A stretch of DNA of 64,000 bases from Akkermansiaceae bacterium (GTDB lineage: Bacteria; Verrucomicrobiota; Verrucomicrobiia; Verrucomicrobiales; Akkermansiaceae). Shown piece by piece: positions 1-64,000 of the stretch. The translations under genes were made by a program, and so were the position numbers. The notes beneath the pieces were generated by a model. The model was given only the letters and a program-made list of their open reading frames with translations, was not told where the DNA came from and searched no databases. How positions within the stretch are numbered: the stretch's first letter is position 1; each line of letters begins with the position of its first letter. The DNA lies in assembly GCA_018402445.1 (NCBI GenBank), contig JAGYIT010000017.1:434001-498000 (forward strand). The letters are read 5' to 3'.

Positions 1-1059
1 TCATTTTGTTGAAGATCCTGAAGGGGGTTCTGGTTTCGCGGTGGCGTTGAAGGTTTTCTCGAAGTCGGCGGCGAGGGTGATGATTTCCTCGAAGGAAGGA
101 GTCTCGCCGAAGAACATGGGGCCGAGCATGGCGGCGTAGTCGGATTTCCAATCGCTGAGGTGTTCCGAGGGTGGCGTGAGACGGAAGGTGCCGGGTTTGT
201 GGGTGGTGTAGTCCACCCAGGAGAAGCGGAAGAAGAGTTCGCGATGCTCGGCGACGCGCTCGAAGAGGGCGGTTTGTGTGAGGGCTTTTTCGCCGACGCC
301 AGCGCGAAGGAGGCACCAGAGATCGTAGTAATGGCGAGCTATGCGAAATTTCCGCGGTTTACCCGGTGGACGAAACGTTTCCTCATGGAGCAGGCAGGCC
401 TTTTCCCAGAACGTGCGTTCGGCGGCGAGCACCCGGACGACGCAGGATGGTGATGGGTCGAGAATGGGAAAGTGCTCGGTCACATAGGGCTGGATGGATT
501 TCTCCTCGTGAGGCCAATCGTCCGAGCGTGCGCCGAGTTCGATTTTCACAACAGGGCGGACGTAGGCCGCCGCGCTGGCCGGGAAGACGGTGGGATAGTG
601 GAAGAGCAGGCATTGGCCGTCGGGCATGTCGGGATCGACTTCGAGTTGCCAGCCGGATTCGCCGAGTGCGTTTCGAATTCGCGATGCGAGGGCGGGCTGG
701 AGTGTTCCCTGAACCCAATCGCGGCAGGCGTCCATGAGCGCTTCGAGACGCGCCTTGCGCTGTTTGTTCGAGGGTGCCTTGTCGGGTGCGGCATCGCCAC
801 CGAAGCCGAGAACCTCCTTGTCCACGATGAGATCGATGTCCTCAGAGAACCGTTCGATGAGTTTCCAAGCCTTCGATAGCGAAGTGCCGCCCTTGAATGT
901 GATGTGCCCGCCGATGTCCGGATCCGAGAAGATTTCGCGCAGCGTCCAGCACACCCAGAAGTCCTTTTCCACGCTGGCGGCATCAAGCCCCATTGCCCGG
1001 TTCACCTCAACGTAGGCGTCGAGCTGGTCGGCGGGGGTGAGCTTCAGGAGGGCATCCAT
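1..1059 (-). CDS. AbiEii-type nucleotidyltransferase toxin
   Basis: This 352-residue protein resembles the nucleotidyltransferase (AbiEii/MenT-like) toxins of type IV toxin-antitoxin and abortive-infection modules. Members of that family transfer nucleotides, in some cases onto tRNA, and stop growth. The visible core is VEKDFWV near residue 30, FKGGTSLSK near 54-62 (the GG-[ST] nucleotide-binding loop) and FSEDIDL near 71-77 (the acidic metal site). It lies 2 bp downstream of the DUF6088/AbiEi-like gene, so the two are almost certainly co-transcribed. The stop codon sits exactly at the window edge, so any further operon gene is out of view. The family assignment is firm; the substrate is unknown. 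Confidence 0.85.
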   Translation of the reverse strand: MDALLKLTPADQLDAYVEVNRAMGLDAASVEKDFWVCWTLREIFSDPDIGGHITFKGGTSLSKAWKLIERFSEDIDLIVDKEVLGFGGDAAPDKAPSNKQRKARLEALMDACRDWVQGTLQPALASRIRNALGESGWQLEVDPDMPDGQCLLFHYPTVFPASAAAYVRPVVKIELGARSDDWPHEEKSIQPYVTEHFPILDPSPSCVVRVLAAERTFWEKACLLHEETFRPPGKPRKFRIARHYYDLWCLLRAGVGEKALTQTALFERVAEHRELFFRFSWVDYTTHKPGTFRLTPPSEHLSDWKSDYAAMLGPMFFGETPSFEEIITLAADFEKTFNATAKPEPPSGSSTK

Positions 1060-1061
1060 GG

Positions 1062-1685
1062 TCAGGCGGCAGTCGTGTCTTTTGCAATGCGGTGGAAGAT
1101 GTCAGCGATCCAGGCGGGAGCGTTGGCGGCATCAGCGGGAAGAGCCGCGCGGTCGGCGGGGGACAGGTTCCGGCGCAGCTTCGAAATGACGTCGTCATCC
1201 ACACCGCGTTTCCCGATCCAGCGCAGGGCGAGGATGACCTGGGCACTCTTCGGGTTCTTGGTGGAAACAAAACGCGGGGAAACGTGGCGCAGGACGATTT
1301 CCGATTTTCCGCTGCAGATGCGGCGGCTGGGGCCGGTGGTGAGATGCCAGCTCCGCATCGGCACCTGGTCGCTAAGGCCAAGGACATTGGCCGCGTGGGC
1401 ACCGGTGGGGAACACGTCGCCGCCCGCCTTGCGTTGGACGAGATCCTGCATGGCGTCGTAGCTGGGACCAATGGAACCTAGCGCCGGATGGTTTCTGGGT
1501 TGATGGTAGAGGCCGCGGCCCGCACGGCGGATGAAGTCTTTCTTGCAGTTGCGGGAAAGCGCCTTGTCCACCGCCACCCGGGAACCCAGATCGAGGAAAT
1601 CCTGGGGCGTCCAGACGCGATCCTTCTGCCCCGACCGGATGCGGTCGAGTATGGCGGCGTCGATGGAGTCGGCGTGTTTGTTCAT
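1062..1685 (-). CDS. DUF6088/AbiEi-like antitoxin
   Basis: This 207-residue protein precedes the AbiEii-type toxin and ends 2 bp before it. It resembles the DUF6088/AbiEi group: an N-terminal winged-helix-like region (about residues 8-60, with VWTPQDFLDLGSR and the basic RAGRGLYH segment) followed by an antitoxin domain. AbiEi-type proteins neutralise the toxin and repress their own operon by binding inverted repeats in the promoter. A perfect 12-bp inverted repeat lies 12 bp upstream of this ATG, which fits autoregulation. A short purine stretch (AGGATAA) precedes the start. The family call is by eye; the DNA-binding role is inferred. Confidence 0.75.
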   Translation of the reverse strand: MNKHADSIDAAILDRIRSGQKDRVWTPQDFLDLGSRVAVDKALSRNCKKDFIRRAGRGLYHQPRNHPALGSIGPSYDAMQDLVQRKAGGDVFPTGAHAANVLGLSDQVPMRSWHLTTGPSRRICSGKSEIVLRHVSPRFVSTKNPKSAQVILALRWIGKRGVDDDVISKLRRNLSPADRAALPADAANAPAWIADIFHRIAKDTTAA

Positions 1686-1696
1686 GGCGGTTATCC

Positions 1697-1731
1697 TTTC
1701 GTCAGAAATATTGCAACAGTTTCTGACGAAA
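1697..1731. promoter_or_regulatory. Perfect 12-bp inverted repeat, candidate antitoxin operator
   Basis: TTTCGTCAGAAA (1697-1708) and its exact reverse complement TTTCTGACGAAA (1720-1731) are separated by 11 bp that contain TTGCAA. The repeat sits in the 69-bp gap between the sigma-54 activator and the AbiE-type operon, just upstream of the antitoxin start. Each arm also has TTTC/GAAA ends, so it could hold two half-sites. No convincing TGGCAC-N5-TTGC sigma-54 promoter is visible in the gap. Confidence 0.7.
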
Positions 1732-1754
1732 AGAAAGGGAATTTTGGGTGCGAT

Positions 1755-3260
1755 TCACTGGAGATTTCTGCCTTTGAGAAACTGGTTGATCGCTTGGGGA
1801 GTGATTCCGAGGAGGCGGGCGGCACGAGCTTGAACTCCACCGGAAAGTTCCATGGCACGCTGGATCAGGTGAAGTTTGATCTCATCCAGGAACTCGTTGA
1901 TCTTAAAGCCTTCGGCGGGATCGGGCAGGGCGGAGATCGGATTGGTGCGAAGCGGGGTTTCGAAGCGGAGTTCCGTGGGTTGGATGAGTTTGCCGGGAGC
2001 AAACATGGCAGATTGCTGGATCACACGCCGAAGCTCCCGGACGTTGCCTGGCCATGGATAGCGGATGAGTTCGTTGATGGCGGCGGGAGCCAGGCGCTTC
2101 TGATGCTCATGGCGAGCGTTCCATGAGCCGAGAAGATGGGATGCGAGCAACGGGATGTCCACTTTCCGGGAGCGGAGTGGGGGGATCGAAATGCTGGATC
2201 CGAAGCGCTGGTAAAGGTCTTCGCGGAACGTGCCGGCCTGCACCATTTCCCGAAGATTGCGATGCGTGGCGGCAATGACGCGCACGTTGACTTTGACGTG
2301 TTTGGAGGAGCCGACGGGTTCTATTTCGCCTTGGTCGAGGGCACGGAGCAGCTTCGCTTGGGCGGGAAGCGGAAGTTCGCCGATCTCATCGAGGAACAAC
2401 ACGCCCCGGTCGGCGGATTTGAATTTGCCTTCGTGGTCGGTGGCCGCACCCGTGAACGAGCCTTTCTTGTGACCGAACAACTGGCTCTCGACAAGGTTCT
2501 CCGGGATGCTACCGCAGTTCACCGTGACTATCGGGCGACCAGCTCGCGGGCCAAGATGATGAATGAACTGAGCGAAATGCTCTTTGCCGCTACCCGTCTC
2601 CCCGAGCAGGAGGACGTGGAAGTCATCGTATTGCGAATAGATGAAGGCTTCGTGTAGCGCCTTCCTGAAGGCGGGATCCTCGCCGACGATGCCAAGCTCG
2701 CGGCAAGCCGTGGCTACTGAGGATTCGTCATCTTCCGTTGGCTCGGGGCCGTCCACGGGCCGGGTGATGGTGGGAAAGTCTTTTTGGTGAATGTCGATTT
2801 CCCGGACGAGGGGTTTCCCTTCGGGAACAAATTCAGGCGGGGTGGACTGTAGGATGATTGCCGGGATTTCCCCGCTTGCGGCCAACAGTAGCCAGCAGGC
2901 GTGCATGTGCGGCGTGCCGGAAGAGACGGAAATCGAATACTCCGCATCGGGATGGGAGACGTTGAGCTTTTTGAAATGGCTCCGGAGCTGGCGGAGGATG
3001 CCGAGGTAGTTTGTGGGATCCTTGAGCGGAACCTCCAGAATCTCGACAGCTGCGCCGGGATGCCGCCCAGTGATGGCTGAGGCAGTCTTTTCGCTGATCT
3101 CCGCAGCCTTCGGTGTGGAGAAAAGATAGATCCGGTCAAACGGCCGCTCCGCCAATACGGTCAGGATCGGCCCCGCACGCATTTCGCCCGTCGCAGGGGA
3201 AGGCGCGAAGGGATCATGGAAGCCGGCAAATGACAGGAGAACTTTCAAACGGAACCTCAA
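1755..3260 (-). CDS. RtcR-like sigma-54 activator with CARF-type sensor domain
   Basis: This 501-residue protein has three parts. Residues 1-165 resemble the RtcR N-terminal domain, a CARF-type ligand-binding fold; the strand-turn SVSSGTPHMHACWLL (about 111-125) and LQSTPPE (about 138-143) parallel the conserved RtcR segments. Residues 190-430 form an AAA+ sigma-54 activator with Walker A GETGSGKE (220-227), a GSFTGA loop (267-272, a variant of GAFTGA) and Walker B GVLFLDEIGEL. The C-terminus (about 465-501) is a Fis-type helix-turn-helix. RtcR normally senses RNA ends and switches on rtcBA RNA repair. Here no rtcA or rtcB is adjacent; the next genes on the same strand are the AbiE-type pair. 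A role in RNA-damage or phage-triggered control is inferred. Confidence 0.85.
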   Translation of the reverse strand: MRFRLKVLLSFAGFHDPFAPSPATGEMRAGPILTVLAERPFDRIYLFSTPKAAEISEKTASAITGRHPGAAVEILEVPLKDPTNYLGILRQLRSHFKKLNVSHPDAEYSISVSSGTPHMHACWLLLAASGEIPAIILQSTPPEFVPEGKPLVREIDIHQKDFPTITRPVDGPEPTEDDESSVATACRELGIVGEDPAFRKALHEAFIYSQYDDFHVLLLGETGSGKEHFAQFIHHLGPRAGRPIVTVNCGSIPENLVESQLFGHKKGSFTGAATDHEGKFKSADRGVLFLDEIGELPLPAQAKLLRALDQGEIEPVGSSKHVKVNVRVIAATHRNLREMVQAGTFREDLYQRFGSSISIPPLRSRKVDIPLLASHLLGSWNARHEHQKRLAPAAINELIRYPWPGNVRELRRVIQQSAMFAPGKLIQPTELRFETPLRTNPISALPDPAEGFKINEFLDEIKLHLIQRAMELSGGVQARAARLLGITPQAINQFLKGRNLQ

Positions 3261-3500
3261 TCAAGGTCTCTTGATACGACCATGAAGCTTCCTTGGAGTA
3301 AACGTGCAATCTAGCATTTTTTCCGGGGTCGGAGCAGGTCGTAATCTCCTGCCGCCATCATTTGACCCAGATGACAACCTCGCGGCTTGCATCCTTCACG
3401 CCCACACGACCTACGGAATGGTGCTTTAAAAAGTGGCCTATGATTGCCCTAGGCGGTTTTACCGGCCTGAGGGAATCCCCGCAATCCCTTATAGAACGGG

Positions 3501-3573
<73 letters not shown>

Positions 3574-3846
3574 CGGTTCGGTGTGCGGGGCGGTGTGAAC
3601 CGCCGCCGTTGGGAGGTGATAGGCGGCATGGCGGGCTGTGGCAAGCGCGGAGGCGCGAGCGGCCTCGGCTCCGAGACATTCTTGAGCTTCTGTCGCGTCT
3701 TCTTGCGACATACATCCTCCTTTTTACCTTTCCTTTAAGGTCTTGCTGGCTAAATTTTCGGGAAGCGTGTGAATGGTTCGAGCCACAACGGTTTTCTCAA
3801 CTGTACCCGCTGAAAACCGCAACCCTCCGTCAGGAAGACCCAAGAC

Positions 3847-6591
3847 ATGAAAACAGGCACCCGTAACCTTACGAAACTCGCCGCCGTCGGCACCGCGGTC
3901 ATGCACCTTGCGCTCGCGCCGCAGGCATTTTCGCAAAACGCCAATGCCGCCCCCTACTACGCGCCGGGATACGCCCCCATTTTCAATCCCTTTCCCAACA
4001 TCACCGACAGGGGCCCGTGGCTGGTGAGGAACCTCGGAACGGTCGGCATCGGCATTCAACTCACCCGCCCCGGCATGACCATGCAGATCCACAACGTGGA
4101 GCCGGGCTCGCCCGCCGAAAAGACCGGCAAGCTCCAGAAAGGCCAGATCATCGAGAGCATCAACGGCGTGACCCTCAAGGACACCGACCCGCGCATCATC
4201 CTCGGCGACATCATCACCGAGGCGGAGGCGAAGGACGGGAAGGTCGTTCTGAAAATCAAGGACGCCGGCGATGTCACGGTGAACATCCCGGTAATGGGAA
4301 GCTACAGCCCCACGTGGCCGATGAATTGCGCGAAGTCCGACAAGATCGTCCGCAACCTCGCGGATCTCATCGCCAAACAGGACAAGCCGAGGTGGGGCTC
4401 CGTCATTTTCCTGCTCTCCACGGGTGAGGAAAAGGATCTCGAGGTGGTGAAGCGCTGGATGAAGGACATCAAGGATCTCGGCGGGCTGAATTGGTCGAGG
4501 GGTTACATGGGTTGGGGGCTTTGCGAGTATTATCTCCGCACCGGCGATCAGAGCGTGCTGCCCATCATCAAGCAGGAGACCGAGGAGCTGAAAAAACACA
4601 TGTATAGCGGCGGCTGGAGCGGACGCGGCGCGCCGGCGGCCTTCACCTACTCGGTGGGTTCCGGCCAGGTCCATGCTTCGGGTGTGAACTGCATGACTTT
4701 TCTCGTCCTGGCCAAGCTCTGCGGCGTGGAGGTGGATCAATACATGTTCGATGAGGCGTGGTCGCAGTTCTACCGCTTCGCCGGGCACGGCAACGTCGCC
4801 TACGGCAACACCTATCCCGAGGGCGGCTTCCGCGACAACGGCAAGACCAGCGGCCTCGCGATGAGCCTCGCGGCGGCGGCGATGGTCGATCCCGAGGGAG
4901 AGAAATCGGTCTATGCCAAGGCGCGCGACAACTCCTCCATGAAAGCATTCTACGCCACGAACTGGTTCCACGCCGCGCACACCGGCGGCGGCATGGGCGA
5001 GATCTGGCACCACGCGGCCGTCAGCCAGATGCGCGAGAAACGCCCCACGCCCTACCGTTCCTACATGGACACCCGCCGCTGGGTGATGGATCTCTCGCGC
5101 CGCTTCGACGGCGGCATCGGCATCGCGGGCATGGACGACCGCTACGACCGCTCCGTCACCGAAGACGACAAGGACTGGGGCACCTTTTTCGCCCTCACCT
5201 ACACCTATCCGCGCAAGCACCTCCAGCTCCTCGGTGCGCCCCGCAGCAAGTGGGCGAAGTCCTTGCCCATCCCACGCCCCTGGGGAAATGCGGCGGACGA
5301 CGCCTTCCACTCCATCGAACCCATCCCCGGCGGCGACGGGCTGACCCTTGAGGATTTGATGAACGAGAAAGTGGAGACCGACGCCTCGCTCGCGGTCATC
5401 GCGAAAATGAACGATCCCGGCCTCACGGATGAAACCATGCTCCGCTACATCCAGCACCCGGAATACGACCTCCGCAGCCTCGCGATGGATCAGGTCGTGA
5501 AACGCAGCAAGGTGGAGCTCATCGTCCCGCTGCTGAAATCGGAAGATCCGCGGCTCAGGCAGGCCGGACTCCTGGCGCTGACCGGCATGTTCAAGGGCAG
5601 CCCGCTGCCGCTCGACAAGGTCACGCCGGAGATGTTCGAGCTCGCAGGCCGCATGATCGATAACCGCGAGGAATCTTGGTGGGTTGCCATGCACGCCATC
5701 GATAGCCTCGCCCGCGGCGGCCCGGCGGTCATCGCGCCGCACCGCGACCGCTTGCTGGAGTTCCTCGAATACGACTGCACCTGGCTCCAGACCTCGGCGG
5801 TGGTCTCCCTCGCGAAAATTTCTACCGAACCCGCGCACTACAAGACCGTGCTGCCCGCGATCATCGCGAAATCCTCAGCGCTCCGGGTGGACGCGGCCAC
5901 TTACAAGACCACGAAGGCCATCGCCGACGCGATGAAGACAGCCAGCCCCGAGGTGAAGAGTTTCGCCGATCCACTCCTGAAAAAAACCTACCAGGAATTC
6001 CCCTCGGTGGTGAAGGAACCCAACACCGGCGCGATCTTCGGCGGAGGTGCGAAAACAATCCGATCCCGCATCGGCAGCATCCTCCTAGAGCTACCGGGCG
6101 GCGACGACTACGTGAGAAAGCTCCCCCGCACCACTCTGGCCTCGCACATCAGCGGCAAGGATTCCGACATGTATTCCTACAGCGGAAAGTTCGAAGCGAA
6201 CCCGGCCATGATCGGCAACTGGGCATGGGCGGTCTGGCCCGCGCCCAACAAGCCGTCGGAAATCGACACCACCATCGCGAACTACCTGAAGGGCAGGAAA
6301 GGCAAGGATCCGACCGTGGTCGATAAGCCTAAGGACTTTCTCCAGCTCATGGACGGAGGAAAGACCGGCAAATCGAGATTCTACGGCGGCTACTTTTGGA
6401 CGGGCAACATGCTGATCGGCGTCAACGACGACCAGGCGCTGAAAATGGAAGTCCGCACCGTCGAGGGGGTCGATTTCCTCATCGTCGAGCGCGGCGGCTT
6501 CAACGCCGTTCCGAAGACCGAGGAGGACGCCACCGCCACGCTCCCCGCCGACTGGCATTGCGGATACCATGTTTACGTGAGACAGAAGTGA
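3847..6591 (+). CDS. Secreted DUF6288/PDZ-domain protein
   Basis: This 914-residue protein begins with a signal peptide (basic MKTGTRNLTK, hydrophobic stretch, AFSQN cleavage region near residue 30). A PDZ-like domain follows (about 60-150) with a GIGIQL loop and EPGSPAEKTGKLQKGQIIESING. The large remainder resembles the DUF6288 proteins of Planctomycetes and Verrucomicrobia, with an alpha/alpha-barrel-like section (about 165-480) and HEAT-like helical repeats (about 500-700). The PDZ part suggests peptide or partner binding in the periplasm; no enzymatic activity can be assigned. It stands alone and is followed at once by a palindrome that may act as its terminator. Confidence 0.8.
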   Translation: MKTGTRNLTKLAAVGTAVMHLALAPQAFSQNANAAPYYAPGYAPIFNPFPNITDRGPWLVRNLGTVGIGIQLTRPGMTMQIHNVEPGSPAEKTGKLQKGQIIESINGVTLKDTDPRIILGDIITEAEAKDGKVVLKIKDAGDVTVNIPVMGSYSPTWPMNCAKSDKIVRNLADLIAKQDKPRWGSVIFLLSTGEEKDLEVVKRWMKDIKDLGGLNWSRGYMGWGLCEYYLRTGDQSVLPIIKQETEELKKHMYSGGWSGRGAPAAFTYSVGSGQVHASGVNCMTFLVLAKLCGVEVDQYMFDEAWSQFYRFAGHGNVAYGNTYPEGGFRDNGKTSGLAMSLAAAAMVDPEGEKSVYAKARDNSSMKAFYATNWFHAAHTGGGMGEIWHHAAVSQMREKRPTPYRSYMDTRRWVMDLSRRFDGGIGIAGMDDRYDRSVTEDDKDWGTFFALTYTYPRKHLQLLGAPRSKWAKSLPIPRPWGNAADDAFHSIEPIPGGDGLTLEDLMNEKVETDASLAVIAKMNDPGLTDETMLRYIQHPEYDLRSLAMDQVVKRSKVELIVPLLKSEDPRLRQAGLLALTGMFKGSPLPLDKVTPEMFELAGRMIDNREESWWVAMHAIDSLARGGPAVIAPHRDRLLEFLEYDCTWLQTSAVVSLAKISTEPAHYKTVLPAIIAKSSALRVDAATYKTTKAIADAMKTASPEVKSFADPLLKKTYQEFPSVVKEPNTGAIFGGGAKTIRSRIGSILLELPGGDDYVRKLPRTTLASHISGKDSDMYSYSGKFEANPAMIGNWAWAVWPAPNKPSEIDTTIANYLKGRKGKDPTVVDKPKDFLQLMDGGKTGKSRFYGGYFWTGNMLIGVNDDQALKMEVRTVEGVDFLIVERGGFNAVPKTEEDATATLPADWHCGYHVYVRQK

Positions 6592-6592
6592 G

Positions 6593-6620
6593 CGTGGCTG
6601 GGACTTGCAGTCCCAGCCTG
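6593..6620. repeat. REP-like palindrome (family D), possible terminator
   Basis: GGCTGGGACT-TGC-AGTCCCAGCC is a perfect 10-bp-arm palindrome starting 4 bp after the DUF6288 stop codon. The flanked sequence CGTGGCTGGGACTTGCAGTC recurs inverted and slightly diverged inside malQ (13985-14012). No T tract follows, so it is better described as a REP-like element that could stabilise the mRNA 3' end than as a classic terminator. Confidence 0.6.
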
Positions 6621-6683
6621 CTGCGGTAACGCGATCCCATCTTTCGGGTTGTTTGCACCCGTATTTCCAAGTAGCTTGCACCC

Positions 6684-6947
6684 ATGCAAATCACCTTGGA
6701 AATACCCGATGAGCTGTCATCGGCGACCTTCGGCGATCCCTCCCAAATCGCCTTGGAGGCTCTGGCCGCGAAGGCATACGAGGAAGGCGTGTTTTCCGAA
6801 GAGCAGGTGCGCCGCATGCTCCGCCTCGAATCCTGCTGGGAGGCGAGGGCGATGCTCTCGAAGCATGGCGTGTGGCCCGGCACCTCGGTGGAGGATGTTT
6901 TGGGTGACATGAAAACACTGGAGACCATGCGTCCCGTCAGTGCATGA
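6684..6947 (+). CDS. UPF0175-like antitoxin
   Basis: This 87-residue protein starts MQITLEIPDEL and continues with a helical segment rich in Ala and Leu and a ribbon-helix-helix-like C-terminal part, matching the UPF0175 family often paired with DUF3368 PIN toxins. Its stop codon overlaps the start of the DUF3368 gene by 4 bp (ATGA), which indicates translational coupling. Likely role: antitoxin and autorepressor of the pair. The pairing supports the call more than any single motif. Confidence 0.75.
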   Translation: MQITLEIPDELSSATFGDPSQIALEALAAKAYEEGVFSEEQVRRMLRLESCWEARAMLSKHGVWPGTSVEDVLGDMKTLETMRPVSA

Positions 6948-7417
6948 CTGTCATCTGCGACAACTCGGCCTTGTCCGCGTTGGCCGAAGTCGAACTCCTG
7001 GATCTTCTGCCGCGATTGTTCGGCTTTGTGATTATTCCGGAAGCTGTCCGACGCGAATGCTCCCACCCACATGCGCCCCAAGTCTTGCGGGACTGGATCA
7101 ACGAAGAACCCGGGTGGCTTCAAATCGCAGCGGATCCCGTCACTTTCCTGATGGAAACGCGGGGACTCGGAACCGGTGAAGCCGCCGCCATCTCGCTGGC
7201 TTGGGAATGCGGGAATACCTCGAAACTGATTCTCGACGAAAAGCGAGGCAGGCGTGTTGCCCAGATGCTCGGCCTACCCTTGATCGGAGTCATCGGCATC
7301 ATCGGTGAAGCCGCCCTGCGCGGATGGCTGGATTTTGACGAGGCCATAACACGCATTCAAGGGTGCGGCTTCCACGTCAGCGAAGCCGTTATCGAAGCGG
7401 TCAGGCGGAAACTTTGA
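6944..7417 (+). CDS. DUF3368 PIN-like toxin
   Basis: This 157-residue protein has the PIN-superfamily layout of DUF3368: an N-terminal acidic strand ICDNSALSAL (Asp near residue 6), VIIPEAVRRE (about 29-38), a central GLGTGEAAAISLA with the conserved acidic residue, and LDEKRGRRVA followed by a GVIGIIG loop. PIN toxins are metal-dependent endoribonucleases. The gene overlaps the UPF0175-like antitoxin by 4 bp, giving the usual antitoxin-first order. No promoter element is obvious. The RNA target is unknown. Confidence 0.8.
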   Translation: MTVICDNSALSALAEVELLDLLPRLFGFVIIPEAVRRECSHPHAPQVLRDWINEEPGWLQIAADPVTFLMETRGLGTGEAAAISLAWECGNTSKLILDEKRGRRVAQMLGLPLIGVIGIIGEAALRGWLDFDEAITRIQGCGFHVSEAVIEAVRRKL

Positions 7418-7427
7418 ATTTCACCCA

Positions 7428-9995
7428 ATGAAGAAAAAGAATCTCCCCGGAAAGCCCGTTCCAAAGCCCGCCGGGCCCGAACCGGAGCAACCCTCCCCGC
7501 CGCCCGGCGCGATGTTCTGGCTGATGGCCGGGCTTTCCGGCTTCGCCTGCCTGATCTATCAGATCCTCTGGATGCGGCAAGCGGGGTTGCTGTTGGGAAA
7601 CACCTCGCAGGCCGCCGCGCTCACGCTCGCGGTGTTTTTCGGCGGCCTCTCGCTGGGCGGCTGGCAATGGGGCAAACGCTGCGGAAACATCGCGCGCCCG
7701 CTGCGAACCTACGCGTGGCTGGAGCTGGGCATCGCGGCCTCGGGGATCGTTTTGCTCATCGCTCCCGTCCTTATCCCGCGTGTCTATCCGATGCTCGGCG
7801 AAGGCTTCGGGCTGATGCTGTTCCGGCTCGGCCTGACCTTGCTGATGGTGTTTCCCGCCTCGTTCCTGATGGGCGGCACGCTGCCGGTGCTTGGCCAGGC
7901 GGTGATCCGCAGGAAAGAAAATTTCGGCGCGACCACGGCGCGGATGTATGCCGTGAACACGCTCGGCGCAGCCTGCGGTGCCTTCGCCACGGCCTTCGTG
8001 CTGATCTGGCTGGTCGGGAATCCGCATGACCTGCGCGACCGCCATGCTGGCCTCCGTGGCCACCGGCCTGATCGCGCTCCGGCTTTCGCGCCGCGAGCAT
8101 TTCCAGAATCGTCCGCAAGCTCCGGTGACGAAACCGGCCGGTGAAACTTCGGGCATGCCCCGCCCGCTCATCGTCGGCTTCGCGTTCCTTTCCGGCTTCA
8201 ACCTCCTCGCGCTGGAGGTCGTGTGGACGCGGATGATGGCGCAGATCCATGTGAACTCGGTTTATGGTTTCGCTACGGTGCTCATAGTAGTTCTGGCCTG
8301 CCTCTCGCTGGGGGCGTGGCTCGCCTCCCGCCTGGCTCGCGGCGGAATGCCGCCCGCCCGGATCCTGCTGTGGCTGTTCGCGCTCGGCGGCGCCGCCCTC
8401 GCGCTGACTCCGTTCGTTTCCATGGCGGTCACCGGGGGATGGAATTGCTCGACACCGATTCCACCTTCGTGGGCTACGTGCTGAGGCTTTTGGTGACGGC
8501 CGCCGCCGCCATCGCCCCGGCCTGCCTGCCGCTCGGCGCGGTGTTTCCGCTGCTGATGAAAGGCGAGGAGGCTTTCATCACCCACGCCGGGAAAAGCATC
8601 GGCACGCTCTCCGCCGTCAACACCGTCGGGGCGATCCTCGGCTCGCTGGCCGCGGGTTTCCTGCTGCTGGGCGGACTCGGCGTGTGGCCCACCGTCCAGC
8701 TCATCGCCGCCATCTACCTGCTGCTAGCGATCATCACGCCCGCCTCCGGGAGCCGCGCCACCCATGCTGTTAGACTGGCGGCGGTCGCCATGCTCGTGCT
8801 GCTTTTCACCGGACTCGACCCCTCCAAGCTTCCCGCTCCGAAAGGCTCCGAAGGGAACGGGCCGGTGGTCGATACATGGGAAGGCAGCGATTGCACGGTC
8901 ACGGTGAACGAGACCGCCCGTGGCCGTTACAGCATCCGCATCAACTCGAACTACAGCCTCGGCTCCACCGACGCCTACGGCCCGCAGACCTATCAGGCAC
9001 GCATCCCGCTGCTCGCCTGGCCGGAGACCGACAGCGTGTTTTTCCTCGGCATGGGCACCGGCATCACCGCCGGGGAGGCGCTGAACCGCGAGGATTTCCC
9101 CCTCGTCCGCAAGGTCGTCGCCAGCGAGCTTTCGCCCGGCGTCGTCGAGGCGTCGCGGAAATATTTCACCGAGACGGCGGAGGGCTTCGACCTCACCAAC
9201 GGCCTCTACACCGACCCGCGCGCCTCCGTGCTCGTCGGCGACGGCCGCAACCGCCTCATGGCGGATCGCGAAACATACTCGATGATCAACGCCGACCTCT
9301 TCCTCCCCTACCGCCGCGGCACCGGGAACCTCTACAGCCGCGAGCATTTCGAAACCGTCCGCGCACGGCTCAAGCCCGGCGGCGTGTTCGTCCAGTGGCT
9401 GCCGCTCTATCAGGTCTCGGAAAAGGAATTCGGCGTCATCGCAAATACGATGCTTGCCGTATTTCCGCAGGTCAGCCTCTGGCGCGGGAATTTCCTGCCC
9501 GGCGCGGAAATCGCAGCGCTCGTCGGTCACGCCGACCCGACCCCGCTACCGGTTGCCGCCATCGGGGAACCGCTGCCGCCCCCCTCGCCCGACATGCAAG
9601 AATTCATGGTCTCGATTAGCCCGCGCACCGTCCTGCTTTTCTACGGCGGCAACCTCACCCGCGCCGCCGACCTTTTCGCGAAATACCCGCTCAACACCGA
9701 CGACCGGCCCGTCATCGAGTTCGGCACGCCCCGCTCCCTGCACCAGCCCAAGGGAGCCGCCCGCCCCCAGTTCCTCGAAACCCGCTTCGCCGATCTCGTG
9801 GACAAGCTCCAGACCCGCACCCCGCCCGCCCAAGACCCGCTCCTCGCCAACCACAGCCCCGCCGACCGCAAGCTCCCCCTCGCCGGCTCCGCCTTCCACC
9901 GCGGCTGGATCGCCCGCATCCACGGCGATGAGCAGAAATGGGAAAAGGCGTGGCAAACGCTCCTAAGTCATTGGCCCGAAGAATCCAGCCGGTAA
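7428..9995 (+). pseudogene. Membrane spermidine-synthase-like protein, two frameshifts
   Basis: The coding sequence runs in frame 7428-about 8020, switches frame for about 8026-8435, then returns for 8440-9995. Joined, it gives a protein of about 850 residues with an MFS-like N-terminal half (hydrophobic helices, for example GFACLIYQILWMRQ and the second repeat GFNLLALEVVWTRMM). The C-terminal half is a spermidine-synthase-like Rossmann domain (FLGMGTGITAGE, ASELSPGVVE, VGDGRNRL). This matches the fused MFS/spermidine-synthase-like family; whether such proteins make polyamines is uncertain. The second shift lies at a GGGGG run (8434-8438) and the first near a GGG (8015-8018). The two shifts compensate, so sequencing error is as likely as true decay. 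Confidence 0.75.
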
Positions 9996-10745
9996 GACCC
10001 ATCCCGGTAGGGCTGATCCGGCCCGGTCAGCCCTGATCAAAAAAACGCAAAAGCCGCAATCACGGAAAGGTAGTGAAACCACGCTGAGGCGGGCTATATG
10101 TTCCGTGATTTCACCCCCGCCCCACGACAGCGGGGGATGTAATTATTTCGGATGGATGACCGTTCGCACCTTCCTCCGCACGAATCGAATTTCAACGCAG
10201 AGTCGCAAAGGCCGGGGAGGGTCGCAGAGGCATGACAAAGGGAATTTCAGGGCGTCACAATGAAACCACATCCAACCACACCCGCAATCCTCGCCGCCGC
10301 TCTCGAACCCGGCCGCCACACCGTCTATTCCGAAGACCCCAACCACGGCCAGACCTACGCGGGTGTCCGGGTCATCCATCCGTTTACTGGGTAGCTTTGT
10401 CTCCGCCCTAGGTTTATCCGCCGCCCGTTCTGAGCGAGGTGGGTATTGTTGAAATGCGACACCCGACCCCAGATATTTTGAGTGCGTGCGATCCTTCGCC
10501 GCTTTTGTTCACCAGCGAGCCGTTTTGGCGGGAGGCTCTCGAACTTTCCAAACCAAAGCTGTATCCCGCCTAAGGATACAAAAGCGGTGATTCTCACCGC
10601 ACTCAAAAGGCATCTCCTCCAAAAACTAGGCCGATCTCTAACTGGATTCGCCTCACCTCAATCACTGACCCCCTTATCGGGAAAAATGTGAAATAGCGGG
10701 GACGCGTTTCGCGGTTGCTAGCCAGCGCGGCGCGGGGCAAATTCC
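9996..10745. other. 750-bp intergenic region carrying a structured repeat
   Basis: No convincing gene is present. An ORF of 44 codons (10260-10394, ATG to TAG) has coding-like composition but no recognisable family. The ORFs near 10355-10691 are read-through of the family B repeat, which occurs again at 46.4 kb, and should not be called as genes. The first 450 bp contain low-complexity GCAGAG-type sequence and nothing else identifiable. Confidence 0.6.
10465..10703. repeat. Family B structured repeat, copy 1
   Basis: A 239-bp element almost identical to 46380-46619. Its 133-bp core is bounded by TTTTGAGTGCG (10476-10486) and CGCACTCAAAA (10598-10608). Inside lies a second inverted pair (CGCCGCTTTTGT / ACAAAAGCGGTG) and a third (GGCGGGA / TCCCGCC), so a single strand can fold into a long nested hairpin. 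The right end GAAAAATGTGAAATAGCGGG resembles the inverted repeats flanking the RAYT at 33.3 kb. It is a non-autonomous, MITE- or REPIN-like element. Confidence 0.8.
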
Positions 10746-11567
10746 GTGGCGATGTGGATTTCCAAACATGACTTCGAAGACATCCGTTACGAGACGACGG
10801 AGGACGGCGCCATCGCCAAGGTGACGATCAACCGCCCGGAGGTGCGCAACGCCTTCCGCCCGCTGACGGTCACGGAAATGCTGCGCGCCTTCGATATGGC
10901 GCACGAGGATCCGCAGGTCGGGGTCATCATTTTGACCGGCGAGGGCGATCTCGCGTTCTGCTCCGGCGGCGACCAGAAGGTGCGCGGCCATGCGGGTTAC
11001 GTGGGCGGCGACGGAGTGCCGCGCCTCAACGTGCTCGATCTCCAGAAAAAGATCCGCTCCCTGCCGAAGCCGGTCGTGGCAATGGTCGCGGGCTTCGCGA
11101 TCGGCGGCGGGCATGTGCTCCACGTCGTCTGCGATCTCACCATCGCGGCAGACAACGCCCGCTTCGGCCAGACCGGCCCCAAGGTTGGCAGCTTCGATGG
11201 CGGCCTAGGCTCCAGCTACCTCGCCCGCATCGTCGGCCAGAAAAAGGCGCGGGAAATCTGGTATCTCTGCCGCCAATACGACGCCCAGCAGGCGCTCGAC
11301 ATGGGCTTGGTCAACACCGTCGTCCCCCTCGCCGAGCTGGAGACAGAAACGATCAAGTGGTGCCGGGAAATGCTCGCCCACTCCCCTCTCGCCCTGCGTT
11401 GCCTCAAGTCCGCCCTCAACGCCGATTGCGACGGCCAGATGGGCCTGCTCGACCTCGCCGGCAACGCGACTTTGCTCTACTACATGTCCGAGGAGGGGAG
11501 GGAAGGCAAAGAGGCGTTCCTCGAAAAACGCGCGCCGGATTTCTCGAAGTTCCCTAGGGTGCCGTGA
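10746..11567 (+). CDS. menB: 1,4-dihydroxy-2-naphthoyl-CoA synthase
   Basis: This 273-residue crotonase-fold enzyme closes the naphthoate ring of menaquinone from o-succinylbenzoyl-CoA. Visible family features are the start [27 protein letters not shown], the oxyanion-hole segment [34 protein letters not shown] and the C-terminal APDFSKFPR tail typical of MenB. Length matches the family. The track start is GTG at 10746, with GGGG about 8 bp upstream; an ATG lies 6 bp further in. menA lies 0.9 kb downstream, separated by toxin-antitoxin genes. Confidence 0.95.
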
Positions 11568-11619
11568 GGTGGCGGCGGTTGTTCTTGATAGAGCCGGGTT
11601 TGCGGCTACGCTGAAATTT

Positions 11620-11832
11620 ATGAAAGCATACACCGCTGTGATCGAAAAATGTCCGGAGACGGGACTCTATGTCGGTCACGTGCCTGGTTTCATCGGAGCG
11701 CACTCACAGGGATCAACTTTGGATGAACTCCACGAAAACCTCAGGGAGGTTATCGAAATGCTGTTGGAGGACGGCGACCCGGACTTGCAGGCCGAGTTCG
11801 TGGGAACCCACAGCATCACGGTAGCGGCCTGA
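11620..11832 (+). CDS. hicB: HicB-family antitoxin
   Basis: Starting at the ATG at 11620 gives a 70-residue protein, MKAYTAVIEKCPETGLYVGH, with the HicB signature: a partial RNase-H-like fold, PGFIGAHSQGSTLDELHENL, then EVIEMLLEDG. The longer ORF from the GTG at 11569 adds a non-conserved N-terminus and is not preferred. Four bases separate it from hicA, so the two form one operon in the antitoxin-first order. The protein binds and inactivates HicA and usually represses the operon. Confidence 0.85.
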   Translation: MKAYTAVIEKCPETGLYVGHVPGFIGAHSQGSTLDELHENLREVIEMLLEDGDPDLQAEFVGTHSITVAA

Positions 11833-11835
11833 GCC

Positions 11836-12069
11836 ATGGCCAAAATTCCCATCCTGAAACCGCGCGAAGTCCGCCGGGTGTTGGAAACCCTGGGATTCGC
11901 GCTGGCAAGGCAGCGTGGTTCGCACATGCAATTCCGGCATGCGGACGGTCGGTGCACCACGGTTCCGAATCACCCGGGAAAAGACTTATCTCCCGTCCTG
12001 CTCCGCCAAATCATCAAGGATATCGGTCTGACGGCTGAGGAGTTTCTGGAAGCGCGTGACAGATCATGA
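11836..12069 (+). CDS. hicA: HicA-family mRNA interferase toxin
   Basis: This 77-residue protein has the double-stranded-RNA-binding-like HicA fold: IPILKPREVRRVLETLGF, then the catalytic-His region RQRGSHMQFRHADG, VPNHPGKDLSPVLLRQIIKDIGL and a short C-terminal helix. The conserved His in RGSH is present. HicA toxins cleave mRNA independently of ribosomes. The gene follows hicB after four bases. No truncation is seen, so the pair appears functional. Confidence 0.9.
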   Translation: MAKIPILKPREVRRVLETLGFALARQRGSHMQFRHADGRCTTVPNHPGKDLSPVLLRQIIKDIGLTAEEFLEARDRS

Positions 12070-12142
12070 TCCGATCAATCCGGTCACCTTCCATTTTTAA
12101 ATCCGCGTTGAATCGGATCAGGGAAAGGGGTAGATACATGCC

Positions 12143-12415
12143 ATGCCAACCTTAGCGGAAATCGAAGCCCAAGCGATGGAACTCACGGCCAGCCAGCGGG
12201 CAAAGCTTGCGGCTAGCCTGCTCGAATCCCTTCCCACTTTGCTATACGATGACGACGAAGGTCTTGCGGAAGCCCACCGCCGCGATGCCGAGATGGATAA
12301 CGATCCGTCCATCGGCCTCACCACGGAGCAGCTACGCGCATCGCTAAATCCACTTGCGAATGGCTATCATCTGGGCGGCCAGCCATTGGCTCGCAACAAG
12401 GCGAATACGCATTGA
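12143..12415 (+). CDS. Addiction-module antitoxin-like protein, no adjacent toxin
   Basis: This 90-residue protein begins MPTLAEIEAQAMELTASQRAKLAASLLESL, the pattern of the small addiction-module proteins (CHP02574 type) that usually precede a RelE/ParE toxin. Here no RelE-like gene follows: the next gene, 12 bp downstream, is menA. The C-terminal part after residue 65 departs from the usual pattern. It may be an orphan antitoxin left after toxin loss. Identification rests on the N-terminal helix. Confidence 0.65.
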   Translation: MPTLAEIEAQAMELTASQRAKLAASLLESLPTLLYDDDEGLAEAHRRDAEMDNDPSIGLTTEQLRASLNPLANGYHLGGQPLARNKANTH

Positions 12416-12427
12416 GCCTCCCGCACG

Positions 12428-13318
12428 ATGACATCCGGAACCTTTCTGAAAGCCGTCACATCCGGCGCCAGGCCCAAGACCCTAGCGGCGGGGGTGGTGC
12501 CGGTTTGGGTGGGCGGGGTGCTGGCCTGGAAACTCTCCGGCGCGTTCGACGCGTGGCTGTGGACTTGTACCCTGCTCGGGGCGCTGTGTGTGCAGATCGC
12601 TACGAATTTTTTCAACGACGCGGTGGACGGTAAAAAGGGCGCGGACGGCGAGGGGCGCACGGGGCCGAGGCGGCTGACGGGAACCGGAGAGATGTCCTTC
12701 GCGCAGGTGATGGGTCTTGGTACGATATTCCTAGTAGGCGCGGCCTTCTTCGGCGCGTTCCTCGTGATGGAGCGGGGCTGGCCGATGCTGGCGATCGGGC
12801 TGCCATCGCTGTTCCTCGCCTACGGCTACACCGGCGGGCCGTTTCCGCTGGCCTACCGGGGCTTGGGGGAGATTTTCGTGATCGGGTTTTTCGGATTCGT
12901 GGCGGTGATGGGCACGGTGTTCGTACAGACCGGCGGCTGGCCGCGCGAGGCAATCCTGTTAGGCGGCCAGATCGGGCTGCTCTCCGCGGTATTGATTTCC
13001 GTGAACAATTTCCGCGACCGCGAGGGAGATGCGCTCGTCGGGAAACGCACGCTTGCCGTGCGGCTCGGGCCGAAGGTGGCGGCAGCGGTGATCTGGCTGG
13101 AGATCAAGGGCGCGGCTTTCCTCGGCGTCGCATGGCTGGTGATGGGCTATCCGCTCTTCGGTCTCGCCAGCATGCCGGTTCTGGTGATCGGCATGCGCAT
13201 CATCTGGGGCGTGCTCACCCTGCCGCCCGACGAGCGGATGAACCGCCTGCTCGCCCTCGGAGCGCTGGAGCTGGTGCTCTTCGCCGGGGTGTTCCATGCG
13301 GTCGCCTGGTTTTTCTGA
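12428..13318 (+). CDS. menA: 1,4-dihydroxy-2-naphthoate polyprenyltransferase
   Basis: This 296-residue UbiA-superfamily membrane protein prenylates dihydroxynaphthoate in menaquinone synthesis. The N-terminus SGARPKTLAAGVVPVWVG is typical of MenA. The two aspartate-rich motifs are NFFNDAVDGKKGAD (about residues 59-72) and NNFRDREGDALVGKRT (about 192-207), which bind the Mg-prenyl diphosphate. About eight to nine hydrophobic helices are visible. It lies downstream of menB, separated by hicBA and an orphan antitoxin, and could share a transcript with the latter (12-bp gap). Confidence 0.93.
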   Translation: MTSGTFLKAVTSGARPKTLAAGVVPVWVGGVLAWKLSGAFDAWLWTCTLLGALCVQIATNFFNDAVDGKKGADGEGRTGPRRLTGTGEMSFAQVMGLGTIFLVGAAFFGAFLVMERGWPMLAIGLPSLFLAYGYTGGPFPLAYRGLGEIFVIGFFGFVAVMGTVFVQTGGWPREAILLGGQIGLLSAVLISVNNFRDREGDALVGKRTLAVRLGPKVAAAVIWLEIKGAAFLGVAWLVMGYPLFGLASMPVLVIGMRIIWGVLTLPPDERMNRLLALGALELVLFAGVFHAVAWFF

Positions 13319-13389
13319 AATCGCTCTTTGCGCTGAAAAATCCAGTTTTCGGTGGTGGAATCGCCCGTCGGTGGCTTAGGTATCCCCCC

Positions 13390-16044
13390 ATGACAGGGAT
13401 TTTCCGGGTTGCTTACAGGACGGTGCTGGGCGAATCGCTGTGGTTAGAAATCGAGTCCGGCGGCGTGAAGCGGGAAGTGCCGATGTATTGGGCGGATTCC
13501 GAGCATTGGGAGGTGGAGATGGAATGTGCGCCGGGGACGCTGCGCTACGCTTACATTTACAAACGCGATAGGATCACTTTGCGTGAGGAGGCCGGGCGGG
13601 AGTGGGTTCTGCCGGGCGGCGCGCCCCCTCCGGCACGGGTGCTTTTCCAGGACGATTGGCGGTCGGCGGGGACGGAAGACCGGGTGTATGAGGCGAAGGT
13701 TTTCGCGGTGGTGGGCGGTGGCGCAAGGGATTTGGGGGAATTCGTTTCCAAGGGGAAAAACCATGAGTTCCGGCTCCAGATGGCGCTGCTGCCGGAGGGG
13801 CTCGTGCCTTGCGTGATCGGGAGTGCGGAGGCACTGGGGGCATGGAATTATTCCGGTGCGGTGCCGATGGTGGAGCTTGCGGAAAATTTCTGGAAAGCGG
13901 AGATGGAGCTACCGGTGGGGGAGAGGGTGGAATACAAATATGGGATTTGTAGTAGGGAAATATGGGGACAGGATGTCCCCACGACGGACTGGGACTGCAA
14001 GTTCCAGCCACGGGTCGTGAAGCTGGAGGACGGAGCGAACCGCATCCTGTTTCCGCGCGGACGTGCGGATCACGTGGTCGTCTCCGACGAGAATTTCCGG
14101 CGTAGCGCGGATCTGCGGTTCCGCGGCGCGGGGGTGGCGATCCCGGTGTTTTCGCTCCGCAGCGGCATGGGCTGCGGGGTCGGCGAGTTCGCGGATCTCA
14201 AGGCGATGGGCGATTGGGCGGCGGCGGTGGGTTTGAAAATGCTCCAGATCCTGCCGGTCAACGACACGACCTCCTCGCGGACGTGGACGGATAGCTACCC
14301 GTATTCCGCAATCAGCGTTTTCGCCCTGCATCCGCTTTACCTGCGGCTTGATGCCATGAGCTATCCGCTGGTGGATGCCGCCGCACTAGCGGCAGACCGG
14401 AAACGCCTCAATGCGCCCAAGGACGTCGATTACGAGGCGGTGATGGCGGTGAAATGGCGGGTGACCCGGGAAGTTTTCGACAAGCACCACGACGCGATCC
14501 TGCGCGACAAGGCTTTCTTGGATTTCCTGGAACGCAACCGCGATTGGGTGCTCGACTACGCGGTGTTTTCCGTGAAACGCGACGAGCATGGCACGGCGGT
14601 TTTTTCCGAATGGGGCGAGTGGGCGGCCTACGAGCCGCAGAAAGTCGAGTCGCTGGCGATCAGCACCGACGCGATGTATTTCATCTGGCTGCAATACGAA
14701 CTCGACCGCCAGCTCGCGGACGCGGTGGCTCACCTGCGCTCCGCCGGTGTCGCGCTCAAGGGCGATCTGCCCATCGGGGTGGATCGCGATTCGGTGGACG
14801 CGTGGGTTTCGCCGCACCTTTTCAGGATGGACACGCAGGCCGGCGCGCCGCCCGATGCCTTCGCCACGAAGGGCCAGAACTGGGGCTTCCCCACTTATGA
14901 TTGGGACGAAATGAAAAAGGACGGCTACGCATGGTGGCGCGCCCGTTTCACGAAACTCAGCCGCTACTTCGACGCCTACCGCATCGACCACATCCTCGGC
15001 TTCTTCCGCATCTGGCAGGTGCCGCAGGAGCACATCGAGGGGATCATGGGTTGGTTCGATCCCGCGCTGCCGGTGAGGGAGTCGGAGTTCGCGGAGCGCG
15101 GGATCGCGTTCGACCGCGAGCGCTTCTGTATGCCTTACATCCGCCGGGAGAACGTCGATCTACCAGATGAGGTGGTGCGGGATTTCCTGATTGAAAAGGG
15201 AGCTGGCCGCTACGCCCTGAAGGACGGGTTCGCCACGCAGCGCGAGATCTCGGATCACTTCGCGAAGTTCGGCGCCGGAGATTGCGCACAGCGGGAGATT
15301 CTGATGGATCTGGTGGCCGAGGTGCTTTTCATGGAGGGCGGGGAAGGGGAGTTTCACCCGCGCATGTCGATGGAGGAAACGGATTCGTTCAAGGCGCTCG
15401 ACGGGGACACGCAAGGCCGCCTGCGCGAGCTATATGTGGATTATTTTTTCCGCCGCCAGGAGGGTTTCTGGGAAGCGCAGGCCTTGGAGAAACTTCCGGC
15501 CATGCGCGGTGCGAGCGACATGTTGCTTTGCGGCGAGGATCTCGGCATGGTGCCCGCCTGCGTGCCCGGCGTGATGCGCACGCTCGGCATCCTTTCGCTC
15601 GAGATTCAGCGCTGGCCCAAGGACGGCGGCGCGGAGTTCGGCCACCCTGCGCACACGCCCTACATGAGCGTTGTGACCACCGGCACCCATGACATGTCCA
15701 CCCTACGCGGCTGGTGGTGCGAGGACGACAAGGCGCGCGCCCGCTACGCCTGGGAAATGTTCGGCAAGGCGTTTCCCGAGGAGGATCTGGCTCCGGAAAC
15801 GGCTCGCCACATCCTCGGGCAGCATCTCCACTCCCCCGCGATGTGGGCCGTTTTCCCGCTTCAGGATCTCCTCGCCATGGACGCGGAATTGCGCAGCGAC
15901 GACATCGGGGGCGAGCGCATCAACGTCCCCGCCATCACACCGTTTTACTGGAGGTGGCGCATGGAAATCCCCATCGGGAAACTCGCCGGAGCGGCAGGTT
16001 TCAACCGGAAGCTGAAGGAAATGGTCGCGGATGCGGGAAGGTGA
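13390..16044 (+). CDS. malQ: 4-alpha-glucanotransferase, DPE2-like
   Basis: From the ATG at 13390 this is an 884-residue protein; the longer track ORF overlaps menA and is not credible. Two starch-binding CBM20-like modules (about residues 1-110 and 120-225) precede a GH77 catalytic domain with FSLRSGMGCGVGEF, DSYPYSAISVFALHPLYL, DLPIGVDRDSVDAWVSP, the nucleophile region YFDAYRIDHILGFFRIWQ, MLLCGEDLGMVPACV and TGTHDMSTLRGWW. This two-CBM plan is that of plant DPE2 and some bacterial MalQ proteins, which move glucose from maltose to glucans. The second CBM20 carries an odd insertion derived from palindromic DNA (see 13963-14012). It is convergent with rimB. Confidence 0.92.
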   Translation: MTGIFRVAYRTVLGESLWLEIESGGVKREVPMYWADSEHWEVEMECAPGTLRYAYIYKRDRITLREEAGREWVLPGGAPPPARVLFQDDWRSAGTEDRVYEAKVFAVVGGGARDLGEFVSKGKNHEFRLQMALLPEGLVPCVIGSAEALGAWNYSGAVPMVELAENFWKAEMELPVGERVEYKYGICSREIWGQDVPTTDWDCKFQPRVVKLEDGANRILFPRGRADHVVVSDENFRRSADLRFRGAGVAIPVFSLRSGMGCGVGEFADLKAMGDWAAAVGLKMLQILPVNDTTSSRTWTDSYPYSAISVFALHPLYLRLDAMSYPLVDAAALAADRKRLNAPKDVDYEAVMAVKWRVTREVFDKHHDAILRDKAFLDFLERNRDWVLDYAVFSVKRDEHGTAVFSEWGEWAAYEPQKVESLAISTDAMYFIWLQYELDRQLADAVAHLRSAGVALKGDLPIGVDRDSVDAWVSPHLFRMDTQAGAPPDAFATKGQNWGFPTYDWDEMKKDGYAWWRARFTKLSRYFDAYRIDHILGFFRIWQVPQEHIEGIMGWFDPALPVRESEFAERGIAFDRERFCMPYIRRENVDLPDEVVRDFLIEKGAGRYALKDGFATQREISDHFAKFGAGDCAQREILMDLVAEVLFMEGGEGEFHPRMSMEETDSFKALDGDTQGRLRELYVDYFFRRQEGFWEAQALEKLPAMRGASDMLLCGEDLGMVPACVPGVMRTLGILSLEIQRWPKDGGAEFGHPAHTPYMSVVTTGTHDMSTLRGWWCEDDKARARYAWEMFGKAFPEEDLAPETARHILGQHLHSPAMWAVFPLQDLLAMDAELRSDDIGGERINVPAITPFYWRWRMEIPIGKLAGAAGFNRKLKEMVADAGR
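13963..14012. repeat. Two palindromes inside malQ, one REP family D
   Basis: TGGGGACA-GGA-TGTCCCCA (13963-13981) is a perfect 8-bp-arm palindrome. Three bases on, CGGACTGGGACTGCAAGTTC (13985 onward) is the reverse complement, with a few changes, of the palindrome at 6593-6620. Both lie in the coding sequence for the second CBM20 module, where family members normally have a short loop before an EDGxNR motif. Confidence 0.65.
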
Positions 16045-16049
16045 GCGGA

Positions 16050-16487
16050 TCAGGGAGGGGTGCTTTTCCGCACGGGCTTTTTCGGGGTTGCCCAGTGATC
16101 GACGGAGGAATCCACGATGAAGTCGTTGGACAGCGCCTCGCGGCCAAGGAGCAGGCGGTGGATCATGCGCTTGCGGGAAACGAGCGATACCACGATGCGT
16201 TTCTCCACCCCGGCGAGGCGGAGTTTCGTTCCCACAAAGACGCGATCCGTGGGTAGTCCGGTAGAGGAGCGGACCCTTTTCCGCGCGACGATGTCCGCCT
16301 CAAGCGTGATGAGCTTTTTGTCCTTCCGGTCGAGGCGGACGGTGAAACGCACGCGGTCGCCGGGCAGCTCGGTGATCTCCGCGCAGTCGATGGCGCTGCT
16401 GCGCGCGCCGGTGTCGGCCTTGGCCTTGAGTCGGAAGCCCCATTCGGGGAGTTCGACCCACTCGCGCCATCCGATGGTCATGCTCAC
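16050..16487 (-). CDS. RimB-like ATP-dependent zinc protease-family protein
   Basis: This 145-residue protein belongs to the family called putative ATP-dependent zinc protease (PF05618), which has a retropepsin-like fold. It shows GWREWVELPEWG, the catalytic-type AKADTGARSSAIDC (about residues 23-36), RFTVRLDR and LLGREALSNDFIVD. Members next to RimK are called RimB and help trim poly-glutamate added to ribosomal protein S6. The gene overlaps the rimK-like gene by 4 bp, supporting a shared function. It ends 5 bp from malQ, convergent. Confidence 0.85.
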   Translation of the reverse strand: MSMTIGWREWVELPEWGFRLKAKADTGARSSAIDCAEITELPGDRVRFTVRLDRKDKKLITLEADIVARKRVRSSTGLPTDRVFVGTKLRLAGVEKRIVVSLVSRKRMIHRLLLGREALSNDFIVDSSVDHWATPKKPVRKSTPP

Positions 16488-17677
16488 GGCTCGCCGCCCT
16501 CCGGTTTCGCGGGCAGTTTTTTCACCTTCCTGCGTTTCTTTTTCTTGGCCGGGATCAGGCCTTTCATGTGCTCGGATTTCCCGTAGCAGAGGAGCGTGTC
16601 ATCGGCATCGAGGATGCGGCAGCCCTTGGGATTGGAGATGACCGAGCCTTTGCGGCGGAGGGTGAGCACCACCACGTCCTGCTCGCGCAAGCCGGTTTGC
16701 TCGATGGTCATGCCCACGTAGGTGCTGCCGATGGGGATGTGGATGTCCGCCACCGAGTAGCCGCGGGAGACGGTGAGCCGCTGGCGGATGTCGATCTCGG
16801 GAAATTTCACCTGATCCTCGATGTAGTCGATGATCTCGCCGGCGATGTCGAGCCCGCTGGCTCCCTCGATGCCCTCGAGGCCGGGCGAGGAGTTCACCTC
16901 CATGATCTGCGGGCCGTCCTTGCCCTCCAGCATATCGACGCCGCAAATGCGCAGGCCCATGATCTGCGCGGCGCGGACGGCGGCTTCCTCGTAGGCGGGA
17001 TCGAGGGTGATGGCCTCGGCCTTGCCGCCGCGGTGGACGTTGGAGCGGAACTCCTGGCCCTGCGCCACGCGCCGGATCGCTGCGACGACGCGGTCACCGA
17101 TCACGAACGCGCGGACATCCTTGCCTTTGCTTTCCGCCACGAATTTCTGGAGAAGGACTTGCTGTTTGGTCGAGTGTAGGGTCTCGACGATGGCACGTGC
17201 GATCTCGATCTTGTCGGCGAGGATGACGCCCACACCCTGGGTGCCCTCGAGGAGTTTGATGATGACGGGCGCGCCACCGACGCGGATCAGGGCGTCCTCG
17301 AGGTCGCGCTTGTCATCGACGTAGGCCGAGGTGGGGATGCCGACGTCGTGGCGGGAAAGGATCTGGAGCGAGCGGAGCTTGTCGCGGGAGTTGCTGATAC
17401 CAGCGGCGGTGTTCGGCGTGAAGACATCCATCTGCTCGAACTGCCGGACGACCGCCGTGCCGTAGCGCGTGATCGAAGTGCCGATCCGCGGCAGCACCGC
17501 ATCGGGCGTGCGGAGGGCTTTCCCGTGGTAATAGAGCGCCGGATCGCCCTGATCGAGCGCGATGGTGAGGCGCAGGGTGTTGAGCACCTCAATCTTGTGT
17601 CCCCGTTTGCGGCCCGCCTCGATGAGGCGGCGGGTGGAGTAGCATTTCGGCGAACAGGAAAGGATGGCGAGCTTCAT
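16484..17677 (-). CDS. rimK: RimK-like glutamate ligase fused to a TrkA-C (RCK_C) domain
   Basis: The ATG at 17677 (MKLAILSCSPKC) fits RimK better than the track start 36 bp upstream and gives 397 residues. Residues 1-285 are the ATP-grasp ligase that adds glutamates to ribosomal protein S6: pre-ATP-grasp region, VIIKLLEGTQGVGV, QKFVAESKGKDVRAFV, EFRSNVHRGG and the metal site IMEVNSSPGLEG. Residues about 305-375 match the RCK_C/TrkA-C ligand-binding domain (VADIHIPIGSTYVG, LTLRRKGSVISNP, DADDTLLCYG). A basic tail KKKKRRKVKK follows. TrkA-C domains bind nucleotides or small signals, so the fusion suggests allosteric control. The gene is coupled to rimB by a 4-bp overlap. Confidence 0.88.
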   Translation of the reverse strand: MKLAILSCSPKCYSTRRLIEAGRKRGHKIEVLNTLRLTIALDQGDPALYYHGKALRTPDAVLPRIGTSITRYGTAVVRQFEQMDVFTPNTAAGISNSRDKLRSLQILSRHDVGIPTSAYVDDKRDLEDALIRVGGAPVIIKLLEGTQGVGVILADKIEIARAIVETLHSTKQQVLLQKFVAESKGKDVRAFVIGDRVVAAIRRVAQGQEFRSNVHRGGKAEAITLDPAYEEAAVRAAQIMGLRICGVDMLEGKDGPQIMEVNSSPGLEGIEGASGLDIAGEIIDYIEDQVKFPEIDIRQRLTVSRGYSVADIHIPIGSTYVGMTIEQTGLREQDVVVLTLRRKGSVISNPKGCRILDADDTLLCYGKSEHMKGLIPAKKKKRRKVKKLPAKPEGGEP

Positions 17678-17787
17678 GCGGGGCGGGAGAGCGCGATGCA
17701 TACGCCGCGCCATTCCTCAGGTCAAAACAAAGTCCGCAACATAACTGTCGGAAAGGAACACTTCCCCCGCCGCGTAGTTTTTTCACC

Positions 17788-19053
17788 ATGCAAAATCCCA
17801 TCGTCTTCTCCCGCCGCCGTTTCCTGACCGGAGCCGCCGCCACCACCGCCCTCGGCCCCATGATCCTCCGCGCCGCGCCCGTTAACGCACAGCTCAACAT
17901 CGCTTTCATCGGCTACGGCAAGCGGACTTACGGGGTGATGGGACACGCGCTGCGGCAGGCGGATGTGCGCATCGTTGCGGTATGCGAGGTGGAGGGCACC
18001 CGGCTCGCGAAGGCGAAGGAGGAGGTCGAGAAACGTTACGCCGAGGACATGAAATCCGGTGCCTACAAGGGCTGCGCGACCTACGTGGATTACCGGGAAA
18101 TGCTGGAGCGTGACGATCTCGACGCGGTGGTGATCATGACGCCCGACCACATGCACGTCCACCCGGCGCTCGCGGCGGCGAAGAGGAAACTAGATATCTA
18201 TTGCGAGAAGCCGCTCACCCAGAACATCGCCGAGGGACGCCTGCTGGTGAACAGCGTGCGGGATCACAAGATCATTTTCCAAACCGGCAGCCAGCAGCGC
18301 TGCGAGTTCGGCCACAATTTCCGCAAGGCGGTGGAGTTGATCCGCGCGGGCGGCATCGGCGACATAAAGACGATCCGCATCGGTGTCGGCGCGTCGCCAA
18401 AGCCCTGCGATCTTCCCGAGCAGGAGACTCCGGAAAACGTGAACTGGGATCTCTGGCTCGGGCCCGCGCCGCAACGCGGATACCATGAGGAACTCTGTCC
18501 GAAAGGCATCCACAACCATTTCCCCGCCTTCCGCAGATACGAGGAATACACCGGCGGCATGCTGGCGGACATGGGCGCGCACCATTTCGACATCGCGCAA
18601 TGGGCGATGGGCATGGACGCCAGCGGCCCGGTGAGCGTGGAGCCTCCGGCGGCGGGAGATACGGGCCTGAAATTCACCTACGCGAACGGCGTGGAGATGT
18701 TCCACGGCGGGCCGAGCGGCTGCACCTTCGAGGGCACGAAAGGCACGATCCGGGTGGATCGGAACAAGCTCGAAAGCGATCCGGCGGAGATCCTCGCCAC
18801 GCCGCTCGCCGGCGGCGGTGCCTGGCCCAAGGATCACCTCCGTGACTGGCTCGATTGCATCAAGACGCGTGAGGAGCCGATCTGCTCCGCGGAAACCGGC
18901 CACCGCACCGCGACTGTCTGCCACCTCGCGAACATTGGCTATAAGCTACGCCGGAAACTCACATGGGATCCCGCCAAGGAGGAATTTCCTGGCGACGCCG
19001 AAGCCAACGCCCTCACGACCCGCAAACCGCGCGAGGGATGGGAATACGCCTGA
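17788..19053 (+). CDS. Tat-exported Gfo/Idh/MocA-family oxidoreductase
   Basis: This 421-residue protein starts with a twin-arginine signal (SRRRFLTGAAATTALG). The Rossmann NAD(P)-binding domain follows (IAFIGYGKRTYG, VVIMTPDHMH), with the catalytic-Lys motif EKPLT near residue 140. The C-terminal alpha/beta substrate domain has the conserved HHFDIAQWAMG region. Members act on sugars or cyclitols; the substrate cannot be told. A second, more distant family member follows 130 bp downstream, a pattern common in Verrucomicrobia that degrade complex glycans. Confidence 0.9.
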   Translation: MQNPIVFSRRRFLTGAAATTALGPMILRAAPVNAQLNIAFIGYGKRTYGVMGHALRQADVRIVAVCEVEGTRLAKAKEEVEKRYAEDMKSGAYKGCATYVDYREMLERDDLDAVVIMTPDHMHVHPALAAAKRKLDIYCEKPLTQNIAEGRLLVNSVRDHKIIFQTGSQQRCEFGHNFRKAVELIRAGGIGDIKTIRIGVGASPKPCDLPEQETPENVNWDLWLGPAPQRGYHEELCPKGIHNHFPAFRRYEEYTGGMLADMGAHHFDIAQWAMGMDASGPVSVEPPAAGDTGLKFTYANGVEMFHGGPSGCTFEGTKGTIRVDRNKLESDPAEILATPLAGGGAWPKDHLRDWLDCIKTREEPICSAETGHRTATVCHLANIGYKLRRKLTWDPAKEEFPGDAEANALTTRKPREGWEYA

Positions 19054-19185
19054 ACAGAAAGGATCGTTGTGCCCGGGGGGAGCGCGCGTCAGGGGGCAAG
19101 TGATGCCTGCGTTGGCTGTAAAGAAGGAACAGGCCGCGATTTTTCTCTGTAAGCCGAGCATGGATTACGCTGTAATACAGGCATC

Positions 19186-20460
19186 ATGGAATTCACCCAC
19201 CGCCGCACATTCATCAAGGCTGCCGGAGCCACCGCCGCCTTTTCCGCTTTTCCGAACATTCTTCTCGGCGCGCAGGCCAACAACGCGAAGCTCAAGATCG
19301 GCCTGGTCGGCTGCGGCGGGCGGGGCACGGGGGCGGCGCAACAGGCGCTCTCCGCGGATGACAACACGGTGCTCTGGGCGATCGGCGATGTGTTCGAAAC
19401 GCAGATCCCGAAGGCGCTGAACAACCTGAAACGCTTCGAGGGCAGGCTGGAGGCTCCGAAGGAACGGCAGTTTTCCGGGCTGGACGCTTTCCAGAAAGTG
19501 ATCGAGAGCGGGGTGGATGTGATCCTTTTGGCCAGCCCTCCCGGCTTCCGCCCGGAGCACATGCGCGCGGCGGTAGAGGCGGGGAAACATGTGTTCGCGG
19601 AGAAGCCGATGGCGGTGGATGTGGCCGGTGTGAAATCCGTGGTGGAGACGGCGCGGCTCGCGAAGGAGAAAGGCCTCACGCTCCAGCACGGCTATTGCTG
19701 GCGCTTCGACACGGCCGTGCGCGAAGGCTACGGCAAGCTCTTGGCCGGGGAGCTGGGGCGCGTGGTTTCCGTTTACGGCACCTACCTTGGCAATGTGCCG
19801 AAACCCTCGACTTCCATCGACCAGCGCGACCCCACGTGGAGCGATGTGGAATGGCAGATCCGCAACTGGATGGGCCACGAGTGGCTGGCCGGCGGGCCGC
19901 TGCTGGAGCAGGCGATCCACACGGTGGACAAGGTTTCCTGGGCGATGGGCGACGCGGATCCGATCGCGGCGCGTGGCGGCGGCGGACGCGGGCAGCGCGA
20001 GGACGACGGCAATGTCTGGGATCATTACGATGTCACCTACGAGTATCCGGGTGGGGTTTTCTGCCACGTCGGCCAGCGGCAGCACGCGGGCTGTTTCAAC
20101 GAGGTGGTGGACCGGGTGTTCTGCGAGAAAGGCACTCTGGAAGCTCCGGGCCGCGTGTTGATCAAGGATCCTTCCGGCAAGATGACTTGGGCGTTCCGCG
20201 GGCAGGGATCAAACATGTATCAGGTCTGCCACAACGAGTGGTTCGCCGCGATCCGCAAGGGCGAGGAGCTCAACACCGGCGACCTCATGGTCCGCAGCAC
20301 GATGCTCGGCATCCTCGGCCGGGAGGCCGCGCACACCGGCCAGCGGGTGACTTGGGAGCAGCTCTGGAAATCCGAGCAGGATCACGCGCCGGACACGCTG
20401 AAGCTTTCCGACGCGCATCCCGTCGCGCCGGTTCCGAAGCCGGGCGCGCACAAAATCTGA
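19186..20460 (+). CDS. Tat-exported Gfo/Idh/MocA-family oxidoreductase
   Basis: This 424-residue protein has a twin-arginine-like leader (HRRTFIKAAGATAAF), a glycine-rich NAD(P) loop IGLVGCGGRGTG and the catalytic-Lys segment AEKPMAVDV near residue 138. Its C-terminal domain contains a Gly-rich stretch RGGGGRGQREDDG and a conserved HEWLAGGPLLEQAIHTVD helix. Export through Tat implies the cofactor is bound before transport. It is a paralogue of the preceding gene by family only; the two sequences are far apart. Confidence 0.9.
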   Translation: MEFTHRRTFIKAAGATAAFSAFPNILLGAQANNAKLKIGLVGCGGRGTGAAQQALSADDNTVLWAIGDVFETQIPKALNNLKRFEGRLEAPKERQFSGLDAFQKVIESGVDVILLASPPGFRPEHMRAAVEAGKHVFAEKPMAVDVAGVKSVVETARLAKEKGLTLQHGYCWRFDTAVREGYGKLLAGELGRVVSVYGTYLGNVPKPSTSIDQRDPTWSDVEWQIRNWMGHEWLAGGPLLEQAIHTVDKVSWAMGDADPIAARGGGGRGQREDDGNVWDHYDVTYEYPGGVFCHVGQRQHAGCFNEVVDRVFCEKGTLEAPGRVLIKDPSGKMTWAFRGQGSNMYQVCHNEWFAAIRKGEELNTGDLMVRSTMLGILGREAAHTGQRVTWEQLWKSEQDHAPDTLKLSDAHPVAPVPKPGAHKI

Positions 20461-20532
20461 CCGGTCTCGAAATTTCCGGATCAAGCGTTCCCCGTGAAAA
20501 GTCTTGCACCGGGGGAACCCGCGACCTAACCC

Positions 20533-20976
20533 ATGCCCATGGCTCTTGAAACTACATTGATTCTCTTTAAACCCGACGCCCTTGCGAAAAACCTCACCGG
20601 CGAGGTGCTTGCCCGTTTCCAGAAGGAAGGCTTTCTAGTCCGCGGCATCAAGATGATGTCCCTCAGCGACGAAATCCTCGCCGAGCATTACTCACACATA
20701 GCGGATAAGCCGTTTTTCCCCTCGGTTCGCGGCTTCATGCAGGAAACGCCCGTGATCGCGCTCGCGCTCGAAGGCGAGGACGTCATCGCCCGCGTTCGCC
20801 ACCTGCTCGGCCCCACCGACTCCATGGTCGCTGCTCCCGGCACGATCCGCGGTGATTTCGGCTTCAAGGATGCCGACGCGAAGATGCGCAACGTCTGCCA
20901 CGCCTCCGATTCCCCGGAAGCCGCCGCCGCCGAGATCAAGCGCTTCTTCAAGGACGGCGAGATCTTTTCCTACTAA
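20533..20976 (+). CDS. ndk: Nucleoside diphosphate kinase
   Basis: This 147-residue enzyme transfers phosphate between nucleoside triphosphates and diphosphates. Conserved elements are TTLILFKPDAL, GTIRGDFGF and the phosphohistidine region NVCHASDSPEAA (the family usually has HGSDS, so HASDS is a mild variant). Length matches the family. The start may be the ATG at 20533 or the one 6 bp later. A REPIN begins 5 bp after its stop codon. Confidence 0.95.
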   Translation: MPMALETTLILFKPDALAKNLTGEVLARFQKEGFLVRGIKMMSLSDEILAEHYSHIADKPFFPSVRGFMQETPVIALALEGEDVIARVRHLLGPTDSMVAAPGTIRGDFGFKDADAKMRNVCHASDSPEAAAAEIKRFFKDGEIFSY

Positions 20977-20981
20977 GGAAT

Positions 20982-21131
20982 TTGGACTGCTACAGCCTGC
21001 TGTAGCTTTCCGCGAGACAGCCTGCTGTCAGCGGCGGAGGACTGGGAGTGGTAGCGCTGCAAGATACCAATGCCGTCCGGCTCGCAGCAGGGCTGCATTG
21101 CCGAAAGCTACAGCAGGCTGTAGCAGTCCAA
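20982..21131. repeat. REPIN family A, copy 1 (upstream of RAYT1)
   Basis: A 150-bp element with perfect 29-bp terminal inverted repeats, beginning TTGGACTGCTACAGCCTGCT and ending with the exact reverse complement at 21103-21131. Internal small palindromes (GACAGCCTGCTGTC and GCAGCAGGGCTGC) are also present. A second copy in direct orientation lies at 21807-21956 on the other side of a RAYT gene. Confidence 0.9.
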
Positions 21132-21136
21132 GGTTC

Positions 21137-21182
21137 CACTCCAAGGTTTTCACTCCAAGGTTTTCACTCCAAGGTTTTCACT
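21137..21182. repeat. Three tandem copies of a 14-bp unit
   Basis: The unit ACTCCAAGGTTTTC is repeated three times without change, followed by a partial fourth. The array lies between REPIN copy 1 and the 3' end of the RAYT gene, whose stop codon falls in the last unit. It looks like replication slippage on the edge of the element. Confidence 0.7.
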
Positions 21183-21786
21183 CGCCGTCTTTGCGGGCGA
21201 TTTCGTCGTATCGGTGGCTGGCGATGGTTTTCACCCAAGCTGGGGATACTTCCTTCGTGAAACGCAGGGCGCTGCACCATTTCCAATCCGAACCCTTAGC
21301 CACCAGTCCGTGATGAACGGCATTCTGATGGACATAATGAAGTCGCGCCAGATAGCTCGCCTGATGGGTGAGATGGGTTTCCCGGAAATTCTGCCAGAGC
21401 CGGGTTCTGCCTGGGACGTTTTCCCTGCGGTTGAGCTCCTTGGTGGTGAGGCTGTGGAGTTTCCTCACCGCCTCGCGGAGTGATTCCGCGCCGTTCGTAT
21501 TCTGAGGAATGTGGGCGACGAAATGATAGTGGTTCGACAGCACCGCCCAAGCCTCCAGCTTCCAACCGTGGTTTGCGGCGATGATAAAAAGTGTTTCCTC
21601 GAACCAATCCTTCATGGCGTCGTCCGCCAGCAAGTGTCGCTCTTCCGCCGCCCTAGCGGTCAGGAAGTAGACCCCCGCCGTGCCCAACCGATGTGGCGGG
21701 GCGTGTGGCCAATCCCTAGTTCCTTTGGCGGTCTGCTCGACATTGGGCAGAAAATCCATGGAGTGGTTATGACGGGGTGGGTGCAT
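21178..21786 (-). CDS. RAYT transposase (REP-associated tyrosine transposase), RAYT1
   Basis: This 202-residue Y1-type HUH transposase has the metal-binding motif SNHYHFVAHIP (about residues 83-93) and the tyrosine region LARLHYVHQNAVHHGLV (about 145-162). It also has LWQNFRETHLT and a C-terminal WKWCSALRF motif. RAYTs are single-copy, domesticated relatives of IS200/IS605 transposases that bind and cut REP hairpins. This one sits exactly between two near-identical REPINs (family A), the usual arrangement for a RAYT and its substrate. Confidence 0.9.
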   Translation of the reverse strand: MHPPRHNHSMDFLPNVEQTAKGTRDWPHAPPHRLGTAGVYFLTARAAEERHLLADDAMKDWFEETLFIIAANHGWKLEAWAVLSNHYHFVAHIPQNTNGAESLREAVRKLHSLTTKELNRRENVPGRTRLWQNFRETHLTHQASYLARLHYVHQNAVHHGLVAKGSDWKWCSALRFTKEVSPAWVKTIASHRYDEIARKDGE

Positions 21787-21806
21787 TTGTCGAGCTTGGA
21801 GATGCC

Positions 21807-21956
21807 TTGGACTGCTACAGCCTGCTGTAGCTTTCCGCGAGACAGCCTGCTGTCAGCGGCGGAGGATCGGGAGTGGTAGCGCTGCAAGATACCAATGCCG
21901 TCCGGCTCGCAGCAGGGCTGCATTGCCGAAAGCTACAGCAGGCTGTAGCAGTCCAA
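21807..21956. repeat. REPIN family A, copy 2 (between RAYT1 and Sua5)
   Basis: The same 150-bp element as 20982-21131, differing at only about two positions (GGACTGGG versus GGATCGGG). It ends about 30 bp before the likely Sua5 start, so it may lie in that gene's promoter or leader. Its hairpin arms are complete. Confidence 0.9.
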
Positions 21957-21988
21957 GTCACAGCCTGCGGCTTGCAATGCGGCGTTCC

Positions 21989-23029
21989 ATGCGGAAGCAT
22001 CACCACGTGTTCGAGACAAAGATCATTGAGGCGACCGACGATGGGATGAAGAAGGCGCAGAACGAAGCGGTCGCTCTTTTGCAGAAGGGCGAGGTCGTCG
22101 CGCTGCCGACGGAAACGGTTTATGGGCTGGCGGCAGATGCTTTCAATCCGGATGCGGTGGCGAAAATTTTCGCAGCGAAGGAGCGTCCGAGCTTCGATCC
22201 TCTGATCGTTCACATCGCCTCGTTCCGGGATCTGGAGCGCGTGGCGGTGGTGTCGGAGGAGATCCGGGCGACGGTGAACCAGCTCGCCAACGAGTTCTGG
22301 CCCGGGCCGCTCACGATCATTTTGCCCAAGACTCCAGAAGTGCCGGACATCGTGACCAGCGGTCTGCCGACGGTGGGCGTGAGGCAGAGCGGGCATCCAA
22401 TTTTCAGGGCGATCAACAAAGCGCTGGGCAACCCCATCGCCGCGCCGAGCGCGAACCGCTTCGGGCGCATTTCCCCGACCTCCGCCTCCGCTGTGATGAA
22501 GGAACTCGGCGGGCGCATCCCGCTGATTGTCGATGCGGGCGCTTGTAACGAGGGCTTGGAAAGCACGATCATCCGCATCGAGCCGCGCGAGGGCAAGAAG
22601 CCGATTTTTTACCTCCACCGCGCCGGCCCGATCACCAAGGAGCAGCTTCAGAAATTCGGGAAAGTGGAGAAGGCCAAACCCGCCGACAAGCTCCAGGCTC
22701 CCGGCGAACTGGAAAGCCATTACGCGCCGCTCACACCTTTCCGCCTCATCGAGAAGCCATCCGATTTCACGCCGGAGATCGGCAAGACCTACGGCCTGCT
22801 CAGTTACACCGGCGAGGAGGGCGGCGAGTTCGTCCGCGCGCACCGCTGGGACAACGTCGTCGCGCTCAGCCCCGGCAGCGGGAAACTCGCCGAGGCCGCG
22901 ATCCGCCTGTTTTATGCGATGCGAGAGATGGACGAGATGGAACTCGACGAGATCATCGCGGAACCCGTCACCGAAACCGGCCTCGGGGTCGCGATCATGG
23001 ATCGGTTGCGGCGGGCTTCGGCGAGGTGA
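21989..23029 (+). CDS. L-threonylcarbamoyladenylate synthase (Sua5 type)
   Basis: This enzyme makes threonylcarbamoyl-AMP for the t6A modification of ANN-decoding tRNAs. The YrdC core shows LLQKGEVVALPTETVYGLAAD, KIFAAKERPSFDPLIVH, FWPGPLTIIL, VGVRQSGHPIFRA and IAAPSANRFGRISPT. A C-terminal Sua5 domain (from about residue 215, PGELESHYAPLTPF) identifies it as Sua5 rather than short TsaC. The track ORF begins inside the REPIN; the ATG at 21989 (or 21977) is more likely and gives 346 residues. No clear Shine-Dalgarno is present at either. Confidence 0.9.
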   Translation: MRKHHHVFETKIIEATDDGMKKAQNEAVALLQKGEVVALPTETVYGLAADAFNPDAVAKIFAAKERPSFDPLIVHIASFRDLERVAVVSEEIRATVNQLANEFWPGPLTIILPKTPEVPDIVTSGLPTVGVRQSGHPIFRAINKALGNPIAAPSANRFGRISPTSASAVMKELGGRIPLIVDAGACNEGLESTIIRIEPREGKKPIFYLHRAGPITKEQLQKFGKVEKAKPADKLQAPGELESHYAPLTPFRLIEKPSDFTPEIGKTYGLLSYTGEEGGEFVRAHRWDNVVALSPGSGKLAEAAIRLFYAMREMDEMELDEIIAEPVTETGLGVAIMDRLRRASAR

Positions 23030-23032
23030 GGA

Positions 23033-23215
23033 TCAGTCCTCCGTTTCGATTTCGAGGCCTTGTGTGTAGCGCAGGAATTCGTCTTTTGCCTCGCCCTGCC
23101 ACAGGCCGTTCGACTCCGCGGCGGCATACCAGAGTTCTGCGGCGCGCTCGCATTGCCTGAGCAGGCTCGCAGCCCCGGGTTTATCTTTCCAAAGGGCGGG
23201 CGGGTATTTCCGCAT
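23033..23215 (-). CDS. Small hypothetical protein
   Basis: A 60-residue ORF, MRKYPPALWKDKPG..., convergent with Sua5 and 3 bp from its stop codon. Composition (Trp, Ala and Glu rich, helical) looks protein-like, but I recognise no family and see no strong ribosome binding site. It may be a real small gene or chance. Confidence 0.4.
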   Translation of the reverse strand: MRKYPPALWKDKPGAASLLRQCERAAELWYAAAESNGLWQGEAKDEFLRYTQGLEIETED

Positions 23216-23348
23216 GAAAATCAGGAGCTTGTTTCGCGAAATTGCCAGTCATGCGGAAGTGGAAGCGGAAGATGTGGCATGTCGCAACACATGCCTGCAT
23301 CCTGCCCCGGGAAACGGCAATTCAAGGAAGCCGTTGGGCGGGCGGGAA

Positions 23349-24287
23349 TCATTCGAGGTTAAGTTTTCCTCTTCTTTTTCCCCAGCCATCCGCCGCGACG
23401 GCTAGCAGGATCACCATGCCCTGGATCGCTTTCTCCCAATACGGCGGCTGGTGGAAATGGGTCAGCGCCGGGTTCACGTTCGCCAGCAGCATCATTCCCA
23501 ACAAAACGCCCCACACCGTCCCTCGCCCGCCGCCGATCGCCACGCCGCCGACCACCGCCGCCGCGATCGCCTTCAGCTCTAGGCCGTCGCCGCCGTTCGG
23601 CTGCACCTGCGGGGATTGCGCGAGGTTCAGCGCCGCCGCCAGACCCACCATCCCGCCCATCAACGCGAAGGCCCGGAAAGTTACCACCTTAGGTCTGATC
23701 CCGGCGAGCCGCGCCGCCTCCGCGTCGCTGCCTGTGGCGTAGAGGAACCTCCCGGCCGCGCTGTGTTTCATGGCCCAAGCCGCCGCCAGCAGCACCGCCA
23801 GCGCCACCGCGATCACCACCGCCTGCCCCGCCCCCTGACCCAGTCCGAACCATTGTACGCCCTCCGGCAAATCCAACAGCCGCCCCTTCCGCCACAGCCG
23901 CAGCGCCTCCTGCCAGGTCACCATCGTCGCCAGCGTCACCACGATGCTCGGCAGCCCTAGGAACGCCACCAGAGCCCCGTTCAAAGCCCCCATCAGCGCG
24001 CCCGTTAAAATCCCGGCAAGCACCGCCGCCCCCACCGGCAACCCGGACGAAGCCACCAGCCCCGCCACCACCGCGCACACGCTGAACTGCGCCCCGATCG
24101 AGATATCGATCTGCCGGGTGATGATCACCAGCGCCACCGCCACCGCCGCCACCAGCGCGGGCATCTGCGAGGCCAGCCGCGAAACGAACGGCTGTCCGTC
24201 GAAAAAGTTCGGCGCGAACACCCCCAGCGCCGCCATCAGCAGCACCAGCGCCACCCCCACCGCCATTTCCCGGGAAGCTCCCTTCAT
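23349..24287 (-). CDS. ABC transporter permease, ribose/xylose (RbsC) type
   Basis: About nine hydrophobic segments and family motifs of the BPD_transp_2 permeases are visible: RQIDISIGAQFSVCAVVAG, LPSIVVTLATMV, YATGSDAEAARLAGI and GGVAIGGGRGTVWGVLLG. Such permeases import pentoses or related sugars with an ATPase and a periplasmic binding protein. Neither partner is adjacent, so it is an orphan here. The track start at 24326 (MNANERES) is encoded by a dispersed repeat (24304-24337); the ATG at 24287 (MKGASREM) is preferred, giving 312 residues. Confidence 0.82.
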   Translation of the reverse strand: MKGASREMAVGVALVLLMAALGVFAPNFFDGQPFVSRLASQMPALVAAVAVALVIITRQIDISIGAQFSVCAVVAGLVASSGLPVGAAVLAGILTGALMGALNGALVAFLGLPSIVVTLATMVTWQEALRLWRKGRLLDLPEGVQWFGLGQGAGQAVVIAVALAVLLAAAWAMKHSAAGRFLYATGSDAEAARLAGIRPKVVTFRAFALMGGMVGLAAALNLAQSPQVQPNGGDGLELKAIAAAVVGGVAIGGGRGTVWGVLLGMMLLANVNPALTHFHQPPYWEKAIQGMVILLAVAADGWGKRRGKLNLE

Positions 24288-24303
24288 CCGGAGCACCAGC
24301 CAA

Positions 24304-24337
24304 GATTCGCGTTCATTGGCGTTCATTCGCGGTTAAA
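24304..24337. repeat. Dispersed repeat (family E), copy 1
   Basis: The minus strand reads TTTAACCGCGAATGAACGCC followed by AATGAACGCGAATC. The same TTAACCGCGAATGGACGCGA pattern occurs at 34319-34345. It lies between tRNA-Ala and the permease and supplies the first residues of the longer permease ORF. Confidence 0.65.
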
Positions 24338-24355
24338 AATTCAAGGGAGAGCGCG

Positions 24356-24428
24356 TGGAGCATAGCGGAATCGAACCGCTGACCTTTTCATTGCGAACGA
24401 AACGCTCTACCAACTGAGCTAATGCCCC
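24356..24428 (-). tRNA. tRNA-Ala(CGC)
   Basis: A complete 73-nt cloverleaf: acceptor GGGGCAT/ATGCTCC containing the G3-U70 pair that identifies alanine tRNAs, D arm GCTC-AGTTGGTA-GAGC, anticodon loop TTCGCAA (anticodon CGC), T arm AGCGG-TTCGATT-CCGCT and discriminator A. CCA is not encoded. Confidence 0.93.
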
Positions 24429-24654
24429 TCTCACGCTTAGTTTCGAGAAAAGCCCGACCATCCCCGGAAATCAAGAGGAAGTTCGGCACACCCGAAACGG
24501 CAGGCAAAGGTCGGCGGTCGTTTGCACGGCATGATGTTGAGCAGGCTCGTTCGAGGCGGGGCAGCTCGTGGTGATCGGCATCGCCTATCGCTGGTGGCAG
24601 TGTGGTGGAAGCGGGAAAAATACCGGCGCATGATCGCGCGGTCGGCTTCGGCGC

Positions 24655-25290
24655 TCATCGCCTTGTCGGGGCTTTACTGGGCGGCTTTGCGTATCGCAGG
24701 GTGATGGCTACTTCTTCCGGGTCACGCCGGGAGCTTCCGATTGCTTCGGAAAGCGCCGCCACCGCCCGGTCGGTGGGATAATCGCACTCCAGCGGGAGAT
24801 GGATGAATCCAGCGGGAATGTATATGCCGTTTTCCAAGAGATAATCCATCGCGCGGAAGAAAATCTGGTTGCAGAGGTAGCGGCCGGGGTCGTCGGAAAA
24901 CGCGACGGGGTGGTTGAGGGAAAGGAGGCGGTCGTGGATTTCCGCGAGCGGCAGGGTCGAGGGCAGGGACGGGGGCGCGGCGCGGCGGATCGGGCGCGGA
25001 GCGTATTGCCGTCCGGCGATGTCGGGGATGCGGAAATCAAGTTCGTTCCAGGCGGTGGTCTCCAAACGGATTTCCTGGCTGCCGCCCGCCTCGCCGAGCA
25101 TGAGAAGGGCGTGAGGTTTGATCTTGCGGATCGCCGAGATCAAACGTGAGGGAGCGATCACCGCATCCACCGGCAGGATGCGGGAATGGATGCCGGGAAA
25201 TGATTTCCGCAAACCCGCCAAGGCCAGCGAGGAGGCGTTCTGCTCGCGCCCGCCGAAGGGGCCGAAGGCGGTGACGAGAAGTTTCATCAC
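24655..25290 (-). CDS. pcp: Pyroglutamyl-peptidase I
   Basis: This 211-residue C15-family cysteine peptidase removes N-terminal pyroglutamate. Conserved features are TAFGPFGGREQNASS at the N-terminus, LGEAGGSQEIRLET (catalytic Glu), DDPGRYLCNQIFF (catalytic Cys near residue 145) and AGFIHLPL (catalytic His). The start overlaps the stop of the upstream cytochrome gene by 4 bp. The second Met (MKLLVTAFG) is an equally good start. Confidence 0.9.
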   Translation of the reverse strand: MMKLLVTAFGPFGGREQNASSLALAGLRKSFPGIHSRILPVDAVIAPSRLISAIRKIKPHALLMLGEAGGSQEIRLETTAWNELDFRIPDIAGRQYAPRPIRRAAPPSLPSTLPLAEIHDRLLSLNHPVAFSDDPGRYLCNQIFFRAMDYLLENGIYIPAGFIHLPLECDYPTDRAVAALSEAIGSSRRDPEEVAITLRYAKPPSKAPTRR

Positions 25291-28200
25291 TTCAGGCCCG
25301 AGAGGTATTCCACGAGATCGCGGAGCTGGCGCGGGGTGAGGATGTCTCCCATCGGCGGCATGGTGGAGATGGGGTCGGTGCGGGATTCCACCGCCTCAAG
25401 GTTCAGCACCAGCTCTTTTTTATCTGGCAGGATGAGGGAGAGAAACCGCCCCTTTTCCTCTTTTAGTGCACCGGCGTGCGTGGTGCCGTCCTTCATTTTC
25501 ACGCTCACGATGCCGTAGCCGGGCGTGATCTCCGCCTGGGGATCAATGAGGGATTCCAGGATGTATTCGCGGCCTTTTTTCCCGACCTCCGTGAGAGGCG
25601 GGCCGACCTCACTGCCCTCTTTCTCCACCCGGTGGCAGGCGACGCATTGGGCGGCGAGGTGCTCGTTGAAAACGATCTCGCCGAGTTCCGCATCGCCGCC
25701 GTGGAGGGAGGCGATGTTCGGGTCGAGTTTCATTTTTGCATCAGGGAGGGCTTCGCTGAGCTCGATGAGGAGAAAGGGGTCGGGCTTGGTCAGGATTTTT
25801 TCGAGAGCGGTAGGCTTGAGTTTTCCCAAGAGGCGGACGGCTTCCTGTTTCTCCTGGATGTCATCGGTTCCGGTGAGGGCGGCTTCGGCGTAGGCGATCA
25901 CGGCGGCGGGATCAAACTCGGCGAGAAGAGAGGCGGCGCGGGCGCGGAGCTTCGGGTTGGAGTCTGCTAGAAGTTTGGGGAGCGTGTTGCGGAACACCGG
26001 GCGATCCGCCCTTTCCAAGGCTTCGAGCGCCTGGAGCCGTGATCTGGTTTCGGCCGCGGGATCGAGCGCCTGCTTTTCCATCTCCTTGCGGTCGGCGACG
26101 ATGCCGAGTTTTTTCGAGACGAGAGCCGCCGCCGCCGAGACTTCCGGCTTGCGGTCGCTCTGCAGGGCGACGGCAAAGGGCTGGTAGGCGGCTTTCGCCA
26201 CCTCCTTGTCGGCGGGCTTGAGCGGATCGTGGCGGCCATCGACGGGGTTCAGTTCCGAGGCTTCCGGCCAGGAAGCGAGGGCTTCGAGGGCGGCGATGCG
26301 GAGGGAGGTTTCCGCGAGTTCATCAGCCGCGAATTCAGCTAGGCGGGCGGCGGATTCCGCATCGGCGAGGGTTCGATTCGCAGCGATGGAGCGGCGGGCG
26401 GCGGGGGTCGTGGCCTTCGGGTTTGTGCGGATCAGCTCGGCAAGCGCGGGGTAGGCGGCGGTGATGGCCGGATCGTCGAAGATCGCGTGGGCGGCTTCGG
26501 CGAACACCTTGGGATCCGCGTCGGAGAGCAGTTTCGCGGCGAGCGGTGAGGAAATTCGGCGGAAGGCAACGGCGGCGGCGAGGCGGACGGCAGGGCTTTC
26601 GTGGGTGAGGGTTTTGGCGGCGATTGCCTCGGCGGGCGAGGCGGTCAGGGCGAGGACTCCTGCGTGGCGAAGGTAGGCGTCCTTGTTATCGTTTTCGGCG
26701 AGCATCGTGATCACCGCGTCGATGGCGGTGGCGTCGCCGGTTTTCCCCATCGCGGTGGCGGCCATGAAACGGACGCGCGGGCTTTCGTCGGCGAGCATTT
26801 TGGTGAGAATCGGGTTGGGGCCTTTCATGGTTTCGCCGGCGTGCTTGGCGGCCTGGGCGCGGAGTTCGGGATCGTCGGAGGCGGCGAGGCTGTGGAAGGC
26901 TTTCTCGAAAAACCTGCCGTCCTGGGTGAGCGCCCAGGCCGCGTGGATGCGGGCGAGCTGGCCGGATTTTTCGGAGGCGACGACCTGGTGGAGCTCGGCG
27001 ATGGCTTTTTTCTCCGCTAGCGCCCACTGCGCGTCGAGACGGACGCGCATGTCGGCGTGGGACAGGCGTTTTACTAGATCCGTAGTAGAAATATCCTTGG
27101 TGCCCGCCCTCAGCATCGCGGCGACCTCCTTGCGCAGCTCCGAAGCGGCTTCCTTGGGATCGTCGAGTTTCCAGACCGCGCCTTTTTCATTGAGCGGGTA
27201 GCTACCCGCCCAGTCGGCGGAGTAGAGCGCGCCGTCGGGGCCGAAGTTGATGCCGACGTTCATGGGGCCGCTGTAAACGACGTGTTCGTCTGTCATCTCG
27301 AAGGTCGCGCCTTTGGGTTTGACCTTGAAGGAGCGGAGGTTGCCTTTCGGGAACTCGGTGACGAAAAACGCGTCGGCGTATTTCGCGTTGAGGGCGGTGC
27401 CGGGGTTGTAGGCGAAGCCGGAGGGGCCGTCGGAGTAGTTGCTGCTGGTGGGCGTGATGTAGGCGGGCTGGTGCTTGCCGGAGGGTTCCCAGATGCTCTC
27501 CGCCATCCATGGGTTGTAGGCGGATCCACGGTATTGGTAGTAGTTCCGCCAGCCGGTGTCCGAGCCTTCGGTGATGTGGAGGAAACGCTCGCGCTCGCCC
27601 TTGAAGTCGGCGTCGTTGTCCACAGAGAAAAGGTTGCCGTATTTGTCGAAGGCGATCTCCTGCGGGTTGCGCAGGCCGCGGGCGAAGATCTCGAAGCCGG
27701 AGCCGTCGGGATTGCAGCGCAGCACGGCTCCCTCGTGGGGCGCGTAGTGGTTTTTCCCGTCCTTGTCGGTGACGTTGACGCCTTTGTCGCCGATCGACCA
27801 GTAGAGCTTTCCGTCGGGGCCGGGGATCAGGCCGTGCATGTCGTGGCCGGCGTAGGCGATGTGGACTCCGAAGCCGTGGGCGATGGCCTCGCGCTTGTCG
27901 GCCTTGCCGTCGCCGTCGGTGTCGCGGAGTTTCCAGACATCCGGGGCGATGGTCGCGTAAACATCGCCGCGCCATGCCAGCGTTCCCGCCGCGATGCCGG
28001 TGACCTCGGTGTTGAAGCCCTCGGCGAACACGTTCGAGGTGTCGTAAACCCCGTCGCCGTCCTTGTCGGTGAGGCGGATGATCTTTTCGGAGAGCGCTGT
28101 GAGGTCGCGGATGTCGGTCTTGCCGTCCTTGTTTTGATCCTTCAGCGATGTGCCTTTGAAATCATTCTTCCCGTCGAGCTGCGCCTCGAAAAACGCGCGT

Positions 28201-28469
28201 TTCTCGGCAATCGAAGTCAGAGCCACATCGCGCGGCACCCAGCCGAATTTCACGAACTCGCGGATATCGAGGTCGGCGGTCTTGCGGCGGGCGGTCTCGG
28301 TCACGTAGATCGTGCCGTCCACATCGACCGAGACGGAAACCGGGTTTTTCAGCAACGGCTGCTCGGCGACGAGGGAGCGCTCCAGGCCGTTCGCGGCGGG
28401 GAAGGTTTCGGCGGCAATGGCCGAAACGCTGAGAAGCTGGAACGCTGAAAGGCAGAGTGTTGCGCGCAT
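25287..28469 (-). CDS. PVC-type heme-binding CxxCH / membrane-bound dehydrogenase protein
   Basis: This 1060-residue exported protein has a signal peptide (LCLSAFQLLSVSAIAAE) and an N-terminal beta-propeller dehydrogenase-like domain (about residues 30-430). The propeller holds EF-hand-like loops DKDGDGVYD and DTDGDGKADKRE. Long HEAT-like helical repeats follow (about 450-900), then a C-terminal cytochrome c domain with heme motif CVACH near residue 950 and GPPLTEVGKKG. The order propeller-HEAT-cytochrome is typical of Planctomycetes and Verrucomicrobia. A periplasmic oxidation role is inferred; the substrate is unknown. It is translationally coupled to pcp. Confidence 0.9.
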   Translation of the reverse strand: MRATLCLSAFQLLSVSAIAAETFPAANGLERSLVAEQPLLKNPVSVSVDVDGTIYVTETARRKTADLDIREFVKFGWVPRDVALTSIAEKRAFFEAQLDGKNDFKGTSLKDQNKDGKTDIRDLTALSEKIIRLTDKDGDGVYDTSNVFAEGFNTEVTGIAAGTLAWRGDVYATIAPDVWKLRDTDGDGKADKREAIAHGFGVHIAYAGHDMHGLIPGPDGKLYWSIGDKGVNVTDKDGKNHYAPHEGAVLRCNPDGSGFEIFARGLRNPQEIAFDKYGNLFSVDNDADFKGERERFLHITEGSDTGWRNYYQYRGSAYNPWMAESIWEPSGKHQPAYITPTSSNYSDGPSGFAYNPGTALNAKYADAFFVTEFPKGNLRSFKVKPKGATFEMTDEHVVYSGPMNVGINFGPDGALYSADWAGSYPLNEKGAVWKLDDPKEAASELRKEVAAMLRAGTKDISTTDLVKRLSHADMRVRLDAQWALAEKKAIAELHQVVASEKSGQLARIHAAWALTQDGRFFEKAFHSLAASDDPELRAQAAKHAGETMKGPNPILTKMLADESPRVRFMAATAMGKTGDATAIDAVITMLAENDNKDAYLRHAGVLALTASPAEAIAAKTLTHESPAVRLAAAVAFRRISSPLAAKLLSDADPKVFAEAAHAIFDDPAITAAYPALAELIRTNPKATTPAARRSIAANRTLADAESAARLAEFAADELAETSLRIAALEALASWPEASELNPVDGRHDPLKPADKEVAKAAYQPFAVALQSDRKPEVSAAAALVSKKLGIVADRKEMEKQALDPAAETRSRLQALEALERADRPVFRNTLPKLLADSNPKLRARAASLLAEFDPAAVIAYAEAALTGTDDIQEKQEAVRLLGKLKPTALEKILTKPDPFLLIELSEALPDAKMKLDPNIASLHGGDAELGEIVFNEHLAAQCVACHRVEKEGSEVGPPLTEVGKKGREYILESLIDPQAEITPGYGIVSVKMKDGTTHAGALKEEKGRFLSLILPDKKELVLNLEAVESRTDPISTMPPMGDILTPRQLRDLVEYLSGLK

Positions 28470-28606
28470 GAATTGAGTTCACGCCGGAATCCCGGAAAAG
28501 CAAGCCAACGGCACTTCGTTCTTGAAGCCAAGGTTTCCCTTCTCGGGATCAAAAAAATGAGATTTCCCGCGAGAATCCCCGGCCTTCCGCTGATTAATCT
28601 CGCACG

Positions 28607-29188
28607 GTGACGCTTCCCGGCAAATTTTCACCCATGAGCCCCGCAAATCCAGATGACCGCTCCAGCGCGTTCCTCGGCCAGATCCTGCATTGCCAGCAGG
28701 ACTTGCGGAACTATCTCCATCACCTCCATCCGCACGCGCAGGATCTGGACGACCTCATGCAGGAAACCTGCCTGAAACTCTGGCAGGAGTTCGAAGACTA
28801 CGATTCCACCCGTCCTTTCCTCCCGTGGGCGATGCGCATCGGGTATTTCCAGGTTCTGCGCTTCCGCAAGACCCGCAGCCGCGACCGCCTGGTATTTTCC
28901 GACGAACTTCTGGAGCTGCTTGTCACCGAGACTCCCGCCGACAGCCAGGCCCAAGCCCTGCGCCACGCCCTTGACGAGTGCCTCGGAAAACTCACCCCGC
29001 GGGCGCGCGAGACCCTGCTCGCCCGCTACGCCCAGGATTCCAGCATCGCCGATCTGGCAAAAGGGCGCCGGCAAAGCGTCCACGCTCTTTACCGCTTGCT
29101 CAACCAAGCGCGCACCCAGCTCACCACCTGCATCCGCAGGCAACTGACCCTTGAGGGCGAGTCGCCGAAACCGCACCCATCCCATTGA
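28607..29188 (+). CDS. ECF-like RNA polymerase sigma factor
   Basis: This 193-residue sigma-70-family protein has region 2 (DLDDLMQETCLKLWQEF, about residues 46-62, then PFLPWAMRIGYFQVL) and region 4 (LTPRARETLLARYAQDSSIADLA, about 128-150, then HALYRLLNQAR). It fits the Rhodopirellula/Verrucomicrobium-type ECF group. The start could be GTG at 28607 or ATG at 28634. It overlaps the FecR/LamG gene by 4 bp, so the partner is probably its regulator. The target may be the PEP-CTERM gene downstream. Confidence 0.88.
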   Translation: MTLPGKFSPMSPANPDDRSSAFLGQILHCQQDLRNYLHHLHPHAQDLDDLMQETCLKLWQEFEDYDSTRPFLPWAMRIGYFQVLRFRKTRSRDRLVFSDELLELLVTETPADSQAQALRHALDECLGKLTPRARETLLARYAQDSSIADLAKGRRQSVHALYRLLNQARTQLTTCIRRQLTLEGESPKPHPSH

Positions 29189-30807
29189 TCTCCCGCCCCA
29201 TGTCCGAATTCTCTCCAGCCCGTCTCGACGATCTGCTCGGCCGCTTGGCCGATGGCCTGCTCGTGGAAGCCGAAGCCGCCGAGCTCGACCAAATCCTGCG
29301 GACATCCCCCGAGGCACGCGAGCGCTACCGGGTGTTTTCCGCGACCCACCTCATGCTGGCTTCCGGCCATGTCGAATCCTTGGCGGATCACTCCATCCCG
29401 ATCAAACAGCGCCCGTTTCTGCCCATCGTTAGCGTCGCCGCAGCAGCCATCGCCTTGCTGGCATTCGCAATCGCCCTTTGGCCATCACGCCCCGTCGAGA
29501 GCATCCCGCCCGTCTCCGTCCGAAATGTGCCGGAAACACCCGTTCTCGCCGTCGTGGCTCTTGCCGAAAACGCCCGCTGGGATCTTCCTGAAGCCGCCGC
29601 TGGAGGGATGAAACTGCGCTCCACACCGGTCACACTCAGCTCCGGCATCATCTCGCTCAACCTGATCGGCGGCCAGACCCTCACCCTGCGCGGCCCCGCC
29701 CGTTTCGAACTGATCGACGCGCGGGAAATGAAGCTTTCGGTGGGGGACGCATCCTTCCGCATGGATGACAAGGGCGACCCCTACATCATGCGCGTGCCCG
29801 GCGGCGCGGTCGTCGATCTCGGCACCGAGTTTTCCGTCAATGTCTCGCCGGAGGGCACCTCCGATGTCCATGTCTTCGAGGGGTTGGTCAGCGCCTCCAT
29901 CATCGGCACCGGCGACCGCACCCGCGAGGAACGGCTTCTGAATGAGGGACAATCCGTCCGGATTTCAAAGACCCTCGAAACCAGCCCGGCCGCCCCTTCC
30001 GATTTCCTACGTCCGCTGCCGTCGGAAATGAGCCAGCCATCGCCCGCCGGGAAGGACTATGAGGATGCCGTCATGCGTTCCGCGCCGGCCGCCTGGTGGA
30101 ACTTCGAAGCCGGTGAGGGGGAAACCTCCATCCGTCCCGCCGCCGGGAGCCAAGCCCTGCAACTCCATGGCAACCCGCTGCTCACCGGGTTGGCGGGCAG
30201 GCGCTTCCTTTTCACCAATCCGGTCACCCATGCAGGCTTCGCCCTCACCGATCAGCCGCTTACGGGCCTCGACACCCCCGCCGGAATCACCGTCGAGTGC
30301 CTCCTCTTTCCGCTTTCCGAACGTATGGGGACCGCGCTCGCACTCGACGAACCCGCCCTGGCGCCCCCCGCCACGGGGCCGCTTGCCCACCTGAAACATC
30401 CTCCTACCCGCCTTTCGATTGAGCGCATGGGACTCCGCGGCAAGAATATCGGCCACATGCACCCGGACTATGCCATGAGAGGGATGATGCGCTCGCCCGC
30501 CGGCTACGAAGGCGGCACTAACGCCTATTCTTCCGAAAACCACCTGCTGCACCGCTGGATCCACGTCGTGATTACGCATGACGGCAAAACCCAGCGCCTC
30601 TATATCGATGGCCATCTCTCCGACGAGGTGGATTCGGAGTTCCTGTTCCGGAATGCCGCGCTCCGTCCCATCATCGCCCGCCTGCATCCCCATCCGGAGC
30701 TGCGTAATATCCGCCAGTGGCACGGCGGCATCGATGAAGTGGCGATCTACAACCGCGTCCTGGATCCCGAGGAAATCCGCAGCCATGCGGATGCTCTGGA
30801 TCGCTGA
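29185..30807 (+). CDS. FecR-domain and LamG-like membrane protein
   Basis: This 540-residue protein has a short cytoplasmic anti-sigma-like N-terminus (about residues 1-75), one transmembrane helix (FLPIVSVAAAAIALLAFAIALW, about 78-99), a FecR domain (about 165-275, VPGGAVVDLGTEFSV) and a LamG/concanavalin-like fold (about 300-535, for example WIHVVITHDGKTQRLYIDG). The layout suggests a surface sensor that passes a signal to the sigma factor it overlaps. A second start (MSEFSP) lies 15 bp in. The ligand is unknown; LamG points to glycan or matrix binding. Confidence 0.85.
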   Translation: MISRPMSEFSPARLDDLLGRLADGLLVEAEAAELDQILRTSPEARERYRVFSATHLMLASGHVESLADHSIPIKQRPFLPIVSVAAAAIALLAFAIALWPSRPVESIPPVSVRNVPETPVLAVVALAENARWDLPEAAAGGMKLRSTPVTLSSGIISLNLIGGQTLTLRGPARFELIDAREMKLSVGDASFRMDDKGDPYIMRVPGGAVVDLGTEFSVNVSPEGTSDVHVFEGLVSASIIGTGDRTREERLLNEGQSVRISKTLETSPAAPSDFLRPLPSEMSQPSPAGKDYEDAVMRSAPAAWWNFEAGEGETSIRPAAGSQALQLHGNPLLTGLAGRRFLFTNPVTHAGFALTDQPLTGLDTPAGITVECLLFPLSERMGTALALDEPALAPPATGPLAHLKHPPTRLSIERMGLRGKNIGHMHPDYAMRGMMRSPAGYEGGTNAYSSENHLLHRWIHVVITHDGKTQRLYIDGHLSDEVDSEFLFRNAALRPIIARLHPHPELRNIRQWHGGIDEVAIYNRVLDPEEIRSHADALDR

Positions 30808-30989
30808 GAACGCTCCGATTTCCGGCATTTGGCGCGGCTTTCACCCTGCCGGATCATTATTTTCCGCATCGGAGAAAAAATCCCGCGAAAATCACCCGCC
30901 TCGGGCTGATATCCATGACGTCTTATCAGAGAACACGTCGTCCATGCCTCCAAAACACTCACTACCGGCAAGTGCAACCAACCAGCATC

Positions 30990-33156
30990 ATGAAACCCAC
31001 CAAACTCCTCCGCTCCTTCCTCCTCGCTAGCACCTTATTCGCCGCCGTCTCCACCGCCACCGTCCACGCCCAGACATGGGTAGGCGGCACCAGCGACTGG
31101 GGAACGGCTGGAAACTGGGACCCCTCCGGCGTTCCTGCGACCTCTGGCAATCTAATCTTCACGAGCAACGGCGCTGGCAGCGTCTATTTGGGGACCGCTG
31201 CCCGTACGGTCAGCACCATCACCTTCAACAACACCACAACGGCGACACCTTACACAATCTACCTGAGGGAATCATCGGCGGTCTCCACCTCCCGCAAGCT
31301 TACCGTGGGGAACATGACGGTGGCGGCGGGGAACCACACAATCCTCGGTTCCGGCACCACTGCCGAACTCACCTTTAGCAGTGGTTCCACGATCGCCGTC
31401 GCGGCCGATTCCACCCTCAGTCTCAATGCCAGGCTTAGCGGCTCGGGCTTATTCAAGACCGGCGATGGGACCCTGGCGTTGACTCGCGACAACGGCGGCT
31501 CCGGTTCCTGGAGTGCTGGCACCTTCACGGTTTCTGCAGGGACGCTGGACTTGGCAGCCCACAGAGCCGCTGGCAACTCATCTAACAAGTTTAGCGTTTC
31601 CAGCGGCGCGACCTTGAAACTATCCCATGCCACCGCCTGGAGTGCAACGGCTGGAGACCCTGACCTTGCGTGGCACGGGAGTCGGCGGAGTCGGAGCATT
31701 GCATGCCTCCGCCAACACGACTATCAGCTCCGGCAGCGGCACGGGAATCGTCCTGGCCGCCAACTCTCGCATCGGCGTGGATGCCGATAGGACTCTCACG
31801 CTCACGATGCCCATTAGCGGCGGCTTTGATCTTGAAAAATCCGGGGCAGGTACGCTGGCACTGAATGGTTCCAACACCTACACCGGCGGCACTACCTCTT
31901 CCGGCACCGGCGCGCTGGCCTTGGCCCACAGCAACGCGGCGGGAACCGGCACGATCGAGTTTGCCTCCACCCAGTCCGGCACCAACGCCACCTTCACGCT
32001 CAGCGGCGACATCAATGTCGCCAACGACATCGTCATGGATTCATCGACCGGGCGCAATACCATCAACAGCTTGGTGGGAAACAACACCCTCAGCGGCAAC
32101 ATCACCATCAACAACACCTCATCCAACGCGGTTGCTTTCCAAAATAGAGCCGGAAATGGGACCACCTTCACCATTGGTGGAGCCACACCCGACAGCACCA
32201 CCATCACCGCTGCGGACTACGCAAATACCCTCTCATTTCGCGCAAACACCGGCAACACAACCGCCCTGGGTGTGCTCAACAGCCGGATCGACGCGCCCAA
32301 TGCAACCTTCAATATCAACAACGATGGTTTCTGGACGATCAACTCGACCGCCAACACCTGGGCGGCCACGACCCTGAGTTCCGCCAACAGCCGGATCAGT
32401 CTCGGAGCCAACGATGCCCTGGCCACCGGCGCGTCGGTCCAACTGAACAGCACCAGTTCCGTTGATCTCAACGGTTACAACCAGACAGTCGCGGGTTTGA
32501 TCGGCACCAGCACCAGCGCGCAAATCAAGAACGACTCCACCACCGCCGACTCCACCCTCACCCTCGCCGGGCTCACCGCCGACCGGAGCTTTAGCGGTGT
32601 CATCACCGACGGCAGTGGCGGCAGAACAACCTCGCTGGTGATGGACAGCAGCGGCCGCACCCAGACGCTCTCCGGCACGAATACCTACACCGGCACCACC
32701 ACCGTCTCCGCCGGCACCCTTCTGGTCAATGGCTCGCTTGCCTCCGGCAGCGCCGTCACCGTCGAAACCAACGGCACCCTCGGCGGCACCGGCGCGCTGG
32801 TTAACAGCCTTTCGTTCGCAGGAGATTCATTCCTCGAAGTTGTGAATCTCAGTGATGCGCTCGCCGTCACCGGGACCATCACTTTCGGCAGCGGCTTCGG
32901 CATCGCCAACCTGCTTGGCATAAATTGGGACGATCTGAATTTCGACACGCCTTACACCGTGCTTTCCACCAGCCAGACCTTCGGGGAAACGGACATCGCC
33001 AACTTCGGCTTCGACAACCGGGTGGCAGTCGGTTCGCTCGGACGCGAGGCCTACTTCACCAACGGCAGCCTTGCCGTCATCGTCATCCCCGAACCCTCCG
33101 CCGCCCTCCTCGGTGGTCTCGGCCTGCTCGGCCTGCTCCTCCGCCGCCGAAATTGA
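30990..33156 (+). pseudogene. PEP-CTERM autotransporter-repeat protein, one frameshift
   Basis: From the ATG at 30990 the gene encodes a signal peptide (LLRSFLLASTLFAAVSTATVHAQ), then autotransporter-associated beta-strand repeats (WVGGTSDWGTAGNWD, NTYTGGTT, NTYTGTTTVSAGTLLVNG). It ends with a PEP-CTERM sorting tail, VIPEPSAALLGGLGLLGLLL followed by RRRN. The frame changes between about 31640 and 31665; downstream coding resumes as ETLTLRGTGVGG. Together the parts give about 720 residues. The PEP-CTERM tail marks it for exosortase processing at the outer surface. It lies 180 bp after the sigma/FecR pair and may be their target. The frameshift may be an assembly error. Confidence 0.8.
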
Positions 33157-33202
33157 TTCTTTAGGTGTCTCCTTCAAATAGCTCCCCGTAAATAGTAAAT
33201 AG

Positions 33203-33235
33203 GGTCAGTCCTCGCATTTTAACATTTTCCTTGGT
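33203..33235 (+). repeat. Inverted repeat flanking RAYT2, left copy
   Basis: AGGGTCAGTCCTCGCATTTT followed by AACATTTTCC. The reverse complement, with a 2-bp insertion, occurs at the right end of the RAYT gene (about 34250-34285). The sequence also resembles the right end of family B elements (10.7 and 46.6 kb) and 56771-56795. Confidence 0.8.
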
Positions 33236-33264
33236 ATTCCCTTCCGGGTTGGGTAGAAGAGTTG

Positions 33265-34278
33265 ATGGCTAGGCCGTTACGATTCCAATATGCGGGTGCC
33301 TGCTACCACGTCATGGCACGCGGCGATGGAGGGAAGACGATTTTCGAGGACGACGAGGACAGGAAGGTTTTCATCGCGCGGCTGGGGGAGGTTTGCGGGC
33401 GTTGCGGGTGGAAGGTTCATGCGTGGGTGCTGATGGGCAACCATTTCCACCTGCTGCTGGAGACTCCGGAAGCGAATCTCGTGGATGGAATGAAGTGGCT
33501 GCTCGGGACGTTTTCCCAGGGATGGAACCGGGTGAGGCGGCGGCGCGGGCATGTTTTCCAAGGGCGATACAAATCGGTGCCGGTGAACGGGGAGGAGACG
33601 GGTGCGTATTATTTCCGGATCGTGGCGGATTACATCCACCTCAATCCCGCGCGGGCCGGTCTTGCGGGAGGGGAGCGCGGGAAGCTGGCGGATTACCGGT
33701 GGAGCAGCCTGGGAGCGTATGCGAAGGGCGTGGGGCCGGATTGGCTGGTGATGGAGCGGGTGTTGCGGGCGTTCGAACTGGCGGAGGACGGGCGCGGGCG
33801 GCGGGCGTATGTGGCGTGGCTGGAGGCGAGGGCAAGGGAAGACGGTGGCAAGATCAACGATGAGGCGCAGGCCGCGTTGCGGCGGGGCTGGTATCTGGGG
33901 GAAGAGAGTTTCAAGAACAAGCTGCTGGCGATGCTGGATCGGGTGCGGGGCGGCAGGAATCCGCGCAACACAACGGGTGGAGCCAAGAAGGATCACGGGG
34001 AAGCCGAGGCCGGGAGGTTGGTTCGGAAAGCGGAAAAGGTCTTGGAATTGCCGACGGGAAGACGGTCGATGGAGGGATTGCGGAAGGGAGATGAGAGAAA
34101 AGTTCTGCTCGCCGCCCTGCTAAGACGGAGGACATCGGTGGGATTGGGGTGGATATCGGAAAAACTGGTGATGGGGCATCCGGGCTCGGTGAGTCGTCTG
34201 GTGGGAGGGATAGCGAAGAATCCTGAGCTGGCGCAGAGGTTGGAGGAATTGGAAAATATGTTAAAATGCGAGGACTGA
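33265..34278 (+). CDS. RAYT-type Y1 transposase, RAYT2
   Basis: The ATG at 33265 gives 337 residues. N-terminal ARPLRFQYAGACYHVMARGD, HUH motif GNHFHLLLETP (about residues 57-67), FQGRYKSVPV and the tyrosine region YIHLNPARAGLA (about 121-132) define the Y1/RAYT core. A long C-terminal extension (about 180-337) carries a helix-turn-helix-like part, as in the larger RAYT subgroup. It is flanked by inverted copies of an approximately 30-bp sequence; the right copy encodes the last residues (NMLKCED). Confidence 0.9.
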   Translation: MARPLRFQYAGACYHVMARGDGGKTIFEDDEDRKVFIARLGEVCGRCGWKVHAWVLMGNHFHLLLETPEANLVDGMKWLLGTFSQGWNRVRRRRGHVFQGRYKSVPVNGEETGAYYFRIVADYIHLNPARAGLAGGERGKLADYRWSSLGAYAKGVGPDWLVMERVLRAFELAEDGRGRRAYVAWLEARAREDGGKINDEAQAALRRGWYLGEESFKNKLLAMLDRVRGGRNPRNTTGGAKKDHGEAEAGRLVRKAEKVLELPTGRRSMEGLRKGDERKVLLAALLRRRTSVGLGWISEKLVMGHPGSVSRLVGGIAKNPELAQRLEELENMLKCED

Positions 34279-34285
34279 CCCTATT
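34250..34285 (-). repeat. Inverted repeat flanking RAYT2, right copy
   Basis: GGAAAATATGTTAAAATGCG then AGGACTGACCCTATTT is the inverted counterpart of 33203-33235. It overlaps the RAYT2 stop codon, so the gene and its repeat form one compact unit. Confidence 0.8.
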
Positions 34286-34318
34286 TCCTATGAACCGGCT
34301 CTACTTCATTCTTGAAGA

Positions 34319-34429
34319 GTTAACCGCGAATGGACGCGAATGAAGAAAAATAAGAATTACAAAAGGTGAGAACGCTAGGCGGCACCTGTATGGAAATCAC
34401 CCTTATCATTCGCGAAAATTCGCGTCCAC
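34319..34429. repeat. Family E inverted-repeat element, copy 2
   Basis: GTTAACCGCGAATGGACGCG begins the left arm (34319-34345) and CATTCGCGAAAATTCGCGTC the right arm (34408-34429); both share TGGACGCGAAT in inverted orientation. The left arm matches 24304-24337. This is the main content of the 240 bp between RAYT2 and the SGNH hydrolase gene. Confidence 0.6.
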
Positions 34430-34519
34430 TTGTCCGTCGTAGCCTTCCCGGCCTTCGTAGCTTCAGCGAAGTAGGCGGCGAAGTCGGATTCGCGGTTGAA
34501 TCTGAATTACGGGAGCCGG

Positions 34520-35245
34520 TCACTCTATCTTCACGCCGATGGCCTTGCCCATTTCCGTGGCGACGAAGGCGTTGCCGGCCGGGTTCAGGTGGACGCCGTC
34601 GCCGGTGAGGATGCCTTTGGGATTGTTATCGGGGTTGTTGGCTTTGAGGTGGTCGATGAAAGCCTTGCGGAGATCGACGAGTTGGCTGTTGGTATCGGAG
34701 GCGACCTTGCGGCTGATCGCGGAATATTCTTCAAGCATGGCGTCGCGCTCGTTGCTGCCGTCGTGTTTCTCACCGATGACGGAAGGGGTGCAGAGGATCA
34801 CGCGAGCGCCGACGGCGTTGATCTTGGCGATGATGTCCTTGAGTCCCTCCTCGAAGATTTCCTTGGTGGTGCCACCGCCGAGGAGTTTGCCTTCCTTGTC
34901 CATTTTCCAGTGCCAGACGTCGTTGATGCCGATGTAGATGAAAACGAGGGTCGGCTTCTTGGTGATCACGTCCTTTTCGAGGCGCGCCTGGAGGTTCGGC
35001 ACCTTGTTGCCGCTGATGCCCGCGCCGAAGGTCTCGACGCCGAGGTCGGGGTTCGCGGCCTTGATGGCTGCGGTGAGCACCGTGACGTAGCCCTGCGGTT
35101 TCACACCGGCCTGGGTGATGGAGTCCCCGAGGAACACGATGCGGGCGGCTTTTTTCAGGGGTTGGGGGGCTTCCTCGGCATAAAGGGCGGAGGGTATGGA
35201 GAGGATGGCGGCGAGTGTGGCGATGGCGATGGCGCGGATTTTCAT
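34520..35245 (-). CDS. Exported SGNH/GDSL hydrolase
   Basis: From the ATG at 35245 this is a 241-residue protein; the track ORF adds 60 non-conserved residues. It has a signal peptide (MKIRAIAIATLAAILSIPSALYAEE), block I with the nucleophile Ser (RIVFLGDSITQAG), block III (YIGINDVWHWK) and block V with the Asp-His pair (GDGVHLNPAGNAF). SGNH hydrolases remove acyl or acetyl groups, often from polysaccharides. It is likely periplasmic; the substrate is unknown. Confidence 0.88.
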   Translation of the reverse strand: MKIRAIAIATLAAILSIPSALYAEEAPQPLKKAARIVFLGDSITQAGVKPQGYVTVLTAAIKAANPDLGVETFGAGISGNKVPNLQARLEKDVITKKPTLVFIYIGINDVWHWKMDKEGKLLGGGTTKEIFEEGLKDIIAKINAVGARVILCTPSVIGEKHDGSNERDAMLEEYSAISRKVASDTNSQLVDLRKAFIDHLKANNPDNNPKGILTGDGVHLNPAGNAFVATEMGKAIGVKIE

Positions 35246-35289
35246 GGTGTTGGTGAAACATCTAGCAGCCGCAATAGACACGCGCCAGC

Positions 35290-35336
35290 GGGTATTTTCG
35301 GGGAGCGCACGCGCCCCGCGTGCTGTTTCCGATACC
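35290..35336. repeat. Long imperfect hairpin, REP-like or terminator
   Basis: GGGTATTTTCGG...GCACGCG then CCC then CGCGTGC...CCGATACCC folds into a stem with a perfect 7-bp top (GCACGCG/CGCGTGC) and a matching base (GGGTAT, TCGG). It lies in the 192-bp gap between the ABC ATPase and the SGNH gene. No T tract follows on either strand. Confidence 0.5.
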
Positions 35337-35437
35337 CTCGCCGGAAACTCGGCTCGAGATAGGGCAGGCTTTTTTCTTGTTTGGCGGCGCACATCATCTT
35401 TCCAACCGACGGACCGCGAGGGCACGTATGCTCCCCC

Positions 35438-36370
<933 letters not shown>

Positions 36371-36502
36371 CGGGGGCGGGGCGGGCGGATAATTTCAGGC
36401 GGCGGAGGTTGACGCAAGCCCGCTCGCCCTTTAACTAACTCCCCGCGCGCCGCCGGAGAGGCTGATTTTCCCTCCCCGTGCAGGCCGCAACACAAGATTC
36501 CC

Positions 36503-39271
36503 ATGAACTCCTCGGTTTCGGCGCGCCTCAATTCGGATCTATTGGAAGAAAAATACGCCCTCTGGTGCGAGGATCCGCGCTCGGTGGAAGGCACGTGGTC
36601 GGCTTTTTTCGAAGGCTTTGAGCTGGGCGTTTCGCAGGCGAAAACCAAGAGCACGCCATCTGCGGAAGCCGGAGCGGAGGCGGTTCCCGCCCTTGATCTT
36701 GAGTTCAACGGCAAGGTCGTCGGCCTCATTTACAACTACCGCACGCTTGGGCACACGCAGGCGCAGATCAATCCGCTCGATGAGAATCCGGAGGTCAACC
36801 CGCGCCTGAGCCTGAGCGAATACAATTTCACCGAGGCGGAGATGGAGCGCGAGGCCTCGAACCCGTTTTTCCTGCGCGGCGCGAAGATGAAGCTGCGCAA
36901 CATGGTGGCGGCGCTCAAGACCACCTACTCCGGGAAAATCGGCTTCGAGTTCATGCACATCCACAACACCACCGTGCGCCACTGGATGCGCGAGCGGATC
37001 GAACATCACGGGTCGAGCGGGGTGGAGAAAACCATGGAGATGCAGGTGAAATCTCTGCGCTGGCTCCTTGAGGCGGAGACCTTCGAGAATTTCCTGGCGA
37101 AAAAATTCCTCGGCGAAAAGCGCTTCTCGCTAGAGGGCGGCGAGGGCGCGATGGTTGTCCTCAACTCGCTTTTGGAAAGCTGCCCGAAGCAGGGCGTGCT
37201 GGAAATCGAGATGGGTATGGCGCACCGAGGCCGCCTAAACATCCTTGCGAATTTCGTCCGGAAATCCCTCACCACCCTGCTTTACGAGTTCACGCCTGAT
37301 TACGAGCCCGGCCTCGTCGCCGGTGACGGGGATGTGAAATACCACCTTGGTTACGAGAGCATCCGCGAGTTCCCTGATGGAAATGTCCGCGTTAGCCTCG
37401 CCGCGAATCCGAGCCACCTTGAGGCCGTGAATCCGGTCGTCGAGGGTAAGGCCCGCGCCCGCCAGCGAGTAATCGGCGATGACGGCGTCGCCACTGACCG
37501 CAAGCGCGTGCTGCCTATCCTGATCCACGGCGACGCCGCTTTCGCGGGCCAGGGCTCCGTCGCGGAGGTTCTGAACCTTTCCCAGCTCCCCGGATATCGC
37601 ACCGGCGGCACCATCCACCTCATCATCAACAACCAGATCGGCTTCACCACGATGCCCGCCGACGCCCGCTCCTCGGCCTACGCTACGGACGTCGCGAAAA
37701 TGATCGAGGCTCCCATCCTCCACGTGAACGGCGAGGAACCGATGGAGCTTTACTGGGCGGCGCAGTTCGCCCTCGAGTTCCGCCAGAAGTTCGGGCGCGA
37801 CATCGTGATCGACATGTATTGCTACCGCCGCCAAGGCCACAACGAGGCGGATCAGGCGGCGTTCACCCAGCCGCTCGTTTCCAAACAGATCGCCGCGCGA
37901 GAGACCTTCGGCCAGGTTTACAAACGCCAACTTGTCACCGACAATGTTCTCTCCCAGGCCGATGCCGACGCGCTGGAGAAGGCCATCTGGGATCGGCTTG
38001 AGGCGGGTTACCTGAAAATGGTCGAGCTGTCCGAAGCGGGCGACCGCACAGTATTCAGCGGATCGACCGCGATCATCCAGCCGCCCTACTCGCACGCCCC
38101 CGTGCCCACCGGCATTTCCCGCGACATGCTCCAGGGCATCGGAAGAACGCTCACTTCGGTGCCCGAAGGTTTCACCCTCAATCCCACGCTGGAGAAGCGT
38201 TTCCTGCCCCGCCGCACCGAAGCCCTGGCAAACGGCGGCCCCTTCGACTGGGCTTTCGCGGAATCCCTGGCCTTCGGCGCGCTGCTTCTGGAAGGCTCGC
38301 CCGTCCGTCTTTCCGGCCAGGATTGCCGCCGCGGAACCTTCTCCCAGCGCCACGCGGTGTTCTACGATTTCGAAACACGCGAGCGCCACATCCCCCTGCA
38401 GCACCTTTCCCCGCAGCAGGCGAAATTCTGTGTCTATAACTCGCTGCTCTCAGAGTTCGCGGTGCTTGGTTTCGACTACGGCTACTCGCTGAGCTACCCG
38501 GAAATGCTCATACTCTGGGAGGCGCAGTTCGGCGATTTCTCGAACGGCGCGCAGGTCATCATCGATCAGTTTATCTCCTCGGCGGAGTCGAAGTGGCAGA
38601 CACCCAGCGACCTCGTGATGCTGCTGCCGCACGGCTACGAGGGCATGGGGCCCGAGCACTCCAGCGCGCGCCTCGAGCGTTTCCTCCAACTCTGCGCGGA
38701 GGAAAACATGATCGTCGGAAACTTCTCCACGCCCGCCCAATACTTCCACGCTCTCCGCCGCCAGAAACGCCGCGGCTTCCGCAAGCCGCTGATCCTGATG
38801 ACCCCGAAAAGCCTGCTCGGCCGCCCGGAGGCGGTTTCCTCGGAGGCCGATTTCCTCGAAGGCACTTGCTTCCAGGAAGTCCTGCCGGATCCGATGGAGT
38901 TCGCGAACCCGGCGGATGTGCGGCGCATCGTTTTCTGCACCGGCAAGGTCTTCTACGATCTCGCCGCGCACCGCAAGGAAGCGGGCATCACCGACACCGC
39001 GCTCATACGCATCGAGCAGCTCTACCCCTTCCATGGGGAAATGGTCGCCGCCCTCTCCGCGCAGTTCCCGCAGGCCTCAAGCTTCGTATGGTGCCAGGAA
39101 GAGCCGCGCAACATGGGCGCATGGACTTACATCGAGCCGCGCATCGAAGGCGCGCTCGGCGTCCGCCCGCTCTACGCCGGACGCAAGCCCGGCTCCAGCC
39201 CTGCCGCCGGCTCCAAGGCCATGCATTACCGCGAGCAGAAAGCCCTGCTCACCAAAGCCTTCGAAATCTAA
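36503..39271 (+). CDS. sucA: 2-oxoglutarate dehydrogenase E1 component
   Basis: This 922-residue thiamine-diphosphate enzyme decarboxylates 2-oxoglutarate in the TCA cycle. It carries the N-terminal E2-docking helix (LLEEKYALWCEDPRSVEGTW), GMAHRGRLNIL, HGDAAFAGQGSVAEVLN and INNQIGFTT in the TPP/Mg site, MYCYRRQGHNEAD and the C-terminal transketolase-like part (EMLILWEAQFGDF, LPHGYEGMGPEHSSARLERF). Length is normal for SucA. sucB follows after 21 bp; no E3 (lpd) is near. Confidence 0.96.
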   Translation: MNSSVSARLNSDLLEEKYALWCEDPRSVEGTWSAFFEGFELGVSQAKTKSTPSAEAGAEAVPALDLEFNGKVVGLIYNYRTLGHTQAQINPLDENPEVNPRLSLSEYNFTEAEMEREASNPFFLRGAKMKLRNMVAALKTTYSGKIGFEFMHIHNTTVRHWMRERIEHHGSSGVEKTMEMQVKSLRWLLEAETFENFLAKKFLGEKRFSLEGGEGAMVVLNSLLESCPKQGVLEIEMGMAHRGRLNILANFVRKSLTTLLYEFTPDYEPGLVAGDGDVKYHLGYESIREFPDGNVRVSLAANPSHLEAVNPVVEGKARARQRVIGDDGVATDRKRVLPILIHGDAAFAGQGSVAEVLNLSQLPGYRTGGTIHLIINNQIGFTTMPADARSSAYATDVAKMIEAPILHVNGEEPMELYWAAQFALEFRQKFGRDIVIDMYCYRRQGHNEADQAAFTQPLVSKQIAARETFGQVYKRQLVTDNVLSQADADALEKAIWDRLEAGYLKMVELSEAGDRTVFSGSTAIIQPPYSHAPVPTGISRDMLQGIGRTLTSVPEGFTLNPTLEKRFLPRRTEALANGGPFDWAFAESLAFGALLLEGSPVRLSGQDCRRGTFSQRHAVFYDFETRERHIPLQHLSPQQAKFCVYNSLLSEFAVLGFDYGYSLSYPEMLILWEAQFGDFSNGAQVIIDQFISSAESKWQTPSDLVMLLPHGYEGMGPEHSSARLERFLQLCAEENMIVGNFSTPAQYFHALRRQKRRGFRKPLILMTPKSLLGRPEAVSSEADFLEGTCFQEVLPDPMEFANPADVRRIVFCTGKVFYDLAAHRKEAGITDTALIRIEQLYPFHGEMVAALSAQFPQASSFVWCQEEPRNMGAWTYIEPRIEGALGVRPLYAGRKPGSSPAAGSKAMHYREQKALLTKAFEI

Positions 39272-39292
39272 TCATTCTCACCCCTTCCCACC

Positions 39293-40681
39293 ATGGCCAT
39301 CGACATCAAAGTGCCCGCCGCCGGCGAATCCATCACCTCCGCGAACATCGCGAAATGGTACAAGAGCAACGGCGACTCCGTCAAAAAAGGCGAGCCGCTC
39401 GTCAGCCTTGAGACCGATAAGGTTTCCAACGAGCTGGAGGCCGAGGCCGACGGCATCCTCACCATCACCGTCGGCGAGGGCGAGGAAGTCGCCATTGGCA
39501 CGGTGATCGGGAAACTTGAAACCGGTGCCGCGCAACCCTCCGCAGAAACTCCCGCACCCGTCGTTGAAACTCCCGCTGCACCCGCCCCACAAGCCACTTC
39601 CGGCGAACCCGTCGAGATCAAGGTGCCCGCCGCCGGCGAGTCCATCACCTCCGCGAATATCGCCGCGTGGCGCAAGAAGGACGGCGACCGCGTCGAAAAA
39701 GGTGAAATCCTTGTTTCCCTCGAAACCGACAAGGTTTCCAACGACCTCGAAGCCCCGGTTTCCGGCACTCTCCGGATCCTCGTCCCCGAAGGCGAGGAAG
39801 TCGCCATCGGCAAGGTGATCGCGAAAATCACCCCAGGCGCCACCGCAGCGCCCTCCGCCGCTCCGCAAGCTGCAGCACCCGCTCCTGCTGTCGTCCCCTC
39901 CCCTGCCCCGCGCCCCGTACCCGATCTCACTGTCGTTTCCGCCCCCGCCGCGCCGGAAAAACCCTCCGCGCCCGTCATCGAAGGCCGCACCACACGGAAA
40001 AAAATGTCGATGCTGCGCCGCAAGATCGCGACCCATCTCGTCAACGCCCAGCAGACCGCAGCGATCCTCACCACCTTCAACGAGGTCGATATGACCGCCG
40101 TCATGGAGCTCCGCAAAAGCGTGCAGGAGGATTTCCTCAAAAAGCACGGCGTGAAGCTCGGCTTCATGTCCTTTTTCGTGAAAGCCGTCACCCAGGCGCT
40201 TAAAGATGTGCCGTCCATCAACGGTCGCATCGACGGCACCGACGTCATCGAGAACCACTTCTACGACATCGGCGTCGCCATCGGCACCGAGAAAGGCCTC
40301 ATCGTCCCCGTGCTGCGCGATTGCGACGGGAAATCCTTCGCCCGTATCGAGCAGGACATCCTCGACTACGCGAAAAAGGGCAAGGACGGCAAGATCGCCA
40401 TCGAGGATCTCCAGGGTGGCGTCTTCACCATCTCCAACGGCGGCACCTACGGCTCGCTCCTCAGCACGCCCATCCTCAACCCGCCCCAAAGCGGCATCCT
40501 CGGCATGCACACCATCCAGCAGCGCCCCATCGCCCTCAACGGCCAGGTCGTCATCCGCCCCATGATGTACCTCGCCCTCAGCTACGATCACCGCCTCGTC
40601 GATGGCAAAGAGGCCGTCACCTTCCTCATCCGCATTAAAGACGCGCTGGAAGCCCCGCACAGGCTCCTTCTGGAGCTGTGA
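39293..40681 (+). CDS. sucB: Dihydrolipoyl succinyltransferase (E2)
   Basis: This 462-residue protein has two lipoyl domains in tandem, each with the lipoyl-lysine motif ([12 protein letters not shown] near residue 44 and [12 protein letters not shown] near residue 146). Pro/Ala linkers, a peripheral-subunit-binding stretch ([18 protein letters not shown]) and a catalytic core ending in the active site [13 protein letters not shown] follow. Most SucB proteins have one lipoyl domain, so two is a duplication. It forms the 2-oxoglutarate dehydrogenase complex with the SucA just upstream. Confidence 0.95.
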
Positions 40682-40923
40682 GGAATGTTGGTGAGTTCCA
40701 TATATAAAACGCGATCATGTCGCAGCTTAAAGTGGGAAATTCTGGAGGCATAAGGTTTCAACAAAAAGATGGGAACGCTTCTCCCGCGGGCATATTTCGC
40801 ACCCTATTTTACGCGAAAAGGCGTTTGAATGCCGCGTAACGGCTGGTAAAAAGCGGTGCGTTGCGGAAAGTATCTTGGCATGATGCCCGTTCTGTGAAGT
40901 GCCGCTCCACAAACACAATCGCC

Positions 40924-42120
40924 ATGAAACCCCGACTGATCGCCGCCGCGCTGACCGCGCTTTTCCTTTCCCTCCCCGCCGCTCCAGCCCGGACTTGGAC
41001 GAGTTCCGATGGCTCCAAAACCTTCGAGGGCGAGCTGCACGCGTATGATGAGGACACCGGCAAGGTCACCGTGAAGCTGGCGAACGGCAAGGAGATGGCT
41101 TTCATGCAGGACAAGCTTTCCGAGGACGACATCGCCTTCCTCAAGGAAAAGGGAAACGTCGCACCCGAGGCACCCGCCGCGGCGGCGTCTCCGCTGAAAG
41201 CGTCAGCTTTGCCCGAAGTCCTCCCCGATCCCGATGGCAAGGAAGCGGATATGACCAAGCCGGTGCAAGTTTTCATCCTGATGGGGCAGTCCAACATGCT
41301 GGGCTTCGGGAATGCAGGCCAACTCAAGGGGGTTGCCGCTGAGAAATATCCATACCTTGTCGATGACGGAGGGAACTGGAACGTGCGCAAGGATGTGCGC
41401 AATGTCTTTTACTGTATGGCAAAACAGCGATACAATGATTGGCTGACTGCCGAAAACGGAAATGGTGGTGGCAAATTTGGTCCGGAAATCGGCATTGGGA
41501 ATTATCTAGGCCATGCGATTGATGCGCCTGTGCTGATCTTGAAATCCTGTGTGGGCAACCGTGCCTTGGGCTGGGACTTGCTTCCACCCAGTGCGGTAGG
41601 CACGGGAAAGGATGGGCAATCATACCAAGGGGACTCGGAGAGCTCGAATCGGAAAGTTAAGGAAAACCATGGTGGCTGGTATGCGGGCTTACAGTATGAC
41701 CAGGACGTAGGCGCTGCACAGGAAGTCCTGAGAAACTTGTCCGACTATTATCCTGGTGCCACGGGATACGAAGTGGCCGGGTTCTTCTGGTGGCAGGGAA
41801 ATGCAGAGCCAGGCAAGGGGAACGTGGAGGCTTACGACAAGAACCTAGCCTTTCTCTTCAATGACCTGAAAAAAGACTTCAATGCACCAAACGCCAAGTT
41901 TGTTTGCGCCACATTGGGTGAACACGATAAGACTGCGACCCTTTCCCAGAAGATGTTCGACTTCGCTGCTCTGCCGGAGTTCAAGAATCAGGCTGCGGTG
42001 TTCTATTCGAAGCCCGGCTCCAAGGGAGGTAGCGGAGGTCACTACGGTGGCGATGCCGATACCTACATGTATGTGGGCGAAGGGATGGGCAAGGCCATGG
42101 TCGAGTTGCTCTCGAAATAA
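40924..42120 (+). CDS. Exported SHD1-like and sialate O-acetylesterase (SASA)-type esterase
   Basis: The ATG at 40924 gives 398 residues with a signal peptide (MKPRLIAAALTALFLSLPAAPA). Residues about 23-75 form an SHD1-like domain (RTWTSSDGSKTFEGEL, VKLANGKEMAFMQDKLSEDD). Residues about 110-398 form an SGNH-type carbohydrate acetylesterase domain (VFILMGQSNMLGF with the nucleophile Ser, GPEIGIGNYLG, FFWWQGNAEPG). It probably deacetylates polysaccharide in the periplasm. Its SHD1 domain matches one in the PQQ protein at 55.2 kb. Coding from about 41.3 kb is less GC-rich than neighbours. Confidence 0.82.
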   Translation: MKPRLIAAALTALFLSLPAAPARTWTSSDGSKTFEGELHAYDEDTGKVTVKLANGKEMAFMQDKLSEDDIAFLKEKGNVAPEAPAAAASPLKASALPEVLPDPDGKEADMTKPVQVFILMGQSNMLGFGNAGQLKGVAAEKYPYLVDDGGNWNVRKDVRNVFYCMAKQRYNDWLTAENGNGGGKFGPEIGIGNYLGHAIDAPVLILKSCVGNRALGWDLLPPSAVGTGKDGQSYQGDSESSNRKVKENHGGWYAGLQYDQDVGAAQEVLRNLSDYYPGATGYEVAGFFWWQGNAEPGKGNVEAYDKNLAFLFNDLKKDFNAPNAKFVCATLGEHDKTATLSQKMFDFAALPEFKNQAAVFYSKPGSKGGSGGHYGGDADTYMYVGEGMGKAMVELLSK

Positions 42121-42219
42121 GGCCGCGCTTGGGACTAAGGGACAGAGCTGTATGGCATTTCAAAAGCCAAAATTATCGCAAAATCACTGTTTAGAAATAC
42201 AATTTACTACAATTATTGA

Positions 42220-42247
42220 TTGACGGGACAATTTTTTGTTGTATTTT
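42220..42247 (+). promoter_or_regulatory. Candidate sigma-70 promoter for the DUF4143 gene
   Basis: TTGACG (42220-42225), 16 bp, TATTTT (42242-42247) stand in an AT-rich patch that contrasts with the GC-rich surroundings. The likely start codon TTG at 42258 would lie only a few bases after the transcription start, suggesting a leaderless or near-leaderless mRNA. Confidence 0.45.
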
Positions 42248-42257
42248 ATTTACTCAA

Positions 42258-43427
42258 TTGAGCGAAAAACAACAAATCCAGAGGAAATCGATCACCGCGG
42301 ACATCCTCAATCGCTTGAAGCATTCGCCTGTTGTTGGGGTGCTGGGTCCTCGCCAAGTGGGGAAGACGACGCTTTCGCGACAGGTGGAGGCGGAGTGGGT
42401 TGGAACAGTGACACGTTTTGACCTCGAGTTACCGGCGGATCGGGACGCACTTTCGCAAAGCGCGCAAACGGTGCTCGGACAGTGTGAAGGGCTGGTCATT
42501 CTCGATGAAGTGCAGCGATTGCCGGAATTATTCACCTTGCTGCGTCCCCTCTGTGATCGGCCGGATCGATCCACTCGGTTTCTGCTTCTGGGCAGCGCTT
42601 CATGGGAAATGGTCAAAGGAGTGTCGGAATCCTTGGCGGGACGCATACAGTTTGTGGATGTCTCGGGTTTCTCGCTGGCGGAAGCAGGCGCCGAAAGTCT
42701 CCATCAGCTCTGGTTCCGGGGTGGATTTCCTCCGGCTTTTCTGTCCGTGAACGATGCGGAGGCGATGGAGTGGCATGGGGCTTTTGGGCGGACTTTTTTA
42801 GAGCGGGATATTTCCAACCTTGGATTTATGGCGGCTCCCGAGGCGCTGCGGCGGTTCTGGACGATGCTAGCCCATTATCATGGCCAGACTTGGAACGCCA
42901 GCCGCCTCGCAGAAGCGTTGGGCGTGAATCGAGCGACGGCGGAGCGTTATCGGGACATTCTGATAGGCACATTCATGGTGAGGCTCTTGCCGCCGTGGTT
43001 TGAAAATCTCGGCAAGCGGCTGGTAAAATCGCCCAAGCTTTATCTGCGTGATAGCGGTGTCCTTCATCAGTTGCTGGGAATGGAGGATCCCATGGATCTT
43101 CCAAGACATCCGGCTTACGGAGCGAGTTGGGAAGGCTTCGCCCTCGAGCAGACTCTGATTGCCCACGGGCAGCGCGATGCCTATTTTTACGCGACACAGC
43201 GTGGCGCGGAGCTGGACTTGATGCTGCTCCGGCGCGGAGGCAAGTGGGGTTTCGAGTTCAAAGGCACCGACGCGCCAAAGACTACGAAGTCCATGCACAT
43301 TGCATTGGACGACCTCAAGCTCGAACATCTCTGGGTGGTCTATCCCGGAACCCGGCGCTACCCCATGACCAAAAAAATCACCGCCCTTCCGATGAGGGAG
43401 ATTTCCCAAATCGAATTCAAAGCCTAG
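42258..43427 (+). CDS. AAA+ ATPase with DUF4143 domain
   Basis: From the TTG at 42258 this is a 389-residue protein. The N-terminal AAA_14-type ATPase shows GVLGPRQVGKTTL (Walker A), GLVILDEVQRLP (Walker B) and RFLLLGSASW (sensor). The C-terminal DUF4143 domain (about 180-370) contains FGRTFLERDI, GVNRATAERYRDIL and a nuclease-like ELDLMLLRRGGKWGFEFKG segment. Such proteins are widespread singletons of unknown job; the C-terminal acidic/Lys cluster recalls PD-(D/E)XK folds. Start uncertain: the track also allows TTG at 42216. The gene stands alone. Confidence 0.85.
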   Translation: MSEKQQIQRKSITADILNRLKHSPVVGVLGPRQVGKTTLSRQVEAEWVGTVTRFDLELPADRDALSQSAQTVLGQCEGLVILDEVQRLPELFTLLRPLCDRPDRSTRFLLLGSASWEMVKGVSESLAGRIQFVDVSGFSLAEAGAESLHQLWFRGGFPPAFLSVNDAEAMEWHGAFGRTFLERDISNLGFMAAPEALRRFWTMLAHYHGQTWNASRLAEALGVNRATAERYRDILIGTFMVRLLPPWFENLGKRLVKSPKLYLRDSGVLHQLLGMEDPMDLPRHPAYGASWEGFALEQTLIAHGQRDAYFYATQRGAELDLMLLRRGGKWGFEFKGTDAPKTTKSMHIALDDLKLEHLWVVYPGTRRYPMTKKITALPMREISQIEFKA

Positions 43428-43568
43428 CCCTGAGCTCAGCTTTTTTGAAATCCAGCACCTCTTGGATACTGGATTGGCAAATAAACAGATGGGCGAGAAG
43501 TGCGGATGGAAAAAAGAGTGGAAGGAATCGTAGCAGTCAGACCCCAATCCGCCACAGGCAACGAAACG

Positions 43569-43590
43569 TATCCAATAAATAATTTGGATA
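43569..43590. terminator. AT-rich hairpin downstream of DUF4143 gene
   Basis: TATCCAA-TAAATAAT-TTGGATA is a 7-bp-arm inverted repeat in the 278-bp gap between the DUF4143 ATPase and the convergent rRNA methyltransferase gene. No strong T tract follows, so terminator function is tentative. The rest of the gap holds nothing recognisable. Confidence 0.35.
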
Positions 43591-43685
43591 GGATTCTGAT
43601 TTTATGCAAACAGCTCGCGACTAAGGTGGGTTATTATGCAACTAGCCGGCGGATGTCATCGGTTTCTTTTTGGCTGCCAGCACCT

Positions 43686-44906
43686 TTAGGGAACCATCGA
43701 CCCGGCTACCCGACCTCCACATAAATCGCCTTGAGATATTCCGCCTCGCGGAAACGGGCGGGATGATCGGGCGCGTGGCCGTGGCGCCAGAGTTCGCGGA
43801 AACGGCCTGCCGTTTTCCCGCAATGCCTCTTCCACCGCGAAATAGAACTCCTCCGCCGAGACGTGCGCGGAGCATGAGGCCGCGACCAGAATCCCGCCTG
43901 GCCGGAGCCGCCGCAGCGCCGCGAGGTTGAGCCGCGAGTAAGCCCGCGCCGCGCCTTCGCGCTCGGACTCCCGTTTCGCGAGGCTGGGCGGATCGGTGAT
44001 GATGAGATCGTAGCTTCCCACGCTTTCCTCCAGCCAACGGAAGGCGTCCGCCTGCACCGCGTGGCGCTGCACGGCGGCCAGCGAGGGGTTCAGCGAAACA
44101 TTCCGCGCCGCGCTATCGAGGGCATGGTGGCTGATGTCGAGGTCGGTCACGGATCGTGCCCCGCCCCTCGCGGCGTAGAGCGAGAACCCGCCGGTGAAGC
44201 TGAAAACATTGAGCACATCGCGGCCTGCGGCGAGTTGTTCGACGCGGGAGCGGTTGTCGCGCTGATCGAGGAAAAACCCGGTTTTCTGGCCTTTGAGCAC
44301 CGCCGCCTCGAAGCGAAGGCCGTTTTCGGAAAACACCACGGTTTCCTCTCCAGCCTCGCCGCGGAAGCCTTCCGTGAAACCCATGTCCGCCGCGTAAGCC
44401 GTGATGTTCCGGCTCAGGCGGAGGATGAGATGTTGCGGGCGGAAGGCTTCGCGGAACACGTCCTCGATTTCCTCCCAACGCGCCAGCCATGAGGCGGCGT
44501 AAATTTTCACCACCAGCGTCCCGGCATAGATGTCCGCGACGAGTCCGGGAAATCCCTCGCTCTCACCGTTGATGAGGCGCGCGCCGTCGGTGTTTTCGTT
44601 CAGGACGTTTCCTTCACGCAGCGCGAGACACGCCCGCGCCTTTTCCAGCCACCATTCGCGCTGGATCGTCGCCGGTTTCCCGCAATGCAAGATGCGCACG
44701 CGGATCGGCGATTCCGCCTCATATAGCCCGATGGCGAGGAAGCGATTCTTCCGGTCATACATCACCGCCAGTTCGCCGGTCTCACCCTCGCGGTTCTGGC
44801 TTTTCACGCTGTCTGCATAGACCCAAGGATGCCCGGATCTCACCGCTGTTTCCGCTCTGGGAAAAAGCTCCAGCCTCAGCCTGTTTTTCACCCCATTTCC
44901 GTTCAT
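43686..44906 (-). CDS. RlmI-like SAM-dependent rRNA methyltransferase, C-terminal frameshift
   Basis: This 406-residue ORF has an N-terminal PUA-like domain (ETAVRSGHPWVYADSV), an EEHEE-like middle and a Rossmann methyltransferase domain with GFFLDQRDNR, NVFSFTGGFSLYAARGG and LIITDPPS. It fits the RlmI/class I rRNA cytosine-methyltransferase group. After about residue 365 the frame departs from the family: in another frame the DNA reads FRELWRHGHAPDHP and ends KAIYVEVG with a stop at 43706. One extra base near 43805-43815, beside a TTT/CCC run, explains this. The core is intact, so activity is possible even if the shift is real. Confidence 0.82.
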   Translation of the reverse strand: MNGNGVKNRLRLELFPRAETAVRSGHPWVYADSVKSQNREGETGELAVMYDRKNRFLAIGLYEAESPIRVRILHCGKPATIQREWWLEKARACLALREGNVLNENTDGARLINGESEGFPGLVADIYAGTLVVKIYAASWLARWEEIEDVFREAFRPQHLILRLSRNITAYAADMGFTEGFRGEAGEETVVFSENGLRFEAAVLKGQKTGFFLDQRDNRSRVEQLAAGRDVLNVFSFTGGFSLYAARGGARSVTDLDISHHALDSAARNVSLNPSLAAVQRHAVQADAFRWLEESVGSYDLIITDPPSLAKRESEREGAARAYSRLNLAALRRLRPGGILVAASCSAHVSAEEFYFAVEEALRENGRPFPRTLAPRPRARSSRPFPRGGISQGDLCGGRVAGSMVP

Positions 44907-44991
44907 CCGCGCTCAGCGGACACCTACGTGCTTCGCGACACAAGCACCCACTTGAAAAAACCCGCAGAGTAGGCGGGTATCCATCTAACGC

Positions 44992-46373
44992 ATGAACTTA
45001 CACCTCCGACCTTCCAGCCGCCGCTCCTTTCTCAAAGGCCTTACCGCCACCACCGCGGCGGGCATCGCGATGCCAAATCTCCTGCTCCGCGCCCAGGATA
45101 CGCCTGCCGGGAAGAAACTCGGGATCGGCTGCATCGGGGTCGGCGGGAAAGGGTTTTCAGACATGGTGAACGCCTCCTGGCAGAATGAGATCGTCGCGAT
45201 CTGCGATGTGGATTCCAACAACCTAGCCAAGGCCGCCGCGAAATTTCCCAACGCGAAGCAATACCGCGACTTCCGCGAGATGCTGGAGAAAGAGAAGGGC
45301 ATCGACGGCGTGACCATCTCCACCCCGGATCACTCCCACTACCCGGCCGCCATGCACGCCATTTCCCTCGGCAAGCACATCTGCGTCCAGAAACCTCTCG
45401 TGAACACCCTCTGGGAAGCCCACGAACTCCACAAGGCCGCCGCCAAAAAGGCATCATCACCCAGATGGGCAACCAAGGCCACACCTTCGAGGAAAACCGC
45501 CTGCTCAAGGAATGGTTCGACGCCGGGGTGGTGGGCACCGTGAAGGAAATCCACGTCTGGACGAACCGCCCGATCTGGCCGCAGGGCATGGCCGCCGACG
45601 CGAAACCCGCCCAACCCGCTCCCGACACGCTCGATTGGAAACTTTGGCTGGCCCAATCCCCGGACACCGATTACCGCCCCGATATCCATCCTTTCAAATG
45701 GCGTGGCCTCTTCGAGTATGGTGCCGGTGCCCTCGGCGACATGGGCTGCCACAATCTCGACCCTCTCGTCTGGGCGCTTGGCTTGGGTGTGCCGGATCGC
45801 ATCGAAGCCGTGGCGGACGGCCTCACCGGCATCGCATGGCCCGCAGGTGCCAAGGTGTTGTATCACTGGGAAAAGGTGCCCGGCCACGGGGAAATCAAGC
45901 TCACTTGGTATGAGGGCATCAACACCGACGGTTCGCCCTGCCTCCCGCCCCCGCCCGCGGGTCTGGATGCGCCGATCAGCAATACCGGATTCTATGTGAT
46001 CGGCTCGGAAGGCATCCTCTACAACCAGGGCGACCAGGCGAAAAACCTCACGATCCTGCCAGCGGCGCGCTCGGCGGCGTTTCTCACCAGCCCTCCGGAA
46101 AAAACTCTCGACCGCAGCCCCACGCCCGGAGATCCGCAGCGCGAATGGTCGCTCGCCATCAAGCAGGGCAAGCATTTCCCCTTCATGTCGCAGTTCGATT
46201 ACGCCGTCCCGCTCACCGAGCTCTGCCTGCTTGGCGCCCTCGCCATCCGCACCGGCACCGCCATCAAATGGGATCAGGAAAAATACCAAGCCATCGGCAA
46301 CGACGCCGCCAACAAGCTCATCAAACGCGCCCAATACCGCGATGGCTGGGAATACTCGGCGGACAAAATCTGA
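44992..46373 (+). pseudogene. Tat-exported Gfo/Idh/MocA oxidoreductase, one frameshift
   Basis: The first part (44992-about 45455) has a Tat leader (SSRRSFLKGLTATTAAG), the NAD(P) loop [22 protein letters not shown] and the catalytic region [12 protein letters not shown]. The second part (from about 45455 in another frame) has [17 protein letters not shown] and the rest of the substrate domain. One missing base at the AAAAAGG run near 45448 restores a continuous protein of about 460 residues. This subgroup (QKPL, GNQGH) is abundant in Planctomycetes and Verrucomicrobia. The homopolymer position favours a sequencing or assembly error over true decay. Confidence 0.82.
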
Positions 46374-46379
46374 GCGCCT

Positions 46380-46619
46380 GACCCCAGACATTTTGAGTGC
46401 GTGCGATCCTTCGCCGCTTTTGTTCACCAGCGAGCCGTTTTGGCGGGAGGCTCTCGAACTTTCCAAACCAAAGCTGTATCCCGCCTAAGGATACAAAAGC
46501 GGTGATTCTCAGCGCACTCAAAAGGCACCGCCTCCAAAAACTAGGCCGATCTCTAACTGGATTCGCCTCACCTCAATCACTGAGCTCCCTTATCGGGAAA
46601 AATGTGAAATAGCGGGGAC
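46380..46619. repeat. Family B structured repeat, copy 2
   Basis: Nearly identical to 10465-10703 over 240 bp. The core TTTTGAGTGCG...CGCACTCAAAA spans 46391-46523. It starts 6 bp after the stop codon of the frameshifted oxidoreductase. The small ORFs that ORF-callers find on both strands are repeat-derived. Confidence 0.85.
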
Positions 46620-46667
46620 TCCAAACACCAAACACTCGCCATTCAGACCCGACCCCAGTCTTGAGGT

Positions 46668-48686
46668 TTAGCGGCGGCGGCATAGCAGGGCGAGTAGGCC
46701 GATGCCACCGAGCAATGCGACGGAGGGTTCTGGCACGGCTGCGTAGTTGAGATAGACGCCGTCGGCTCCTTCAAACAAGGAAAACGAGGCTCCACTGCGT
46801 TCGTCGGTCAGAGATGTTCCGTCTTTATCTATCGTGGAACCCGCAAGGGTGAGGTTTTCGAAGCCCGTAATTGCTCCGTTAACATCGAAAATTTTCCAAC
46901 CGTTCGTTTCGGTGTAGTCGCTGTTCCAGAATGCGTTTGTCCAATCAGCCAAGCTGCCAAGAAGCGCGAAATCGAGTGTGATGGTCGTGGAGCCTGTGAA
47001 CGTGAGGTTACCGCTAACGTCCACGCCATCGTAATCGGTGCCGCGGCCGGAAACGGTATTGTCAATCAATTCCCAGACAACATTGGAGCCCACCGTGTAA
47101 GCCAAATCACCGTCAATCGTCTGAATCCCGGGGCTGAAGCCCGGGCTGTGGGTGCCAGAGATGGTGACATCCCCGGCGATGGTTCCGCCACCGGAGAGTG
47201 TCTTATTAGAACCCAAGGTGAATCCGCCAGTCACGGTGGAGACATTGAAGTTGGCACCATTGGCGATGCTTACCCCCGATGAAGAGCCGATCGAGCCACT
47301 GCTGCCAAGAGCGAGGGTTCCGGCATTGACGCGGGTGACTCCCGAATAGGTGTTGGCCGCGTTAAGGGTCAACCGTCCAGGCCCCGCAAAAGACAAATCA
47401 CCACTGCCAGAGATGATGCCGTTGTGCACCACACCCAGCCTCTGATTCATGTTCACCCCGCTGAGATCGAAAGCACTGGTGCCAACGGTGGAAAAGGTAT
47501 GCAGTGTGTAGGCACCAGCGCTGTCAAAATCAACCGTCACCGATCCGCCTGTGGCGGCTCGGGTTCCTTGATAGCGCACCACCACGAGACCGGAGCCGCC
47601 GTCACCGCCTTTTTTGGTAACGCCGGAGGCGCTTCCTGCACCGCCACCACCGCCACCACGATTGGCCACGGCGTTGGAGCCCGCTGCATCCGCCCCACCG
47701 TTTCCACCGCCATCCATGCCTGCACCCGCAATGTTGCTCCCCAAGGCGACAGGCACTCTCTTTCCTCCACCACCGCCGCCGCCATAGGCGATGGTGGAGC
47801 CCGTGATGCTGGAAGAAATGCCGATACCGCCTTTCGCGTGCTCTGCGCCATTAGCGTCACTAGTAATGAACCCGGGCTGACCGGGGCCACCTGCACCACC
47901 GCCACCACCACCGCGCTGGTTGTTACTGAATGAGCCGTTGCTTAAGCCATCTGCGCCCCGATGGTTCGCCCCCCCCGTTCCAGTGGCGCCTTTCTGTAGG
48001 GCTTCATCACTGAGATGGCCACCACCACCACCACCCGTAAATCCGGCCGTGGCCGGTTTACTGTCGGACAATCCGCTGACGTCACCCGTGGCGCCAGCGC
48101 CACCGCCCTGAGCGGTCACAACGCCAAATTGGCTTTCTCCACCTAATCCACTCGCCACCGTGTAGCTAGTAGAACCCGCGCCACCCGCACCAACATTCAC
48201 TGTGTAGCTGGAGCCTGAGGCTTTTGAAATTGTTCCCTGTAGAACTTGTCCGCCGCCACCGCCGCCCGCAGAAAAGAAGGAGAAAGAGTGCACGCCACCA
48301 GCGCCGCCACCACCACCACCACCGCCGACAAGCAAATACTGCACAGAGAATCCCAAATCCAACGTCAAACCACCGTTGGTGGAATATGCGGTGCTGATCG
48401 CATTCGACCCGCTGGTGCCATTCAGGGTGATCACGTTTTGGGCGGGCAGCATCGGCGTCGCCAACAAGGCAAAGCTGGTGAAGAAAATCGGGAAGGTTGC
48501 GTGACTAGGGAATTGCTTTTGGGGTGAAGGCCGTTGGAAGAGCCGTTGGCCGTGCCGGAGGCGGGGGAAAAGGGGGGAAGATGTAGTGAAAAGTGCCGAG
48601 TGAGCAGAAAGCAGCGGAAAAAAACGCGACCAAACGGCCGTGTGGCTGACGCTGTTGCTGGTTTTGCCAAACAATTTTACTCGCAC
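46668..48686 (-). CDS. Glycine-rich PEP-CTERM autotransporter-type protein
   Basis: This 672-residue ORF contains a hydrophobic leader near residues 65-85 (IFFTSFALLATPMLPAQ). A glycine-rich domain follows (about 110-390, several runs of G6-G8), then the beta-strand repeat NTYSGVTRVNAGTLALGSSG and the PEP-CTERM tail VPEPSVALLGGIGLLALL-CRRR. The first 60 residues before the signal peptide look non-native, so the true start is probably further in, perhaps a TTG or GTG. It is likely exported and processed by an exosortase not found in this window. The function of the glycine-rich part is unknown. Confidence 0.8.
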   Translation of the reverse strand: MRVKLFGKTSNSVSHTAVWSRFFPLLSAHSALFTTSSPLFPRLRHGQRLFQRPSPQKQFPSHATFPIFFTSFALLATPMLPAQNVITLNGTSGSNAISTAYSTNGGLTLDLGFSVQYLLVGGGGGGGGAGGVHSFSFFSAGGGGGGQVLQGTISKASGSSYTVNVGAGGAGSTSYTVASGLGGESQFGVVTAQGGGAGATGDVSGLSDSKPATAGFTGGGGGGHLSDEALQKGATGTGGANHRGADGLSNGSFSNNQRGGGGGGAGGPGQPGFITSDANGAEHAKGGIGISSSITGSTIAYGGGGGGGKRVPVALGSNIAGAGMDGGGNGGADAAGSNAVANRGGGGGGAGSASGVTKKGGDGGSGLVVVRYQGTRAATGGSVTVDFDSAGAYTLHTFSTVGTSAFDLSGVNMNQRLGVVHNGIISGSGDLSFAGPGRLTLNAANTYSGVTRVNAGTLALGSSGSIGSSSGVSIANGANFNVSTVTGGFTLGSNKTLSGGGTIAGDVTISGTHSPGFSPGIQTIDGDLAYTVGSNVVWELIDNTVSGRGTDYDGVDVSGNLTFTGSTTITLDFALLGSLADWTNAFWNSDYTETNGWKIFDVNGAITGFENLTLAGSTIDKDGTSLTDERSGASFSLFEGADGVYLNYAAVPEPSVALLGGIGLLALLCRRR

Positions 48687-49066
48687 CGCACCAACACAGC
48701 TTTCCCGTCCGCTTTGTCAAGATATTTTTTCACACGTGTCGGCGACTGAGCAAAAGTGGATTTAATTATCTGAGCAAAAGTGGACAGTCATTCCTGATAT
48801 TCAAGATTGCTTGATGGGCGTTGCGGATCAAAGGCGGTATTCAGCGAGGATGTCCGGCCATTGAGGTGATTGAGGCGTGGGCGGGTGGGCGATGACCCGG
48901 AAGCTCCCCGGTTGCTGGACGATGGTAACCTGCTTGCTTTCTGCGGGCGTGATCTCCCAGCGGCGACCCAGGAAGCTGATCTCTCCGGCTTTCTGACATC
49001 TATTTCCCAGAAAAACAGTAAGACTTTTCTTTTGCTATGGGGAGTTTTGCGGGTAGGATCGGGGGA
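48687..49066. other. 380-bp gap with transposase remnant and duplicated end sequence
   Basis: CTGAGCAAAAGTGGA occurs twice, at 48746-48760 and 48770-48784, in direct orientation 9 bp apart, looking like repeated insertion-sequence ends. A decayed transposase C-terminus (48828-48995, minus strand) follows. The remainder up to the RAYT3 start shows no gene. Confidence 0.5.
48828..48995 (-). pseudogene. Decayed transposase C-terminal fragment
   Basis: On the minus strand the DNA encodes GEISFLGRRWEITPAES and then, after a shift of frame, VTIVQQPGSFRVIAHPPTPQ...WPDILAEYRL with a TGA at 48828. The two parts look like the end of an integrase-type transposase. The 5' end is cut off before about 49000, near the RAYT3 leader. 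Family assignment is from memory of similar C-termini and is only moderately sure. Confidence 0.4.
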
Positions 49067-50173
49067 ATGAGCAGTAAGCGATTCCTGAGTCCTTGGAAAA
49101 ATTCGTTGGAGAAGCCGGTGATTTATCACTGCGTTTCGCGGGTGGTGGATCGGCGGTTTGTGTTGAAGGAGGAGGAGAGGGAGAAGTTCCGCATGTTCAT
49201 GCGGATGGTTGAGAATTTCAGCGGTTGCCGGGTTCTTTCCTACTGCCTGATGTCCAACCACTTCCACATTCTCCTCGAAGTGCCGCCCGCGCCTGCCGAG
49301 GGCGTTTCCGATGGGGAAATCCTGCGGCGCTTGGGGGCGATTTACAGCGAGGCGGCGGTGGCCGCGATCGCCCGTGAAATGGAGGATGCTAGGGCGGAGG
49401 GAGCGGAGGATTTGCTGAGGGAAATCCGTCTGCGCCACACGCGGCGCATGCACGACCTCAGCGAGTTCATGAAAGCTCTGCTGATCCGTTTCACCCGTTG
49501 GTTTAACCGCACGCACCAGCGCACCGGAACCTTGTGGGAAGATCGCTTCAAGAGCGTGATTGTGGAAAGCGGTTTGGCGGCGCGAACTATGGCGGCATAC
49601 ATCGACCTGAATCCGGTCCGTGCGGGGATGGTGGAAGACCCGGCGGAGTATCGCTGGAGCAGCTATGGCGAGGCGGTGGGAGGGGGGAAAAAGGGAAATG
49701 GGAAGAAGGCGCGGGAAGGATTGGTGCGGGCGAACCGATGCGACAAAGGGGTGGGATTTGATGCCACGCAATGGCTGGAAGTGGCGAAGAGTTACCGGAT
49801 TCTATTGGGAATGGCGGTGGCGAGGAAGCGCGGGAAGGCGAAGCTGGAAGAGGTGATGGGGAAAGGGAAAGCCCCTGGGAAAGCAGCGGAGATGCGGAAC
49901 ATGAACATGGAGGAAATCATCGAGCATCTAGAGAAAACAGGCCAGACGATAGGCCTGCCCGACCTGACTGCGGCGAAGATATTGAGGATGCGGGTGAGGT
50001 ATTTTACGGACGGAGCAGTGATCGGCAGCAAGGAGTTCGTGAACGAGGCGTTTGCGGGAGCGCGGGAAAGGTTTTCCAAGAGGAGGAAGGACGGGGCGCG
50101 ACGGATGCGCGGCAGCGGCGCGGCGGCGAAGGGTTTGCTATGGAGTATTCGGGATCTGCGGGTGGGGGTGTGA
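49067..50173 (+). CDS. RAYT-type Y1 transposase, RAYT3
   Basis: The ATG at 49067, with GGGGGA directly upstream, gives 368 residues. Features: NSLEKPVIYHCVSRVVDRRF, HUH motif SNHFHILLEVP (about residues 63-73), LWEDRFKSVIV and the tyrosine region YIDLNPVRAGMV (about 177-188). It has a long insertion between these motifs and a basic C-terminal extension. This matches the larger RAYT group seen in Verrucomicrobia. It is clearly different from RAYT1 and RAYT2. No matching repeat pair is evident around it. Confidence 0.88.
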   Translation: MSSKRFLSPWKNSLEKPVIYHCVSRVVDRRFVLKEEEREKFRMFMRMVENFSGCRVLSYCLMSNHFHILLEVPPAPAEGVSDGEILRRLGAIYSEAAVAAIAREMEDARAEGAEDLLREIRLRHTRRMHDLSEFMKALLIRFTRWFNRTHQRTGTLWEDRFKSVIVESGLAARTMAAYIDLNPVRAGMVEDPAEYRWSSYGEAVGGGKKGNGKKAREGLVRANRCDKGVGFDATQWLEVAKSYRILLGMAVARKRGKAKLEEVMGKGKAPGKAAEMRNMNMEEIIEHLEKTGQTIGLPDLTAAKILRMRVRYFTDGAVIGSKEFVNEAFAGARERFSKRRKDGARRMRGSGAAAKGLLWSIRDLRVGV

Positions 50174-50250
50174 AATACTGCCGCCCAACATTTGGATCCG
50201 GGCATATGACGCTCAGGAGCATACATGGCAACAAGCTCCGCTAATTTCGT

Positions 50251-52254
50251 TCAGAATATTGTGCGGAGGCGCAGTCCGAAGAGCTGCGGATCCCCCGGCG
50301 AGCCTGCGGTGATCTGTGGATTGATGAAGGAGTAGTAATTCTCATCGAGCAGATTGCGCCCGAAAAAGGCGATGCTGAAACGCTCCGTCGCATAGCCGAT
50401 TTCCGCATCCCAGAGCATATAGGCGTCCTGGGTGAATAGGCCGGTGTTCGCGGCATCGAAACGGGTCAGGCCGGAGACGCGCACCGAGGTCTGGGTGTAA
50501 AAGCCGTTTTCGAAATCATAGCGGACGCCGGCGCTGCCGGTGTACTCCGGCACGAAGGGAACCTCCCTACCATTGAAGTTCGCTCCGAGAGTGAAGGGAT
50601 CGGCGTAAGAGTCGAACTCGGCGTTCACGTAACCGAGGCTGCCGCGGACGGTGAGGCGCTCGACAGGTGTCCAGGCGAGATCCAGCTCGACGCCGCGGGA
50701 AGTGACCTCATCCGCGTTGACGATGGCGAAGTCGGTGCTCCCGGGCACGGGCTGGTTGAGCTGGTAGTCGTCGATCTGATCCCAGAAGCCGCGCAGCCCG
50801 ATGCGGAGATTCTGGTCAGGGTTATCGTATTGGATACCGATTTCGTTCGACCAGTTCGTCTCGCGGTCGTAGGCCGGGCCGTTTGCCTGATCCACAAAGG
50901 CTGTGAATCCGCCGGGTTTGTTGCCGATGCTGCTGCGGACGAACCAATCCACGGTGGGCGTGACGGAATAGGTGAGGCCGAGGACGGGCGAGACAAACAT
51001 CTCATCCTGGGAGTCGCGGACGGAGGCGGGTGGCGCGCCCAGATTTGTGGTTTTCAGCCGATCGATTTCCGATTCGTAGTAGTCCAGCCGCAGCCCGGCA
51101 TCCACAGCAAGCCGCTCGCTGGCCTGCCAGGTGACGTTGCCGAAGGTGGCGAGGTTGAGCTGGTCGATGGAAAATCGGGTGTCCTCGTTCGCCGTGGGAA
51201 AAAACGGCGGGCTGGGAACGAGGAAGCGTCGGGTGGTGAAGCCGTCGTTATCGATCATCATCTGGAAAAATCCGGCTCTCCAACGAAGGCGGGCCTCATC
51301 CGCCGAAGAGAAGCGAATCTCGTTGGAAATGAGATCTTGGTTCTGGTCGATGCGCGAGCGGTTGTCACCGACCCCGGCCATGAGATCCAGATCCACCGTT
51401 GATGGGTTGAGATCCCAAGTTTGGTAGCTCGTGATGGTTTCCATTTTCCCCCAAGCGAAAGCCTTCCGCGAGTGGATCGAAAACTGGTAGCGCTCCAGAT
51501 CCGTGACCCCACGGAAATCGGACGAGTCATTGAACGGATCGGGGCTGAACAGCGAGCTGAGCCGTTGGGAGCCGTCGTTGATGTGCTCGGCGTAAAAGCG
51601 CAGCCGGAGCTCGAAATCATCGCTGGGATTCCAGAACAGGTTGAGAAGGCCGCCGGTGGCCTCACGGTCGTCGGTCTCGTCGTTCAGGAAGGTGTTGCGG
51701 ACGTAGCCATCGCGCTGGTCATGGAAAAGCTGGAGGGTGTAGAACAAATCCCCACCGAGCGGCCCCGAGGTCTGCAAGCCGAGGCCCACATGATTATACG
51801 AACCGTATTCGGCGGAGAAACTCCCCTCCATCTTTTCGCACGGTCGTGAGGTGAACATTTCCACCATTCCGGCGGGACCGTTGCGGCCAAAATTCGGGCC
51901 TTGCGGCCCCCGGTAAACGCGTATTTCCGAGAGTTCTAGCAGCTCGGACGGATAACTATAGGCATCACCCAGCGGGACGTCATCAATGGTGAGTCCGAGC
52001 GCGGGCGGACTGAAGAAAAGCGTGTTGGTGGATCCCCGCATCGCGACCACCTGGCCGTATCCGCGCGAATCCGCCGAGACCACATTGAACCCCGGAACGA
52101 TCCCCGACAGGTCGGAAAACGAGCGGGCCTGGAAAAGCTCGAGTGATTGGCTCGAAATCACACTGACGGCGGATGGCTCATCCTCAATACGCTCCGCTTC
52201 CACAATGGTCGGAGCAAGCAGGAATGGATCCTGTGCATGGAGGGTGGAACTCAA
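50251..52254 (-). CDS. TonB-dependent outer-membrane receptor
   Basis: This 667-residue protein has a plug domain (about residues 15-130, APTIVEAERIEDEPSAVSVIS, VVAMRGSTNT, EIRVYRGPQGPNFGRNGPAGMVEM) and a 22-strand-type barrel ending in the C-terminal aromatic signature (FGLRLRTIF). It imports a large ligand using TonB energy; nothing here names the ligand. The track start at TTG 52254 cuts the signal peptide: in-frame upstream sequence reads TASVAFALSSTLHAQ, but no ATG is available before a stop. A start-codon change or small frameshift near 52290 is likely. It is divergent from the PQQ gene. Confidence 0.87.
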   Translation of the reverse strand: MSSTLHAQDPFLLAPTIVEAERIEDEPSAVSVISSQSLELFQARSFSDLSGIVPGFNVVSADSRGYGQVVAMRGSTNTLFFSPPALGLTIDDVPLGDAYSYPSELLELSEIRVYRGPQGPNFGRNGPAGMVEMFTSRPCEKMEGSFSAEYGSYNHVGLGLQTSGPLGGDLFYTLQLFHDQRDGYVRNTFLNDETDDREATGGLLNLFWNPSDDFELRLRFYAEHINDGSQRLSSLFSPDPFNDSSDFRGVTDLERYQFSIHSRKAFAWGKMETITSYQTWDLNPSTVDLDLMAGVGDNRSRIDQNQDLISNEIRFSSADEARLRWRAGFFQMMIDNDGFTTRRFLVPSPPFFPTANEDTRFSIDQLNLATFGNVTWQASERLAVDAGLRLDYYESEIDRLKTTNLGAPPASVRDSQDEMFVSPVLGLTYSVTPTVDWFVRSSIGNKPGGFTAFVDQANGPAYDRETNWSNEIGIQYDNPDQNLRIGLRGFWDQIDDYQLNQPVPGSTDFAIVNADEVTSRGVELDLAWTPVERLTVRGSLGYVNAEFDSYADPFTLGANFNGREVPFVPEYTGSAGVRYDFENGFYTQTSVRVSGLTRFDAANTGLFTQDAYMLWDAEIGYATERFSIAFFGRNLLDENYYSFINPQITAGSPGDPQLFGLRLRTIF

Positions 52255-52402
52255 GGCGAAGGCGACGGAAGCGGTGCAGCATGGGTGGGTTCATCGTTAA
52301 GCGTGTGGCGATATGGTGTACTGGGGTCGATCAGGCGAAAGCGAAAAAGCTCCGCTCGGACGGGTAAGTTCCCGGAGACTTTATCCGTTCCAGACGTGGA
52401 AT

Positions 52403-52422
52403 GGGATCAACTGACTGATCCC
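52403..52422. promoter_or_regulatory. Dyad in the divergent TonB-receptor/PQQ intergenic region
   Basis: GGGATCA-ACTGAC-TGATCCC is a perfect 7-bp-arm dyad. A second, shorter one (TTCCA-GACG-TGGAA) lies just before it. Both are in the roughly 200-bp gap between two divergent genes and could be operator sites or parts of a structured leader. Confidence 0.4.
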
Positions 52423-52458
52423 TTGCACGCCACCTGAATTGACCTAAGATCCGAAATC

Positions 52459-53667
52459 ATGAAACTTCCTTTTCTGTTTATCGCACTGCTTCCCGGCCTT
52501 GCTCTCGCCCAAGACTGGCCGCGTTACCTTGGCCCGGACGGATCGGGAAAGGTGGAAGGAAACATCCGGACGAACTGGAAGGAGGAGAAGCCGAAGGAAC
52601 TCTGGCGCAAGGATCTCGGCAAAGGCTGCACCAGCTTCGCCATCGCCGGCGACAAAGTGGTGGTTATGGGCAACAAGGACAACACCGACATCGTCTGGTG
52701 CCTCGACGCCGCGACCGGAAAGGAAATCTGGACCCACAAATACTCGCAGAAACTCGACCCGAAACTCTACGATGGCGGTCCGAACGCCACGCCGACGATT
52801 GACGGTGACGTCGTTTACACCCTCAGCCGCACTGGAAACCTGTTCTGCCTTTCCATGGCCGATGGCAAACCGAAATGGCACAAACATTTCCAGAAGGACT
52901 TCGAGGGAACCGCCCCGAGCTGGGGTTATTCCGCCTCACCGGTGGTGAAAGGTGACCTGCTCTACTGCCTGCCTTGCGCGGACGACGGAGGATTGTTCGC
53001 GCTGGAAAAGGCGACCGGCAAAGTGAGCTGGAAATCGGGCGACGACACCAAGCCGGGCTACGCGGCTCCGGTATTTTTTAACCACAAGGGCCGCGATGTG
53101 GTGGCCGCGTTTCATGGCCGCGAGCTGGTCACTTACAGCTTGGACGGCAAGGGCAAGCCGGTCTTCGATTTCGGCTGGCGGACATCCTACGACGTGAACG
53201 CCAGCAACCCCCAATACCATGACGGCATGATGTTCCTCGCCTCCGGTTACGGCATGGGCTACGTGGTCATCGATGTTTCGTATGGCAAGCCGAAGGTGCT
53301 CCACAAGGATGAGGACATCCGCATGATTTTCCAAAACAGCATCCTGCAGGACGGCGACATCCTCGGCGTTTTCGGAGATAAAAACATCGCCGCCGAACTC
53401 ATCCGCATGGACATGAAAACCGGTAAGGCTCGCTGGCGCGCAAAAATGCCCGGCACCCGCGGCAGTTCGCTGATGGTCGGCGACCAGATGGTGATCCTCT
53501 CGGAAACTGGCGACATCATTTGCGGCGAGCCCGCCAAGTCCGGATGGACGGAACATGGCCGTGTCAAAGCGCTGCCATCGGTCAGTTGGGCTCCCGTCGC
53601 ATTCGCCCATGGCAGGATCTTCGCGCGTTCCAACAAGGGCGAGGCGGTCTGCCTAGAGGTGAAATAA
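52459..53667 (+). CDS. Exported PQQ-like beta-propeller protein
   Basis: This 402-residue protein has a signal peptide (MKLPFLFIALLPGLALAQ) and DWPRYLGPDGSG. PQQ-propeller repeats follow, each with a G-x-x-x-W strand end (LDAATGKEIWTHKY, ADGKPKWHKHF, LEKATGKVSWKSG, DMKTGKARWRAK). Propellers of this PVC group are often secreted, and many lack a known enzymatic role. It is the first of three similar genes at 52.4-56.7 kb. Whether it binds PQQ is not shown. Confidence 0.85.
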   Translation: MKLPFLFIALLPGLALAQDWPRYLGPDGSGKVEGNIRTNWKEEKPKELWRKDLGKGCTSFAIAGDKVVVMGNKDNTDIVWCLDAATGKEIWTHKYSQKLDPKLYDGGPNATPTIDGDVVYTLSRTGNLFCLSMADGKPKWHKHFQKDFEGTAPSWGYSASPVVKGDLLYCLPCADDGGLFALEKATGKVSWKSGDDTKPGYAAPVFFNHKGRDVVAAFHGRELVTYSLDGKGKPVFDFGWRTSYDVNASNPQYHDGMMFLASGYGMGYVVIDVSYGKPKVLHKDEDIRMIFQNSILQDGDILGVFGDKNIAAELIRMDMKTGKARWRAKMPGTRGSSLMVGDQMVILSETGDIICGEPAKSGWTEHGRVKALPSVSWAPVAFAHGRIFARSNKGEAVCLEVK

Positions 53668-53723
53668 GCCCCGGGGCAATCAAGCAATGGAAAGCGCTCG
53701 TGAACAGGGGACAGCGCGTGCGC

Positions 53724-53863
53724 AGCCTTTTGAGTGCGTGCGATCATTCGCCGCTTTCATTCACCCCGAGGCTGTTTTGACGGGACGCTGCGAACTTTCC
53801 ATGCCATAGCTGTTTTCAGCCTAAGCATACAAAAGCGGCGATTCTCCCCGCACTCAAAAGGCT
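53724..53863. repeat. Family B structured repeat, copy 3 (diverged, shorter)
   Basis: A 140-bp copy with perfect 15-bp ends, AGCCTTTTGAGTGCG and CGCACTCAAAAGGCT. The inner pair is CGCCGCTTT / AAAGCGGCG, a change that keeps pairing relative to copy 1. It lacks the outer GACCCCAG and GCGGGGAC flanks of copies 1 and 2, so the hairpin core appears to be the mobile unit. Confidence 0.8.
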
Positions 53864-53962
53864 TTGCCCCGCCCAAACCCGATGCTTCCCGGCTTGATCG
53901 TGATGAAGTGGCTCTTACTTTTTTTTGACAGCCATCGATTCCGGGTTTCGTATGGGTTTGTG

Positions 53963-55222
53963 ATGAAAGCAGAAATTTTTGCAACGAGCTTATTGCTGAC
54001 GGGTTTTCTCAGTGCCGGGAACTGGCCCGCATGGCGCGGTGAAGGCAGTAACGGCGCAACCACCGGCAAGCAGCCTCCAGTCGATCTGGCGGAAAAATTA
54101 CTATGGAAGGCCGAGCTCCCAGGGCGCGGTTGCTCGACCCCGATCGTGTGGGGTGATAAGCTCTTCGTTACCAGCCCGATCGGTGATGAGGACGGCTTGC
54201 TGGCCTTGGATGCCAAGGGCAAGGAACTCTGGCGCATAACCTTCGGCACGGGCACTCCCGGGCGCGGTCAACGCGTCGGCAGCTCCACGAATTCCTCGCC
54301 GATCACCGATGGGAAGGTCGTCGTGGCCTATTTCAAATCGGGGACGGTTGCGTGTGTCGATCTCGACGGCAAGGCGCTGTGGAAGGTCAACCTACAGGAG
54401 AAATACGGCAAGGATACGCTCTGGTGGGATCAGGGAACTTCCCCCGTTTTCGCCGGTGGGAACGTTGTCGTGGCGGTGATGCAAACGGGCGGCGATTCCT
54501 ATCTGGTCGCGCTGGATCCGAAGACGGGCGGAGAAGTTTGGAAAACCTCCCGGAAATACGAAACCGGTGAGGAATCCGGCGATGCCTACACTACACCCCA
54601 TGTGGTCAAGCGTGACGGGAAAGAGCAGATCGTCACTTGGGGCGCGGATCACCTCACCGGCCACGACGCGGAGACCGGCAAGCTTCTGTGGCAATGCGGC
54701 GGCTTCAACCCGAAACGCGCGGGTATGCAGCGAGTCATCGCTTCCGCAGTGGTCGCCGATGGTCTCGCGGTAGTCCCCTTCAACCGGGGTGGCTCGCTCG
54801 GCGCGATCCGTATAGATGCTAGTGGCGATGTAACGGAGACTCATTGGGCATGGCGCAACGACAAACTCGGCACCGACGCCGCTTCTCCAGTGCTCCACGA
54901 TGGCAAGGTTTTCGTGCTCAAGGATGGCGGTCCAGAACGCGGACGCTTGACCTGCCTGGACGCCAAAACCGGCGAGCAACTCTGGGAATCGACCCTACCG
55001 AAAGGGCCACAGGTCTATTACGCATCTCCGCTTCTCGTAGGAGATCAAATCTATTGCGCGAGGGAAGACGGGATGATCTTCAGCGGGAAAATCACAGATG
55101 ACGGCCTATCGGATATCAAGACCCACGCTCTTGAGGAGGGAGTCATCGCTTCTCCCATCTCCGTGGGTGGTCGTCTATTCCTGCGCACCGACAAATCCCT
55201 GTTCTGCTTCGGCGAGAATTGA
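53963..55222 (+). CDS. Exported PQQ-like beta-propeller protein
   Basis: The ATG at 53963 (MKAEIFATSLLLTGFLSAG) gives 419 residues; the track ORF starts earlier in the family B repeat. After GNWPAWRGEG come PQQ repeats LDAKGKELWRITF, VDLDGKALWKVNL, LDPKTGGEVWKTS, DAETGKLLWQCG and LDAKTGEQLWEST. It is the second of three such genes and is convergent with the next, 12 bp apart. A periplasmic binding or oxidation role is inferred. Confidence 0.85.
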   Translation: MKAEIFATSLLLTGFLSAGNWPAWRGEGSNGATTGKQPPVDLAEKLLWKAELPGRGCSTPIVWGDKLFVTSPIGDEDGLLALDAKGKELWRITFGTGTPGRGQRVGSSTNSSPITDGKVVVAYFKSGTVACVDLDGKALWKVNLQEKYGKDTLWWDQGTSPVFAGGNVVVAVMQTGGDSYLVALDPKTGGEVWKTSRKYETGEESGDAYTTPHVVKRDGKEQIVTWGADHLTGHDAETGKLLWQCGGFNPKRAGMQRVIASAVVADGLAVVPFNRGGSLGAIRIDASGDVTETHWAWRNDKLGTDAASPVLHDGKVFVLKDGGPERGRLTCLDAKTGEQLWESTLPKGPQVYYASPLLVGDQIYCAREDGMIFSGKITDDGLSDIKTHALEEGVIASPISVGGRLFLRTDKSLFCFGEN

Positions 55223-55234
55223 TCGCGGGGGCGC

Positions 55235-56680
55235 TCAGGGCTTCACGTCATAGCAAAACAGCAGATCCTGATCGCGCAGATAAAGTTTGCCGCCGATGAC
55301 CACCGGATGCGCCCAGATTTTGCCGTTGGTGCCTTCGCGCAATTTGGTCTGGCGGGGAATTTCGAAGCGACCGTGCTCCACGTATTTGTTGGGATTCGCC
55401 TCGGCTAAAAAGACCGATCCCGCCTCTTCGTCCATGCAGTAGAGCATTCCGTCCGCGTAATGAACGGCACCCTTCTGGCTGCCCTCGCCACGCTGGCTCC
55501 ACTTCTGCTTGCCGGTCGCAAGCTCCTGGCAAACGAGGCCGCCGCCATCGGAAAATCCGTAGATGTGGCCGTCCACCAGCACCACGCCGCCGTGATGGTT
55601 TTTCATCACCTTATTTTCCCAAACATCCTCGGCTTTCTCGCCGTCGATTTTCACCAGCTTGCATCCCGAGCCATAACCCGAGGTCATGTAAACCGTGCCC
55701 TCATGATAGACCGGCGTCGGGATCACCGCGGTCCGTCCTTCACGCCAGGGAGATGTCCACAGGACATCTCCGTTTTCCGCATCCACTCCGGCCAGCGTGT
55801 TCATGAAAAGCTGGATGTATTGCCGCTTGCCTTTCACATCGGCGGCGACCAGCGAGGAATACTGCGCGCCGTCCTTGAGGTCTTTGCTGCGCCACAATTC
55901 TTTGCCAGTTTTCTTGTCCAGCGCGACGATCGCCCCTTGATCACCACCGGGAGTGACAACGACCTTATCACCATCCACCAACGGCGATTCCGAATAGCCC
56001 CAGCCCGGTATGGCGCCGCCGAAATCCTTTACCAAATCCTTACTCCAAAGCTTTTTCCCGTCATCCGCGTCGAAGCATGCCAGCCCGCCGTTCGCGCTCA
56101 TTGCAAAGACCATTCCGTCACTCACCGTCGGCGCGCCGCGCGTCCCCGCGCCCCATCCCGTGCTGTAACCCTTTTCCGGATCCTCACCGATCGGAGCCGA
56201 CCAGAGTTCCTTACCACCGGCATCGAGGCAAATGATCTCTGCCTTTCCATCGCGGCTCCCGGTCAGGTAAATTTTGCCACCCACCAGCGCCGGCGAGCTG
56301 TAACCCTTGCCAGCGTTTTCAAATGTCCAAAGCAGCTTCGGCCCTTCCTGCGGCCACTCTTTCAACAAGCCGGTGTCCGGTGACTTTCCGTCCCGCGCCG
56401 CACCGCGCCAGGTCGGCCAATCGGTGGCGCCCTGTGGCATCGCCGCCGCGGCCTTTTCAGCAAATACTTGATCGTCTTGGGAAAAACGCTCCAGCTCCAG
56501 CTCAAAGGTTTTGCCGTCCTTGCGCTTCAAAGTCACCTTGCCGTCCTTGAGACCGATGAGCTCTGCTTCCAGTGTCTTGCCGCTCTCTGCGTCCGTCCAT
56601 GTCCGCGCGCGCAGCGAGGTGCCGCCGATGATGAATGCCATGGCCGTCAGCGCGGGAAGGAGAGGGAATCGCTTAGTCAT
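55235..56680 (-). CDS. PQQ-like beta-propeller protein with SHD1-like N-terminal domain
   Basis: From the ATG at 56680, with GAAGA just upstream, this is a 481-residue protein. A signal peptide (MTKRFPLLPALTAMAFIIGG) is followed by an SHD1-like domain (ARTWTDAESGKTLEAEL, TLKRKDGKTFELELERFSQDD) and then PQQ repeats (LDAGGKELWSAPI, FDADDGKKLWSKDL, LDKKTGKELWRSK, ELATGKQKWSQRG). The SHD1 module is shared with the esterase at 40.9 kb. Function unknown; SHD1-like domains may help in protein contacts. Confidence 0.85.
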   Translation of the reverse strand: MTKRFPLLPALTAMAFIIGGTSLRARTWTDAESGKTLEAELIGLKDGKVTLKRKDGKTFELELERFSQDDQVFAEKAAAAMPQGATDWPTWRGAARDGKSPDTGLLKEWPQEGPKLLWTFENAGKGYSSPALVGGKIYLTGSRDGKAEIICLDAGGKELWSAPIGEDPEKGYSTGWGAGTRGAPTVSDGMVFAMSANGGLACFDADDGKKLWSKDLVKDFGGAIPGWGYSESPLVDGDKVVVTPGGDQGAIVALDKKTGKELWRSKDLKDGAQYSSLVAADVKGKRQYIQLFMNTLAGVDAENGDVLWTSPWREGRTAVIPTPVYHEGTVYMTSGYGSGCKLVKIDGEKAEDVWENKVMKNHHGGVVLVDGHIYGFSDGGGLVCQELATGKQKWSQRGEGSQKGAVHYADGMLYCMDEEAGSVFLAEANPNKYVEHGRFEIPRQTKLREGTNGKIWAHPVVIGGKLYLRDQDLLFCYDVKP

Positions 56681-57064
56681 TCTTCGAATAAACAAAGAAT
56701 GGCCAGGAAATCAATCCATTGATTGCTAGAATTGCATTCGGGGGCAAACGGGAGCCGCTCATCAGTGGGGTCGCTCTATTTCACATTTTCCAATACGCGA
56801 ATGGTAAGGCGTGAAGAGAAGGCTCCTGGGTAAATGTCGTACTATTGATCGGTTGAGGGATGGCTGTTGGCGCAAGGAGGGGCTGCGTTCCGCTGCCAGA
56901 GAGGGGCAAGGGAATCGCTGGGTTGCCGGGCAGCAGAATGCAGCCCCTCCTTGCAGGCTTCAGCTTTTTCCGGTATTGGCATCCTGGATTTCCGCTTCTA
57001 TCCTGCGCTGCAATTTGGATCTTTCGATTGAGGTTTTTTCCAGCACGATACAAATAATTGCCCG
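56681..57064. other. 384-bp intergenic region with repeats
   Basis: No gene is visible. GTCGCTCTATTTCACATTTT (56772 on) resembles the reverse complement of the right end of family B and of the RAYT2 inverted repeats. A 15-bp perfect inverted repeat follows (next entry). The final 100 bp are the leader of the DUF2062 gene. Confidence 0.55.
56872..56954. repeat. Hairpin element with perfect 15-bp arms
   Basis: GCAAGGAGGGGCTGC (56872-56886) and GCAGCCCCTCCTTGC (56940-56954) are exact complements, separated by 53 bp that contain another inverted pair (GCTGCC/GGCAGC). It has the size and shape of a REPIN, and no second copy was seen in the window. Confidence 0.65.
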
Positions 57065-57550
57065 ATGACCCAAACCCCGCCATCCAGTTTCCACCGCTGG
57101 GTCATCCGCCCCATCGCGAACCAGCTCCGGCAGGGCACCAGCCCGGAGAAACTCTCCTGGAGCGTTTCCCTCGGCCTCACGCTCGGGATCTTCCCCATCA
57201 TGGGCAGCACCTCCCTGGTGTGCTTCGCCGTCGGCCACCTGTTCCGTCTAAACCAGCCCGTCCTGCACCTTTTCAAGACCTTCACCTACCCGATCCACCT
57301 CGCGCTGATCCTCGTCTTCATCCGCCTCGGACAGCATCTCAACGGCGTCCCGCCCATCCGCTTCTCCATCCCCCAGCTCCTCAGCCGCTTCAAGGACGAC
57401 CCCGCCCAGTTCGCCCGCGATTTCGGCGTCGCTGCCCTCCATGGCATCGAGGCCTGGGCCATCGCCGCGCTTTTCCTGATCCCACTCCTCTATTTCATCT
57501 CCCTGCCCATCCTCCGGAAACTCCTCGGAAAAGTCCGCACGGAAACGTGA
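57065..57550 (+). CDS. DUF2062 membrane protein
   Basis: This 161-residue protein matches DUF2062: QLRQGTSPEKLSWSVSLGLTLGIFPIMG near the N-terminus and about three to four hydrophobic helices (LGIFPIMGSTSLVCFAVGHLF, IHLALILVFIRLG, AIAALFLIPLLYFISLPIL). Function is unknown; some members sit with glycosyltransferases, but none is adjacent here. It lies downstream of the structured repeats at 56.8-56.95 kb. Confidence 0.85.
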   Translation: MTQTPPSSFHRWVIRPIANQLRQGTSPEKLSWSVSLGLTLGIFPIMGSTSLVCFAVGHLFRLNQPVLHLFKTFTYPIHLALILVFIRLGQHLNGVPPIRFSIPQLLSRFKDDPAQFARDFGVAALHGIEAWAIAALFLIPLLYFISLPILRKLLGKVRTET

Positions 57551-57788
57551 TCCCCACCTCCATGCTGCACGGTGTAACCGCTTCCCAAGCTGGTTTTCAT
57601 GTCGGTAATCCAAGTCAATCCGCGGCATGGATTATATTTTCCGAACTGCCGGCGAGCCTCCACGAAGGAAATATCGCCAGTTACCGCCTACGGCCCGATG
57701 AGTTTTCGCTCTGGAAGGCTGGCTGGCAGTAAAACTTCCCGCAGGGCAGCCGCTTGCGCTCGCGCGTTCCAACGTTCATCATCCCCCC

Positions 57789-58643
57789 ATGTCGGAAATC
57801 CTCATCACCCTCGGCGATCCGGCGGGCATCGGCCCGGAGATCATCGCCGCAGCGCTCGCTTCTGGGAAACTTCCGGAGGGTTTTTCTTTCCGTGTGATCG
57901 GCGACCGCCTGGCGGGTGTGCCGGGGAAGCCCGATGAGAAATCCGCCGAGTCCGCGTTGGATGCGTTGCGGGAGTCGGCGCGCTTATTGCGGGAGACGGA
58001 CGCGGCGGCGGTGGTGACCGGGCCAGTGTCGAAGGAGGCGCTGCAGTCCGTCGGCTTTGCGTTTCCGGGGCAGACGGAATTTTTCGCGCACGAGCTCGGT
58101 GCGGCGCAGCATGGGATGCTGCTGACAGGGCCAACGCTAACGGTCGGGCTGGCGACGATCCATGAGGCACTGGCCGATGTGCCGCAGCTACTGACAGTGG
58201 AGTGCATCGTTTCCATCGGGAGGCTGACGGCGGATTTTCTAAGGAAAAGGGGGGTCGCCGAGCCGCGCATCGCGGTGTGCGGGCTCAATCCTCATGCGGG
58301 AGAGAACGGTGCGTTTGGAAAGGAAGAGAGCACGGTGATTTTCCCGGCGATCCAGATCCTCAACGAAACCGGACTAGCCGATTTCACCGGCCCGCATGTG
58401 CCTGATGCCATTTTCCGCGATGCGGCGCAGGGAAAATATGATGCCGTGCTGGCGATGTATCACGACCAAGGATTGATCCCGCTCAAACTACTGGACTTCG
58501 ATGAGGCAGTGAACGTCACGCTCGGCCTGCCGAAGCCGCGCACCAGCCCCGACCACGGCACCGCGTATCCGATCGCCGGCAAAGGCCTCGCGAATCCGTC
58601 CTCGATGATCGCGGCGATTTGCTTGGCGTGCGAGCTGGCGTAG
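57789..58643 (+). CDS. pdxA: 4-hydroxythreonine-4-phosphate dehydrogenase
   Basis: This 284-residue NAD-dependent enzyme acts in the DXP-dependent pyridoxal phosphate pathway. Conserved motifs: LITLGDPAGIGPEI at the N-terminus, VTGPVSKEAL, PGQTEFFAHEL, the metal-ligand segments LNPHAGENG and MYHDQGLIPLK, and VNVTLGLPKPRTSPDHGTAY. It is about 45 residues shorter than E. coli PdxA, with the missing part in the early helical region. It stands alone; an AbiEii fragment abuts its 3' end. Confidence 0.93.
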   Translation: MSEILITLGDPAGIGPEIIAAALASGKLPEGFSFRVIGDRLAGVPGKPDEKSAESALDALRESARLLRETDAAAVVTGPVSKEALQSVGFAFPGQTEFFAHELGAAQHGMLLTGPTLTVGLATIHEALADVPQLLTVECIVSIGRLTADFLRKRGVAEPRIAVCGLNPHAGENGAFGKEESTVIFPAIQILNETGLADFTGPHVPDAIFRDAAQGKYDAVLAMYHDQGLIPLKLLDFDEAVNVTLGLPKPRTSPDHGTAYPIAGKGLANPSSMIAAICLACELA

Positions 58644-58872
58644 AATCAATCATCATAATGTCCCGGTGTAAGTCCGGCGCTATCCGCAAAACCTGGCAAT
58701 CGGCGCCGATTCCCGCCGCGACGCGCAAGACCAGATTCTGCAACTCCTTTCCCTCCACCTCGTCGCTGGTAAACAGGTCGAGAGCGTAAGAACGGCGGTG
58801 ATCCAGATAGAAGAGGCCGAGGGCGCTGCCTCCGATGAGGAAAAATCTTTGTTCCTGAGCGAACCACAGGCG
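58644..58872 (-). pseudogene. Fragment of an AbiEii-like nucleotidyltransferase
   Basis: On the minus strand the DNA reads RLWFAQEQRFFLIGGSALGLF then YLDHRRSYALDLFTSDEVEG..., the GG-S and acidic region of nucleotidyltransferase (AbiEii-type) toxins. An in-frame TAG at 58873-58875 precedes it, with no start codon, and the 3' end runs into pdxA. It is a broken remnant, only distantly related to the intact AbiEii at the left edge. Confidence 0.6.
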
Positions 58873-59091
58873 CTAAAAATCCCGCTTAAGCGGGGTGCAG
58901 GCGTTAGAGTCTTCTCAATACATAAGCGGCGCGGAGCTGATTATTGAAGATGCGGGATCTGCGGGTGGGGGTAGGTTGACGGCTCTTATATGGCGGCGCG
59001 GGCTGCCGGGTGGAGGTGGAGGTGGAAAGGGGCTGAATCGCGGCCATTGAATCGTTGACCGTTGGCGGGGGGCGTGTCAAACTGTCGGTGT

Positions 59092-59685
59092 ATGAAATTT
59101 CTTCCCTTAGGAATCATTCCCGTCGGCTTCGCGCTTGTCGCCTGCGAGATGATGAACGCGCCCCTCAGCAGTGATGGCAGCTTCGATCCGCTCGGCCCGC
59201 CCGGCGGCGGCATGAGGAATATCGACACCAGCTACGGCTCATTGATCCAGCCAGGCCAGTTCGTGACGGCGAGCATCCCAAACACCGCTTTCTACAAGAA
59301 TAAACCCAAGGGCACCGAGGACGCCGACAAGCTGCTAAACCTCGGCACCAACATGAGGATCGTCTCCAACGACGGCCCTTATGTGAAAGTGGAACTCGAC
59401 AGCGGCGAGGTCGGCTGGGTGCCTTCCGTAATGGTCGCCACCTCCAACCCGGAACTCTCGCCCATCGACGGGGCCTACCAGATTTATCCGCCCCTTCCCG
59501 ACACCGGATCGCTGGAGCCTCTGCCCGTCATCGATCTCGGCGGTCTCCCGCCCGAAGGCGCGATCCCGACGATCATCGATCCCGACGCCCCCGCCCCCTT
59601 GCCGACCGCCCCTCTCACCGTAAATCCCATCCCCGATCTCGCGCCTGCCGAACCCGACGCTGCACCCGAGATTCCCGAAGAATAG
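59092..59685 (+). CDS. Lipoprotein with SH3-like domain
   Basis: The ATG at 59092 gives 197 residues with a lipobox (GFALVAC, Cys near residue 18). Residues about 45-115 look like a bacterial SH3 module (ASIPNTAFYKNKP, GTNMRIVSNDGPYVKVELDSGEVGWVPS). A Pro-rich tail follows (LPVIDLGGLPPEGAIPT, many Pro-Ala). It is probably anchored in the outer membrane with the Pro-rich part as a spacer. The function is unknown. Confidence 0.8.
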   Translation: MKFLPLGIIPVGFALVACEMMNAPLSSDGSFDPLGPPGGGMRNIDTSYGSLIQPGQFVTASIPNTAFYKNKPKGTEDADKLLNLGTNMRIVSNDGPYVKVELDSGEVGWVPSVMVATSNPELSPIDGAYQIYPPLPDTGSLEPLPVIDLGGLPPEGAIPTIIDPDAPAPLPTAPLTVNPIPDLAPAEPDAAPEIPEE

Positions 59686-59730
59686 GCCGAAGAATAGGCA
59701 GAAGAGGAAAACCCGAGGAGAGTGAACGGC

Positions 59731-60087
59731 ATGGATTTGAACGCGCTTTGTGAAATCGCCGGTGAGGAGGTGGCCATGATCGTGAAGGTCTTGCCCGACG
59801 GCGTGAAGGAACAGGCGCTAAACTGCCCCGTTTCCTACGAGAGCAAGCCCGCGCCGGACGACGACCTCGAGGAGGACATCCTCGGGCTTTTCGAGGGTGC
59901 CTCCCTCATCGAGGAACCCGGCCCGGACGCCATGCCCATCATCCGCATTTTCGTCGGGAACCTCTGGGAATACACGGAGCGCGACGAGCAGGATTTCCGC
60001 GATGAGGTGGGCACGACCTATCTCCACGAACTCGGCCATTACCTGGGTTGGGACGAGGACGAGGTCGCTGAGCGCGGATTGGAATGA
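59731..60087 (+). CDS. Minimal metallopeptidase-family protein (zincin-like)
   Basis: From the ATG at 59731 (AGGAG lies about 10 bp upstream; the track GTG at 59722 is closer to it) this is 118 residues. The zinc motif HELGHYLGWDEDE near the C-terminus (about residues 98-110), preceded by RDEVGTTYL, and the acidic N-terminal half are typical of the minimal MMP-like (PF06262) family. The substrate is unknown. It follows the lipoprotein gene by 45 bp and may be co-transcribed with it. Confidence 0.85.
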   Translation: MDLNALCEIAGEEVAMIVKVLPDGVKEQALNCPVSYESKPAPDDDLEEDILGLFEGASLIEEPGPDAMPIIRIFVGNLWEYTERDEQDFRDEVGTTYLHELGHYLGWDEDEVAERGLE

Positions 60088-60212
60088 TCCCATGGCACTC
60101 CGCCAGCCGCCGCTGATGCCCGCCCCATCCATGAAGCCCATTCTTCAGATGCACGCACCCTTCCCGCGTTTCCCCTTCCCACCCGGCACGGGAACGGCTA
60201 GTTGCTAGGCCG

Positions 60213-61427
60213 ATGATAGGACTTCTCGGGATCTTTGCGCTGCTATTGGCGGCGTATGCGCTGTGCGACAACCGGAAGGTGATTCGCTGGCGGACGGTGG
60301 GGACGGCGCTGGCTTTGCAGGTACTGATCGGGTGGGTGGTGTTCGCGGTGCCGGCGGGGCGGGATGCCTTGGCGGCGCTGAGCACGGGGGTGACGAACGC
60401 GATCGGAGCAGGGCAGGAGGGGGTGGATTTCCTTTTCGGCGGACTGACGCGAGACGGGGGCGGCTCCATCGGCTTCGTGTTCGCGCTGCGGGTGCTGCCG
60501 ATGATCATTTTCTTCTCCTCCCTCATCGCCGTGCTCTATCACCTGAAAATCATGGGGCTGGTGATCCGTTTCCTCGGCGGCGGGCTCAAGAAACTTCTGG
60601 GGACGAGCCGGGCGGAGTCGCTCTCCGCGGCGGCGAACATTTTCGTGGGGCAGACGGAGGCCCCGCTGGTGGTGAAACCTTATATTTCCCGAATGACCCG
60701 CTCGGAGCTGTTCGCGGTGATGGTCGGCGGGCTGGCGAGCGTGGCGGGATCGATTCTCGCCGGTTACGTGGCGCTGGGGGTGGATATCAAATACCTGATC
60801 GCCGCGTCATTCATGGCCGCGCCGGGCGGGCTGCTTTTCGCGAAGCTGATGAAACCGGAAACGGAGACACCCGTGGAGGGTCGGCTGGATTTCTCGGAGG
60901 GCGATGAGAAGCCCGCGAACGTGGTGGACGCCGCCGCGCTCGGCGCGTCCACCGGCCTCAAGCTCGCGCTCAACGTCGGGGCGATGCTGCTGGCGTTCAT
61001 CGGCCTCATCGCGCTCCTGAACCTGATGCTCGGCGGCATCGGCGGATGGTTCGGAAACGACGACCTCAGCCTCCAGGTCATCCTCGGCTGGTGCTTCGCA
61101 CCCATCGCGTGGCTGATCGGGATGCCGTGGGGCGATGCGGTGAACGGCGGCAGCCTGATCGGCCAGAAGCTGATTCTCAATGAGTTCGTCGCCTACGTGC
61201 AATACATCGAGTGGCGTCCGGGTTTCTCCCCCAAGTCGGAGGCCATCGCGGCGGTGGCGCTGTGCGGCTTCGCGAACCTTTCCTCCATCGCCATCCTCCT
61301 CGGCGGCCTCGGCGGCATGGCCCCGAACCGCAGGTCGGAGATCGCCCGCTTAGGTTTCCTGGCAGTCATCGCCGGGACTTTCTCCAACCTCACCAGTGCG
61401 GCCATCGTCGGGCTGTTCGTGGGGTGA
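60213..61427 (+). CDS. nupC: NupC/CNT-family nucleoside transporter
   Basis: This 404-residue inner-membrane protein has the concentrative nucleoside transporter layout: an N-terminal helix ([19 protein letters not shown]), the conserved [43 protein letters not shown], the GIAG-like [18 protein letters not shown] and the C-terminal [23 protein letters not shown]. It imports nucleosides with a cation. Length is typical. It stands between the metallopeptidase gene and the recQ remnant. Confidence 0.92.
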
Positions 61428-61556
61428 AATTTCCCCTTGAAGTAATCTTTTGAACATGTATCCGGGCGGCGTTTCATGGAAACGCACACTCCTCACAACA
61501 AGCTGCTAAAGACCCATTTCAGATAAGATACCTCCCGTCCGCTCCAGCGGAAAATC

Positions 61557-62250
61557 ATGGACGCTGCGCTGGCGAGCCGCGATGTGCTCGCCGCCACCCT
61601 CCGCAATTCCGGCATCCTCGCCGGATCGCGCTCAGAGAAAGTCCTCGCGAAGCGCCACGATCAGCTCAGCACCGAAGGCATCGGCAAGAAACACTCCGCC
61701 GCGAAGTGGGCGGAGCTCGCCCGGCAGTTCGCGCGGAAAGGCCTGATCGAGATTGAGAGCGGCGCGTTTCCCACTGTCACCACCATCGCCGAGGGCATAG
61801 CGTTCCTGCGAGAAAAACGCCGCGTTTCTGGGAATCCCCGGCGTGGGAGAACGCAAGCTCGCGGATTACGGCTCGGTTTTCATGAGTGGTATTGCTACTT
61901 TTCTCGAAACCAAAGAGTGCCGCCCCTTCGCCCCGCTAGTTAGTTTCACTTTCACATCACCGCCCAAGCTTCCCAACCCCGGCGTGAACTCCACCGCTCA
62001 GCTCAGCCTGGAGATGTGGCGCGCCGGGAGAACCATCGACGAGATCGCCGCCGAGCGCGGCCTCTCGCCGGTTACCATCGAAGGCCATCTAGCACCGGCC
62101 ATCGCGAATGGCGAAGCTATCAATCCACGCGTTTTCTACACCGCAGAGAAGGAGGAGGAAAATCCTTGCTTTCCGCACGTTTCCCCGCTTCATTCCGCCC
62201 ACCTAGGACGGGCTGGCGATGAACGCTGGCTCCATCCCTTACCAAAATGA
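61557..62250 (+). pseudogene. Decayed recQ remnant (RQC, part of HRDC, HTH)
   Basis: 61557-about 61830 encodes an RQC-like segment (LAGSRSEKVLAKRHDQLSTE, AKWAELARQFARKGLIE). The frame then shifts, and 61815-62250 encodes the end of an HRDC domain (AAFLGIPGVGERKLADYG) and the HTH_40-like tail (LSLEMWRAGRTIDEIAAERG, TIEGHLAPAI). The helicase ATPase domains are absent upstream, where nupC ends at 61427, and about half of HRDC is missing. Deletion plus frameshift makes this a clear remnant. Its last codon overlaps the rpsO start (ATGA). Confidence 0.75.
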
Positions 62251-62516
62251 GCGTAAAAGCAGAACAACAGGCAATCGACCTCGCGTCGTACAAAATCAAC
62301 GAGAATGACACCGGCAGCGCCCCTTACCAGGTGGCCTTGCTTACCAAGCGGATCCTTGAGCTCACCGAGCATCTCCTGATTCACAAGAAGGATTTCGCCT
62401 CCCGCCGTGGACTCCTGAAAATGGTTTCCCAGCGCCGCAAGCTCCTTGATTACGTCAAGGCCAAGGACGAGGAGAAATACCAGAAGCTCATCGGAGATCT
62501 CGGCCTCCGCCGCTAA
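62247..62516 (+). CDS. rpsO: 30S ribosomal protein S15
   Basis: This 89-residue protein matches S15, which binds 16S rRNA early in 30S assembly: [50 protein letters not shown] and the C-terminal LIGDLGLRR. The start ATG overlaps the stop of the recQ remnant. It is followed by a 12-bp-arm hairpin and then pnp, the conserved rpsO-pnp order. Confidence 0.97.
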
Positions 62517-62538
62517 TAACCAACGAATTTCGCAAAAG

Positions 62539-62565
62539 CAGCCACGGGAGCCTCTCCCGTGGCTG
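62539..62565 (+). terminator. rpsO-pnp intergenic hairpin
   Basis: CAGCCACGGGAG-CCT-CTCCCGTGGCTG has perfect 12-bp arms and starts 22 bp after the rpsO stop codon. No T tract follows, so it is likely an attenuator or RNA-processing signal between rpsO and pnp rather than a full terminator. In E. coli the equivalent gap holds a terminator and an RNase III site; the comparison is by position only. Confidence 0.6.
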
Positions 62566-62687
62566 TCTCGCAAAAAGGGTGCGCGCTTCACCACCGCCCC
62601 CTCGGGAAAGTCCCGGAAAACTGATAGCCCGGATCGCACACGGCGGCCCGGCTTTGACGCAAAGCAACAAGAAGAAAACAAACGAAA

Positions 62688-64000
62688 ATGAACATCCATT
62701 CCACCACGATCGACGTTGGGACGAACCCGATCACAATCGAAACCGGCAAACTCGCCAAACTCGCCGATGGCGCAGTAACCGTCCGCTGCGGAGAAACGAT
62801 CATTCTGGTCACCGCCGTATCCGCCACCAAGGTGAAATCAGGCCAGACTTGGTTCCCCCTTTCCGTAGAATACAAGGAGAAGGCCACCGCCGCCGGTGTC
62901 TTCCCCGGAGGCTACTTCAAGCGCGAAGGCCGCCCCACCGAGAAGGAAATCCTCACCTGCCGCATGACAGACCGGCCGCTGCGCCCGCTGTTTCCGAAAG
63001 GCTACCTCTATGAAACGCAGATCGTCGCCATCCTGCTCAGCGCGGACGGCATCAACGATTCCGATATCCTATCGATGAACGGCGCCTCCGCCGCGCTTGC
63101 GATTTCCGACATTCCCTTCGCCGGCCCGATCGGTGCAGTGCGCGTCGGCCGCGTCGATGGTGAATTTGTCATCAACCCGACCCATGACGAGCGCGCCGAG
63201 AGCGACCTCGACCTCATCTACGTTGGCAACAAGACCGACGTCATCATGATCGAAGGCCAAGCCGACGAGCTTCCCGAGGAGGACTTCATCAAGTCCCTCC
63301 ATTTCGCCCAAGCGGCTGTGACCAAACTTGTAGAAGCCCAGGAGGAACTCGTCGCGAAATGCGGCAAGACCAAGCGCGAATACGAACTCACGCTCGCGAA
63401 GGAAAACCTGCTTGAGATCGCCTACGAAATCGCCGGCGACCGCATCGAAGCCGCCATCTACGCACCTTCGAAAACCGAGCGCTCCAAGAAAGTCGGTGCC
63501 CTCCGCGATGAGGTCGAAAAAGCGATCAAGGAGCGCGCTCCCGAAGCCAACGATTTCGACGTCGAGCAAGCCTTCGAATACCTCCAGAAAAAGGCGTTCC
63601 GCATCTCCATCATGGAGAAAGGCGTCCGCGCGGACGGCCGTTCCATCGGCGATCTCCGCCCGCTCTACGGCGAAGTTGGCACCCTGCCGCGCGTCCACGG
63701 CTCCGCCATTTTCGCCCGCGGCGAAACACAGGCTCTCGCGATCACCACCCTCGCTCCGGCTGACGAAAAACAACATTTCGACAACTACGCGGGCGGCGAG
63801 GACGAGAAGCGTTTCATCCTCCACTACAACTTCCCTCCGTTCTCCGTCGGTGAGTGCGGACGCATGGGCGGCATCAACCGCCGCGAGATCGGCCACGGCT
63901 CCCTCGCCGAGCGATCGATCGAGCCGGTGATCCCCGAGGAATCAGTGTTCCCCTACGCGATCCGCGTTTCCTCTGAGGTCATGGAGTCGAACGGCTCCAC
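62688..64000 (+). CDS. pnp: Polyribonucleotide nucleotidyltransferase, partial
   Basis: The gene starts at the ATG at 62688, after a purine-rich AAGAAGAAAA stretch, and runs off the window with about 437 residues visible. The first RNase PH core shows IETGKLAKLADGAVTVRCGET, FPGGYFKREGRPTEKEILTCRMTDRPLRPLFPKGY and MNGASAALAISDIPFAGPIGAV. The second begins with RADGRSIGDLRPLYGEVG, RVHGSAIFARGETQALA and YNFPPFSVGE. KH and S1 domains would lie beyond 64000. The enzyme degrades RNA phosphorolytically. It is absent from the ORF track only because it is open-ended. Confidence 0.96.
   Translation, partial: MNIHSTTIDVGTNPITIETGKLAKLADGAVTVRCGETIILVTAVSATKVKSGQTWFPLSVEYKEKATAAGVFPGGYFKREGRPTEKEILTCRMTDRPLRPLFPKGYLYETQIVAILLSADGINDSDILSMNGASAALAISDIPFAGPIGAVRVGRVDGEFVINPTHDERAESDLDLIYVGNKTDVIMIEGQADELPEEDFIKSLHFAQAAVTKLVEAQEELVAKCGKTKREYELTLAKENLLEIAYEIAGDRIEAAIYAPSKTERSKKVGALRDEVEKAIKERAPEANDFDVEQAFEYLQKKAFRISIMEKGVRADGRSIGDLRPLYGEVGTLPRVHGSAIFARGETQALAITTLAPADEKQHFDNYAGGEDEKRFILHYNFPPFSVGECGRMGGINRREIGHGSLAERSIEPVIPEESVFPYAIRVSSEVMESNGS

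Follow-up and report, generated by a model that had tools for sequence, protein, structure and literature searches.

The closest described relatives of the element analysed here are the GTAG REPs and REPtrons (PMC3733652), with which it shares a GTRG tag, a short hairpin, many copies that lie mostly outside recognised genes, a RAYT located between inverted REPs, and in-frame genic copies, uvrA included, in a verrucomicrobium. Intragenic REPs have been documented before, for instance in the uvrA genes of Opitutus terrae (Di Nocera 2013, PMC3733652), and the palindromic elements of Rickettsia and Wolbachia (RPE, WPE) likewise represent palindromic DNA that lies in frame in many unrelated protein genes. 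The insertion in malQ described below is thus of an already known kind. CGTC-type elements (RPE-4, RPE-6) have no associated transposase (PMC3733652), whereas the present element has a likely cognate one. It has also been reported that GTAG-tagged hairpins are cut as single strands by TnpA_REP, that GTGG can serve as the guide as well, shifting cleavage to CA or CC, and that the REPs of S. maltophilia have the same design of 8-bp stem and 3-nt loop that is seen here (PMC8266576).

Two features distinguish the present system from GTAG REPs and REPtrons. First, the tagged hairpin is followed, after TCCGTCG, by a second hairpin that is untagged and covaries. Second, its RAYT does not stand alone but lies within a gene for an essential enzyme. 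In the freely accessible journal papers searched, no description of RAYTs carried in frame by core enzymes came up. The new aspect therefore seems to be the source of the repeat, a likely cognate RAYT located in frame inside ispG.

A compound REP-type element in malQ

The window is a stretch of 64,000 nucleotides from the genome of a freshwater verrucomicrobial bacterium (G000, assembly 87.8% complete), which was compared with other genomes, mostly MAGs. The relevant features are as follows.

13390..16044, plus strand: malQ, GH77 4-alpha-glucanotransferase with N-terminal CBM20 modules (Pfam PF02446, PF00686; dN/dS); 13390 is the probable start
13810..13953, plus strand: CBM20 Pfam match, profile positions 19-70 of 97, ending just before the insertion (Pfam; AlphaFold and Foldseek CBM20 matches)
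13963..14013, minus strand: full-length 51-bp REP-type element, in frame in malQ (codons 278-294, IWGQDVPTTDWDCKFQP), 81 bits to covariance model R1
14008..14013, minus strand: CC and GTGG tag (REP tetranucleotide), from the alignment of 36 family copies
13989..14007, minus strand: hairpin 1, CTGGAACTTGCAGTCCCAG, 8-bp stem and 3-nt loop; a G>A change disrupts one pair in the malQ copy
13982..13988, minus strand: linker TCCGTCG, conserved in 31 of 36 copies
13963..13981, minus strand: hairpin 2, TGGGGACATCCTGTCCCCA, with compensatory changes in its helix across the family
6594..6616, plus strand: intergenic partial copy with tag GTGG and hairpin 1; weak model match at 6588-6644

A sequence-only reading of this DNA had reported two palindromes back to back in malQ. 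Both are present; in fact they form a single compound element of 51 bp, which reads CCGTGG-CTGGAACTTGCAGTCCCAG-TCCGTCG-TGGGGACATCCTGTCCCCA on the minus strand (14013..13963). Genome searches returned 36 matches for the first palindrome and 49 for the second, a 19-mer allowed up to two mismatches (some places being counted on both strands), and none for the control of the first or the reversed control of the second. Within the window, three matches to the second palindrome were detected at up to three mismatches, compared with 0.04 expected. Almost every match of the first palindrome in the genome adjoins the second, with the same 7-base linker. Since the two co-occur in nearly all copies, they constitute one element; this was settled by aligning the copies and not by the palindrome search alone. 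The second palindrome had also been described as an inverted, diverged copy of the intergenic one. It is inverted and only one base off 6598-6616, but the intergenic copy matches the element well in its first half only (35 bits).

A covariance model (R1) built from 36 copies detected about 43 copies of at least 49 bits in the same genome, as well as weaker ones below that score. Seven copies were judged to lie inside recognised genes, and the remainder were taken as extragenic by elimination rather than from a full gene annotation. The copies are thus dispersed and mostly extragenic, as are those of GTAG-type REPs. The family also has a GTAG-like tetranucleotide at the foot of a structurally conserved short palindrome: the tag is GTGG, a variant of the canonical GTAG, in 31 of the 36 copies, GTAG in four and GCGG in one. 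In the alignment 98.6% of cells are paired, and covariation reaches 0.155 compared with 0.034 in shuffles. Hairpin 2 contains 26 cells changed on both sides, versus 5.0 in shuffles, which is also far beyond slid controls; hairpin 1 is nearly invariant and therefore uninformative in this respect. The CGTC tag of the other REP superfamily is present in the linker, directly 5' of hairpin 2 (A1 columns 30-36); the loop of hairpin 2 is 3 nt long and its foot pairs vary, and that type has a loop of 4-5 nt and stems of 8-9 bp that start with A-T.

The element is predicted to fold into strong single-strand hairpins (DNA folding z = -6.5), which would suit palindromes that arose in place, by chance or as a regulatory structure such as an mRNA hairpin. 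We give this origin almost no credence. The 51 bp, linker and tag included, correspond to a compound family dispersed over the genome; matches expected by chance number far below one, and this agreement refutes an origin in place. Moreover, the malQ segment is missing from relatives, and in one orthologous copy the repeat has eroded without closing the protein frame.

No stop codon interrupts the consensus in any of the six frames, a property shared by 26 of the 36 copies but by only 8% of shuffled sequences and 13% of 52-mers from the window. Such openness helps explain how insertions in genes survive. By tag, hairpin, copy number and RAYT association, the earlier description of an in-frame REP-like insertion is borne out. 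It is also extended, as malQ is one of several genes with in-frame insertions, the family is a GTRG-type REP family, and a likely transposase lies in ispG.

Filled, eroded and empty sites in protein genes

The element occupies 17 codons, residues 278-294 of the longest malQ frame. In a formal alignment of malQ from 12 genomes of the genus, an exact 15-residue gap was observed in ten, whereas G000 and G005 are filled at the same site. The gap agrees with the roughly 15 added residues proposed earlier, although the element itself is longer. The net gain is 45 bp in malQ and also in ppc, less than the 51-bp element; the ends of insertions in genes are blurred by diverged flanks. Eight further genomes have a malQ match, and the site is readable in five of them: G081 has an eroded copy, whose palindromes have decayed while the frame is still open, and G076, G015, G001 and G063 are without the element. 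The remaining three (G078, G030 and G068) failed the motif test and were left out of the counts. Among readable sites in relatives, 2 of 16 are filled and 14 of 16 are empty; these 14 lack the segment altogether, rather than having one of the same length without palindromes, which would have refuted the earlier reading. The G000 and G005 copies differ at one foot pair of hairpin 2 by a change on both sides (G-C versus C-G). Such filled, eroded and empty alleles make the fate of repeat-born protein sequence traceable.

MalQ is still under purifying selection. Comparison of the GH77 part with that of G005 gave a dN of 0.08 and a dS of 0.47, and Pfam covers GH77 in full, which rules out a pseudogene. 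A paralogue with 35% identity is also present in G000. In an AlphaFold model of low confidence (mean pLDDT 64.7), the insert is a disordered loop between two CBM20 strands, with pLDDT below 50 in the loop. Selection of the insert for altered glucan binding or specificity could be suggested by its location in a CBM20 loop and its persistence in three species. We regard this as improbable, because the insert is apparently absent from the close relative G076, its loop is modelled as disordered, and the same repeat also occurs in unrelated proteins. The loop looks tolerated rather than useful, and is presumably a passenger. Repeat-driven protein change, as proposed earlier, is upheld as to structure only, and not as to function.

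In-frame copies were also identified in four other genes, named from recognisable sequence and homologues in relatives and not by Pfam. G005 has an empty ppc site in a protein fragment that matches with 92% identity. In mfd, the site is filled in G008 and G005, and the element is absent from G004. In a U32 peptidase gene, the site is filled in G008, eroded in G017 and short in G004, and in a uvrA-like gene the length of the loop varies among relatives. Long open frames across the element in L109, L020, L031, L043 and other loci were dismissed on inspection as spurious high-GC frames with no recognisable gene sequence. The uvrA-like gene (L120 1501-5583) also contains two in-frame copies of another repeat-like stretch, SDQSSVISG...SSPITDH.

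A RAYT within the ispG frame

In G000, one frame of 841 aa, both halves of which match GcpE/IspG (Pfam), contains a Y1_Tnp domain with two copies of the element in inverted arrangement on its two sides, separated by about 700 bp.

L101 2596-5118 (G000 C4): ispG with in-frame RAYT and inverted REPs

Another open frame of this locus (L101 122-1231) contains a tandem repeat, in which a unit of roughly 67 residues occurs about five times in near-identical form.

RAYTs embedded at the same place in ispG were found in many Akkermansiaceae genomes (L104-L108, L184-L202). A search for the RAYT in named GTDB genomes gave 19 relatives with no less than 50% identity; each was located in an ispG locus, and none was free-standing. 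They come from Akkermansiaceae, Verrucomicrobiaceae and Prosthecobacter-, Akkermansia- and Luteolibacter-labelled MAGs; several of the 19 loci run into a contig end, and in L192 the frame is broken on the N side. The HUH (PNHVH or PNHIH) and Y---NP motifs that define RAYT/TnpA_REP are retained in 14 of 14 ispG-embedded copies. The only PDB match to the RAYT is TnpA_REP 4er8 (E = 1e-6), which relates it to class 2 TnpA_Y1. Among ispG-embedded copies, neither a start codon conserved across species nor, in a simple test, a Shine-Dalgarno-like motif was found before the RAYT domain. The AlphaFold model of the IspG-RAYT fusion reached a pTM of only 0.31 and does not allow interpretation.

The embedded RAYT is under purifying selection, with a median pairwise omega of 0.13 (20 pairs, dS <1.5) compared with 0.12 for the C-terminal part of the host. 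In the closest species, its dS is similar to that of the host, which fits vertical descent. HUH and Y---NP motifs, REP flanks and purifying selection are all shared with described RAYT/TnpA_REP proteins (class 2 Y1 HUH; PDB 4er8). In contrast to those, the present RAYT is apparently expressed only as an in-frame domain of IspG, and it has kin in LeuRS, AlaRS, MetH, CarB, ClpB and HsdR.

Several observations point to this RAYT as the mobiliser of the element. A close ispG RAYT is present in 7 of 9 genomes with an element of at least 60 bits versus 2 of 28 others (Fisher p = 1e-4, uncorrected for phylogeny). The pairing of element and RAYT at ispG recurs in several species, although the repeats have diverged in more distant ones, and, as in described systems, the RAYT is flanked by inverted REP copies; among the loci examined, the ispG RAYT is the only one bracketed on both sides in this way. 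Alternatively, the insertion could have been mobilised by another, free-standing Y1_Tnp, the ispG RAYT being a fixed relic and its flanking REPs passengers. There are 32 Y1_Tnp matches in G000, several of them near element copies (C5:703800, C16:131907), and two genomes (G014 and G025) have high-scoring elements where no close ispG-type RAYT was found. The unique and recurrent bracketing, the retained catalytic motifs and the low omega argue against such a relic, and we consider this alternative rather doubtful.

It is very likely that the malQ segment is a bipartite REP that transposed in a recent common ancestor of G000, G005 and G081 and was kept as whole codons in a loop of the starch-binding module, with the ispG-embedded RAYT as its most likely mobiliser. 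According to this model, a RAYT/TnpA_REP-type HUH transposase, made as an in-frame part of IspG, would find its target in the tagged hairpin of single-stranded DNA, cut next to it and insert copies mainly at intergenic sites and now and then in frame into genes. The malQ copy would have been kept because it added only whole codons, in a loop. Translation of the RAYT as an IspG fusion, its transposase activity, its cleavage chemistry on the element and its movement of malQ-type REPs are what we would predict from these data. The tag has CC immediately before it in 21 of 36 copies, and hairpin 2 is followed by CT or CA in 26 of 36, which in view of the published GTGG cleavage at CA or CC is suggestive only.

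Embedded RAYTs in other core enzymes

In-frame RAYTs were also identified in other genes.

L102 669-4130: metH
L103 1869-5318: alaS
L171 (G017): leuS
L224: carB
L253: clpB
L227: hsdR

At the metH locus, gltX (L102 4161-5486) encodes a GluRS with an in-frame stretch, SGGDLRSPSSSSS, that resembles a repeat adjoining the RAYT in metH.

Among the 150 matches listed in a genus-wide RAYT search, 78 were in open frames of at least 700 aa and 63 in frames below 350 aa. Pfam assigned the hosts at eight loci to IspG, MetH, AlaRS, LeuRS, CarB, HsdR (two loci) and a DUF1156 protein. Y1_Tnp was above the Pfam threshold in six of these; the RAYTs in AlaRS and in the second HsdR were called from genome searches and not from Pfam. 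Additional cases across the order, named from recognisable sequence and without Pfam confirmation, include LeuRS (families f1 to f4), CarB, ClpB, MetH and IspG, in the last case with the insertion at another site. Outside the genus, many RAYTs are ordinary free-standing genes. Three frames (L215, L216 and L217) each appear to contain two RAYTs, and a distant RAYT was detected in a 1505-aa frame from an uncultured Verrucomicrobia (L203), whose host gene may correspond to UDP-sugar pyrophosphorylase, which it resembles in sequence.

As with inteins and IStrons, a mobility gene is lodged in an important gene that remains usable. Unlike in those systems, no splicing domain (Pfam) or intron (Rfam) was detected in the loci scanned, and the insert appears to be retained in the protein. 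Specifically, Pfam revealed no protein-splicing (Hint) domain in the eight embedded-RAYT proteins. It could be argued that the RAYT is removed at the RNA level or bypassed by the ribosome, in an intron- or byp-like manner, and the host enzyme made without the insert, given that the flanking inverted REPs could pair and join the ends of the insert and that the hosts are enzymes expected to be essential. However, no Rfam intron reached the gathering threshold in six embedded-RAYT loci, and the frame is intact across both REP flanks and repeat expansions in nearly all complete loci, L192 being the exception; removal would not need such continuity. We therefore consider removal or bypass unlikely. 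A second, insert-free copy of ispG, alaS, metH, ppc or mfd was not found in the 87.8% complete G000 assembly, where these five genes appear to be single-copy.

Retention of the RAYT within its host enzyme is the reading that we favour. Probably, REP transposases of Verrucomicrobiales are commonly in-frame domains of core enzymes (IspG, LeuRS, AlaRS, MetH, CarB, ClpB). The ispG lineage, embedded-only as sampled, would then depend on translation of its host and be hard to lose without damage to the enzyme; the REPs that it generates would spread and sometimes extend proteins such as MalQ. RAYTs locked into core enzymes in this way offer a testable answer to how these genes persist for long without being classical selfish insertion sequences. 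Judging from sequence, some essential enzymes of the order appear to bear a transposase domain that cleaves DNA. Annotation can be misled by this, and questions arise on folding, regulation and the control of transposition.

Three of the Y1_Tnp matches lie in the window itself, at 21388-21645 (minus strand), 33301-33636 (plus strand) and 49121-49291 (plus strand), and the frames of two of them measure 351-383 aa.

Follow-up and report, generated by a model that had tools for sequence, protein, structure and literature searches.

The gene RAYT2 lies in a 64,000-nucleotide window of the genome of an Akkermansiaceae bacterium. Its coding sequence is intact, with a further in-frame TTG at 33262, upstream of the ATG, and it is enclosed by two inverted sequences, the TIRs or arms (Table 1). 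The left arm on the forward strand and the reverse complement of the right arm are identical at 29 of 29 nt. When the arms are extended to 33185-33228 and 34255-34298, they remain 89% complementary over 44 nt. The best inverted local alignment between the two flanks of the gene scored 66; in 60 shuffles the score never exceeded 26. A preliminary description of the locus had placed a sequence of approximately 30 bp before the gene and its reverse complement over the last codons and the stop. This was confirmed, and the TGA stop codon (34276-34278) is itself part of the right-arm core.

Table 1. Features of the RAYT2 locus (coordinates of the window) and related elements elsewhere in the genome (contig and position).
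Feature	Position	Strand	Remarks
Left TIR	33197..33225	+	AAATAGGGTCAGTCCTCGCATTTTAACAT; perfect 29-nt inverted pair with 34258-34286
Left TIR core	33201-33208	+	AGGGTCAG; lineage-specific tail after the core
Promoter-like TTGGTA - 17 nt - TAGAAG	33231..33259	+	between left TIR and ATG; read from the sequence
RAYT2 (TIRYT) coding sequence	33265..34278	+	337 aa, intact; ATG start, TGA stop 34276-34278
HUH motif N59-H60-F61-H62	33439..33450	+	in homologue alignment, H60 invariant, N59 and H62 nearly so
Catalytic tyrosine motif Y123-I-H-L-N-P	33631..33648	+	Y123, H125, L126 and P128 invariant in homologue alignment
C-terminal domain, residues 243-337	33991..34275	+	DnaA-domain-IV-like fold; putative dsDNA-binding part
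Right TIR	34258..34286	-	inverted copy of left TIR; covers last 6 codons and stop (CTGACCC)
TIRYT	C5:703 kb		TIR GGGGTCAGTGTGCAAATATTGACAAAA
TIRYT	C17:337 kb		TIR GGGGTCAGGTTCCTCATCGCAACATTT, two tandem left arms
TIRYT	C10:130 kb		TIR GGGGTCAGGTGCTTCATCGCAACATTT
Truncated TIRYT copy	C4:350.8 kb		
Solo TIR arm	C4:182.5 kb		
Internally deleted TIRYT remnant	C17:194.6 kb		

The RAYT2 protein matches the Pfam family Y1_Tnp (9.7e-8) and the NCBIfam model REP_Tyr_transpos (3.6e-17, under that model's cut-off), and carries the motifs NHFH, FQGRYK and YIHLNP. Its AlphaFold model has a pLDDT of 87. With this model, the best Foldseek match was TnpA-REP (4er8, E=1.2e-7), followed by IS200/IS605 transposases. 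The C-terminal domain has no Pfam match at the sequence level. The last 95 residues, modelled alone with AF2, gave a pLDDT of 91, and the top five PDB matches of this model were all DnaA domain IV, from several bacteria, with probabilities of 0.97-0.99 and TM scores by query length of 0.62-0.67, but with E values of 0.2-0.5. The C-terminus is thus predicted to fold like DnaA domain IV, and it would be a putative binder of double-stranded DNA.

Homologues and their flanks were collected from GTDB genomes, with one genome per species, many of them fragmented. A homologue (E<=1e-30) was found in 138 of 388 sampled Verrucomicrobiota genomes. Of the full-length homologues for which both flanks were available, 116 were non-redundant; 104 of these 116 had significant inverted ends, and GGGTC was found in both arms at 89 of the 104 loci. 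Two controls were run. When the upstream flank of one locus was compared with the downstream flank of another, the same score was reached in 9 of 300 trials, and 4 of 32 neighbouring ORFs also scored at least 34 in the inverted-end test. The consensus of 96 anchored pairs reads (AAA)GGGGTCAG-N-CC and then passes into an AT-rich tail that varies around ATTT..A.CATT. Within it the GGGTCA core is nearly invariant, GGGGTCAG being the core of most homologues and AGGGTCAG that of RAYT2, whose arm is near the phylum consensus. The layout is conserved as well: the core starts 51-70 nt upstream of the ATG in 90 of the 96 homologues, a TGA stop falls within the right core in 49, and extra tandem arms are present at 23.

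Conservation of the core is accompanied by divergence of the tail from locus to locus. Within a locus the tails of the left and right arms were 87% identical, versus 41% across loci, and the more distant two proteins were, the more distant were their tails (Mantel r=0.51, p=0.001, a test that leaves kinship in, so that shared ancestry could be a partial cause of the co-divergence). The earlier proposal that these ends belong to RAYT2 is thereby supported by comparison: homologues keep inverted ends specific to their locus, and end and protein diverge together. A windowed correlation between protein and TIR distances, along the protein, gave weak signals only for a specificity region, and its top window (residues 321-340) is trivial, since the end of the gene and the right TIR share sequence there. 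The tails were also considered as DnaA boxes and rejected as such, 20 of 96 having at most 2 mismatches against 18.9 in shuffles.

Outside the phylum, four annotated plasmid homologues were examined. The distant ones of Legionella adelaidensis and Rhodospirillum rubrum have clear GGGTCAG ends, the one of Sporomusa has a weaker inverted pair, and the one of Skermanella has no such ends. Three contigs (G265:C25, locus L198; G230:C1; G197:C1) each carry several TIRYT genes in head-to-tail order, only a few kb apart, which suggests that whole units were amplified in tandem.

Across the assembly (3.53 Mb, 17 contigs, 88% complete), the RAYT2 end AAATAGGGTCAGTCCTCGCATTTTAACAT was found in 2 copies only, allowing up to 3 mismatches, and both are at RAYT2. 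Since this TIR has no other genomic copy, RAYT2 may be inactive. Including RAYT2, the genome has 4 intact TIRYTs, each with its own TIR, as well as degenerate copies (Table 1).

Two further genes were noted in the window. One, at 49037-50173, encodes a Y1 protein with the motif YIDLNP and a length of about 368 aa, one of at least 12 similar paralogues in the genome, which share a strongly conserved C-terminus ending in RDLRVGV; no flanking inverted ends were found at the window copy. The other, at about 20982-21960, is a RAYT-type gene (193 aa) with long palindromic repeats (TTGGACTGCTACAGCC...) in inverted orientation on its two sides, and forms a REPtron-like unit separate from RAYT2.

RAYT2 lies inside a lineage-specific segment of about 6.0 kb (window 28506-34519) that is missing in three congeners, G005, G017 and G015, where the orthologues of the genes at 25287-28469 and 34520-35425 directly adjoin. 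The relatives compared lack the entire 28.5-34.5 kb segment and gave no empty site for RAYT2. In another genome (G032:C33, locus L114) a solo TIR, GGGGTCAGTCCGCGCATCGCGACA, stands immediately 3' of the orthologue of the 34520-35425 gene, the same intergenic place as that of RAYT2 in the window.

It had been proposed that sequences similar to the RAYT2 end terminate the 10.7- and 46.6-kb elements of a repeat family (family B) and occur at 56.77 kb, and that RAYT2 may have mobilised family B in trans. With the RAYT2 locus masked, the best matches to its end elsewhere in the window scored 24 (46.3 kb), 22 (10.4 kb) and 21 (56.4-56.8 kb). The best match in each of 20 Markov-shuffled windows scored 22.9 on average and at most 27, which places the similarity within chance. 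TIR-like sequences of other types do occur at family-B flanks. At 10.44 kb, on the left of the 10.4-kb element, there are 26 of the 27 bases of GGGGTCAGGTGTCGCATTTCAACA, a TIR carried by TIRYTs of congeners. On the right of the 10.7- and 46.6-kb elements there is a match, at 18 of 19 positions but with the core missing, to the TIR tail of a RAYT2 homologue that is 76% identical (L033).

Family B itself is an element of about 136 nt with terminal repeats of its own, CTTTTGAGTGCG, and 48 matches in the genome, most of which, among those inspected, have no TIR-like flank. A RAYT of 178 aa dedicated to this family was found at C4:56552-57085, with 2 tandem family-B copies on one side and 9 on the other, and its orthologue in G008 is 90% identical. 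All 11 tandem copies of this region (C4:54000-58500) have one orientation. Family B very probably has its cognate REPtron in this RAYT unit. Since family B has its own RAYT amid tandem copies, it would belong to another enzyme. The idea that RAYT2 recognises its ends and also moved family B draws on copies at three places, 10.4, 46.4 and C17:338 kb, that adjoin TIR-like sequence, one of them directly beside another TIRYT (L023). This adjacency would then be due to chance. Faced with chance-level matches to the RAYT2 end, flanking TIRs of other types, unflanked copies and a dedicated RAYT, we consider the idea extremely improbable, and RAYT2 was rejected as the mobiliser of family B.

Dispersal of RAYT2-type ends was seen in other genomes. 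In a scan of 41 congeners with up to 3 mismatches, in which the reversed-pattern control gave 0 throughout, the RAYT2-type TIR had 28 copies in G018, 64 copies in G019 and 22 copies in G029, most of them in a form that differs from the RAYT2 end by 2 bases. A TIRYT with that end is present in both G018 and G019. G029 has no TIRYT at E<=1e-30 despite its 22 copies. Overall, copies were more numerous in congeners with a TIRYT than in those without (Mann-Whitney p=0.007). This amplification in TIRYT-bearing congeners makes action in trans plausible for enzymes of the RAYT2 type, with TIR pairs as a candidate cargo.

The copies in G018 are mostly paired, at a constant spacing of 69 nt. In all 8 pairs fetched (L311-L319), the TIRs are inverted with their cores outward, around interiors of 44-46 nt, and the arms are near-identical and complementary. 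The interiors are mostly unrelated across loci (mean alignment score 13.8 versus 11.7 for shuffled sequences), with the exception of one pair of loci sharing 36 of 45 interior bases. It could be that TIRs were set at a fixed distance, 44-46 nt, around pre-existing host DNA. This would explain the unrelated interiors, the identical arms and the constant spacing, and, if true, the pairs would record a measured two-strand insertion by a HUH enzyme rather than the copies of one mini-element. The 36 matching bases in one pair of loci speak against this reading, which we regard as unlikely. In G019 (L325-L330) the same TIR is found in the opposite layout, cores facing, inside larger repeated surroundings, in a BIME-like fashion.

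The G018 pairs are inverted doublets of fixed spacing that could form a long hairpin, as REPINs are, with hairpin-less TIRs in the place of REPs. In Pseudomonas fluorescens SBW25, GI doublets are spaced at 71 bp, and their spacers are only weakly conserved (PMC3116915), close to the 69 nt and poorly conserved interiors of G018. RAYT2 might therefore be seen as a canonical RAYT with flanking REPs, a REPtron, whose ends are recognised as folded single-strand hairpins: the superfamily of the protein and the inverted flanking layout are the same, and the best Foldseek match is the REP-bound TnpA-REP 4er8. However, single arms fold no better than shuffles (mean z -0.01 for 96 arms), and the excess of complementary bases across the 96 arms is at most about 8% for any column pair, which is no meaningful base-pair covariation. 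Both tests were negative for a REP-type hairpin in the TIR arm. The RAYT2 arm also lacks the GT[AG]G foot, having neither GTAG nor GTGG. Thus neither a hairpin with a foot nor many dispersed repeats accompany RAYT2, whose end has 2 copies, and TnpA-Y1 subclass 2.1, with which its motifs and C-terminal domain agree (see below), was described without REPs (PMC6006769). We judge the REPtron reading very unlikely.

The space between left arm and start codon appears to hold a promoter. Upstream of homologues, TTGAC at -37 to -34 occurs 0.51 times per locus, compared with 0.06 in shuffles, and there is a preference for T at -12, A at -11 and T at -7 (a T..A...T pattern). A Shine-Dalgarno-like motif was seen in 1 of 91 homologues. 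From this spacing and the near-absence of a Shine-Dalgarno-like motif, a leaderless message is predicted: the promoter would follow the left arm directly on its inner side, and the transcript would begin at the ATG or beside it.

This arrangement brings up autoregulation: the inverted ends would be an operator pair and not substrates, the helix-turn-helix of the protein repressing its own promoter and the right arm acting as a terminator or second operator. The promoter-like -35 that adjoins the left arm in many homologues, the predicted DnaA-IV-like double-strand-binding domain, and the fact that the RAYT2 ends occur nowhere but at the gene all fit such a scheme. It leaves unexplained the invariant catalytic HUH and tyrosine residues, as well as the tandem extra arms, the solo arms, the truncated copies and the 22 to 64 dispersed copies in congeners. 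As the sole function of the ends, autoregulation seems improbable to us. The TIRs may, though, combine an autoregulatory role with that of substrate.

RAYT2 is a TIRtron, or TIRYT, and not a REP-RAYT pair. It belongs to a kind already known, since TIRtrons and TIRYTs were named by Di Nocera in 2013, with the motif GGGGWSAS common to some TIRs but not all, arms overlapping the 3' end of the gene, and TIR dimers and clusters (PMC3733652), and were tentatively equated by Quentin in 2018 with TnpA-Y1 subclass 2.1 (PMC6006769). As in TIRtrons, the inverted repeats on either side of a RAYT-like Y1 gene have no relation to GTAG REPs, the arms are at a fixed distance and overlap the 3' end of the gene, and TIR dimers or clusters are found in some genomes. 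The core AGGGTCAG agrees with 7 of the 8 positions of GGGGWSAS, with one mismatch.

Subclass 2.1 is described as having NH[YF]H, FQ or W[EQ], and Y[IV]HLNP, a Bac_DnaA_C- or HTH-like C-terminus, and no nearby REP (PMC6006769). RAYT2 has all three motifs, a long protein, no REP, and a DnaA-like C-terminus that is found in the structural model (DnaA domain IV, E 0.2-0.5) and not by Pfam. With RAYT/TnpA-REP (Nunvar 2010; Bertels and Rainey 2011) it shares the Y1 domain and the inverted flanking repeats, but it is longer, has the DnaA-IV-like C-terminus, and its arm has neither hairpin nor GTAG foot. With IS200/IS605 it shares the HUH/Y1 catalytic domain. It differs from these elements by Y---NP in place of Y---Q, by inverted arms in place of subterminal hairpins, by its single copy where theirs are several and near-identical, and in that no adjacent tnpB was seen.

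RAYT2 and its two 29-nt ends are probably a complete single-copy TIRtron working as follows. The C-terminal DnaA-IV-like domain would recognise the lineage-specific TIR tail in duplex DNA and so locate the element. At the invariant GGGTCA core, the HUH domain would then nick one strand and rejoin it, on single-stranded DNA such as that at a replication fork. TIR pairs or single TIRs elsewhere could then be moved in trans, as apparently happened in some congeners. We infer the binding, the division of labour between the domains, the cleavage site, the single-strand mechanism and the mobility; the anatomy of the unit, its conservation, the co-divergence of end and protein, the absence of a hairpin, the predicted folds and the amplification of TIRs in congeners were observed.

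What this analysis adds is the match of tail to locus throughout the phylum, the embedded stop codon, the placement of the promoter, a structural model in favour of a DnaA-like domain, and the TIR pairs of fixed spacing. For these we found no precedent in a search of the open-access literature, and GGGGTCAG turned up in unrelated sequences only.

TIRYTs are common yet hardly studied, and their name is rare in the open-access literature. The phylum sample amounts to approximately 100 natural pairs of enzyme and end, in which the core is invariant and the tail variable. It therefore becomes testable how a HUH enzyme that has no hairpin to go by chooses its ends, and whether reading of the tail falls to the DnaA-like domain. 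Each TIRYT keeps a private version of its end, and in some related species such ends have spread genome-wide. The TIR pairs of congeners suggest that a REPIN-like spread is possible without a REP hairpin in each arm.
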